From positions 1 through 32,835 of the IMG/VR virus record IMGVR_UViG_3300044638_003506: a DNA stretch of 32,835 nt. One strand, 5' to 3'. Shown here piece by piece: positions 1 through 32,835 of the stretch. Position numbers and translations under genes: made by a program. Positions within the stretch are counted from its first letter, which is position 1, and each line of letters starts with the position of its first letter. The stretch is from a virus. Under the pieces are notes generated by a model. The model was not told the DNA's origin, made no database searches, and worked only from the letters and a program-made list of their open reading frames with translations.

Positions 1-51
1 AAATGCCCTATTGACAAGTGGGGGCCGATTGAGGTAGTTAAGACGGATTGA
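1..51 (+). CDS. 3' end of a gene cut by the window edge
   Basis: Frame 1 is open from the first base and encodes 16 residues, KCPIDKWGPIEVVKTD, before TGA at 49-51. The next gene starts 1 base later, so this is probably the tail of an upstream gene in the same operon. Too little remains to assign a family. The frame at the far end of the window (32740 onwards) is also cut, so the two could belong to one gene only if sequence is missing between the window ends. Confidence 0.45.
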   Translation, partial: KCPIDKWGPIEVVKTD

Positions 52-52
52 A

Positions 53-1015
53 ATGATTGTATTTATATCTTATCACCACGACGATAAGCCCCTAATGCTT
101 CGGTGGGCTAATCACATTAAGAAGCTTGGAGGAGCTTCCAAGCATCATATTATCGTGATGCCAGCGCACGGAGTATCTACCGAAGGCGTGATGGAGCCTT
201 TGAATGAAGCGTTTGGAAAGACTGAAGAGTTGCCATGCTTCCACACGGAACAAGGGTGGCCCGTGAGTTGCAATCGCGCATTTGAGCAAGCCGCATGGCA
301 TTCCTATCAAGTTACCAAGCAATCATTCCTTTGGATGGAGCCAGATGCTATTCCTCTTAAGGCATCTTGGCTGGACGATATTGAATCTGAATACAAGCAG
401 TGTGGGAAGCCATTCATGGGCGACTTTGTTAAGATTGCTGGCGTGTTGCCGAATGGGATTGACCACATGAGCGGGGTTGCTGTGTATCATTGGGATATGC
501 CTCGCATTCTTCCGAGCGTGTTTAATAACGATCATGCCGCATGGGACATTGTTTCTGGAAGGGCAGTATCCACGCAGATGCACAGAACAAGCCTAATACA
601 CCACGATTGGGTTCCATCAAAGCAATGGAGGCGCGATGTTGTAACCAAAGAATGCGTTAATCCACTTGCAGTAATTTACCATCCAGATAAACTGGGCGTG
701 TTATTTAATGACTCATTAGCTGGAGTCGAGACTAGAGCGAAGGGAGAACCTTTGACGGGAGCGTGTGGTGACGTATCCTCATTTGAACAATCGGCTCCAG
801 CCCCCTCCACATTATCGGCACTTAATGAGATAAGGGATTTTCTATCAGCGCAAACCCCAAATGAGGAAGCTGATTCTTTAATAGATGCCATTATTCTTCA
901 TGCAAAAAACCACCCTAAACTCAAAAAGAAAATCATCGCTCGCCTTGCCGAAGAAGGACTTGTTGCCAAAACCAAAAAAGCCAAGCCAGTCAAGCGTCCT
1001 AGAAAACAAGTTTAG
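53..1015 (+). CDS. Glycosyltransferase-like phage protein
   Basis: 320 aa. The first 210 residues look like a GT-A type glycosyltransferase domain: a beta-strand start (MIVFISYHHDD), then FLWMEPDAIP at about residues 92-101 followed by WLDDIESEY, where the acidic EPDA stretch occupies the place of a DxD metal/nucleotide-sugar motif, and HMSGVAVYHWDM near residue 140. I recognise this arrangement from uncharacterised phage proteins usually called glycosyltransferase-like. The last 110 residues are a linker and a lysine-rich tail (KTKKAKPVKRPRKQV). It sits just upstream of the capsid gene, so glycosylation of virion proteins or phage DNA is possible, but the substrate is not visible. The start follows the preceding stop by 1 base. 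The 3' end overlaps the next gene. Confidence 0.5.
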   Translation: MIVFISYHHDDKPLMLRWANHIKKLGGASKHHIIVMPAHGVSTEGVMEPLNEAFGKTEELPCFHTEQGWPVSCNRAFEQAAWHSYQVTKQSFLWMEPDAIPLKASWLDDIESEYKQCGKPFMGDFVKIAGVLPNGIDHMSGVAVYHWDMPRILPSVFNNDHAAWDIVSGRAVSTQMHRTSLIHHDWVPSKQWRRDVVTKECVNPLAVIYHPDKLGVLFNDSLAGVETRAKGEPLTGACGDVSSFEQSAPAPSTLSALNEIRDFLSAQTPNEEADSLIDAIILHAKNHPKLKKKIIARLAEEGLVAKTKKAKPVKRPRKQV

Positions 1016-1310
1016 ACTGCTTTGGTCAACGATCAGCAAGACAGAGCTTGTCGAGGAGCATAGGTTCCATGACACAAGAAAGTGGAGGCTGGACTTTGCC
1101 CATATAGAAGCAAAGGTTGGAATTGAGATACAAGGCGGAATCTGGAATGGGGGTCGTCATGGAAGGGGATATGGAATCGCTCAAGATAACGAGAAGTCTA
1201 ACGAGGCTATTTTTTGTGGTTGGGTAATTATCAAGTTGGCAGGAAATCAGATTACTACAGAGACATTGGAGAAAATCGTCACATTAATTAAAACCAGAAG
1301 CATTTTTTAG
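963..1310 (+). CDS. Small PD-(D/E)XK / DUF559-like endonuclease
   Basis: About 115 aa. The core reads RKWRLDFAH, then GIEIQGGIWNGGRHGRG, then a D-x-E-K-x-N-E-A helix and GWVIIKL. This is the D...ExQ layout of small restriction-endonuclease-fold proteins (Vsr/DUF559 relatives) common in phages: D is the first acid, the E of EIQGG the second, Q replaces the usual K, and a Trp/Gly/His-rich loop follows. The frame is open from an ATG at 885, but that would overlap the upstream gene by 131 bases. TTG at 963, preceded by AGAAGGA, leaves a 53-base overlap and is preferred, so the start is uncertain. Role unknown: DNA processing, packaging, or exclusion of competing DNA. Confidence 0.55.
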   Translation: MPKPKKPSQSSVLENKFRLLWSTISKTELVEEHRFHDTRKWRLDFAHIEAKVGIEIQGGIWNGGRHGRGYGIAQDNEKSNEAIFCGWVIIKLAGNQITTETLEKIVTLIKTRSIF

Positions 1311-1449
1311 TTGACGCAATTTAATTAATCGTTTAGTGGTCGCTTATAACGTAAGTGGGGTCGTTGCCACAAAGCGTAGAAGATGTCGCTACTTCAAAAC
1401 AAGCGTGGAGTAAAACCCACAAAACCAAACCCAATAACTATTTTAACTT

Positions 1450-2637
1450 ATGGCAATCACTTGCAGTACGGTTGACAGCCTTTTCCAGCGCGAAACTGGC
1501 CGTTTCTCCGTCGATATTCAGCAACGCTATCAGGTCGAGTCCCCTTGGGGTCGCCTCGTCCGTGTTGGCAAATTCCCCCTCGGAATGGGTACTTCCCTTA
1601 ACGAGATCACCGTCGAGCGTGTCCTTTCTGGCTCTATTGAGAACGATTGGTCGAACGTCTCTACTTCCAACGGCACTTCGTCCAATGGTTGTATTCCTGC
1701 TACGAATGATCTGGCCTTTGGTCAGACTGTTCAGAACTGGAATCTCCAGACTAAGGCCTATCAGACTCCTTGCATCTGCTTGGACGATCTGAAGACCAGC
1801 TTCCAAGTTGAGTCGCAGGTTGCCAAGACAGTCGAACAGCTTACCCAGCTTACCAAGACGGTTCTCGACAACCGCCGCCGTAGCGAGTATCTGCGACTCG
1901 TTCCCAAGATCCAGTCTGGATTCACCACCGAATACACCAACCTTAACGGTGTTGGTGGCGTTCCCGTGCCTACCCTCCAGCTTTCGCAAGATCAGCTTGA
2001 CGTTATCCGCGTTCAGCTTATCCGCGATGGTGCAGGTCACAACCCCCTTGGTCGCGAGAATGGTGCGGCAGTCCTTGGACTCATCACCAGCCCTGAGACC
2101 AGCCGTGCGCTCCTCCGCAACAATGCGGATCTGCGGCAGGACATCCGTTTCGGTACTCCTAGCGAGCTTGTTCAGCCCCTCGGCGTTGATCGTAGCTACG
2201 GCGGGTACTACCACATGGTTGATTTCGAGGTTCCTCGTTTCACCTACTCCACCTCTGGAGGCGGAACTTACACGCAGGTTTATCCCTTCGTGCAACAGTC
2301 CACGACCAGCGGATTCAAGTGGGTTTCCAACCCCGCCTACAACACTGCGCCCCTTGAGGCCGCATACATCTTCCACCCGGACGTGTATGAGGAAGCAGTT
2401 CAGCAGGTCGGGCCGAACATCCCCGGTGCGGCGTTTGACGACTATCCGTACTACTACAGCGGTCAGTTCTTCTGGCTGAACATCCGTAATGCCACGGACA
2501 ACCCGCTTGGCAAGATCGGTCGTTGGTTGGCGATCTTCCAGAGTGGAAGCCGCCCCCTCCAGCCTTGGCTGGGTCGCGTGGTGATCCACAAGCGTTGCGC
2601 CAACGATCTCAGTTTTTCAACCTGCACAAACAGCTAA
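1450..2637 (+). CDS. Probable major capsid protein
   Basis: 395 aa. Composition and layout fit a tailed-phage major head protein: no signal peptide or membrane segment, an N-terminal stretch with mixed charge, a long helical segment near residues 120-155 (KTSFQVESQVAKTVEQLTQL) like the spine helix of HK97-fold capsids, and a Gly/Tyr/Pro-rich C-terminal half. The gene is isolated between a 139-base leader and a strong terminator, as expected for a very highly expressed protein, and its codon use is so biased that long spurious frames appear on both strands. The leader contains TTGACG at 1311-1316 and TATAAC at 1345-1350 but not at standard spacing, so the promoter is unresolved. Assignment rests on context and composition; an abundant minor head protein is the alternative. 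Confidence 0.6.
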   Translation: MAITCSTVDSLFQRETGRFSVDIQQRYQVESPWGRLVRVGKFPLGMGTSLNEITVERVLSGSIENDWSNVSTSNGTSSNGCIPATNDLAFGQTVQNWNLQTKAYQTPCICLDDLKTSFQVESQVAKTVEQLTQLTKTVLDNRRRSEYLRLVPKIQSGFTTEYTNLNGVGGVPVPTLQLSQDQLDVIRVQLIRDGAGHNPLGRENGAAVLGLITSPETSRALLRNNADLRQDIRFGTPSELVQPLGVDRSYGGYYHMVDFEVPRFTYSTSGGGTYTQVYPFVQQSTTSGFKWVSNPAYNTAPLEAAYIFHPDVYEEAVQQVGPNIPGAAFDDYPYYYSGQFFWLNIRNATDNPLGKIGRWLAIFQSGSRPLQPWLGRVVIHKRCANDLSFSTCTNS

Positions 2638-2668
2638 TTGCTGATTTAACAGAGTAGAATCTGACATA

Positions 2669-2706
2669 AAATCCCCCCAATCGGAGAAATCTGGTTGGGG
2701 GGATTT
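2669..2706 (+). terminator. Intrinsic terminator after the capsid gene
   Basis: A perfect 12-bp stem, AAATCCCCCCAA (2669-2680) with TTGGGGGGATTT (2695-2706), and a 14-base loop, followed by CTTTTTAT. It lies 31 bases after the capsid stop and would end a monocistronic capsid transcript or attenuate reading into the HNH gene. Confidence 0.85.
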
Positions 2707-2750
2707 CTTTTTATCTTGGCGCGCAAGTCATTTGTGCATATTTTTATTGA

Positions 2751-3359
2751 ATGAATACACCACTAACCGAAGACCAGATTAAGCAAATTCACGAACTAAA
2801 AGAAAAGAGATTCAAAAACTCAACAATTGCCGTAATGGTAGGATGCAATAGAAACACAGTTTTGTATCACACCAGCGAAAAGTACCGCCACTCATGCAGG
2901 TCTGCTGGAGGGAGACAGCATGGAAAAAGATTAAGTAATGAGCAAATATCAAAAATTATGGAGATGCATAAATGTGGAAAATCTGGATTAAAAATTGCTA
3001 GGTTGCTTGGAATAAATGTTGTTACAGTGTATAGATATACATCTCCAGAAAGGAGGCAAAAAGATATTAATAGGCAAAAATCCTATCCAGCGAAAGAAAG
3101 GCCACAATCTATAATCAAGAAAGAAAGAGGCGGGAAGTGTGAATTATGTGGTTTTGATAAACACTATAACTGCCTTGATTTCCACCACAAAGATCCATCT
3201 ACAAAGTCTTTTGAAATTGCTAGAAAAAGCGGATATTCAGTTGATGTTCTTCGCAAAGAGACAGACAAGTGTGCCTTGGTTTGTAAAAACTGCCACTATT
3301 TAATCCACGCTGGAGTTATTCAAATCCCATTGACACAATCTTACCAATCAACTAATTAA
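2751..3359 (+). CDS. HNH homing endonuclease with two N-terminal HTH motifs
   Basis: 202 aa. Two helix-turn-helix-like segments come first (residues about 6-38 and 63-95, each ending in NRNTVLYH or NVVTVYRY), then an HNH/zinc domain: CELC (130-133), LDFHHKDP with His145-His146, and CKNCHYLIH (178-186). The tandem HTH plus HNH layout is that of free-standing homing endonucleases with NUMOD-like DNA-recognition modules. It is inserted between the capsid terminator and the virion gene series, on the coding strand, and is more A/T-rich than the capsid gene, all typical of mobile phage HNH genes. It would nick or cut a capsid-linked target in a genome lacking the insertion. The start ATG has no clear ribosome binding site. 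Confidence 0.85.
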   Translation: MNTPLTEDQIKQIHELKEKRFKNSTIAVMVGCNRNTVLYHTSEKYRHSCRSAGGRQHGKRLSNEQISKIMEMHKCGKSGLKIARLLGINVVTVYRYTSPERRQKDINRQKSYPAKERPQSIIKKERGGKCELCGFDKHYNCLDFHHKDPSTKSFEIARKSGYSVDVLRKETDKCALVCKNCHYLIHAGVIQIPLTQSYQSTN

Positions 3360-3366
3360 CTTATTT

Positions 3367-3645
3367 ATGACTTCATTTACTATCCCCAAAAACTACTCTG
3401 CACCAGAAGGCGTTAAAGAAAACTCGGAGTTTTCCGACATCGCCACATTCAAGATTAAGGGTGGCAAGATCCATATCGTAACGATTGGAGAGGACGCTAC
3501 TCCTGTTTCCAGCAAGGAAGACAAGCCCAAGGGCGGCAAGGCGGCTATTAAGGAACAGCTTTCTGAGATGGAGGGCGAGGAAGAAGCTGAAGGCATGGAA
3601 GAAGAGTCCTACGAAGAGGAAGGTTCAGAAGAGGAGATGGATTAA
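3367..3645 (+). CDS. Small protein with very acidic tail
   Basis: 92 aa, no recognised family. The first half (TFKIKGGKIHIVTIGEDATP) looks like a short beta-rich domain. The last 35 residues are almost entirely Glu/Gly/Ser (EGEEEAEGMEEESYEEEGSE) and must be unstructured. It lies between the HNH gene and the first fibre-like gene with 3 bases to its downstream neighbour, so it is probably a virion or virion-assembly accessory protein. Acidic disordered tails occur in head decoration proteins and DNA mimics; neither is shown here. Confidence 0.6.
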   Translation: MTSFTIPKNYSAPEGVKENSEFSDIATFKIKGGKIHIVTIGEDATPVSSKEDKPKGGKAAIKEQLSEMEGEEEAEGMEEESYEEEGSEEEMD

Positions 3646-3648
3646 GCC

Positions 3649-4944
3649 ATGAGCAGGGTACTCAACCCTGTTTATTCGTCCACATCGGACGGGTCGGATA
3701 TTACGCTTTGCCGTATTCTTGAGGCATTGGGGGCTATTGAGAACTCAACGGCACTTGGCAATGGTGGGTTTAATTTCTCTAGTAAGAACAGACTAAAGGT
3801 TAGCCCATATCAAGCTGTATTCTTTAACACCTTCCAGTACGGGAAGGAGACTGATGTGTGGGATGAGTCAACGGCAAATGGAGGAACCGCAACTCACGAC
3901 CCTAACTTGAGTGGAGTTGACTTAAGCGTTACCAACACCCTTGGTTCTGAGGTTGTGAGGCAGACAGTCCATACGATGCGGTATATCCCCGGTCGCGCCT
4001 CAACGCTTACCTTCTCCGTTAAACTTAATCCCCCCACCGCTGGAATTCGTCGTAGGCTTGGCCTTAACAACGGGGCAGACGGGTTTTATTTTGAGGATGA
4101 TGGATCTGGAGATTATTTCTGTTGCATTGCTAATACTGGTGGGACTCCCGCCCTTCAGAGGGTAGGGAGGGCGCAATGGAATGGGGACAAGTTGGACGGG
4201 AACGGCCCTAGCGGAATTGTTGCAGACCCTACGAAGCAACAGATGGTTAGCTTTGAATACGAGTGGTACGGGGCTGGGCAGGTTAAGTTCGGATGGGTGA
4301 TTGATGGACAGACTCACGTTATCCACACATTCAATACCGCCAACACGCTTGTTAATCCTTGGTGCAAAACCCCGTTCCTGCCGATTAGGATTGAAATTAA
4401 GAATACCACGGGTGGACAGGCAAACGGAACATACAAGCTTGAACAAGGTTCAAATAGTCTTATTTCTGAAGGAGAACCAGAGAAGCTGGGAACAGCGCAA
4501 AACATTCAGACTGCAATTACTGGAATTAGCACAGGTTCGTCTAATACTTACGCTCATCTTCTTTCCATTAGGCTCAAGTCATCTCAATTACAGGGCATTG
4601 TGTTGCCGTCTTATTTCCAAGTTGCCACAACGGACAACACGAGCATCTTCTATAAGATAATCAGAAACGCTACTATTACTGGTGGAACATGGAATAATAT
4701 GCCAGATACCAACAGCTTTACTCAATACAACATCACGGCTACTGGCTTTTCTGGAGGCATTAACCTTGATTCTGGATTTGTAATGTCTGGTAGCGGAGGA
4801 AGCATTAGAATTGATAGGGACACTCAATATCAGATTGGTCGCAGTGCTATGGGAACTATCAGCGACACTTTGACAATCGTTGGAGCGTGTTCGACCAATA
4901 ACAAATCGGCAGTTGCGGCTATGACTTGGATTGAGCAACGATAA
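3649..4944 (+). CDS. Virion appendage protein A with shared N-terminal module
   Basis: 431 aa. Residues 1-28 carry MSRVLNPVYSSTSDGSDITL and CRILEALG, a module repeated at the starts of the genes at 4988 and 6555. The central domain includes QWNGDKLDGNGPSG, a stretch ending in FGWVIDG, and LPIRIEIKNT. I recognise this series from a recurrent phage structural-protein family whose members read like a concanavalin-like beta-sandwich, but its function is not known to me. The C-terminal 150 residues are Ser/Thr/Gly-rich beta-type sequence as in fibre tips. The shared N-terminus is probably the virion attachment part and the rest the exposed part. Confidence 0.65.
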   Translation: MSRVLNPVYSSTSDGSDITLCRILEALGAIENSTALGNGGFNFSSKNRLKVSPYQAVFFNTFQYGKETDVWDESTANGGTATHDPNLSGVDLSVTNTLGSEVVRQTVHTMRYIPGRASTLTFSVKLNPPTAGIRRRLGLNNGADGFYFEDDGSGDYFCCIANTGGTPALQRVGRAQWNGDKLDGNGPSGIVADPTKQQMVSFEYEWYGAGQVKFGWVIDGQTHVIHTFNTANTLVNPWCKTPFLPIRIEIKNTTGGQANGTYKLEQGSNSLISEGEPEKLGTAQNIQTAITGISTGSSNTYAHLLSIRLKSSQLQGIVLPSYFQVATTDNTSIFYKIIRNATITGGTWNNMPDTNSFTQYNITATGFSGGINLDSGFVMSGSGGSIRIDRDTQYQIGRSAMGTISDTLTIVGACSTNNKSAVAAMTWIEQR

Positions 4945-4987
4945 TCTACTTGTATTGATATTAATAAAGCATTAAATAAATAAAACT

Positions 4988-6133
4988 ATGAGCCGCATAT
5001 TCAACCCTGTTTATTCGTCCACATCGGACGGATCAGACATCACTCTTTGTCGCATTCTTGAAGCGGCTGGTTCAATTAAAGATGCCATTGCAGGAGGTGG
5101 AGGAGGTGGAGCAACGTCGGCAAATCCTGCCGTTGGGCCAGATGGCGTTACTCGCGTTCCTCTTAATGTTAATTCTGATGGAGAGCTAAAGGTTAATGTT
5201 GAAGCAAGCGTTGACGCTGATCTTGCACAGATTGAGAACAAGCTAGACACGCTTATTGGGATTGCAACTCCTCAAGCGGCTGATGTCGCTAGTATCGACA
5301 CTGAGGCTCAAGCTATCGACGCCAAGCTCCCAGCCCTGTCCAGCGGCAGGATTCCCGTGGAGGCAAACAACGCCGCTAGTCAGGTCTATAACTACACGGC
5401 AACTGGTGCGGTTGCTGGATCTCCAGTTATCATTCCTTCTATTGATTGCAGTCAATTTCGAGAAGTTTCCGTCCAGATAGTTTCTGCTGGAACTGGGTTT
5501 TCTTTACAGGGACAAATTTCCAACGATGGAACCACTTGGGTTGTTTGCCCTGCTTTTGTAAACAACGGAAACGTCAGCATAGCGCAATACAGCACTGCTC
5601 AAATATACAATTATACACTTTCATCCGCTAGGTTCTTCCGTGTAATACAAAACACTGCACAGACAGCAGGCACAACAACCCTCGTTGCCTACGCCTCGCA
5701 ACAGGCTACGCCTAAATTGTATCAGTCGGTGTCGGGGACGGTTTCGGTTGCTTCTGGTTCTGTAATAACGCCCATTGCCAACGTGGGATTAGGGATGGCG
5801 TTATACCATTCGCTAGTTTCAGCCGCATCGACTAATGCGACCAGCGTTAAAGCATCTCAAGGGGCAATAGGCACTCTGATCCTAACCAACTCTTCAGCAA
5901 CTTGGGCCTATTTTAAGCTAGTCAATAAAGCATCAGCCCCAACTGTCGGAACTGATACGGCAATTATCAATATCGGGGTTGCCCCTAACACCACGCTGGA
6001 TTGCTCTACCTCGTTTGCTGGTCTCCGAATGACTACCGGCATTGCCTACTACGTCTCGGCAGGAACCTCGCTCACCGACAACACAGCACTCCCTGCCGCT
6101 GGCACCTTCCTCGTGAACATGACCTATGTTTAA
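4988..6133 (+). CDS. Virion fibre/appendage protein B with shared N-terminal module
   Basis: 381 aa. The N-terminus repeats the module of protein A (MSRIFNPVYSSTSDGSDITL), and 30 consecutive bases are identical between 3663-3692 and 5002-5031. A hexa-glycine hinge follows at residues 36-41, then VTRVPLNVNSDGELKVNV, a short heptad-like helix (DADLAQIENKLDTLIGIA) and a Ser/Thr/Asn-rich beta region with phrases such as FREVSVQIVSAGTGF and ISNDGTTW, typical of trimeric fibres and head fibres. No enzymatic motif is seen. The stop overlaps the next start (ATGTTTAA). Probably receptor-binding or head-surface fibre. Confidence 0.65.
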   Translation: MSRIFNPVYSSTSDGSDITLCRILEAAGSIKDAIAGGGGGGATSANPAVGPDGVTRVPLNVNSDGELKVNVEASVDADLAQIENKLDTLIGIATPQAADVASIDTEAQAIDAKLPALSSGRIPVEANNAASQVYNYTATGAVAGSPVIIPSIDCSQFREVSVQIVSAGTGFSLQGQISNDGTTWVVCPAFVNNGNVSIAQYSTAQIYNYTLSSARFFRVIQNTAQTAGTTTLVAYASQQATPKLYQSVSGTVSVASGSVITPIANVGLGMALYHSLVSAASTNATSVKASQGAIGTLILTNSSATWAYFKLVNKASAPTVGTDTAIINIGVAPNTTLDCSTSFAGLRMTTGIAYYVSAGTSLTDNTALPAAGTFLVNMTYV

Positions 6134-6332
6134 GCTCACCCTCAACACCACAGGCGACACGTTCTGGGATCGCATCGCGGGTCTCGTAGGCTCCGAAGCA
6201 GGCGAGGTGACGGGATCTCCCTTCACGGACGAGCATCAATTCTACAATGCCGTTTTCCCCAACTACGGCGAGGTGACTTGGATTCCCGAAGCTGTCTGCA
6301 CGATCACAGAGATAACCAATGAAGTTCATTAA
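6126..6332 (+). CDS. Small hypothetical protein coupled to fibre gene B
   Basis: 68 aa (MFKLTLNTTGDTFWDRIAGL...), family not recognised. Its ATG lies inside the end of the upstream fibre gene (overlap 8 bases), and its 3' end overlaps the next small gene by 14 bases, which argues for coupled translation and a real gene. Acidic and Thr-rich, no membrane segment. A fibre chaperone or a minor virion component are possible roles by position only. Confidence 0.5.
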   Translation: MFKLTLNTTGDTFWDRIAGLVGSEAGEVTGSPFTDEHQFYNAVFPNYGEVTWIPEAVCTITEITNEVH

Positions 6333-6543
6333 ATACATTTCGCTTTTAATCAAGTGCTACCCAGTTGCAAAACAACGGGTATTGGTTACTCGCGACAATG
6401 TTTATAATGGAGTGGTTTTGACTCAGATTGCATATCAAGAGGTTCGCACACTGCTTACTCGTAATGGTATAAAAAACGAAGATATTACAGGAGCTATTGT
6501 ATATTTAGCAATTTCCCTTGCTTACTTACTTAATAGAAGTTAA
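6319..6543 (+). CDS. Small hypothetical protein
   Basis: 74 aa. The N-terminus (MKFIKYISLLIKCYPVAKQR) is basic and amphipathic, and the C-terminus (GAIVYLAISLAYLLNRS) is hydrophobic enough to be a short membrane or buried helix. Overlaps the preceding gene by 14 bases and precedes appendage gene C by 11 bases. Family not recognised. Confidence 0.45.
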   Translation: MKFIKYISLLIKCYPVAKQRVLVTRDNVYNGVVLTQIAYQEVRTLLTRNGIKNEDITGAIVYLAISLAYLLNRS

Positions 6544-6554
6544 CACTTAAAATT

Positions 6555-6824
6555 ATGAGCCGCGAATTTAACCCCATTGTTTCTTCCACTTCAGATGGCA
6601 TAGACATTACTCTTTGCCGAATCCTTGAGTCCGTAGCAGTCGGAGGAGCTTCGACTACTGGGTTCGCCATCCCTGCATACAACGATGTGGTGATGCTCTA
6701 TCAGAACGCCTCATTCCCAACCAAGCCAACCTTCATCACGTTCAAGCAGGATGGAACAATTGTTTACGAGGTCACATTGACTTATGATGCCAATGGTGCG
6801 TTGACTCGTGTTTACGAGTCCTAA
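6555..6824 (+). CDS. Short appendage protein C with the shared module
   Basis: 89 aa. The third copy of the N-terminal module (MSREFNPIVSSTSDGIDITL, then CRILES) is joined to a compact domain of about 50 residues: FAIPAYNDVVMLYQN, then TFITFKQDGTIVYEVTLTYD and GALTRVYES. The C-terminal part looks like a single small beta-sheet adaptor. Because it is almost only module, it may be a minimal plug or decoration using the same docking site as the long fibres A and B. Confidence 0.6.
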   Translation: MSREFNPIVSSTSDGIDITLCRILESVAVGGASTTGFAIPAYNDVVMLYQNASFPTKPTFITFKQDGTIVYEVTLTYDANGALTRVYES

Positions 6825-6837
6825 TTTGCTTTAGCGA

Positions 6838-7740
6838 ATGGCTAATCTCTATTACAACGCCGCAGTAGATACGGCATGGGACACACTAGGCAACTGGTGG
6901 AATGATGATATATTTACTGACCCTGCGTTAGCTCTCCCTGCTACTGGGGATACTGTGTATCTCTATGGATATATGACTAGCGGCCCAACAACGCCAGTCA
7001 CCCTTAATCACATCTATGCCTATACTCTTAGCTACGGAGGGCCGTTAAGTTTTACGGGAGCAATTGGTAACGCAACTTTTCAAGATAGCCAAAACTCTGG
7101 CACAGTCACAGGAGATGCCACATTTAACGGCTCTAGCAACAACTTCGGCACAGTAACAGGCAACGCCACGTTTAACGATACTAGCTACAACGGCGGCACA
7201 GTAACAGGCAACGCCACGTTTAATGGCACTAGCTACAATAATGGGGAAGTCACAGGAGATGCCACATTTAACGACTCTAGCTACCACGACATCTTTGGCG
7301 AAGTCGGAGGAGAGGCCACGTTTAACGACTATAGCTACAATGGGGGCATTATAGGCAACTTCAATGGAATGCCGACTGGACTCCCTGTGACTTTTAACGA
7401 CATTAGCTACAACAATTCGGTAGCCATTGGAACCGCCACATTTAACGATGTTAGCTATAACGCCATTGGTGCGTCTGTCAATGGTGCCACGTTTAACGAC
7501 TCTAGCTACAACGAAGGCTCAGTCTCAGGAGATGCCACGTTTAACGATACTAGCTTTGCCCAAAGCGGAGGATCAGTCTCAGGAGAGGCCACGTTTGATT
7601 TAACTGCCGCCGCTACGCAAATTATTGGTGGGTATGATGTATCTTTTAATGGAGGTGTTGTCGTCAGCGGGGGAAGTGGTGGCGGCTCAGACAACACTAT
7701 TGCCAGACTGCTAGACCTTCCTTGGTTCATTAATCTCTAA
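6838..7740 (+). CDS. Beta-solenoid repeat virion protein
   Basis: 300 aa. Residues 1-75 form a head domain (MANLYYNAAVDTAWDTLGNW...). Residues 79-252 consist of ten repeats plus a terminal ATF stub, with consensus ATFNDTSYNGGTVTGN (usual period 16 residues, range 15-18, one long insertion unit of 25). This is what one parallel beta-helix coil would look like: F inward, N/D/S/T outward, G at turns. After a Gly/Ser linker the protein ends in GSDNTIARLLDLPWFINL, which resembles the GSDITLCRILEA motif at the N-termini of the three neighbouring appendage proteins. Probably a rigid tail- or head-spike shaft. No polysaccharide lyase or hydrolase catalytic motif is visible. Confidence 0.6.
   Translation: MANLYYNAAVDTAWDTLGNWWNDDIFTDPALALPATGDTVYLYGYMTSGPTTPVTLNHIYAYTLSYGGPLSFTGAIGNATFQDSQNSGTVTGDATFNGSSNNFGTVTGNATFNDTSYNGGTVTGNATFNGTSYNNGEVTGDATFNDSSYHDIFGEVGGEATFNDYSYNGGIIGNFNGMPTGLPVTFNDISYNNSVAIGTATFNDVSYNAIGASVNGATFNDSSYNEGSVSGDATFNDTSFAQSGGSVSGEATFDLTAAATQIIGGYDVSFNGGVVVSGGSGGGSDNTIARLLDLPWFINL
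7072..7597 (+). repeat. Protein-coding tandem repeats (about 48 bp units)
   Basis: About ten imperfect direct repeats encode the 16-residue ATFNDxSYNxGxVTGD unit. The most conserved DNA words are GCCACGTTTAACG and ACTAGCTACAA. Unit length varies by whole codons (45-54 bp, one of 75 bp), so the array keeps the reading frame. Such an array can expand or contract by recombination and so change the spike length. Confidence 0.8.
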
Positions 7741-7751
7741 CCCCAACACCT

Positions 7752-8057
7752 ATGTCCATTAAACTCAAATCCCCCATCACGATCAACGTCCCTGCCATCA
7801 AGAAATCGGATGGAACTACTAAGGAGTTTGCTCCTGTTGTTCTCAACGAAATCGACCTTATCGTTTCCTACGACAATAGCCGCAAGCTTGCTTCCGCAAT
7901 CATTAAGGGCGTAAACCGCAACATCACTCTCTGGAGTGGCGATGCCTACGACAAGGCTGGTCAGTTTACAGATAAGGACGTAGACGCTCGTGTTAGCGAG
8001 ATCCTTGGCAAAGATCCTGCCAAGTCAATTGAGGCTCTATTCCAGCCTAAGAAATAA
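7752..8057 (+). CDS. Hypothetical protein before the lysis cassette
   Basis: 101 aa, mixed alpha/beta and charged: SIKLKSPITINVPAIKKSDG, then PVVLNEIDLIVSYDNSRKLA, NITLWSGDAYDKAGQFTD and a C-terminal helix. No transmembrane segment. The family is not recognised; it resembles small virion-associated proteins encoded beside fibre genes. Its TAA overlaps the ATG of the next gene by one base (TAATG), so translation is coupled to the small membrane peptide that follows. Confidence 0.6.
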   Translation: MSIKLKSPITINVPAIKKSDGTTKEFAPVVLNEIDLIVSYDNSRKLASAIIKGVNRNITLWSGDAYDKAGQFTDKDVDARVSEILGKDPAKSIEALFQPKK

Positions 8058-8236
8058 TGAGCAACGGCGGAACAACTTCAGACGTAGGCCCAACTAGCGC
8101 AATCGTCTCGCTTGTTTCGCTTGTGGTATCTTTCTTCGACTCAACCCATGTGTGGTTGCAAAACACAACCCTGCTTGTTTCCTTACTGGCTGGTTGCCTA
8201 GCCATCGTTGCAGGAATCAAGAAGCTAATAAAATGA
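8057..8236 (+). CDS. Two-TM small membrane protein, holin candidate
   Basis: 59 aa, below common length cut-offs. A short polar N-terminus (MSNGGTTSDVGPTS) is followed by two hydrophobic segments, residues about 14-28 (SAIVSLVSLVVSFF) and 38-54 (TLLVSLLAGCLAIVAGI), and a basic tail KKLIK. This is the layout of small class II holins. TAATG coupling upstream and ATGA coupling downstream to the spanin gene (8233-8236) support a real gene in the lysis cassette. A second two-TM candidate lies at 9242; one may be the holin and the other an antiholin. Confidence 0.65.
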   Translation: MSNGGTTSDVGPTSAIVSLVSLVVSFFDSTHVWLQNTTLLVSLLAGCLAIVAGIKKLIK

Positions 8237-8601
8237 ACAAGATTCTTATTGTTTGTGCATCCTCACTTCTTATTGGATGTGCATCCAAGGAGCCTGTAAA
8301 ATACACGCCGCCTTCTGTTGTTGCGGTTAAGTCTGGTATTGAACGGCTCAAGCCGCACGTTACAAACTCCGCAGGGAATGCGGCGATTAAGGAGATAATC
8401 ACCGCAGTCGAGGCATACGAGGTTCAAGTTGACCAGCAAGCCAAGGATCTTGCCAAGGCTCAAAACGATTCTGTTTATTGGAGAGAGAAGCAGGTCAAGG
8501 CACTCAAGGAGCTTTGGTGGTGGAGGGGGATTGCTTTAGTCGCAGTGGCTTGCGTTGTGTTTTACGTTGGCATCAGAACCGCTTGGACGTTCAGACCATG
8601 A
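8233..8601 (+). CDS. Unimolecular spanin (u-spanin) candidate
   Basis: 122 aa from ATG 8233; an in-frame ATG upstream would destroy the signal. The N-terminus MNKILIVCASSLLIGC is a lipoprotein signal peptide with lipobox LIGC (Cys16), so the mature N-terminus would be acylated and placed in the outer membrane. A helical periplasmic region follows (residues 30-92, Ala/Lys/Glu-rich), then a C-terminal transmembrane helix (RGIALVAVACVVFYVGIRTAW) that would sit in the inner membrane. Lipobox plus C-terminal anchor in one chain is the definition of u-spanins such as T1 gp11, which fuse inner and outer membranes in the last step of lysis. Neighbours are a holin candidate, a holin and an endolysin. 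It implies a diderm host. Confidence 0.7.
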   Translation: MNKILIVCASSLLIGCASKEPVKYTPPSVVAVKSGIERLKPHVTNSAGNAAIKEIITAVEAYEVQVDQQAKDLAKAQNDSVYWREKQVKALKELWWWRGIALVAVACVVFYVGIRTAWTFRP

Positions 8602-8609
8602 TTCTTTAA

Positions 8610-9254
8610 ATGCAAACAGATACACGATTCAAGCGTGGCAACGTTCGTGAAGATGGAATGGTTTTCTGGGAGTATAAAAAGCAAAGAAAAAATAGCGAAT
8701 ATTGGGTTTCTAAGCGAAAATTTGACGAAATGAGATTAAAAAATCTCTTAAGCGGGAAAAAGTATAGGGAATCAGATAGAGAGCGATATAGAATGCTAAA
8801 AAGATCCCAATTTAAATCCGCAAAAGAAAAAGACCCAGAAAAGTTTAAAGAGACAAGAAAAATAACACACGAAAAATACAGAAAAAGAAATAGAGAAAGG
8901 CTACTTCCAGTTAACCGCGAAAGAATGCAGAAATGGAGAACTGAAAATCCAGAATTGGCAAAAGCTATGCAAAATAAATGGATTCAAAACAACAAACACA
9001 GGTTTATTGCATATAATAGCAAGCAGAGGGCTAGAAGAAAAAGTCAAACAAGTATATTAAATACTGAAGAAAGACTAATTATAAATGAAATATACAATGC
9101 AAGGAAAAGAATATCCGATTGTACTGGTATTCAGTTTCATGTAGATCATATTTATCCCCTATCCAAAGGTGGACTTCATAAGTTATCAAATCTTCAACTT
9201 CTACCAGCAATAATAAACATTAAAAAAGGAAACAAACTACCATGTTCCCCTTAA
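8610..9254 (+). CDS. HNH endonuclease inserted in the lysis cassette
   Basis: 214 aa. The first 130 residues are Lys/Arg/Glu-rich and helical (repeated YRKRNRERL-like phrases), probably DNA-binding. The C-terminal HNH core reads QFHVDHIYPLSKGGLHKLSN followed by LQLLPAIINIKKGNK: the DH pair, the central Asn and the Asn/Lys-rich third element of HNH proteins like those beside many phage genes. It is strongly A/T-rich compared with its neighbours, and it separates the spanin from the holin with which it overlaps by 13 bases. Best explained as a mobile homing endonuclease that landed in the lysis genes without disrupting them. Confidence 0.85.
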   Translation: MQTDTRFKRGNVREDGMVFWEYKKQRKNSEYWVSKRKFDEMRLKNLLSGKKYRESDRERYRMLKRSQFKSAKEKDPEKFKETRKITHEKYRKRNRERLLPVNRERMQKWRTENPELAKAMQNKWIQNNKHRFIAYNSKQRARRKSQTSILNTEERLIINEIYNARKRISDCTGIQFHVDHIYPLSKGGLHKLSNLQLLPAIINIKKGNKLPCSP

Positions 9255-9565
9255 AGCCAGCAGTATCACAAAGATTAGTTATTAGTATTTTTGGCATTTC
9301 CATAGTCCAACTATCTTGGAAGTGGGCCGCAGGGCATTTTTATTCTTTACCACCAGAGGCTTTTGCAGGGTTTGTTACGATAACGACAAACTCCATGTAT
9401 GTTACGGGAGCCATAGTTGTATTTATGGTGACTGGCAGAATGGTGTACGACTGGAAACTTGGAACAAACCAAGTCCAGCAAGTGAGCGGAATGGTATCCA
9501 AGATCAGGGAAGAAATCGTGGAGCGCACTCCAAAGCCCAAGTCATTCGATGACGAAACGATTTAA
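9242..9565 (+). CDS. Holin candidate (two transmembrane segments)
   Basis: 107 aa. Two hydrophobic helices, residues about 11-31 (RLVISIFGISIVQLSWKWAA) and 50-70 (NSMYVTGAIVVFMVTGRMVY), are followed by a charged cytoplasmic tail (KIREEIVERTPKPKSFDDET). The pattern matches class II holins. It directly precedes and overlaps the endolysin gene by 17 bases, the classic holin position. It would form inner-membrane holes that release the muramidase to the periplasm. Confidence 0.65.
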   Translation: MFPLKPAVSQRLVISIFGISIVQLSWKWAAGHFYSLPPEAFAGFVTITTNSMYVTGAIVVFMVTGRMVYDWKLGTNQVQQVSGMVSKIREEIVERTPKPKSFDDETI

Positions 9566-10001
9566 GGACAAGATCATTCCTTTCCTATTCAAGTGGGAGG
9601 GAACCAAGTTGGATCTTCATCCAGACGACCCCGGCAACTACGTCAACGGGACTCTTGTTGGCACAAGGTATGGAATCGACGCTCGCTCTCACCCCAAGGA
9701 GAACATTGCCAACATGACGGCAGAGAGAGCTTCCGACATCTACTGGAATGAATACTGGATCAAGTATGGATGCGATCATCTTCAATCTCCTTATGACTGG
9801 GTGTTCTTTGATACTTGCGTCAATTGCGGATTCGGCAGGGCCTTGAAGCTTGAGAAGATTGCTGGAAAAAACCCTAGAAAATTTTTAGATGAAAGGGATG
9901 ACTTCTACGCCGACTTGGTTGAGAGGAGACCATCTAGTAGAAAGTTTTTGAAGGGATGGTTGAATCGAACAGCAGACCTAAGAAAACACGCTTTCGCTTG
10001 A
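9549..10001 (+). CDS. Endolysin, GH108-type muramidase
   Basis: 150 aa. The N-terminal FLFKWEGTKLDLHPDDPGN, followed by TRYGIDA, matches the EGG...DPGG.T.YGI signature of glycoside hydrolase family 108 N-acetylmuramidases. Glu17 in KWEG is the expected catalytic acid. The region DWVFFDTCVNCGFGRALKLE and the C-terminal WLNRTADLR correspond to the small second domain often called PG_binding_3. There is no signal peptide, so release depends on a holin. Length is close to the 150-180 residues usual for the family. It cleaves the MurNAc-GlcNAc bond and closes the lysis cassette. Confidence 0.85.
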   Translation: MTKRFKDKIIPFLFKWEGTKLDLHPDDPGNYVNGTLVGTRYGIDARSHPKENIANMTAERASDIYWNEYWIKYGCDHLQSPYDWVFFDTCVNCGFGRALKLEKIAGKNPRKFLDERDDFYADLVERRPSSRKFLKGWLNRTADLRKHAFA

Positions 10002-10051
10002 GCCTTGCGAGCAGGTAGGGGGATTATAAGGGGGGTTATACAAAACCATGT

Positions 10052-10096
10052 CAAGCCTAAAATTTGGCTTGCAATGAATTTGATCTGTACGATACT
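10052..10096 (+). promoter_or_regulatory. Promoter overlapped by a palindrome
   Basis: The 100-base gap after the endolysin holds CAAGCC (10052-10057) and GGCTTG (10066-10071), an inverted repeat with an A/T-rich centre, directly overlapping a sigma70-like promoter: TTGCAA at 10069-10074, 16-base spacer, GATACT at 10091-10096. Transcription would start near 10103, almost on the next ATG. The palindrome covers the -35 box and could be an operator. This is the likely head of the ERF-to-TerL transcription unit. Confidence 0.4.
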
Positions 10097-10102
10097 GCGC
10101 GA

Positions 10103-10303
10103 ATGACAACGCCCACGCCACAACCACACGCATTCAACTTCGCTCGCTACGCAGAGGGTGATCCTCTCGTAACAATTACAATATCCAAGGATTCGGAATT
10201 GTCGGAAACAATTGAGGCGTTTGAAACATTCCTGCTTGCTGTTGGGTATATGCTTCCCAAGGGGGCGCATATTGGGTTTGAGTGCGAGGATGAAAATAAT
10301 TGA
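10103..10303 (+). CDS. Small hypothetical protein
   Basis: 66 aa from ATG 10103 (MTTPTPQPHAFNFARYAEGD...). An upstream TTG at 10064 is less likely because it overlaps the predicted promoter. The sequence has a beta-strand pair (PLVTITISKDSELSE) and a helix (ETIEAFETFLLAVGYML), ends in acidic FECEDENN, and has no membrane segment. If the promoter is right, this gene would be read from a nearly leaderless message. Family not recognised. Confidence 0.5.
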   Translation: MTTPTPQPHAFNFARYAEGDPLVTITISKDSELSETIEAFETFLLAVGYMLPKGAHIGFECEDENN

Positions 10304-10351
10304 AAATAAATCTCGACATTGATTCATCCGCACCATAAAACCAGTTCCGTT

Positions 10352-10585
10352 ATGAAAAACACCAAACCCAAATCCACCAAAACCACGAAGCCCAAAAACG
10401 ATGAAGTCACCATCGAAGACTGCTTGTTTTCTATCGCGTCAACGCTTGTCAGAATTTCTGAAGAAACACACGAGCTGCGAGATTCAGCAGATCAAATTGT
10501 TGAAAGCGTTCGACTCTGGCAGGGGACAACGCTTGCATTTGCAGTCCTCACAATCATCAACACCATCTGGCTGTTACTCAAGTAA
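10352..10585 (+). CDS. Small membrane-anchored helical protein
   Basis: 77 aa from ATG 10352. A Lys/Thr-rich start (MKNTKPKSTKTTKPKN), an amphipathic helix (CLFSIASTLVRISEETHELR and on) and a C-terminal hydrophobic helix (LAFAVLTIINTIWLLLK) suggest a tail-anchored protein with its coiled part in the cytoplasm. No family recognised. It lies between the promoter region and the ERF gene. Confidence 0.5.
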   Translation: MKNTKPKSTKTTKPKNDEVTIEDCLFSIASTLVRISEETHELRDSADQIVESVRLWQGTTLAFAVLTIINTIWLLLK

Positions 10586-10619
10586 GCGTAGCGAAATCTT
10601 CTCATAACCAAAAACAACA

Positions 10620-11357
10620 ATGGAAAAAACACCACAGCAGGAATACTCAATGGCACTCGTAAGTGCTATTGGAGAGCTACAAAACGTAGCCAAAACAGCA
10701 TCCAACCCGTACTTCAAAAGCAAGTACGCACCATTGGACGCAATCGTTGATGCAACCCGTCCCGTGCTATTGAAGCATGGGCTTGCAATCAGTCAGACTC
10801 CCTTATACATGGAAGGATCGGCTGGCGTGGAAACAACCATCCTGCACACGGCTGGTCACTCCACAACTACCACGCTCCTTCTCCCCCTAAAGGATCAGTC
10901 GCCACAGGGAGTGGGGGGAGCAATTACCTACGCCCGTCGCTATGCGCTTGCCGCAGTTCTTGGGCTTGCAACCGAAGAGGATGATGATGGCAACGTGAGT
11001 TCTGGCTTGTCCAAAAAGACGGCTGAAGAGGCTCGCCCTGCCGTGGCAAGGGCAATGGACAAGAACCCAGTTGTTCGCCAAGCAGGGAACGTGACTGCAA
11101 CTTGGAGGGGGATTCTCCCAACCCAAGCCAAGGTTGCCGCACAGAGCAAGTATGGGGCCGCAAAGAAGTGGACTCTATACTCCGTGGAGTTCAACGACAA
11201 CGGCAAGGTTATTGAGGCAATGACCTTTGATGAAAAGCTATTTACGCTCGCCCTTCAGTATGGATCTGATGGTGTTATCGTGGATGCTGGGGTTGCTCCG
11301 GGGAAGAAAGATCCTTCCAAGTGGGAGGTTGTAACAATCACACCAAGTGAAGCATAA
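10620..11357 (+). CDS. erf: ERF-family single-strand annealing protein
   Basis: 245 aa. The first 140 residues match the ERF superfamily: ALVSAIGELQNVAKTASNPY, FKSKYAPLDAIVDATRPVLL, HGLAISQTP, then GGAITYARRYALAAVLGLAT and EEDDDGN. These proteins bind single-stranded DNA and anneal complementary strands in phage recombination and genome circularisation. The C-terminal 90 residues (from TATWRGILPTQ) form a second beta-rich, OB-like domain not typical of P22 Erf. The probable partner exonuclease is about 10 kb downstream, not adjacent. The 3' end overlaps the metallophosphoesterase start by 11 bases. Confidence 0.85.
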   Translation: MEKTPQQEYSMALVSAIGELQNVAKTASNPYFKSKYAPLDAIVDATRPVLLKHGLAISQTPLYMEGSAGVETTILHTAGHSTTTTLLLPLKDQSPQGVGGAITYARRYALAAVLGLATEEDDDGNVSSGLSKKTAEEARPAVARAMDKNPVVRQAGNVTATWRGILPTQAKVAAQSKYGAAKKWTLYSVEFNDNGKVIEAMTFDEKLFTLALQYGSDGVIVDAGVAPGKKDPSKWEVVTITPSEA

Positions 11358-12117
11358 AGCAAAATCACGGGGGGCGAAAGCCCCCCATATTGCCACAAAA
11401 TATGAACGCTTCATTGCCGTATCCTGTAGTCACGGGAAGTACGCTGACCCTACTGCAATTTCTGCGGTTCTTGCCATGCGAGACAAGTGGAACGCGACGA
11501 TATGTGTTCATTTGGGTGATTGGTGCGATACAACCGCTTGGAGATCAGGTGCGGCTGGAAGTAGTGACGAATCAGAGCCAGTTGCCCCCGATATTGATGG
11601 AGGGATTGCTTTCTTGCGAGAGTATCGACCAACTCATGTGTTGGATGGAAACCATGAATGCAGAATCCCTAGAATGCTCAATCACCGTAACGCAATTGTC
11701 GCCTATGCCGCACAAAAAGCTACAGACTATATTGACAAGGCATTTGTCGAGATTGGTTGCCGAAGGATTCCGTATGATGGAGTTTTTCAAAGGCTTGTTA
11801 TTGGTGATGTGACGTTCACTCATGGAACCATCTACAATGAAAATGCGGCTAGGGATATGGCTGAAACATATGGTGGGAAAGTCATATTTGGGCATACTCA
11901 TCGCTCGTCACAAGCAGAGGGCAGAACAATCAAGGAAAGCACAGGATATTGCGTTGGCACGCTTACTCGCAGAGGCGAAATGGATTATGCGCAGTGCCGC
12001 AGAGCAACCCTTGGATGGAGACAAGGATTTGTCTTTGGAGAAATTGGGCCAAAGGATTCCGCCGTATGGCTCTGCACAAGAGGAGAATTCCAGAAAGAAT
12101 GGAGGTTGCCAATATGA
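11347..12117 (+). CDS. Calcineurin-like metallophosphoesterase
   Basis: 256 aa with GTG start inside the end of erf. Metal-site motifs appear in order: SCSHGKY (26-32), HLGDW (55-59), DGNHECR (100-106), FTHGT near residue 158 and FGHTHR near residue 181. Motif I has Cys where many relatives have Asp (SDxH). I have seen C-x-H-G in phage members, so this may be a family feature and not a defect. Substrate unknown: phage enzymes of this fold act on nucleic acid ends, cyclic nucleotides or phosphoproteins. Codons 8-14 lie in a very stable hairpin. The stop overlaps the next start (ATGA). Confidence 0.8.
   Translation: MKHKAKSRGAKAPHIATKYERFIAVSCSHGKYADPTAISAVLAMRDKWNATICVHLGDWCDTTAWRSGAAGSSDESEPVAPDIDGGIAFLREYRPTHVLDGNHECRIPRMLNHRNAIVAYAAQKATDYIDKAFVEIGCRRIPYDGVFQRLVIGDVTFTHGTIYNENAARDMAETYGGKVIFGHTHRSSQAEGRTIKESTGYCVGTLTRRGEMDYAQCRRATLGWRQGFVFGEIGPKDSAVWLCTRGEFQKEWRLPI
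11369..11386 (+). other. Perfect GC hairpin with GAAA tetraloop in the start region
   Basis: GGGGGGC (11369-11375), loop GAAA, GCCCCCC (11380-11386), 22 bases after the GTG start of the metallophosphoesterase and 11 bases after the erf stop. No T-tract follows, so it is not a canonical terminator. It could pause ribosomes, protect mRNA 3' ends of the erf message, or lower expression of the second gene. Confidence 0.6.
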
Positions 12118-12356
12118 GTGCTAACGAGTGGGCAAGCGCAATCACAGAAGCATTAAGCAATAAGGCCGACAAAGTTCCTGATGGATGGAAAACAGCAAGT
12201 GAACTTGAAGATGTCTTTCAAAGAAGCAGACGGGTAGTTGCAACAAAAATAGCGCATTTGAAAAAACAAGGGTTGGTAGAATCAAGAAAATTTACAATAC
12301 TAACAAACAGGGGATTGTATCCAGAGCCTCACTACAAATTGATTAATAAGAAATAA
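12114..12356 (+). CDS. Winged-helix DNA-binding protein
   Basis: 80 aa. The start at 12114 is set by GGAGG 9 bases upstream and an ATGA overlap with the preceding stop; longer in-frame starts would read through the phosphoesterase gene. The sequence DGWKTASELEDVFQRSRRVV, ATKIAHLKKQGLVESRKFTI, then GLYPEPHYKL has the helix-helix-recognition helix-wing pattern of small winged-helix proteins. It could be a phage transcription regulator. Confidence 0.55.
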   Translation: MSANEWASAITEALSNKADKVPDGWKTASELEDVFQRSRRVVATKIAHLKKQGLVESRKFTILTNRGLYPEPHYKLINKK

Positions 12357-12357
12357 A

Positions 12358-12555
12358 ATGGAAAAAGAATACTACATTGAAAAAGATTTTGCAGTTCTTG
12401 CTGGCCCGTATGTTCACGGGAACAAAAAAGATGCAATCTATAGGCAAAACGTTATTGAGGACATGATCCGTGGAGGGATTCCTTATCGGATAAAAACCGA
12501 AGGGTATAACGATTACATTGAACGCAAGGGGATGATTCTAACCAAAGAAAAATAA
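12358..12555 (+). CDS. Small hypothetical protein
   Basis: 65 aa, Tyr- and charge-rich (MEKEYYIEKDFAVLAGPYVH...), no recognised family. It starts 1 base after the winged-helix gene and couples to the next peptide through TAATG. A short alpha/beta domain is plausible; no cysteine cluster or membrane segment. Confidence 0.5.
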   Translation: MEKEYYIEKDFAVLAGPYVHGNKKDAIYRQNVIEDMIRGGIPYRIKTEGYNDYIERKGMILTKEK

Positions 12556-12641
12556 TGTTCGACTTCAACATGGCGTTCGCTTGCCTTGGTGCATTTATTT
12601 CTGGATGGCTACTTATTAAAATCTTTAACTCAAGACTATGA
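12555..12641 (+). CDS. 28-residue membrane peptide
   Basis: MFDFNMAFACLGAFISGWLL then IKIFNSRL: one transmembrane helix with a short basic tail. It is coupled at both ends, TAATG with the previous gene and ATGA with the next (12638-12641), filling the space between them exactly, which supports real translation despite the length. Function unknown. Confidence 0.5.
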   Translation: MFDFNMAFACLGAFISGWLLIKIFNSRL

Positions 12642-12916
12642 GATTCAAATGCATTTCCAAAGTTGAAATCAACGGAAAGAAGTGGGAAGTAGGATATGGA
12701 CACCCCGGCACAACATCCGCTAAAACAAATGACGGAATTTGCAGGTATGCAGAGCGCAGGATCATCATCAATCGTAGAGCAATTCGCAGTCTCCTTGATG
12801 TGCTGGCGCATGAACTTATTCATGCAAGATTACCAGACCTATCTGAAGAATCTGTGGACGCAACAGCAAACCTTATTGCTGAAACATATGATGAGTTTTC
12901 CAAGCAACCTTCCTGA
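12638..12916 (+). CDS. Small zinc metallopeptidase-like protein
   Basis: 92 aa. The motif LAHELIHARL (57-66) contains HExxH (His58, Glu59, His62), followed by PDLSEESVDATANLIAE, where an acidic residue could be the third metal ligand, as in small SprT/WSS1-like or ImmA-like gluzincins. There are no other domains and no signal peptide. A free-standing cytoplasmic mini-protease or a zinc-binding structural protein are the two readings. ATGA coupled to the membrane peptide upstream. Confidence 0.6.
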   Translation: MRFKCISKVEINGKKWEVGYGHPGTTSAKTNDGICRYAERRIIINRRAIRSLLDVLAHELIHARLPDLSEESVDATANLIAETYDEFSKQPS

Positions 12917-12933
12917 TATTGGAGATGATGAAG

Positions 12934-13146
12934 ATGAAATTTACAAGTAACGATTATTTTAAAGAGTGGTATGATACCTATGGAGTTAGGACGTACTCAC
13001 AAAACCACGGCACAGCGGATGGTCACATGGATTACATGAAGGCGGCATTCCTTGCTGGATACCATACTTACGAAAAGAACGATTCTCTTATAAAGCAATT
13101 GCAGGATGAGAACAAAAAGCTAAATGATGCCCTAGCCTCGCTATGA
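12934..13146 (+). CDS. Small helical protein
   Basis: 70 aa (MKFTSNDYFKEWYDTYGVRT...), ending in a heptad-like helix SLIKQLQDENKKLNDALASL that could dimerise. Of several in-frame starts (TTG 12919, ATG 12925, 12928, 12934), ATG 12934 lies 9 bases after GGAG and is chosen. Overlaps the next start by ATGA. Family not recognised. Confidence 0.5.
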   Translation: MKFTSNDYFKEWYDTYGVRTYSQNHGTADGHMDYMKAAFLAGYHTYEKNDSLIKQLQDENKKLNDALASL

Positions 13147-13805
13147 ATTATCAAAAGCTAATCCAAAAGAACCTGATCCCTCCGGGGAAATTTACATTCG
13201 TTGTTCCAGAAAACGGATACCGAATCGCTGATGTCATGTCTCTGGATGAGCTTTTTGATCGTGTTCATAACCATTACAGGGACAATAAAATTCCATTGCC
13301 TAGCGACTGGAGGGATAGGGTGGAGGATCAGATTTGCAGGAAGCTGCCTTCTGGCTGGTGCAACTATGTTGATGGAGGAGATGGAAGAGGATTCGTTCCA
13401 AACCTATCTGGAGAGAAGATCCTAAAGGGAATTCAATCTCTAGCGGCAATGGCTATGTCTGTTGCAAAAGGGGAAGAGGTATTCGTTACGCAAAACGAGG
13501 CTAACAAACGTGCTGAAATATGCTCTCGTTGTTACTATAATATGCCATCTAACTTTTGTTCTGGATGTGCTGTAGGCCAAGCGATCACTAGCACAGTTGC
13601 CAAAGTTAAGGGAGATAGAACAACCCCATCAGATAGGTTTCTACAGAGTTGTGGGATATGCGGTTGCAAGAATGAGGCGATTGTTCATGTCAACCGAAAT
13701 CTATTGCTAACTGGGGAGAAAAATGAGACAACTAACGCTAGGCCCGACTGGTGTTGGGTTAAAAACCCCGACACTACACAAGCAGATTCCCTATTAAAGA
13801 TATGA
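13143..13805 (+). CDS. Cysteine-rich protein preceding the portal gene
   Basis: 220 aa. The second half has zinc-site pairs: AEICSRCYYNMPSNFCSGC (four Cys), SCGICGCKNEAIVHV (three Cys plus His) and PDWCW near the C-terminus. I recognise this order (ICxxC..C..C, CxxCGC..VH, PDWCW) from a recurrent but uncharacterised phage protein family. The first half is helical and polar. Start and stop overlap both neighbours by ATGA, so it is translated together with the portal. It may act in head assembly; this is inference from position. Confidence 0.65.
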   Translation: MNYQKLIQKNLIPPGKFTFVVPENGYRIADVMSLDELFDRVHNHYRDNKIPLPSDWRDRVEDQICRKLPSGWCNYVDGGDGRGFVPNLSGEKILKGIQSLAAMAMSVAKGEEVFVTQNEANKRAEICSRCYYNMPSNFCSGCAVGQAITSTVAKVKGDRTTPSDRFLQSCGICGCKNEAIVHVNRNLLLTGEKNETTNARPDWCWVKNPDTTQADSLLKI

Positions 13806-16027
13806 TTGAAAACGCATTGATAGACCCCAATGTTGGGGAAGCTGTTCCAAAAACTCGCGTAAAAGACGCAAGTTCTGCTAGGTCAATGCTTTATACTTTG
13901 ATTGAAGACGACCAGATCGCTTCTCATCGTCGTTCGCAGATTCAAGGAATCATTGATGGCAATCCTCCTTACAACGAACAGCAGTTGAGGGAGCTTGGGC
14001 AGAGCGATAGAATCAACGTAAACTGGGGACACGCGGGGGCAAAAATTGAGGCGGCAGTTATCCCTTACTTTGACATCCTTACTTCTGTTCCTCACTACAT
14101 GACCGTCAAGACAAAGTACGGGAAAGACATGGGCAAGAGGGAAGAGTGGAGCCGCATCATTACCGAAGAGGCACACAATGCTCTGGTTAAGACCAATCCT
14201 AGCTTCATTACGCAACATCAGGTGGCAGTCAAGCAACTGACCATCCACGGGCAGGGATGTCTTTACTGGGCAGATGGCACTGACTTCCGCGCAAAAGCTA
14301 TTGAACCTTGGGCATTGGTTGTTCCCAAGGGGGCTGGAGTGGATCAAGACTCTTGGGAGTTTTGTTATGTATTGGATGAGATGTATTGCGAGGAGCTTTA
14401 TCGCTATATCGAAGATTCCGAAGCGGCAGAGCGTGGTGGCTGGAATGTTGATGAATGCCAGCAAGCCATTATGGATGCCAAGGTTGATGAACAGGATCAA
14501 CGCCGCCCTTGGGAGTGGTATCAGAGGGAGCTAAAGAACAACGCTCTTTACTACAGCTATGCAAAGTCCAAGGTTATCAAGGTGGCGCATATGTTTGTTC
14601 GTGAGTATGACGGGCGCATTTCTCACTACATCTTTGATCGTTTGAATGGCACGGAATTCCTTTGTGAAGTTCCTAGCCGTTACAAGAAGTTCTCTAATGC
14701 CTTTACGGTGTTCCTTAATGGCGTTGGCAATGGATACTATCATGGCGTTCGTGGGCTAGGACAGGCTCTATATCCTTGGGCAGAGGCAATGAATCGCCTT
14801 AACAACCAGACGGTTGAGGGCGCAATTCTTTCTGGTGCTACCATGTTCCAGCCTAATTCTGCGAAGGATGCAGAGGGATTGAAGACAATCCAGCTTGGGC
14901 CTTATCGCATTCTTCCCCCCGGACTCAATCTAGTGCAGGTCAACACGACTGCCAATCTGCAAGCGGCAATGGCAGTTGCTCAAATGTTCCAAGGGCAGGA
15001 AGCCGATCAGACTGGATCGTATATGCCTTCTGTATCTGGTAGTGGAAGGAAGAAGAGTAACAAGGAAGTTGAGATTGAGATTGGCGAAAAGAGCCGACTC
15101 ACTAATACCCGTGCAGAAATCTACCTTCAGTCACTTGACCTTCACTACAAAGAGGTTTATCGCCGCTTGGCTAATCCGAATATCGTAGAGGAAGATCATG
15201 GAGGGCCAGAGGCCATTGCCTTCCAAGAGGCTTGCATTAAGCGTGGAGTGCCAGCCGCCGCAATGATTGACATTGATTCAGTCAAGGCGACCCGTAGCAT
15301 TGGGCAGGGATCGTCTGCCGCCCGTATGCAAGCTATGGAGCTTATTGGGCAATACCTTCCCCAGCTTCCAGAGTCGAACCGCAAGCGTGTTATTAACGCC
15401 AACATTGCGGCTATCGCTGGGCAGACTGGCGTTGATACCTTTGGTATCCCCGAAGAGACTAAACCAGATGGAAACGATATGTCTATTGCCTCGCTTGAGA
15501 ACAATGCGTTCCAGAGCGGAGGTCAAGTCATCGTTGATCCTGACCAAAACCACTTTGTTCACCTTAACGTCCACCTGCAATTTGCTGGTCAGATTGTTCA
15601 AGGCGTTCAAGATCAACAAGTCGATCCTCGCCAAGCGGCACAGATCATGTCTGCCGCATTGCCGCATATGCTGGTTCACCTTCAGAATATGGAGAATGAT
15701 CCTACCCGCAAGGAGCAGTTTGATAACATGAACGAGCAGGTTGGTGAGCTTATGAAGATTACCGATCAGATTAACAGCATGGCGCAGGACTTGCAGGAGC
15801 GCGAGCAGGAGGCGATGATGGAACAGCAACAGCAACCTCAACAAACTCCTCAAATGATGGTGGCTATGAACAAGATCGAGTTGGATCAAGCCAAGTTCCA
15901 GAATGACGCAATGCTGAAACAGCAAAAGATGCAACACCAGCTTGCCCTAAAGGATAAGCAAGTTGCTCAAAAGCTAATGATAGATAAGGTTAAGCTGGCC
16001 TCTAAATACGCAAGCACAGCACCTTGA
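13802..16027 (+). CDS. Portal protein
   Basis: 741 aa, close to the P22-type portal length (about 725). The order is typical: an N-terminal domain with INVNWGHAGAKIEAAVIPYF, a wing region rich in Trp/Tyr, then VFLNGVGNGYYHGVRGLGQA and LYPWAEAMNRLNNQTVEGAI, the stem/crown region with an ALxPxAExxNxxxN-like pattern common in podoviral head-tail connectors, and a long helical, Gln-rich C-terminus (EQQQQPQQTPQMMVAMNKIE) resembling the P22 barrel. The dodecameric ring at the vertex conducts DNA and nucleates head assembly with the scaffold encoded downstream. The stop overlaps a TTG start of an endonuclease gene. Confidence 0.85.
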   Translation: MIENALIDPNVGEAVPKTRVKDASSARSMLYTLIEDDQIASHRRSQIQGIIDGNPPYNEQQLRELGQSDRINVNWGHAGAKIEAAVIPYFDILTSVPHYMTVKTKYGKDMGKREEWSRIITEEAHNALVKTNPSFITQHQVAVKQLTIHGQGCLYWADGTDFRAKAIEPWALVVPKGAGVDQDSWEFCYVLDEMYCEELYRYIEDSEAAERGGWNVDECQQAIMDAKVDEQDQRRPWEWYQRELKNNALYYSYAKSKVIKVAHMFVREYDGRISHYIFDRLNGTEFLCEVPSRYKKFSNAFTVFLNGVGNGYYHGVRGLGQALYPWAEAMNRLNNQTVEGAILSGATMFQPNSAKDAEGLKTIQLGPYRILPPGLNLVQVNTTANLQAAMAVAQMFQGQEADQTGSYMPSVSGSGRKKSNKEVEIEIGEKSRLTNTRAEIYLQSLDLHYKEVYRRLANPNIVEEDHGGPEAIAFQEACIKRGVPAAAMIDIDSVKATRSIGQGSSAARMQAMELIGQYLPQLPESNRKRVINANIAAIAGQTGVDTFGIPEETKPDGNDMSIASLENNAFQSGGQVIVDPDQNHFVHLNVHLQFAGQIVQGVQDQQVDPRQAAQIMSAALPHMLVHLQNMENDPTRKEQFDNMNEQVGELMKITDQINSMAQDLQEREQEAMMEQQQQPQQTPQMMVAMNKIELDQAKFQNDAMLKQQKMQHQLALKDKQVAQKLMIDKVKLASKYASTAP

Positions 16028-16593
16028 TAACAAATAAAACAAGTTTAGCTGGTCAAAAAATTGGAAAATTAAAAATTATTTCCAAGAATAAAAGGTGGTC
16101 ATATAATTGTATTTGCGATTGCGGAAGTCGCATTAAATATACTCATAGCGCATTATCTACTGGCATATACAAAAGTTGCGGATGCCTGCATAGAGAGCAA
16201 GTTAAATCTGGAACAATATCTGTAAAACATGGAAGATCACGCACTCCAGAATATAACGCATGGCTTGGAATGCGGCGAAGATGCTCTGGCAAAGAAACAG
16301 ATATTGCAGTAAAAAGAGCATATTTTGATCGCGGAATAAGAGTTTGTGATGAGTGGAACAAAAAAGATGGATTTGAAAAATTCTTTTCCCATGTAGGTAA
16401 AAGGCCAGATCCGTCTTATTCACTTGATAGAATAAATGTAAATGGAAATTATGAAGCTGGAAATGTTCGATGGGCAACAAGGGAAGTTCAAGCCTGTAAC
16501 AGAAGAAAGTTTGGGTCGATTCAAAATTTTTCTGATAAAGAATTGCTTGACGAGCTTTATAGAAGAGGCATAATTACCAACATTCCCCAGTAA
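16024..16593 (+). CDS. HNH/AP2-like endonuclease after the portal gene
   Basis: 189 aa from TTG 16024, which overlaps the portal stop (TTGATAA). The N-terminus has a Cys-based zinc knuckle (CICDCGSRIKYTHSALSTG, then SCGCLH). The C-terminal core reads GIRVCDEWNKKDGFEKFFSH, RPDPSYSLDRINVNGNYEAG, NVRWATREVQACNRR; the SLDRI-x-NGNY-x-x-x-NxRWAT pattern is the HNH-like core of a common phage endonuclease family often paired with AP2 domains. A/T-rich relative to the portal gene. Probable homing endonuclease using the portal gene as anchor. The weak TTG start would keep expression low. Confidence 0.75.
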   Translation: MITNKTSLAGQKIGKLKIISKNKRWSYNCICDCGSRIKYTHSALSTGIYKSCGCLHREQVKSGTISVKHGRSRTPEYNAWLGMRRRCSGKETDIAVKRAYFDRGIRVCDEWNKKDGFEKFFSHVGKRPDPSYSLDRINVNGNYEAGNVRWATREVQACNRRKFGSIQNFSDKELLDELYRRGIITNIPQ

Positions 16594-16612
16594 AACACCA
16601 AAATAAAAACCA

Positions 16613-16837
16613 ATGACCACCACGAATGATGGGGCTAATGACCCCATCAACCCAAGCCACTACAAGGATATTTATCCTGTTGAGATAATCACCATCACCG
16701 AGTGCATGAACTTTAATCGCGGTAATGCCGTAAAGTATATCTCACGGGCTGGATATAAAAACAAAGCTACCGAAGTTGAAGACCTAACCAAAGCAGTTTG
16801 GTATTTGCAGAGAGAAATCCGACGCATATCAAAATGA
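16613..16837 (+). CDS. DUF3310 protein
   Basis: 74 aa. DPINPSHYKDIYPVEIITIT, then MNFNRGNAVKYISRAGYKNK, then EVEDLTKAVWYLQREI matches the DUF3310 family, small phage proteins sometimes annotated as nucleotide-kinase-associated, whose biochemical role is not settled. The invariant NP.HY, GN..KY..RAG and DL.KA..YL elements are all present. ATGA overlap with the next gene. Confidence 0.85.
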   Translation: MTTTNDGANDPINPSHYKDIYPVEIITITECMNFNRGNAVKYISRAGYKNKATEVEDLTKAVWYLQREIRRISK

Positions 16838-17016
16838 ACCCATTCGATCAAGGAAAGCTAGAGGCAACGGAGCAAATTGTGGCTCTGATCTATGATAGGT
16901 ATATGTATCACAGAACCTTTCATGGAAAGGATTCCGAACTTGCCCTAGCTCACAAGCTATTGATTCAAACCATACGAGACGCACAGGCTATCGACATGGA
17001 GGAAGAAAGCGAGTAA
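16834..17016 (+). CDS. Small hypothetical protein
   Basis: 60 aa starting at the ATGA overlap with DUF3310 (MNPFDQGKLEATEQIVALIY...). Two helices, with no motif recognised and an acidic C-terminus. An in-frame TTG at 16798 would extend it into the DUF3310 gene and is not preferred. Confidence 0.5.
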   Translation: MNPFDQGKLEATEQIVALIYDRYMYHRTFHGKDSELALAHKLLIQTIRDAQAIDMEEESE

Positions 17017-17043
17017 TTATTAATCCCTAACTGAACTAATGAA

Positions 17044-17328
17044 ATGACATACAATGAGTGGAGAAAAGACCCAAAGAATGCCACGGCACTTGCTGAACTA
17101 CTTAACCAGCCGATCATGCAAGAGGCACTTGCCCTTCTGGAAAGTCAAACAATGGCAAAGACAATCGGAAGTGGCCCCTCACTTCTACAATCTGCAAACA
17201 ACTCCCATGTCCTTTTTGGTTGGGATTGCGGCAGGGCTTCTGCTTGGAGTGATCTTGCTAACTTGGCTCTGGTTCAATCCGACGATGAACTAGCACCAAT
17301 TACACCAACCTACCAAGGCGAATTTTAA
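17044..17328 (+). CDS. Hypothetical protein upstream of scaffold
   Basis: 94 aa (MTYNEWRKDPKNATALAELL...). Helical N-terminal half, then GSGPSLLQSANNSHVLFGWD and CGRASAWSDLANLAL. I recognise the last phrase, in particular the FGWDCGR..AW pattern, from small phage proteins beside scaffold or portal genes, without known function. It precedes the scaffold gene by 11 bases. Confidence 0.55.
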   Translation: MTYNEWRKDPKNATALAELLNQPIMQEALALLESQTMAKTIGSGPSLLQSANNSHVLFGWDCGRASAWSDLANLALVQSDDELAPITPTYQGEF

Positions 17329-17339
17329 TTTAACCCAAT

Positions 17340-18491
17340 ATGAGCGAAACCAACACACAACCAGCAGACCCCATCGTAGCAACCACGCCAGAAGCACCAG
17401 TTGATTCTTGGCAGGATAACATTAGCAAGAGATTCAAAGCACCAGAGATTCCCAAGGTTGATTACTCGCAAGTCGAGCAAACGCCACAGGGCATTGAAGA
17501 GGTGCAGGAGATGACTTCATCGGAATTCCTAAAGCACCTTGAGGGTGGAGAAAATGAAATTGAGGAACCCAAGCAGGAGAAGAAGGTCGAGAAGAAGAGC
17601 CTTGCTGACCTGTCGATTGATGACCTTGATTTGTCCAAAGATGAAGATCCTATCTTGGATGAGAAGCCAAAGAAGAAGTCCAAGGAGGACAATATCGCAG
17701 AGCTTCGCAAGAAGGCAGAGGCTTATGAGCTAGAGGCCAAGGGCAAGGAGGAGAAACTTTCTGAGTATCAGCGCAAGCTGGAGGAGATGGAAGCCACTCT
17801 TGAGAAGACTGCATTTGAGAAGTCTCCCAAGTTTCGCGACAAGTTCCAAGCTCCCTATGAGCAAGCCATTCAGAATGCCGTAGCCTATGCACAAGAGATG
17901 GCAGATGATGCCAAGATCGCAGAAAGGGCGTTTTCGTTGAAGGGCAAGGAGCGAATTGAGTTTATTGACGAAGCATTTGGGGGTGGAGCCGCCGCTAGTC
18001 AATTCCTTGAACTTATTAATGATGCGGATAGAAAGCGGGGATCGCTTGAGTCTGCTATTGAAAACTATCGTTCCACCAACCAAGCCTTGATTCAAGAGGA
18101 GGAGAATGAAAGGAATTCCTTTAATGAGAAGCTGACAAAGAATTTTGATCGCGTTGCTAATCATCTTTCCAATCAGTCTGATTTCTTCCGCAAGGGGGAT
18201 GACGATGAAGCAAACAAGATGGTTGAGGAAAGGTTTGCCGCCGCAAAGAATATCTTCCTTGGGACTGCCAGTAAGAACGACATGGCTATTGCCCCGTTCC
18301 TTGCAGTCATTGCGAAGGATGCGGTTGACAAGCTATCGCAGGTTGAGGCAGAGCTTGCCAAATACAAGACCCGTGCCAAGCAAGCGGCTAGTGTCCAGCC
18401 AAGGATTAACCGATCCTCTTCTGATGAGGAGTCTTCCAGCAAGCCGAAGTCGGCACTTGATTCGATCAGGAATCAGCTGAAGGGGCTTTAA
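17340..18491 (+). CDS. Scaffolding protein
   Basis: 383 aa, highly charged, with no cysteine and a predicted long coiled coil: residues about 118-160 (NIAELRKKAEAYELEAKGKE and on) and a second helical block 320-345 (DAVDKLSQVEAELAKYKTRA). The first 100 residues are acidic and disordered, and the C-terminus is Ser-rich and basic (KSALDSIRNQLKGL), the usual capsid-binding end of scaffolds. Position between portal and TerL and size fit an internal scaffold that guides procapsid assembly and is then expelled. No protease motif is visible, so it is unlikely to be a protease-scaffold fusion. Confidence 0.75.
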   Translation: MSETNTQPADPIVATTPEAPVDSWQDNISKRFKAPEIPKVDYSQVEQTPQGIEEVQEMTSSEFLKHLEGGENEIEEPKQEKKVEKKSLADLSIDDLDLSKDEDPILDEKPKKKSKEDNIAELRKKAEAYELEAKGKEEKLSEYQRKLEEMEATLEKTAFEKSPKFRDKFQAPYEQAIQNAVAYAQEMADDAKIAERAFSLKGKERIEFIDEAFGGGAAASQFLELINDADRKRGSLESAIENYRSTNQALIQEEENERNSFNEKLTKNFDRVANHLSNQSDFFRKGDDDEANKMVEERFAAAKNIFLGTASKNDMAIAPFLAVIAKDAVDKLSQVEAELAKYKTRAKQAASVQPRINRSSSDEESSSKPKSALDSIRNQLKGL

Positions 18492-18494
18492 TCC

Positions 18495-20183
18495 ATGAAG
18501 CTCCAGACCTACGGGCTGGATGTCAGCAAGTTCCCGAAGGTAACTCAACTAGAGATTGAGTTGCTGATGGTGGCTAACCATGACCCAAGCCGATTCTCTG
18601 GCTTGAGTCGTGGACAGCATATCAAGCATTGCATTGGTATGCTCTGGCCCGATGTGATGACTAGATGGAATGATTGGAACGAACTTGCTCTATGGGCCTG
18701 GACTAATCACAACGAGATCGGAGTTACTGGGTGTGCGGCGGCAGGGAAGACATTCACATTCACGCTTCTTTCGCTAGTGGAGTATTTGGCAAAGCCTATG
18801 GGAACCCGTGTGGCACTGACTTCAACAACCGTTCCATCATTGCGTGGTCGCATTTGGGCAGAGATGATGAAGTTTGTTCGACCCGTCTCTCCGCTGTTTG
18901 GGCTGAACCTCGTTGACTCACAAACCAAGATCCAGTTTGAAAAGGGAGATGATCGCTCTGCCATCATAGCCCTTGCCGTGGATAGTGGAGCCGTTGAGCA
19001 AGCGGTTGGAAAGCTACAGGGTGTCCACTTGCCACGGATGGTGATTCTTGTGGACGAGGCGGCCCAAACAAACCCGGCGGTATTTTCAGCAAGGGCGAAC
19101 TTGGAGGTTGGAACTGACTTCTACCACTTCATTGCCATTGCCAACGCATCATCCATGTTCGATCCTCACGGGCTGTTCTGTGAACCGAAGATGGGATGGG
19201 GTAGTATACAGGATGACGATGAGTTTTGGGAAACCAAGTCTGGCGTATGCGTCCGATTTGACGGGCTGAAGTCCCCCAACATCAAGGCTGGCAGGACAAT
19301 CTATCCATATTTGTTTGGGCAGGACAACGTGGATACAATCCGCAAGAACTTTGGCGAAGGAAGCCTAGAATGGAATTCTTATTGCAGGGGGATGTGGAGC
19401 AAGGGAGGCGCAAGAAACACGCTCCTAGATGCCCCTACGATTGCTGAAGGGGGTGCTAGGGATAACGTGCTGTGGGCTGGTGGAGGCATCACGACCATTG
19501 CCGCCCTTGATCCTGCATTCACGACTGATGGCGACGATTGTATTTTCCGACTTGGCAAGATGGGCAAGGCAGAGGACGGGCAGATGATGCTACTTGCCGA
19601 TGAGATAATCCGACTGAACCTCATGGAAGACGCAAGTTACCCGTTGTTCTATCAAGTGGCAGATCAGACGATTGAATTACTGAAAAAGCATAACGTGCGT
19701 CCAGAAAACTTTGCGCTTGACGCTACTGGTGGAGGCGCAGGAATAGCAGACATCATTTCTCAGCGTTGGCAGAATGGATTCCACCGCATCAGCTTTGGAG
19801 GGGCGGCAACTGAAGCTCCAATTTCCGTTGAGGACACAAGGCCAGCCAAGCAAGTCTATGCCAATCGCGTTAGCCAATTATGGGGGCAAATCAAAGTCGT
19901 GGTCATGGCAGGTCGCATGAGGGGGCTTGACGATCAGACGGCAAGGGAGCTATGCGCTCGTATCTACTCGCTCAAGAACGAGAAAATGGTGCTTGAGAGC
20001 AAGAAGGATTTGAAGAAGCGAACCAAGGGCAATTCACCTGACAGGGCTGATGCTCTTGCCTTGCTGGTGGAGGTTTTCGTAAACCAGAATGGGCTTGGGA
20101 ACGCCACGGCAACTGATGGAATCAATGACGAAGATTGGGAAAAATTTGCGCTTGACCACGAAATCACCACCTCGTATAGCTAG
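18495..20183 (+). CDS. terL: Terminase large subunit (TerL)
   Basis: 562 aa. ATPase domain: Walker A TGCAAAGKT (78-86), Walker B MVILVDEAA (182-190, Asp187-Glu188), then AIANASS as the coupling motif III position. RNase H-like nuclease: ALDPAFTTDGDD (Asp339), FALDATGGGAG (Asp409) and NSPDRADAL (Asp517/Asp520), the three acidic clusters that bind the catalytic metals. This motor cuts the concatemer and pumps DNA through the portal. It lies downstream of portal and scaffold, the reverse of the common terminase-portal order. No small subunit gene precedes it; a candidate is at 29886. Confidence 0.93.
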   Translation: MKLQTYGLDVSKFPKVTQLEIELLMVANHDPSRFSGLSRGQHIKHCIGMLWPDVMTRWNDWNELALWAWTNHNEIGVTGCAAAGKTFTFTLLSLVEYLAKPMGTRVALTSTTVPSLRGRIWAEMMKFVRPVSPLFGLNLVDSQTKIQFEKGDDRSAIIALAVDSGAVEQAVGKLQGVHLPRMVILVDEAAQTNPAVFSARANLEVGTDFYHFIAIANASSMFDPHGLFCEPKMGWGSIQDDDEFWETKSGVCVRFDGLKSPNIKAGRTIYPYLFGQDNVDTIRKNFGEGSLEWNSYCRGMWSKGGARNTLLDAPTIAEGGARDNVLWAGGGITTIAALDPAFTTDGDDCIFRLGKMGKAEDGQMMLLADEIIRLNLMEDASYPLFYQVADQTIELLKKHNVRPENFALDATGGGAGIADIISQRWQNGFHRISFGGAATEAPISVEDTRPAKQVYANRVSQLWGQIKVVVMAGRMRGLDDQTARELCARIYSLKNEKMVLESKKDLKKRTKGNSPDRADALALLVEVFVNQNGLGNATATDGINDEDWEKFALDHEITTSYS

Positions 20184-20227
20184 GGACGAACCAGAGGACT
20201 CACCATCCTCGCAACAACAAAAAAACA

Positions 20228-20431
20228 ATGAAAATAGACTACACTTGCCAAAACGAAGAATGCGAACATGAGTTTGAAATTCGCTTCACACCAGCAACTC
20301 TAGACAAGAATATGAGTGGACGCTTTGAGGACGCAGAACAAGGATCGTCAGCAGAAGTATATCCACAGGAATGCGAGGAATGCGGAACTGAAGTGGATCT
20401 TGAGGCGGTGGAATCAGAACTTGAGGATTAG
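20228..20431 (+). CDS. Small zinc-ribbon protein
   Basis: 67 aa. Two cysteine pairs, YTCQNEECEHEFEI and ECEECGTEVDLE, separated by about 35 residues fit a zinc ribbon; the rest is acidic. The second pair has the CxxC spacing and the first CxxxxC. It precedes the methyltransferase by 7 bases, within reach of the same AGGAGG. Possibly a regulator or host-interaction protein. Confidence 0.6.
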   Translation: MKIDYTCQNEECEHEFEIRFTPATLDKNMSGRFEDAEQGSSAEVYPQECEECGTEVDLEAVESELED

Positions 20432-20438
20432 GAGGAAC

Positions 20439-21386
20439 ATGAATGAGCTACACCTTTTTGCAGGAGCAGGGGGAGGAATCCTCGGCGGACACCTTCTCGG
20501 ACATACCACAGTATGTGCTGTTGAGATTGAACCTTATTGCCGACGAGTCTTGCTCCAACGGCAACGAGATGGAATCTTGCCAAAGTTCCCAATATGGGAT
20601 GATGTTACAACATTTGACGGCAACCCGTGGAGAGGAAAAGTCGATGTCGTCTGCGGGGGTTTTCCCTGTCAAGACATCTCAGCAGCAGGAAAAGGAGCCG
20701 GGATCACAGGAGAACGAAGCGGTCTCTGGTCAGAAATGGCCAGAATCATTGGCGAAATACGACCCAAATACGCATTCGTGGAGAACTCACCAATGCTTAC
20801 TCTTCGAGGACTTGACCGAGTGCTTGGCGATCTTTCCGAAATGGGGTATGATGCACGATGGGGAGTTGTGGGAGCTTACCATGTCGGCGCACCTCATAGA
20901 AGAGAACGAATCTGGATTACAGCCAGACGGGATAAATTTCTTTCATACTCCCAACACAACGGGGCTGGATGGGGGCAGCAGCAGCAGGAAAGCATTGAAG
21001 AAAAGACAGGGAATGATATGGCCTACTCCACTCAGTTGTTCTGCAATGGCGGCGACGATAACTCCGGATTCAGTCTGGAACGAGAATCGCTTTCAAAACT
21101 TGGAAACAATTGTAGGACGGAGTATGTGGCCGACTCCATGTGCAAGCGACAACCGAGACAGGGGTCATATTGGTATGCCAGTGATCCAGCGGAGAAAAGA
21201 GAAGGGGAAGCAGATAGGTCTTGGGCAGAGCGTGTCGGACACATCTGGGGCATTGAATCCAGATTGGGTCGAGTGGCTAATGGGGTGGCCGATAGGGTGG
21301 ACAGACTTAAAGCCATTGGAAATGGTCAGGTTCCAATCGTGGCGGCAACAGCATTCAGACTTCTTTCAGAATCATTAACTAAATAA
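20439..21386 (+). CDS. dcm: DNA cytosine-5 methyltransferase
   Basis: 315 aa from ATG 20439, which has AGGAGG 4 bases upstream. C5-MTase motifs in order: LHLFAGAGGG (I, residues 4-13), VEIEPYC (II), WDDV (III), GGFPCQDIS (IV, catalytic Cys77), VENSP (VI, with ENS for ENV), HRRERIWI (VIII, 153-160), and the final RLKAIGNGQVP (X). The region between VIII and X, which should hold target recognition, is about 110 residues. S-adenosylmethionine-dependent methylation at a short site would protect phage DNA from host restriction. No cognate restriction enzyme is seen, so it is an orphan enzyme. A second frame overlaps nearly the whole gene. Confidence 0.9.
   Translation: MNELHLFAGAGGGILGGHLLGHTTVCAVEIEPYCRRVLLQRQRDGILPKFPIWDDVTTFDGNPWRGKVDVVCGGFPCQDISAAGKGAGITGERSGLWSEMARIIGEIRPKYAFVENSPMLTLRGLDRVLGDLSEMGYDARWGVVGAYHVGAPHRRERIWITARRDKFLSYSQHNGAGWGQQQQESIEEKTGNDMAYSTQLFCNGGDDNSGFSLERESLSKLGNNCRTEYVADSMCKRQPRQGSYWYASDPAEKREGEADRSWAERVGHIWGIESRLGRVANGVADRVDRLKAIGNGQVPIVAATAFRLLSESLTK
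20443..21378 (+). CDS. Overprinted frame inside the methyltransferase gene
   Basis: 311 codons in the +1 frame relative to the methyltransferase. Start (20443) is 4 bases after the methyltransferase start, behind the same AGGAGG, and stop is 8 bases before its stop. The product is soluble, Trp-rich and patterned: HSWRTHQCLLFEDLTECLAI, FPKWGMMHDGELWELTM, two WPTP motifs (IWPTPLS and MWPTPCASD), and LNPDWVEWLMGWPIGWTDLK near the end. I recall near-identical phrases as stand-alone hypothetical phage proteins, so this frame is either a genuine second gene or a widely propagated shadow of the conserved methyltransferase. The choice cannot be made by reading alone. Confidence 0.45.
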   Translation: MSYTFLQEQGEESSADTFSDIPQYVLLRLNLIADESCSNGNEMESCQSSQYGMMLQHLTATRGEEKSMSSAGVFPVKTSQQQEKEPGSQENEAVSGQKWPESLAKYDPNTHSWRTHQCLLFEDLTECLAIFPKWGMMHDGELWELTMSAHLIEENESGLQPDGINFFHTPNTTGLDGGSSSRKALKKRQGMIWPTPLSCSAMAATITPDSVWNENRFQNLETIVGRSMWPTPCASDNRDRGHIGMPVIQRRKEKGKQIGLGQSVSDTSGALNPDWVEWLMGWPIGWTDLKPLEMVRFQSWRQQHSDFFQNH

Positions 21387-21390
21387 ATTT

Positions 21391-22107
21391 ATGAACAAAG
21401 TAAAACTAGAGCGCAACGCTCCACACCAAACCTACCACCTATCCGATGGCACGAAAGTTCCCGGAGGGTCAACCATCTGCAAGATTGGAGACGATGCAAG
21501 CGCATTGCTTCATTGGGCATGGAAACTAGGAACTGAGGGCAAGGACTATCGTAAGGAGCGAGACAAGGCCGCAGACATTGGCACGATTGCTCATTTCCTT
21601 ATCGAGTGCTTCTTGAATAATCAAGTGGCCGATCTATCCGACTATGGACAGGAGGACATTGACAAGGCTCTTTTGTGCTACAACAAGTTTGTTGATTGGT
21701 GGGATGAGCAGAACCTTGAGAAGGTAGCAACGGAGATTCAACTTGTAAACGAGGCTTACAAGTACGGAGGAACCATTGACTTGATCGCCAAGAAACCGAA
21801 TGGAGATCATGTGTTAATTGACTTCAAGACTAGTAAGAAAATCAGCGAGAGCTATTGGAGGCAATGCGCTGGATACGCACAGCTATGGAATTGCAATGGA
21901 TGGGAAGGCGAGATTGATGCTGAAGACCACAGGATCACCAACCACGCAATCGTCCGAATCGGCAAGGAAGAGGAAGGAGACTTTGAGGTTATCTGGCGCG
22001 ATGACTTGTCAAAGGAGTGGTTTGTCTTCCAGAAGCAAGTTGAACTTTATTGGGCCATGCAAGCCGCTAAGCCAGAACCCAAGCCCCGTGGGAGGAAGAA
22101 GAAATGA
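21391..22107 (+). CDS. PD-(D/E)XK exonuclease (RecB/Cas4-like)
   Basis: 238 aa. Nuclease motifs: GTIAHFLIE with His68, ATEIQL with Glu115, YGGTIDLIA with Asp130, VLIDFKTSK with Asp144 and Lys146, and YWRQCAGYAQL with Gln158/Tyr162, the full RecB-like nuclease series. There are no Fe-S cysteines as in Cas4. The C-terminal tail is basic (KPRGRKKK). Probably the processive 5'-3' exonuclease that makes single strands for the ERF protein. It overlaps the next start (ATGA) and precedes the DnaB helicase. Confidence 0.8.
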   Translation: MNKVKLERNAPHQTYHLSDGTKVPGGSTICKIGDDASALLHWAWKLGTEGKDYRKERDKAADIGTIAHFLIECFLNNQVADLSDYGQEDIDKALLCYNKFVDWWDEQNLEKVATEIQLVNEAYKYGGTIDLIAKKPNGDHVLIDFKTSKKISESYWRQCAGYAQLWNCNGWEGEIDAEDHRITNHAIVRIGKEEEGDFEVIWRDDLSKEWFVFQKQVELYWAMQAAKPEPKPRGRKKK

Positions 22108-22316
22108 AAAACATAACCATCACAATCCGACCATACACGCACCAATGCGCTGATGGATGTTGCTATGAGTCTGGCGCGACTATCTTTGTTGATGGAGTTG
22201 AAGCGGCAACTGGCCCATGCGAACACAACAACCTTAAAAACTTGCTAAATCACCTTGGATTTAAGGCTACCATCATCGGGCAAGATTTAGACGGAGAAGA
22301 CGCATGGGAGCTATGA
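22104..22316 (+). CDS. Small hypothetical protein
   Basis: 70 aa. A beta-rich N-terminus (MKNITITIRPYTHQCADGCC) with three Cys and His, then VDGVEAATGP, CEHNNLKNLLNHLGF and an acidic end. One zinc site is possible (C15, C19, C20, C39/H40). ATGA overlap with the exonuclease. No family recognised. Confidence 0.5.
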   Translation: MKNITITIRPYTHQCADGCCYESGATIFVDGVEAATGPCEHNNLKNLLNHLGFKATIIGQDLDGEDAWEL

Positions 22317-22510
22317 CCACTCCCTACACAGAAAAGAACTTTAACGCCATGCTTGATAGGCTTTCCGAAGTTATGAAGCAACGCAATGCGGCAATGATCC
22401 TAGCCAAGGCCGCAGTTGACGGGGCAGACCGATCAGAGATGCAGGAAGCATACGAACTACTCAAAACAGAAATCAGCAAAAACCATGACAACAACACCAG
22501 CCAGCCTTGA
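22304..22510 (+). CDS. Small helical hypothetical protein
   Basis: 68 aa, all helical (ALPHA pattern in KNFNAMLDRLSEVMKQRNAA and MQEAYELLKTEISKNHD). Two starts are possible: ATG 22304 behind GGAGAAG, and ATG 22313 at the ATGA overlap with the preceding stop; the first is shown. The 3' end overlaps the helicase start by 26 bases. Function unknown. Confidence 0.5.
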   Translation: MGAMTTPYTEKNFNAMLDRLSEVMKQRNAAMILAKAAVDGADRSEMQEAYELLKTEISKNHDNNTSQP

Positions 22511-23726
22511 CGCAGAGAAAGCATTCCTTTCTTGCGCGATCCAGAACATCAGCATTCTAAACGAGGCGGCAGACTATGCCTCTCCCAAGCTATTTCATCA
22601 CCCTTGCCACAAGCGAGTCTTTGAATCGGCATTGGAACTATGGAAGGAAGGGAAGGACTGCGATCTAGTCACGCTCACAGATGCCATGTCCAATGCAGGG
22701 ACATTGGATGATGCGGGTGGTGCGGCATTCTTAACGGAATGCTTCATGGCCCCATCTGTTCAATCAAACTGGCGCGAATACCTAGAGATCCTTCGACACA
22801 AACACACGGCACGACTAGCTATCTCTGCCGCCGAAAGGATTATCGCTTCAGCCCACAATCCAGCGGAGGCAGGAGAGTTAAGCGAAGTTGTTCAGAAAGC
22901 ATTGGTCGCTGTAGCCGCTGATGCAGAGAGCAAGGGGCGTATTGAATCGCTGAAAGAGGTTGCTCTAAACAGGGTCAACGCCTACGAGGAAATCTTTAAG
23001 AACAGGGGAAAGCTGATTGGCGTTACAACTGGATTTAAGCCATTGGATGATATTACAGGGGGCTTCCGTGAGGGGCAACTGATCGTAATCGGAGCCGCAA
23101 CCAAGGGAGGGAAGACCAGCATGGCAGTCAACATGGCTACCCGTGCCGCCAACGCTGGACATCCCGTGGGATTCATCAGCCTAGAGATGAGTAGTGGTGA
23201 GTTGTTTGACCGATTCGTTTCATCTTATGGTGGAGTGGACATCAGCGTGTTAAGCAAGGAGCCTAGCAAGCGAGACATTGATGGCATTTCAAGGGCGGCG
23301 GCACAGGCATCATTACTCCCTATCTTCATTCGCGACGAAGGGGATGTGAACCCGCTTCAACTACGGGCGGCAATGCGCCGTATGTGTGCCGTTCACAGGA
23401 CTCGTATAATCGTCGTAGATTACATTCAGTTGCTATCCCCCGCAGATCGTAAGGACAGCCGCGAAAGACAGGTTGCAGAGGCTTCTAGGACGCTTAAACA
23501 GCTTGCCAAGGAACTCAACATCACCATCATTGCCCTTACCCAGCTTAACGCTGACGGGGCAAGCCGCGAATCCAGAGCAATCGAACACGACTGCGACCTT
23601 TTCTTGGTGATTGAACGCGACGATGAGAACCAATGGTTCTTAAATATAAGGCTTGCAAGAGCCTGTGGACGGGCTAGAATCCCTCTTGAATTTCGTGAGA
23701 GCTTTATGCGCTTTGACGAGAAGTAA
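22485..23726 (+). CDS. dnaB: DnaB-type replicative helicase
   Basis: 413 aa from ATG 22485 (MTTTPASLDAEKAFLSCAIQ). N-terminal helical domain (1-105) as in DnaB, linker, then RecA-like motor: GFKPLDDITGGFREGQLIVI, Walker A GAATKGGKT (203-211), FISLEMSSGEL (H1a), Walker B IIVVDYIQLL (308-317) and ALTQLN (H3, the conserved Gln). Family length is about 450, so it is slightly short. It unwinds DNA 5'-3' as a hexamer at the fork. No primase or polymerase is encoded in the window, so host enzymes or genes outside are needed. Confidence 0.88.
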   Translation: MTTTPASLDAEKAFLSCAIQNISILNEAADYASPKLFHHPCHKRVFESALELWKEGKDCDLVTLTDAMSNAGTLDDAGGAAFLTECFMAPSVQSNWREYLEILRHKHTARLAISAAERIIASAHNPAEAGELSEVVQKALVAVAADAESKGRIESLKEVALNRVNAYEEIFKNRGKLIGVTTGFKPLDDITGGFREGQLIVIGAATKGGKTSMAVNMATRAANAGHPVGFISLEMSSGELFDRFVSSYGGVDISVLSKEPSKRDIDGISRAAAQASLLPIFIRDEGDVNPLQLRAAMRRMCAVHRTRIIVVDYIQLLSPADRKDSRERQVAEASRTLKQLAKELNITIIALTQLNADGASRESRAIEHDCDLFLVIERDDENQWFLNIRLARACGRARIPLEFRESFMRFDEK

Positions 23727-23738
23727 CCAACCAACACT

Positions 23739-23999
23739 ATGCCATACGACAACACCAATAGCGGAGCCGCATTCCGCAAAGAAAATGCAAACCCCAACGC
23801 CCCCAAGTGGAGTGGCCCGATCAATGTGAACGGGAAGGAATACGAGATCAGCATTTGGGAGAAGACCAGCAAGGCAGGGAAGGAATTCCTTTCCATGAAG
23901 ATTGGCGAGCCTTACAAGAAGAAGGGCTTTGACCAGCACAACAAGGACAAGAGCAACGGCTACGCCCCGAAGGATAGGGACGAAGACATTCCATTTTAA
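23739..23999 (+). CDS. Small SSB-like / DUF736-like DNA-binding protein
   Basis: 86 aa. The core WSGPINVNGKEYEISIWEKT, then GKEFLSMKIGEPYKKK resembles a reduced OB-fold strand set seen in DUF736-like phage proteins. It is followed by a Lys/Asn linker and the C-terminal tip DRDEDIPF, which is the acidic-aromatic ending of bacterial SSB (DDDIPF) that recruits replication and repair proteins. Position directly after DnaB supports a role in coating or handling single strands. Much shorter than true SSB (about 170 aa). Confidence 0.65.
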   Translation: MPYDNTNSGAAFRKENANPNAPKWSGPINVNGKEYEISIWEKTSKAGKEFLSMKIGEPYKKKGFDQHNKDKSNGYAPKDRDEDIPF

Positions 24000-24000
24000 T

Positions 24001-24237
24001 ATGGAAAAGAAATTCTCCAAGACTATCACAAACCCTAAAACTGGCAGGGAGAAGACTGTCCGATATGGGCAGAAGGGGGCGACCATCAAGCCGGGAACAA
24101 GCAAGGGAGATTCCTATTGCGCTCGTTCTGCGGGTCAAATGAAGAAGCACCCAGCGGCGGCAAAAGATCCCAACTCTCCTCTTCGCCTATCACGGGCCAA
24201 GTGGAAGTGTTCTGGAACCAAGTCAAGGCGAGATTGA
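24001..24237 (+). CDS. Small basic protein (YCARSAG...WKCSG family)
   Basis: 78 aa from ATG 24001, one base after the previous stop. KTVRYGQKGATIKPGTSKGD leads into SYCARSAGQMKKHPAAAKDP and SPLRLSRAKWKCSGTKS. The CARSAG...SP..LSR..WKCSG pattern is a recurrent small phage protein, which I would place near DUF6321, with no known activity. Very basic (pI must be high), two Cys that could bind zinc as a dimer; nucleic acid binding is likely. Confidence 0.6.
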   Translation: MEKKFSKTITNPKTGREKTVRYGQKGATIKPGTSKGDSYCARSAGQMKKHPAAAKDPNSPLRLSRAKWKCSGTKSRRD

Positions 24238-24242
24238 GATTT

Positions 24243-24303
24243 TGCGAATAGAGCCAAGGGAGAACCTTGGACGGCGGTTCATGTTCCGTCTGTTGAACAC
24301 GCA
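24243..24303 (+). ncRNA. Predicted structured RNA with H-type pseudoknot
   Basis: Between the basic-protein gene and the terminator the bases can fold completely: closing pair TGCG (24243-24246) with CGCA (24300-24303); hairpin CCAAGG (24254-24259) with CCTTGG (24265-24270); hairpin GACGG (24270-24274) with CCGTC (24286-24290), sharing base 24270; and loop bases GTTCA (24277-24281) with TGAAC (24294-24298), which is an H-type pseudoknot. The intrinsic terminator starts 3 bases later. This could be a small RNA processed from, or ending, the replication-gene transcript, or a switch controlling that terminator. No known RNA family was recognised. Confidence 0.4.
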
Positions 24304-24305
24304 TC

Positions 24306-24337
24306 AAGGGCGAGGAGAAATCCTCGCCCTTTCCTTT
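24306..24337 (+). terminator. Intrinsic terminator with GAAA tetraloop
   Basis: AAGGGCGAGGA (24306-24316), loop GAAA, TCCTCGCCCTT (24321-24331), an 11-bp perfect stem followed by TCCTTTT. It ends the long rightward unit that includes TerL, methyltransferase, exonuclease and helicase. The following 115 bases (to 24452) hold a small palindrome ATGAAA/TTTCAT at 24367-24382 and TTGACT at 24391-24396 without a good -10, so the promoter of the next unit is unresolved. Confidence 0.88.
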
Positions 24338-24452
24338 TAACCGCATAAACACTAGCTCCAGGGCCGATGAAATTTTTTTCATTTTGTGTGTTGACTCATT
24401 CAAAAATTCTGAAAGACTCATACCAAGCGGCACAACCTCCGCTGAACAAAAC

Positions 24453-24728
24453 ATGAACACCATAATGAAAGCCAAGGCAGACGCAGTTGTAGCGCATGAT
24501 GCGCTCTTCAAGGTCAGTATCACCCAAGCCGAACACGCAGGACTGGATGAGATCCGAATCTCCGTTCCCCGTGCGCGAATCATCCTCAACGATTTGATCG
24601 CGTTGAAGAAGGCAGTGGAATCCCCATACCGCAACCTCAAACAGCCAGCCCATTTTGACAGGCTGGACTCCATGTTCTTCCAACAAGCGGAAGCCATCAA
24701 CGAGGCCATGACAAAAATCCTCCAATGA
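24453..24728 (+). CDS. Hypothetical protein
   Basis: 91 aa from ATG 24453 (MNTIMKAKADAVVAHDALFK...); a longer frame from 24384 is open but would begin in the control region. Pattern: beta strands around DEIRISVPRARIILNDLIAL and a long C-terminal helix (FFQQAEAINEAMTKIL). Family not recognised. First gene of the coupled small-gene chain; ATGA overlap with the next. Confidence 0.55.
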   Translation: MNTIMKAKADAVVAHDALFKVSITQAEHAGLDEIRISVPRARIILNDLIALKKAVESPYRNLKQPAHFDRLDSMFFQQAEAINEAMTKILQ

Positions 24729-24943
24729 TCGCCATTGTCAACATTGGAGGGGGAGATGAATCCAATCCCCTTGGAGAAAGAAACTACGAGGTTAGAATCA
24801 ACCACGAAGTCATTACCACTTTCAAGCACAAGCGAAGCGATGGACTTGGAGCTTGCTTACTTGAAGCGTCAAAAGCCGTAGAGCGATCTAAATGGAATGC
24901 AGTAGAAAAGCTTATTCAAAACTTCAACGAAACATCCAAATGA
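24725..24943 (+). CDS. Small hypothetical protein
   Basis: 72 aa. IAIVNIGGG, then NYEVRINHEVITTFKHKRSD and GLGACLLEASKAVERSKW form a small beta-beta-alpha unit that I recognise as a common phage hypothetical (YEVRIN...I..F.H.R.DGL..CL..A). Function unknown. ATGA overlap at both ends. Confidence 0.6.
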   Translation: MIAIVNIGGGDESNPLGERNYEVRINHEVITTFKHKRSDGLGACLLEASKAVERSKWNAVEKLIQNFNETSK

Positions 24944-25164
24944 TTACTATCGTCATCATTACTGGCACACTTGGCATCGTGGGTGCGCTCCTGATTGGTG
25001 CGTTCCAGGTGCTTGAGTATAGCCGCAAAAAGACAGAGCGAAGCATTGCCCTCTTCTACAGGGATCATCCTCTGGAATGCACGATGATGCTGAATAAAAT
25101 CTCCCTTCAAGAAACAAAGAAGGAGATCAACAACCTAAAACACAAGGAGGAAAATGGATTCTAA
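24940..25164 (+). CDS. Small membrane protein
   Basis: 74 aa from the ATGA overlap at 24940. One N-terminal transmembrane helix (MITIVIITGTLGIVGALLIG), then a basic and helical cytoplasmic part (LEYSRKKTERSIALFYRDHP ... KKEINNLKHKEENGF). No family recognised. Confidence 0.5.
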   Translation: MITIVIITGTLGIVGALLIGAFQVLEYSRKKTERSIALFYRDHPLECTMMLNKISLQETKKEINNLKHKEENGF

Positions 25165-25312
25165 AGAAGAACTAATCAACCACCTACAAGCCGAACTGGA
25201 CGCATTGCTACAATCGCTTGAACTTATCAACCGCTACAATTCTCTAGGCAAAACCAAAAAAATAGCCGATGAGATCAGAACCACACTAACACACTACAAA
25301 CGCAACCAATGA
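25154..25312 (+). CDS. 52-residue helical peptide
   Basis: Too short for usual cut-offs but behind a perfect AGGAGG (25145-25150) and linked at both ends (11-base overlap upstream, ATGA at 25309-25312 downstream). Sequence MDSKEELINHLQAELDALLQ, SLELINRYNSLGKTKKIADE, IRTTLTHYKRNQ: two amphipathic helices, probably a small coiled-coil protein. Confidence 0.6.
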   Translation: MDSKEELINHLQAELDALLQSLELINRYNSLGKTKKIADEIRTTLTHYKRNQ

Positions 25313-25521
25313 AAAAGAAACACAAACGACCAGCACAATCGCTGATGATAATGAAATACCTCGCCACAGGGAAGCCCCTAACGGCACTCCAAGCACTCAA
25401 CAAGTTTGGATGCTTTAGGTTAGCCGCCCGTATCCACGAGATGAGGAGCGAGGGGCTTGCCATCAACGAGAAAACCATCAACAAGAACGGGAAGCGTTTT
25501 TCCCAATACCAAATCGCATAA
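25309..25521 (+). CDS. Helix-turn-helix protein (HTH_39-like)
   Basis: 70 aa. MIMKYLATGKPLTALQALNK, then FGCFRLAARIHEMRSEGLAI and NKNGKRFSQYQIA match the small phage HTH family (PF14090-like) with the invariant K-x-LT-x-x-x-AL...FGC.RL..RI.(E)LR..G..I core. The RLAARI helix would be the recognition helix. Likely a regulator of phage transcription or a DNA-end factor; target unknown. Confidence 0.7.
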   Translation: MKKKHKRPAQSLMIMKYLATGKPLTALQALNKFGCFRLAARIHEMRSEGLAINEKTINKNGKRFSQYQIA

Positions 25522-25525
25522 CACC

Positions 25526-25696
25526 ATGAAACTGATTAGACTAACAACCTCTGGCAGAGAAACAATTTACGCCAATCCAGATAACATTGCCTACATCGTA
25601 AATGCCGACGAAGGGAACTGCATTGTTTTCTTTGTTGGAGGATCGCATGAGGAAGTAGAAGGGTTTGGAGACGAGCAGGGGATTGAAATTCTATGA
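25526..25696 (+). CDS. FlbD-like small beta protein
   Basis: 56 aa from ATG 25526. MKLIRLTTSGRETIYANPDN, IAYIVNADEGNCIVFFVGGS, HEEVEGFGDEQGIEIL has the layout of FlbD-like or phage equivalents: L-x-x-(G)-x-x-I-x-x-NPD-x-I, then V-x-F-x-GGSHxxV. A small beta-barrel, function in phages unknown. ATGA overlap with the next gene. Confidence 0.55.
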   Translation: MKLIRLTTSGRETIYANPDNIAYIVNADEGNCIVFFVGGSHEEVEGFGDEQGIEIL

Positions 25697-26016
25697 GCAA
25701 CCTAATCGTTCCCAACGAATTCAAGGAGGAGAACCCATTCCAGCTTCCGTTCCGTGCTGATGCGGATATGGTTCTGGATGCCAATGATAGGGGAGTTGCA
25801 AAGATTAGCGAGCAAGCAGGGCCGCAAGAGGCATTGCGCATTGCCAAGCTGTTCGCCTCATCCACGGAAAGCCTTTCATTCCTGCACGACATCGCGCAGT
25901 TTATTGAGGCCGCAACGAAGGATGAAGAGGGATATAACCACGGACAAGATGGCGAGGATAAGGCTAACTGCGTCATTTGCTCCATCAACGCATATATTGA
26001 AAGCGTATTGAGCTAG
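25693..26016 (+). CDS. Hypothetical protein
   Basis: 107 aa (MSNLIVPNEFKEENPFQLPF...). It has FRADADMVLDANDRGVAKIS, a helix AGPQEALRIAKLFASSTESL and a Cys-containing end (KANCVICSINAYIESVL) with CxxC. No recognised family; similar short phage proteins with MVLDANDRGVA phrases exist in my memory without function. Confidence 0.5.
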   Translation: MSNLIVPNEFKEENPFQLPFRADADMVLDANDRGVAKISEQAGPQEALRIAKLFASSTESLSFLHDIAQFIEAATKDEEGYNHGQDGEDKANCVICSINAYIESVLS

Positions 26017-26023
26017 GATTAAC

Positions 26024-26084
26024 CCGTCAGCGGGGATTCACAGACAACCAAATCGTCTTGTGGAGCGAGTAACCCCGCTGGCGG
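26024..26084 (+). other. Long-range hairpin between coupled genes
   Basis: CCGTCAGCGGGG (26024-26035) pairs with CCCCGCTGGCGG (26073-26084), 12 bp with a single G-T pair, enclosing 37 bases. CAACCTTTT follows, so it may act as a weak terminator. It fills the only break in the otherwise coupled chain of genes, directly upstream of the coiled-coil trio. Confidence 0.5.
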
Positions 26085-26099
26085 CAACCTTTTAAGAAA

Positions 26100-26489
26100 A
26101 TGACAACCGACACGAACGAAGTGAGTAGTACACCACGCACAGACGCTCTCATGCAAGGCGGTTGTATTGCAATCAACATACTTGAACTAGAGCTTGCCAT
26201 CTCACTAGAGAACCAATGCACGGCACAGGCCGAGGTCGAGAGGCTCAGGGAGAGACTAGCAAAAGCCGAAGAACTAATCCGTGGCCTGCACGATGGGTGG
26301 AAAAAGGCGCGAAAAGCTCACCTTGAAACCTGTAAAAATACCCAGTCGGAAATCGACAAGCTCCACACAGAAAACATCTGCCTGCAAGAACTTATACAAG
26401 AGTTCTATGAGTGGTCGCGGCGTGACTACCCAACAGAGGCCGAAGTCCGAGAAATCATGGACCGCTACCACGACCTACTGAACAAATGA
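26100..26489 (+). CDS. Coiled-coil protein 1 of 3
   Basis: 129 aa. N-terminus MTTDTNEVSSTPRTDALMQG contains the TPRTDA motif shared with the third protein of the trio. From residue 25 it is a coiled coil (CTAQAEVERLRERLAKAEEL and on), ending in REIMDRYHDLLNK. No catalytic motif. ATGA overlap with the next gene. TPRTDA-starting coiled coils are common in phage accessory regions; the function is unknown. Confidence 0.6.
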   Translation: MTTDTNEVSSTPRTDALMQGGCIAINILELELAISLENQCTAQAEVERLRERLAKAEELIRGLHDGWKKARKAHLETCKNTQSEIDKLHTENICLQELIQEFYEWSRRDYPTEAEVREIMDRYHDLLNK

Positions 26490-27025
26490 GCCTGGCAAAA
26501 GAATTAGCAAAATTAAAAGCCGCGCTAGACGCGCCTTGGCCCGAAGAAACATGGAAAGCGAAAGCCGAAATAGCAGAGCGCGAACTGTCTGCAACAAAAG
26601 ATGAGTATTGCAAGACAGCGTTTGCTTTGACCGAATATACAGGACGAGCCGAGAAAGCCGAAGCAGAGGTCGCAAGGCTCAAGGAGGAACTTCAACTAGC
26701 CCGACTCGCCCCCTCGCCAGAGGAGGCCCCTCCCAAAATCCAAGTCATCCGCGAAAAGATGTCTCCCGAAAAAGCAGAAGAGGTCAGAAAGATCCGTTTG
26801 CTAATCGGTGAAGATGAGCTTGAGAAGATTGCAAATACGCCTGAACCCACTCCCGAATGGCGAATCCGAGCCGAAGGAAAACGCATTGAACCGCTGGAGA
26901 AGGAGTTAGACTACCTTACCCGCGAAGCATCAAGGGCCGCTGACATCCACAACCATGTTGTAATCGTGGACTGCCTCCGCTACCTCCGCGACGAGATCGA
27001 ACAACTCAAGAAAAACCAAAAATGA
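26486..27025 (+). CDS. Coiled-coil protein 2 of 3
   Basis: 179 aa. Two coiled segments (residues 1-75, with KAEIAERELSATKDEYCKTA and GRAEKAEAEVARLKEELQLA; and 125-178) flank a Pro/Glu-rich middle (LAPSPEEAPPKIQVIREKMS ... IANTPEPTPEWRI). It shares the KAEAEVARL phrase with protein 3. ATGA at both ends. Probably a structural or regulatory oligomer partner of the neighbouring proteins. Confidence 0.55.
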   Translation: MSLAKELAKLKAALDAPWPEETWKAKAEIAERELSATKDEYCKTAFALTEYTGRAEKAEAEVARLKEELQLARLAPSPEEAPPKIQVIREKMSPEKAEEVRKIRLLIGEDELEKIANTPEPTPEWRIRAEGKRIEPLEKELDYLTREASRAADIHNHVVIVDCLRYLRDEIEQLKKNQK

Positions 27026-27597
27026 CCACCGACACACCGCGCACTGATGCCGCTCGTGAGCGATACTTCGACGGCAAAACCTCAGACTGGGTGCATTACA
27101 CGGCCTGCGGAATGATTGAGCGAGAACTCGCCGCATCACAGGCCGAGGTAGAAAAGATCAAGCAAAAGAGGAATCGTATCGGAGTTGAGATCCGAGGAGA
27201 ATATCTACCAAAACTAAACGCATCACAGGCCGAGGTCGCCCGACTCCAGAAGGAGCTAGACGCAACTTGCAATGCTGAAGAACTGCGGCAGGAACGCGAG
27301 ACGAGGAAGAGAGCAGAGGCCGAGGTCGCAAGGCTCAACAACATCTTGGAGAATACCAGAATGTCTAGGGACACCATGATTGAAGACAGGAATCTCTTAG
27401 ACCAAGAACTCGCCGCATCCAAGGCCGAGGTCGCAAAGCTAAATCACCAACTCCTCAAGACAGAATCCGACTTGCTCCAATCACAGGACATCAATTCGTT
27501 CCTGGATACCGAGTTTCGTATTGCCTGCAAGCGAGCAGAGAAAGCAGAGGCCGAGGTCGAGAGGCTTACAGGCATATTAAAATCCCTACGAAAATAA
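27022..27597 (+). CDS. Coiled-coil protein 3 of 3
   Basis: 191 aa. Starts MTTDTPRTDAARERYFDGKT, the same motif as protein 1, followed by a nearly continuous coiled coil with internal repeats: ERELAASQAEVEKIK, LNASQAEVARLQKEL, RKRAEAEVARLNN, DQELAASKAEVAKLN, EKAEAEVERLTG. The five AEV-x-x-L units show growth by internal duplication. No known enzyme domain. Last member of the coupled chain. Confidence 0.6.
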   Translation: MTTDTPRTDAARERYFDGKTSDWVHYTACGMIERELAASQAEVEKIKQKRNRIGVEIRGEYLPKLNASQAEVARLQKELDATCNAEELRQERETRKRAEAEVARLNNILENTRMSRDTMIEDRNLLDQELAASKAEVAKLNHQLLKTESDLLQSQDINSFLDTEFRIACKRAEKAEAEVERLTGILKSLRK

Positions 27598-27651
27598 CCA
27601 TCAACGGAGTGGCATAAATCGAATAAAGTTTTACTTAAATAACATAACAAT

Positions 27652-27861
27652 ATGAAAAAAGAAAAAGTTAAAAATTACCTACCACATGCAGGAATCGAAA
27701 CCATTGATCGCGTTAGCGAGGAACATCAATACTTGGTATCCCTTTCAAGAGTGGTTGGAACCGCTTGCGACAAATGGCTAGAGGCCAAGGGGCTTAAAAA
27801 TGGATTTAGACACGACTTTTCATATGGCAAAATGAAATCACCTGCACAAAAAGCGATATAA
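27652..27861 (+). CDS. Small basic hypothetical protein
   Basis: 69 aa (MKKEKVKNYLPHAGIETIDR...), Lys-rich, helix around EEHQYLVSLSRVVGTACDKW. The A-rich leader has no clear ribosome binding site. The last codons (KMKSPAQKAI) are made of the first copy of the direct repeat that flanks the tRNA gene, so the original 3' end may have been replaced. Family not recognised. Confidence 0.45.
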   Translation: MKKEKVKNYLPHAGIETIDRVSEEHQYLVSLSRVVGTACDKWLEAKGLKNGFRHDFSYGKMKSPAQKAI

Positions 27862-27993
27862 AATCACCTGCATAAAAGCAGGATGAAATCACCTATTTAA
27901 TTTATACCCTGTAGTGTAACGGTAACACTTTAGTTTTTGGCACTAACATTCATGGTTCAAATCCATGCGGGGTAGCTTTATGAAATCACCTAT
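27832..27993 (+). repeat. Four direct repeats around the tRNA gene
   Basis: The word ATGAAATCACCTGCA occurs at 27832-27846, as ATAAAATCACCTGCA at 27858-27872, and as ATGAAATCACCTAT at 27883-27896 and again at 27980-27993. Three copies precede the tRNA and one follows it. Hairpins lie between them (CCTGC/GCAGG at 27867-27882 and CCTATCC GATA GGATAGG at 27989-28006). The arrangement suggests tRNA processing signals, or the scar of the recombination that brought the tRNA. Confidence 0.65.
27905..27975 (+). tRNA. tRNA-Gln (anticodon UUG)
   Basis: All four arms can be drawn: acceptor TACCCTG with CGGGGTA (one G-T pair), discriminator G75; D stem GTGT/ACAC with GG in the loop; anticodon stem TTAGT/ACTAA with loop TTTTGGC and anticodon TTG at 27937-27939; variable loop of 4; T stem CATGG/CCATG with loop TTCAAAT. 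The 3' CCA is not encoded. It reads CAA codons. It may supplement a host with few UUG tRNAs or replace a host tRNA cut during defence. Confidence 0.85.
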
Positions 27994-28100
27994 CCGATAG
28001 GATAGGCAAATACCTATTCAAAAAAGCGAAATGAAATAGGCAGGAAGGGATCAGAATAAAAAAACTTTTTAGGGTAAGGGCTGGAACATTAAGGGCACGA

Positions 28101-28131
28101 AAAAGGGAAGGGGAAAATCCCCTTCCCTTTT
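28101..28131. terminator. Bidirectional intrinsic terminator
   Basis: AAAAGGGAAGGGGA (28101-28114), 3-base loop, TCCCCTTCCCTTTT (28118-28131): a 14-bp perfect stem with an A-tract on one side and a T-tract on the other, so it can stop both the rightward tRNA unit and the leftward operon whose last gene ends at 28138. Confidence 0.85.
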
Positions 28132-28137
28132 CTTTGA

Positions 28138-28341
28138 CTAAATCCCCCTTTCCCTTTTCATAACTTGGCAAACCATCTCCCGAAGTTTTGACATCTTGGA
28201 ATTTTTTACCAATCCTGATGTTTCAGTTTCTACAATCCCGAAGTGGGCAAGGTATTGGATTAATTCTTTCCTTTTAAGACTACAGAATGCGATCCAGTCT
28301 CTACAATGCGTTATCTCGTGTATTGTCATTTGATTTCCCAT
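28138..28341 (-). CDS. Small hypothetical protein, last gene of leftward operon
   Basis: 67 aa (MGNQMTIHEITHCRDWIAFC...), alternative start at Met5. Helical and basic, with SLKRKELIQYLAHFGIVETE and NSKMSKLREMVCQVMKRERG. Three Cys without a motif. It ends 7 bases before the bidirectional terminator and follows the previous gene by 9 bases, which supports a real gene. Confidence 0.5.
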   Translation of the reverse strand: MGNQMTIHEITHCRDWIAFCSLKRKELIQYLAHFGIVETETSGLVKNSKMSKLREMVCQVMKRERGI

Positions 28342-28350
28342 TTGACTTGA

Positions 28351-28512
28351 TTATGCTTCCGGGTGATCGTGGGAAGCAGTCAATCGGCCTAGTTCAATTA
28401 GTAGCTTCCCCTCTTCTTCCGTCAATCCCCTATGCTCCGCGAATAGAGCGGGGGTGAGATAGTTGTTCCGCCAGTCTGCATAATCTTCCATCAACTTTTC
28501 TCGCGTTGTCAT
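28351..28512 (-). CDS. 53-residue phage protein
   Basis: MTTREKLMEDYADWRNNYLT, PALFAEHRGLTEEEGKLLIE, LGRLTASHDHPEA. Too short for usual cut-offs. The FLT...FAEHxxLTxExxxxLIxLGR pattern is one I recognise in small phage proteins, consistent with a mini helix-turn-helix. The leader is A-rich (AACAAAAAAAATATG) without a Shine-Dalgarno sequence, and contains a CTGTA/TACAG hairpin. Confidence 0.6.
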   Translation of the reverse strand: MTTREKLMEDYADWRNNYLTPALFAEHRGLTEEEGKLLIELGRLTASHDHPEA

Positions 28513-28608
28513 ATTTTTTTTGTTACTCTGTAAAGGCTACAGATTACCCCGTGAAGCTATCCCCCCGGCTTCTCCCCCCTGCTAGGCAAGGGGGAGGATG
28601 TCGGGAGG

Positions 28609-28815
28609 CTAGGCAAAACAGAGGAGAAAATCCCCTAATGGATTGTCTCCCGGTGAACTTGTGGCCTCTATTGCTTCCCTTACCGAGGAAGGGGAGGGCT
28701 TTATACCCAATTCAATTTGATAATTTGGCAACACTACGCAAAACGGGGTTTTCCCATGCTTGCCAAGCCAAACTCCAGAAAAATCAGGATGTTCTTTTAG
28801 TGTGATTTTTTTCAT
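28609..28815 (-). CDS. Small hypothetical protein
   Basis: 68 aa from ATG 28815 (MKKITLKEHPDFSGVWLGKH...). A longer frame from 28878 is rejected because it overlaps the 28-residue membrane peptide gene. Beta-rich core (GKTPFCVVLPNYQIELGIKP). The following 96 bases hold a 7-bp hairpin CTCCCCC/GGGGGAG (28572-28596) and a repeated GCTAGGCAA, but no gene. Family not recognised. Confidence 0.5.
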   Translation of the reverse strand: MKKITLKEHPDFSGVWLGKHGKTPFCVVLPNYQIELGIKPSPSSVREAIEATSSPGDNPLGDFLLCFA

Positions 28816-28829
28816 AATGTTTTTTGTTA

Positions 28830-28916
28830 TTAATTCCAGAACAGGCAGATCAGAATGAATAGAACGAATGCCAGCCATAAAAGGAATTGCACGGCGTGAA
28901 GAATAAGGGATTTCAT
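28830..28916 (-). CDS. 28-residue membrane peptide
   Basis: MKSLILHAVQFLLWLAFVLF ILICLFWN: one strongly hydrophobic helix covering almost the whole chain. The ATG follows the stop of the upstream gene by 3 bases. Similar in design to the 28-residue peptide at 12555. Possible role in the host membrane; unproven. Confidence 0.5.
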   Translation of the reverse strand: MKSLILHAVQFLLWLAFVLFILICLFWN

Positions 28917-28919
28917 TGT

Positions 28920-29111
28920 TTATTCTTCCTCATAACCGTCAAACCATACTCCTCTGCTGGTTCCTACTTCCTGCAAGGTCTCCTCTGAACAGGTGCGGGA
29001 ACTGGTTTCCGTATCCCTGCAATGCTCTTGCGCTTCCGCCAGTGTCAATCCCGCGGCGATAATCTCACGATCACCGTCAAAGAATCCTCGGATGATTTTG
29101 TATGTTTTCAC
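28920..29111 (-). CDS. Small conserved phage protein (YKIIR.FFDGDRE type)
   Basis: 63 aa with GTG start 8 bases after GGAG. MKTYKIIRGFFDGDREIIAA, GLTLAEAQEHCRDTETSSRT, then GVWFDGYEEE. The phrases GLTLAEAQEHC.D.ETSS and WFDGYEEE belong to a widespread small phage protein of unknown function. One small alpha/beta domain. Confidence 0.7.
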   Translation of the reverse strand: MKTYKIIRGFFDGDREIIAAGLTLAEAQEHCRDTETSSRTCSEETLQEVGTSRGVWFDGYEEE

Positions 29112-29129
29112 TGTTTTTTCTCCTTTGTT

Positions 29130-29522
29130 TTAGATGTCTTCCTCTGTAAATCCTGCAATGCTCAGGGCATCCCAGAACATAGACTCACAAGCCCCGTTGT
29201 CTTTTGAATCACGGCAAGGCTTTCCAGTTTTTGCGCTGATCTCATTAGCCACTGCACCATTTCCGTTTAGAAGATCGCGGGTTGCGGTCAATGCCTGGAG
29301 GAAGAGCGGCCCGAGGAAGTAATCTTCCGAAAGCTTGCTTTCGAAGCTGGCTTCGTGCGCCTTGGCATAACGGATCAGGCTATCAAGGATCACGATGAGC
29401 GGTTCCGTTCCGTTCATCCCAATGCAATGCGTTTGATGTGCGATCGTTCCGTATGGAACTTTGTCGAAGGCTTTCACCGTCTCGGGCTGATACCCGTAGT
29501 TGTGCGCATAGTACGATTTCAT
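29130..29522 (-). CDS. Hypothetical protein, first gene of leftward operon
   Basis: 130 aa from ATG 29522, chosen because AAGGAG lies 6 bases upstream; an ATG at 29552 would add 10 residues. Helical, with PLIVILDSLIRYAKAHEASF, LSEDYFLGPLFLQALTATRD, LLNG and a Cys pair later (CRDSKDNGACES). The pattern RYA..HE..F...L.EDYFLGP.F......LR.LLNG is familiar from phage hypothetical proteins. Function unknown. Confidence 0.6.
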   Translation of the reverse strand: MKSYYAHNYGYQPETVKAFDKVPYGTIAHQTHCIGMNGTEPLIVILDSLIRYAKAHEASFESKLSEDYFLGPLFLQALTATRDLLNGNGAVANEISAKTGKPCRDSKDNGACESMFWDALSIAGFTEEDI

Positions 29523-29597
29523 TGTTTCTCCTTTTGGTGTTGTGGTGTTCATGTTGTTTTTTTGGTTGTTGCGCTGGCGGGATTGCCAGCTTTTTGC

Positions 29598-29625
29598 ACA
29601 ATACTCAAAGCAGACTTTTCTTCAA
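29598..29625 (-). promoter_or_regulatory. Leftward sigma70-like promoter
   Basis: On the minus strand TTGAAG (29625-29620), spacer 16, TATTGT (29603-29598). Transcription would start near 29591, directly at a hairpin formed by GCTGGC/GCCAGC (29573-29590) that would sit at the very 5' end of the mRNA, 50 bases before the first gene. Read rightwards the same hairpin plus TTTTT would be a short terminator. Confidence 0.45.
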
Positions 29626-29657
29626 TAAATATATTTTCACGATTTGAAAAATAGTTG

Positions 29658-29736
29658 TTGACCCTCCCACTCCATCAGCCTCTAAGGGACATTTGTATGA
29701 CGAAAATATTTTCATGGATCATCACCCATTCATGGA
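29658..29736 (+). promoter_or_regulatory. Rightward promoter and operator-like repeats
   Basis: TTGACC (29658-29663), spacer 17, TCTAAG (29681-29686). Downstream lie a perfect palindrome GAAAATATTTTC (29702-29713), whose right half repeats at 29631 as ATATTTTCA, and a direct repeat TTCATGGA (29711-29718 and 29729-29736). This 330-base divergent region has no gene and is the best candidate for a control switch between the leftward operon and the 29886 gene. Confidence 0.35.
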
Positions 29737-29885
29737 AAATCTCCCCCTTGTCACCATACCAACCACCACGGGAAAACTCGATACAGGCAATCCTCGCGCG
29801 CTGTTATCTTGATGTTATTGATCTATTGACATAAACAAGGAGAAAGTGTCACGTTACAGAAAAGGCAAAGCAAAGGCAAAAAATC

Positions 29886-30374
29886 ATGGCTTCAAAATTA
29901 GCAGTGGACAGGAAACAAGTAAGGGCAACATACGTTGCTACAGGCTCACTAATAGAAGCGGCAAAGGCTCACGGCCTAAAGCCTGCCACGGTTAGACAAT
30001 GGGCAAAGCGTGACCAATGGGAAACTTCAGCCAATGCCCTAAAGCTAGTCGCTAGGGCTGAAGAGATACAGGAACTCAAAAGAGAAAGGAAACATCCCGA
30101 CGCTGTTGCAGTATGTCACGCTGTCGATGCAATCAGTGATGTTTTTCAGAACCAGAAAGAGGGATTTAAGGCGAACATGTCTCAAGCTATGTCCAAAGCA
30201 GGCGAGTATGTCGCCACTTTGCCAGCGGATGCGATCCTTTCAGAGTCTCGTAAGGTCAAAGACATCATGGACACAGCCGGGAAGCTTTACGGATTCGGGG
30301 AAGATGGGTCAAAGGCTGGTTTGTCGGTCAACATTCTGAACCTCACAGCGGATTCCCTCCATAACATCAGATAA
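29886..30374 (+). CDS. Candidate terminase small subunit (HTH protein)
   Basis: 162 aa. N-terminal helix-turn-helix: VRATYVATGSLIEAAKAHGL, KPATVRQWAKRDQWE (residues about 12-46). A helical middle follows (REEL-type, MSQAMSKAGEYVATLPADAI), then KDIMDTAGKLYGFGEDGSKA and a short beta end SVNILNL. This architecture (HTH, oligomerising helices, short C-terminal strand) is that of many TerS proteins, which bind the packaging site and load TerL. The gene lies 10 kb from TerL, beside a region full of inverted repeats. A transcription regulator is the alternative. Confidence 0.5.
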   Translation: MASKLAVDRKQVRATYVATGSLIEAAKAHGLKPATVRQWAKRDQWETSANALKLVARAEEIQELKRERKHPDAVAVCHAVDAISDVFQNQKEGFKANMSQAMSKAGEYVATLPADAILSESRKVKDIMDTAGKLYGFGEDGSKAGLSVNILNLTADSLHNIR

Positions 30375-30620
30375 CAGTCATAGTAAATAGTTATAATATC
30401 GCGACGTTTACAGAGTAGGAAAAGACTTATCGCGATTCCTGGAGTTCATTTGACGATTTAACGTAGGAAGCGGCACGTTAAATAGGGCCACGCGACCAGT
30501 GGCTAGAACATAAAAAAAGGATTCTTTTTTTCTTTAGGGCCGTTGACGCGCACCCCCTGGGACCCTCTAAATTTCGCGGCCACTCTTGCGCGAAAGTCCC
30601 CATACAATTTTTCACCATTT
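30375..30620. other. Non-coding region with inverted repeats, possible packaging site
   Basis: No gene is seen. Features: TATCGCGA twice (about 30397 and 30428); ATTTAACGT (30456-30464) with ACGTTAAAT (30475-30483), a 9-bp stem with 10-base loop; and a larger nested stem GGGAC (30559-30563) plus TTTCGCG (30572-30578) with CGCGAAA (30589-30595) plus GTCCC (30596-30600). Several GCGC/CGCG words concentrate here. The place directly after a TerS candidate is where cos or pac sites often lie. Confidence 0.35.
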
Positions 30621-30633
30621 TCCCAAAGTGACA

Positions 30634-30873
30634 TTATCTTTTCTTTTTCGTCTTTGCTTGGTCGTTCCAGTGGACTTTCCCATAGATTGTTTTTTCCGCT
30701 ACTGATTGTGGTAGTGATTGGACGAAGATTTTGAGTCGGAGTCCGTATTCTGGAGTGAGGAATTTTACTAGGTGTGAGAATTCTTCTCCTTGTGAGGCTA
30801 GTTTGGTAGCTTCTTGGAAGGAGTGGAGGTTGAGTTGGTCGTGTTGGTTATACATGAGAGGTTTAGGGTTCAT
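30634..30873 (-). CDS. Possible small hypothetical protein
   Basis: 79 aa (MNPKPLMYNQHDQLNLHSFQ...); Met7 is an alternative start. The sequence reads as a plausible soluble helical protein (EATKLASQGEEFSHLVKFLT, then RLKIFVQSLPQSVAEKTIYG) with a basic end KKKR. It is isolated, on the opposite strand to its neighbours, and has no clear ribosome binding site. No family recognised, so it may be spurious. Confidence 0.35.
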   Translation of the reverse strand: MNPKPLMYNQHDQLNLHSFQEATKLASQGEEFSHLVKFLTPEYGLRLKIFVQSLPQSVAEKTIYGKVHWNDQAKTKKKR

Positions 30874-30937
30874 TCTAATTTTTTGGTGATGTGTTTAGGT
30901 TTTGGTATAATTTAGACATGATTGGAGTGATATGTCG

Positions 30938-31165
30938 ATGAAATGGTATTTTGTTACCATGTTTTTTGGATATGGAGTTGTGAGTTCCATGTTTGGGTAG
31001 TTGAAGTTGTCATTATGGAAGAAGCAATTCCATTGAGGGATACAGACAAAGCGATGCCTCAAGGAGGTTTGGCGTATCACCCAAACTTCCATTGAGAGCA
31101 AACAGGACTTCGATCCCCCGCTATTTCTATCAAATCGTGCTATTGCAGTATCCTGTATGCGTTAG
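30938..31165 (+). pseudogene. Frameshifted small membrane-protein gene
   Basis: One frame begins MKWYFVTMFFGYGVVSSMFG and stops. The -1 frame over the same place continues FHVWVVEVVIMEEAIPLRDT DK. The original frame then resumes as CLKEVWRITQTSIESKQDFD ending LSNRAIAVSCMR and TAG at 31163. Joined, these give about 75 residues of coherent protein (N-terminal membrane helix, WVVEV strand, C-terminal Cys), like small phage proteins with a TM segment. Two compensating shifts are needed, the first near a run of six T at 30962-30967. Either decay, sequencing error, or recoding. Confidence 0.35.
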
Positions 31166-31170
31166 TCGGA

Positions 31171-31320
31171 TTGGCCTTGCGGCTTTTCCTAGGGATGGGG
31201 TGGCACCCTCCCACGGGGCATGGGTTAATAATTGCACTTGCGTTGATTGGAGTCAAGTGGTATAAAAAATCAAGGCTGGAGAGAGTGGATTCTCTGCCAG
31301 CCTTTAACCTCAACCCATAA
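31171..31320 (+). CDS. Small membrane protein
   Basis: 49 aa if started at TTG 31171, 41 aa from ATG 31195 (MGWHPPTGHGLIIALALIGV KWYKKSRLERV...). One clear transmembrane helix and a basic cytoplasmic tail; the frame stays open upstream with more hydrophobic codons (LYALVGLALRLFLGMGW), suggesting a second helix whose start was lost. It follows the frameshifted gene and ends 6 bases before the next ATG. Confidence 0.4.
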   Translation: MALRLFLGMGWHPPTGHGLIIALALIGVKWYKKSRLERVDSLPAFNLNP

Positions 31321-31326
31321 CAACCT

Positions 31327-31557
31327 ATGAGCGAAGCTGGAGATAAATTAAATGGCGTTGCCTTGGATGGCAAGCGCAGATTTCAAAATGGAGATATAAA
31401 TCCCGACGATGCCGATTTGGTGTGTTGGGGGTATAGGGGAGATGATCCTTGGTGGGTTGACTGGGGGTTATACTGGAAGATGGCAAAGGGGCATAAGGGG
31501 CTTATAAGGCAAAAGAGAAGAATTAATGGCGTTGTGAAAAGGGGGATGCTTAAATGA
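31327..31557 (+). CDS. Small hypothetical protein
   Basis: 76 aa, Trp/Gly/Asp-rich (DADLVCWGYRGDDPWWVDWG, LYWKMAKGHKGLIRQKRRIN) with a basic end. ATGA overlap with the HNH gene, so the two are translated together. Could be a DNA-binding partner of the endonuclease or its own small gene; family not recognised. Confidence 0.5.
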   Translation: MSEAGDKLNGVALDGKRRFQNGDINPDDADLVCWGYRGDDPWWVDWGLYWKMAKGHKGLIRQKRRINGVVKRGMLK

Positions 31558-32036
31558 GACTCACCATTAAGCAGGAGTTGCACAGGGAGTATTTGAGGTC
31601 TCCGTTATGGAGGGAGATTCGGCAGGGTGCGCTAGATTATTATGGATGTATTTGTGGCAAGTGCGGCAAAGATGGAAATGATGTTCACCACCTCACATAT
31701 AAAGGATGGGGTGGGAATGAGCGGATCAGCGATTTGCAGGTATTGTGCAGGGATTGCCATAGTGCAATTCACGCGATTGAACGGGCTACAAAGAATAAAA
31801 ACAGAAGAAGGAAGCGAGTAAATGTGCAAGCGTTGTTTGGGTATCTTACTGAAGATCAAAGAAAAATGATTGAGTTGGAGTTTGGTGGGGTATGTTATTC
31901 CCTGTTGTTTCAAAAAGACAAAATTGGTGAAATGGCTAGAGTTATGGCTAAAAAGATGTTGAATGTGGATGATGTGTATTTTGGAAAAAGGAGATCGAAG
32001 AAAAGCAACAAAACAAGAAAGAGAATCAGATATTGA
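31554..32036 (+). CDS. HNH endonuclease near the candidate packaging region
   Basis: 160 aa. CICGKCGKDGNDVHHLTYKG, then NERISDLQVLCRDCHSAIHA: CxxC, the HH pair, the central Asn, and CxxCH...H complete the HNH/zinc site in the first 80 residues. A basic linker (KNKNRRRKRVN) and a helical C-terminal half follow. Phage HNH proteins near TerS and the packaging site can assist terminase cleavage, so a packaging role is possible besides a homing role. No other homing-type domain is present. Confidence 0.8.
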   Translation: MRLTIKQELHREYLRSPLWREIRQGALDYYGCICGKCGKDGNDVHHLTYKGWGGNERISDLQVLCRDCHSAIHAIERATKNKNRRRKRVNVQALFGYLTEDQRKMIELEFGGVCYSLLFQKDKIGEMARVMAKKMLNVDDVYFGKRRSKKSNKTRKRIRY

Positions 32037-32739
32037 TAACTAGCATTGATTTGTTTTGATTGGTGCTGTGAAATGAATCATGGGTTGATTAGCAGACGCT
32101 TGGATAATCCCCTTATCGGGGAATGTGGGCATATGATTCTAAACACGACTTGTGTTTCAGACTTGATGCCTTAACTCGTCATCCGTTACGAATTGCCCTC
32201 GATTTGGTGTATTAAATCGACTTTTGTTGCGAATTATAACCTATTTGGTATAATCTGGAATTATTACCTTTGGGCAATCTGTCCCTATCGGAATAACAGG
32301 AGTCAATCAAGTTGTCCCTTTCAGAAGGACAGGCATAGTTCCTATTGAATGTAAACACATGAATACTATTAATTACGCACTACTCATTGGTGGTAAGTGA
32401 CTTGCACCATCTTTGAATAGTAATTTTTTAGGGAAATAGTGGGTAGTTTTTCTTGCAAAGCCAAATGATAAACTCCCTAAACTCCCTAAACTCCCTAATT
32501 TGGCTATACCCTATTTCGTGACGCTACAAAACCTCTGCATTTGTCCACATCTGTCTAGGAATTGTAAACAAATTGTACACGATACACATGGCAAGTGTAA
32601 GTGTGCAATGTCAACTATAGCTTTCACTATCGGCAATAGTGTTGGATATAGGAAACTTTAGTTTTTAATGGATTTGTTGAAGATTGGCAGTCGCCGTATG
32701 TGGAATATCTTTACAAAAGATTTCAAATAATGTAATAAA
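32037..32739. other. Non-coding A/T-rich region with short hairpins
   Basis: No convincing gene in 700 bases. Visible elements: TCCCC/GGGGA hairpin at 32108-32122, TCGATTT/AAATCGA at 32199-32220, TGTCC/GGACA around 32323-32342, TGGTG/CACCA around 32380-32410, a 9-bp tandem repeat at 32470-32496, and TTGTAAACAAATTGTACACG near 32562. A frame of 20 codons (MDLLKIGSRRMWNIFTKDFK, 32668-32730) precedes the last gene and could be a leader peptide. The region may hold promoters for the virion genes, or an origin. Confidence 0.35.
32470..32496 (+). repeat. Three tandem AAACTCCCT repeats between inverted flanks
   Basis: AAACTCCCT occurs three times without spacing (32470-32478, 32479-32487, 32488-32496) between CCAAAT (32461-32466) and ATTTGG (32498-32503). 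Iteron-like: direct repeats of a 9-base protein-binding size framed by a short inverted repeat. Confidence 0.7.
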
Positions 32740-32835
32740 ATGTGCATGGGGTGCGACATCTTTTATAGATCATATAGGAAGGATTTTGAGTGGCTGGGGT
32801 ATTCCTTGAAGTCGCTAAACAAGTTTGCAAGCGGG
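32740..32835 (+). CDS. 5' part of a glycosyltransferase-like gene, cut by the window end
   Basis: 32 codons open to the last base: MCMGCDIFYRSYRKDFEWLG YSLKSLNKFASG. A second ATG at 32746 is an alternative start. The phrase FYRSYRKDFEWLGYSLKSLNKF is very like the starts of DUF6492-type glycosyltransferase-like phage proteins (a first beta strand, then a D-x-x-W-L-x-YSL-x-SL helix). If the genome continues beyond the window, the glycosyltransferase-like gene at 53 would be its functional neighbour. Confidence 0.5.
   Translation, partial: MCMGCDIFYRSYRKDFEWLGYSLKSLNKFASG

Follow-up and report, generated by a model that had tools for sequence, protein, structure and literature searches.

The stretch of DNA analysed here (the window) is a viral sequence of 32,835 nucleotides (IMG/VR record IMGVR_UViG_3300044638_003506, positions 1 to 32,835) in which a C5-cytosine methyltransferase gene in frame 0, here called alpha, shares almost its whole length with an open frame in the +1 register, here called beta (Table 1). 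As the initial annotation had described, frames of 315 and 311 amino acids lie behind one AGGAGG and stop 8 bases apart. The AGGAGG is spaced 3 nt from the alpha ATG and 7 nt from the beta ATG. The two WPTP motifs (beta residues 193 and 229), FPKWGMM and NPDWVEWLMGWPIGWTDLKP were likewise all found in the +1 product. The last of these had been taken as the exact +1 reading of methyltransferase motif X; the overlap with motif X is in fact confined to the first residues (RLKA), and most of NPDWVEWLMGWPIGWTDLKP reads, in +1, the frame-0 stretch ESRLGRVANGVADRVD, which lies just before motif X.

Table 1. Features of the overlapping methyltransferase locus, in positions of the window.
Feature	Position	Strand	Extent or basis
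Shine-Dalgarno AGGAGG, upstream of the alpha and beta starts	20430..20435	+	sequence
alpha, frame 0, C5-cytosine methyltransferase subunit	20439..21386	+	315 codons
alpha motifs I-VIII, residues 1-165	20439..20933	+	conserved block, 110 aligned relatives
beta, +1-frame gene, putative target-recognition and motif IX subunit	20443..21378	+	311 codons
beta start ATG, within alpha codons 2-3 (AAT GAG)	20443..20445	+	codon-2 conservation
alpha catalytic Pro-Cys (GGFPCQ, P76-C77)	20664..20669	+	invariant, 68 aligned alpha proteins
beta conserved middle segment (KYDP..SW.THQCSL..WG.MR.GE.WE)	20725..20937	+	alignment and shuffle test
beta variable region with two WPTP repeats, putative target-recognition domain	20938..21252	+	dN/dS; LPTP repeats in relatives
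beta motif IX equivalent LNPDWVEWLMGWPIGWTDLKP	21253..21315	+	conservation and motif layout in relatives
alpha motif X RLKAIGNGQVP	21303..21335	+	alignments of relatives

Alpha matched PF00145 (2.9e-33, confined to residues 3-176) and phrog_363 (3e-73), and has the catalytic domain, motifs I-VIII and Pro-Cys of a C5-cytosine DNA methyltransferase. It does not have the layout of a single-chain enzyme, with motifs IX and X together, since X lies in alpha and the equivalent of IX in beta; judged by inspection and conservation, motif IX is unrecognisable in alpha, where motifs I-VIII and X are present. Beta carries the WPTP repeats and LNPxWVEWLMGWPxGW, many residues of its motif IX equivalent being nearly invariant in 98 aligned sequences, and its middle segment overlies the DNA of alpha motifs VI-VIII. 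No family in Pfam, NCBIfam or PADLOC was matched by beta. Five PHROG families were, the best being phrog_1008 at 5e-27, and every one of the 98 sequences in alignment A1, taken from 104 candidates, matched phrog_1008; this bears out the statement in the initial annotation that phrases of this kind turn up repeatedly among phage proteins. Beta is treated here as a gene on the basis of this phrog_1008 match together with stop depletion, start conservation and frame-specific constraint.

Directly upstream lies a 67-aa ORF (20228-20431) whose stop overlaps the shared Shine-Dalgarno sequence; it has two cysteine pairs (C-x4-C, C-x2-C) that look zinc-ribbon-like by eye, no match in Pfam and weak PHROG hits. 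Elsewhere in the window, a 383-aa ORF on the minus strand and a 395-aa ORF on the plus strand cover nearly the same stretch (1438-2637), both without a Pfam match and the latter without a PHROG match, and at 24086-24829 there is a 247-aa minus-strand ORF, again without a Pfam match, opposite shorter ORFs only on the plus strand.

Stops and synonymous shuffles were analysed in 164 of 167 loci, reduced to 111 representatives, 47 of them selected by the methyltransferase; the latter form the fairest set, being the viral loci found by methyltransferase alone (80 of 261 kept) that were left after near-copies had been removed. In 45 of these 47 non-redundant loci 90% or more of the +1 frame was open, against 1.02 loci predicted by synonymous shuffling, and across the 47 the frame held 80 stops against 277 expected from synonymous-codon shuffles; in the same loci the +2 frame held 695 stops against 613 expected and the antisense frames 336 against 336, 209 against 220 and 405 against 417. 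In the window the longest +1 run was 311 codons, a length never reached in two runs of 100 shuffles with means of 157 and 159. Scores against a +1 profile were compared with 40 synonymous shuffles each in 31 of the 47 loci, those unlike the training set, and the median was 271 against 128 for the shuffles, with all 40 shuffles exceeded in 31 of 31 loci. By region, all shuffles were beaten in 20 of 31 loci for beta residues 1-94, 30 of 31 for residues 95-165, 27 of 31 for residues 166-265 and 31 of 31 for residues 266-305; constraint on beta is thus uneven along its length, with the first ~94 residues weakly constrained and perhaps a passenger. Amongst 55 control loci encoding C5 methyltransferases, 53 from two genome samples and the others from phages MM1 and 5093, there was no depletion of +1 stops (1053 against 1052 expected). 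Two of these controls (L408 and L411) had a +1 frame open over 95-96% and proved to be split enzymes too, and a 56th control locus (L428) was excluded since it carried a +1 motif IX.

The start codon of beta was assessed from alpha codon 2, where AAT creates the beta ATG. In the 47 methyltransferase-selected representatives this codon was AAT in 35 and AAC in none, against a background AAT:AAC of 116:194, with CGT in two (giving GTG), CGA in five (no start there) and the xEL context absent in five; in 73 genome loci, found via beta, AAT:AAC was 47:1 against a background of 53:189. The near-exclusive use of AAT thus indicates that the beta start is kept. A Shine-Dalgarno-like motif was found at 32 of 62 ATGAATG or GTGAATG starts, the median spacers being 4 nt for alpha and 8 nt for beta (3 and 7 nt in the window), and one ribosome-binding site may therefore serve both starts. 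Judged from the stops, the shuffles and the start codon, the +1 frame is a gene and not a shadow.

Selection on each frame was estimated from 82 pairs drawn from 204 de-duplicated loci, using a simplified in-house method rather than a published program. The overall dNN/dSN of alpha was 0.34 and the dNN/dNS of beta 0.48 (0.44-0.52), the ratio being 1.26 when the +2 frame was taken as the second gene as a control; by this measure beta is under purifying selection. Values for the first 160 overlap codons were 0.17 for alpha and 0.59 for beta, for the overlap past codon 160 and before the last 45 codons, that is between motifs VIII and X, 0.74 (dNN/dSN) for alpha and 0.38 (dNN/dNS) for beta, and for the last 45 overlap codons 0.44 for alpha and 0.37 for beta. 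The two frames therefore alternate, with constraint on alpha over motifs I-VIII, on beta over the variable region and on both at the end. In an alignment of relatives (110 of the 111 representatives) alpha shows little conservation from about residue 165 to residue 268, whilst beta there keeps the WPTP repeats and, also opposite a poorly conserved stretch of alpha, G.LNP.WVEWLMGWP.GWTDLKPLEM. The initial annotation had proposed a near-complete overprinted pair of coding frames, and had named free +1 stops in homologues and an absence of added constraint as observations that would speak against it; both were looked for without refuting the pair, which is well supported by the stop depletion, the shuffles and the dN/dS ratios.

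The +1 product, at first taken for an unrelated unknown protein, is instead most likely the target-recognition and motif IX half of the same methyltransferase. That beta supplies motif IX is indicated by loci in which motif X lies in the +1 ORF, by the motif order of single-chain relatives, by a structural model of one such relative and by two Pseudomonas loci. In loci from a Spirochaetia MAG (L171), Paraburkholderia (L221) and a Kiritimatiellae MAG (L239), alpha ends just past motif VIII and the +1 ORF has LNPxWVEWLMGWP followed by motif X (e.g. RLKAIGNGQVP), and in a viral locus (L148) motif X lies farther along the +1 ORF, behind LNPxWVEWxMGWP. In the tree L275 joins these four as a fifth row with X in the +1 ORF; the five lie scattered and starred branches force at least four changes, the bootstrap being unsettled, the root arbitrary and the branch of L239 long.

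Amongst viral relatives of the mycobacteriophage gp71 protein, motif IX and motifs I-VIII share one ORF in 26 of 30, and an alignment of 22 of the 30 has LPTP repeats in most members, with FPEWMMGWPxGWVT or something very like it behind them and motif X last; the order in the mycobacteriophage single ORF is motifs I-VIII, LPTP repeats, xxAFPEWMMGWP and X, the motif X profile matching nine of the 26 single-ORF relatives of the gp71 type. In a Megaera plasmid enzyme a single ORF holds motifs I-VIII, LNPDWVEWLMGYP and X; 72 of its 80 relatives kept have the split overlapping layout, with three single-chain. For a compact single-chain relative (L272) an AlphaFold2 model built from 19 sequences had a pLDDT of 73.3 and a pTM of 0.73, with residues 73-87 and 160-221 unreliable and block means of 87-93 over the motif segment 231-283; it aligned with M.HhaI at Z 22.8 over 206 residues (2.4 A), the first and last aligned residues being 1 and 283 of 283 in the model and 12 and 318 in the M.HhaI chain. 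In the two Pseudomonas loci L408 and L411, alpha has motifs I-VIII and X and the +1 ORF has LSGSERLxMMGFASxWM, lying in L411 within LSGSERLKMMGFASDWM, a canonical-looking motif IX by eye, and L408 is nearly identical.

The AlphaFold model of beta alone was poor (pLDDT 57.7, pTM 0.30), and two comparisons of the beta sequence with known structures gave nothing significant (no hit in one, and in the other three unrelated hits with E values from 0.069, the best, to 0.36). Short IX-X pieces, compared by sequence with known structures, also gave nothing significant (E 0.72 or worse); of eight such matches, six were to DNA methyltransferases, for the most part under the name DRM2, and a second attempt returned none.

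We consider it improbable that beta, though a real gene, has some other job, such as counter-defence or control of the methyltransferase, with a methyltransferase-like end that is a coincidence or a relic. The middle segment and the first ~94 residues do lack a counterpart in the chains of single-chain methyltransferases, and beta alone has no match to a known structure, but against this alpha has no recognisable motif IX, similar repeats and a similar motif sit between VIII and X in single-chain relatives, motif X follows the motif IX equivalent in four loci, and amongst the genome loci kept (80 of 158 found with the beta profile; other locus sets were kept at 80 of 595 and 80 of 600) alpha overlaps in the expected frame in 80 of 80, with beta never found without alpha. 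A programmed +1 frameshift near motif VIII, fusing alpha motifs I-VIII to the C-terminus of a startless beta, would account for the normal motif order in L171, L221 and L239, but is very unlikely given that the +1 frame is already constrained upstream of motif VIII (the 0.59 of the first 160 overlap codons), that codons 95-165 have no +1 stops against 85 expected, that beta keeps its own ATG and that in the layout of the window the fusion would be without motif X. Scarcely credible is a shadow ORF, kept open by a frame-0 codon usage that avoids +1 stops and with motifs that echo conserved alpha residues, for although the echo is real (the shuffles keep nearly half of the observed profile score), this reading was rejected on the synonymous shuffles, the +2 and antisense frames and the 55 controls without overall stop depletion, and is opposed further by the far greater openness of the +1 frame than shuffling predicts, the difference in ratio between beta and the +2 frame, the kept beta start codon and the strong constraint on beta where alpha is almost neutral.

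The middle segment fits less easily with the assignment of beta to the target-recognition and motif IX half. In the single-chain relatives (L254-L286) this segment of the +1 frame scored above its shuffle null in 16 of 16 non-redundant loci, and +1 stops were clearly depleted only in codons 80-165 (27 against 47 expected); here it may be a relic of a split ancestor or have some other function. In the streptococcal phages MM1 (L381:7571-8053) and 5093 (L382:6212-6640) the middle segment scored 23.9 and 20.1 bits against null maxima of 11.7 and 14.0, and their +1 ORFs, of 161 and 143 residues from stop to stop, have the middle segment followed by a DILEExVDExxFLS stretch and match beta in the middle segment only. 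Scores above the null where frame 0 already has motif IX may point to another origin or role for the segment. In L428, another split locus, the middle segment did not beat its shuffle null.

Motif X in alpha with motif IX and the middle segment in the +1 ORF was found in 229 of 253 loci scanned, a count that is not a frequency since many of the loci were picked via the +1 protein, some contigs occur twice and near-identical copies are included. The exceptions, all left unrepaired although some may be sequencing errors, comprised loci in which frame 0 is stopped or broken ahead of motif X (L058, L063, L080, L187, L201, L206) and others with motif X in the +1 ORF (L148, L171, L221, L239), a single chain (L249, L251), no middle-segment match (L250, L253), rearranged or broken frames (L039, L069, L230), a +1 frame interrupted between the middle segment and IX (L047, L096, L252), no motif X match (L011, L248) and no IX match (L158, L159). 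In L248 (Streptomyces phage Lilbooboo gp32/gp33), LERIGNGVVP is readable in the +1 ORF behind LSPEFAEWLMG. In the Paenibacillus polymyxa plasmid locus L252 (1144-2211) one +1 ORF follows another and both end in a GQLNPxWVECLMGFP motif IX, which suggests a tandem duplication.

The labels of the tree span ten bacterial phyla and one archaeal phylum, many of them MAGs and possibly with prophages. At 1e-5 a search with the +1 protein gave 75 matches among 50,697 phage records and 8 among 72,556 plasmid records, numbers that the alpha echo may inflate. phrog_1008 was matched at 1e-8 in 10 of 199 sampled Pseudomonas genomes, the starting genome included, with an overlapping alpha ORF in 10 of 10, one of them divergent, and in none of 14 control genomes. 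Relatives of the Megaera type, counted over 65 non-redundant loci in split sets filtered for IX in the +1 ORF (class A), had 155 +1 stops in codons 1-80 (182 expected), where the frame is not open, and a single one in codons 80-165 (163 expected); beta here starts inside alpha, so that near-complete co-extension looks like a feature of one clade added to an internal overlap. Taken as a single reading, we think it likely that these loci form a large and old class, spread over phages and about ten bacterial phyla, in which one enzyme is written over two frames of the same DNA, that the clade of the window is almost fully co-extensive, with one ribosome-binding site and starts 4 bases apart, that motif X has switched frames more than once and that many 'complete orphan' C5 methyltransferases are half enzymes with an unannotated partner.

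One of the closest known systems is M.EcoHK31I (Lee, Kam and Shaw 1995). This enzyme has the specificity YGGCCR and requires both of its polypeptides for methylation, and its small gene lies inside the large one in another frame. The locus, a real and conserved overprinted pair as judged by the tests above, is best read as a split enzyme of the M.EcoHK31I kind. As described in PMC3404938, M.EcoHK31I consists of two polypeptides; motifs I-VIII and X are found in the larger and only motif IX in the smaller, and the predicted target-recognition domain lies in the large subunit. The window has the motif layout so described, I-VIII and X in the large chain and IX in a second polypeptide, but differs in that the constraint between motifs VIII and X lies mainly in beta and the repeats lie there too, so that the target-recognition region would belong to beta. 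The two chains of the window also have about the same length, the start of beta coming 4 bases behind that of alpha. In M.AquI, another C5 methyltransferase, the natural break falls after motif VIII and X is in the small subunit (PMC3404938). L171, L221 and L239 share this layout as there described, but with overlapping ORFs, whereas the window, having motif X in alpha, lacks a second subunit with IX and X of that kind.

C5 methyltransferases in apparent total overlap have been noted in streptococcal phages, with a pneumococcal phage and Tn5252 cited likewise (PMC5601072), and MM1, 5093 and Tn5252 resemble the window in that one piece of DNA is reported to yield two C5-methyltransferase-like products, read in different frames. 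In MM1 and 5093, however, frame 0 is a complete single-chain enzyme with canonical motifs IX and X, unlike alpha of the window, in which IX is not recognisable, and the overlaps of these two phages thus differ from that of the window. Both frames are annotated in Paenibacillus phage Diva (gp49/gp50, 'g49 internal gene') and in two phages of Escherichia, K1ind2 and fTaEco01 (in fTaEco01 as 'Mte8-like protein'), and a sub-profile scan of all three gave X in alpha and IX in the +1 ORF; beta starts well inside alpha in all three, unlike in the window, and K1ind2 and fTaEco01 had no middle-segment match. The accessible text of PMC6070908 and PMC5582158 gives no function for the Diva and Escherichia phage +1 ORFs. 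Overlapping C5-methyltransferase ORFs are thus already published; no account of this split overprinted class was found in the literature searched, many subscription papers lying outside that search.

We regard it as very probable, from the sequences and alignments considered here, that the locus encodes one two-subunit C5 methyltransferase whose subunits are overprinted, alpha providing the catalytic motifs I-VIII and motif X, and beta the WPTP-repeat target-recognition region and motif IX. Selection on both frames and the division of the motifs between them can be read from the sequences themselves, and from these we infer translation of beta, formation of a heterodimer, its activity, a target site and a biological role. 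The single Shine-Dalgarno sequence probably loads ribosomes at both starts, 4 bases apart, so that one message would give both chains; alpha and beta would then fold together, and the assembled enzyme should methylate a particular cytosine-containing site. Phage methyltransferases usually serve to protect phage DNA from restriction (PMC5601072), and the enzyme proposed here would probably shield the phage DNA from host restriction in the same way. Since the two chains are probably halves of one enzyme, the reason for their overlap is directly testable.

To our knowledge, near-complete overprinting of two functional chains on the same strand is rare in prokaryotes. The ORF usually annotated at such a locus is, on the motif layout, probably half an enzyme. 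If this is true, C5 methyltransferases annotated as single ORFs, in phages as in bacteria, may depend on a +1 partner that has escaped annotation, and expression of the lone ORF, or prediction of specificity from that ORF, would fail.
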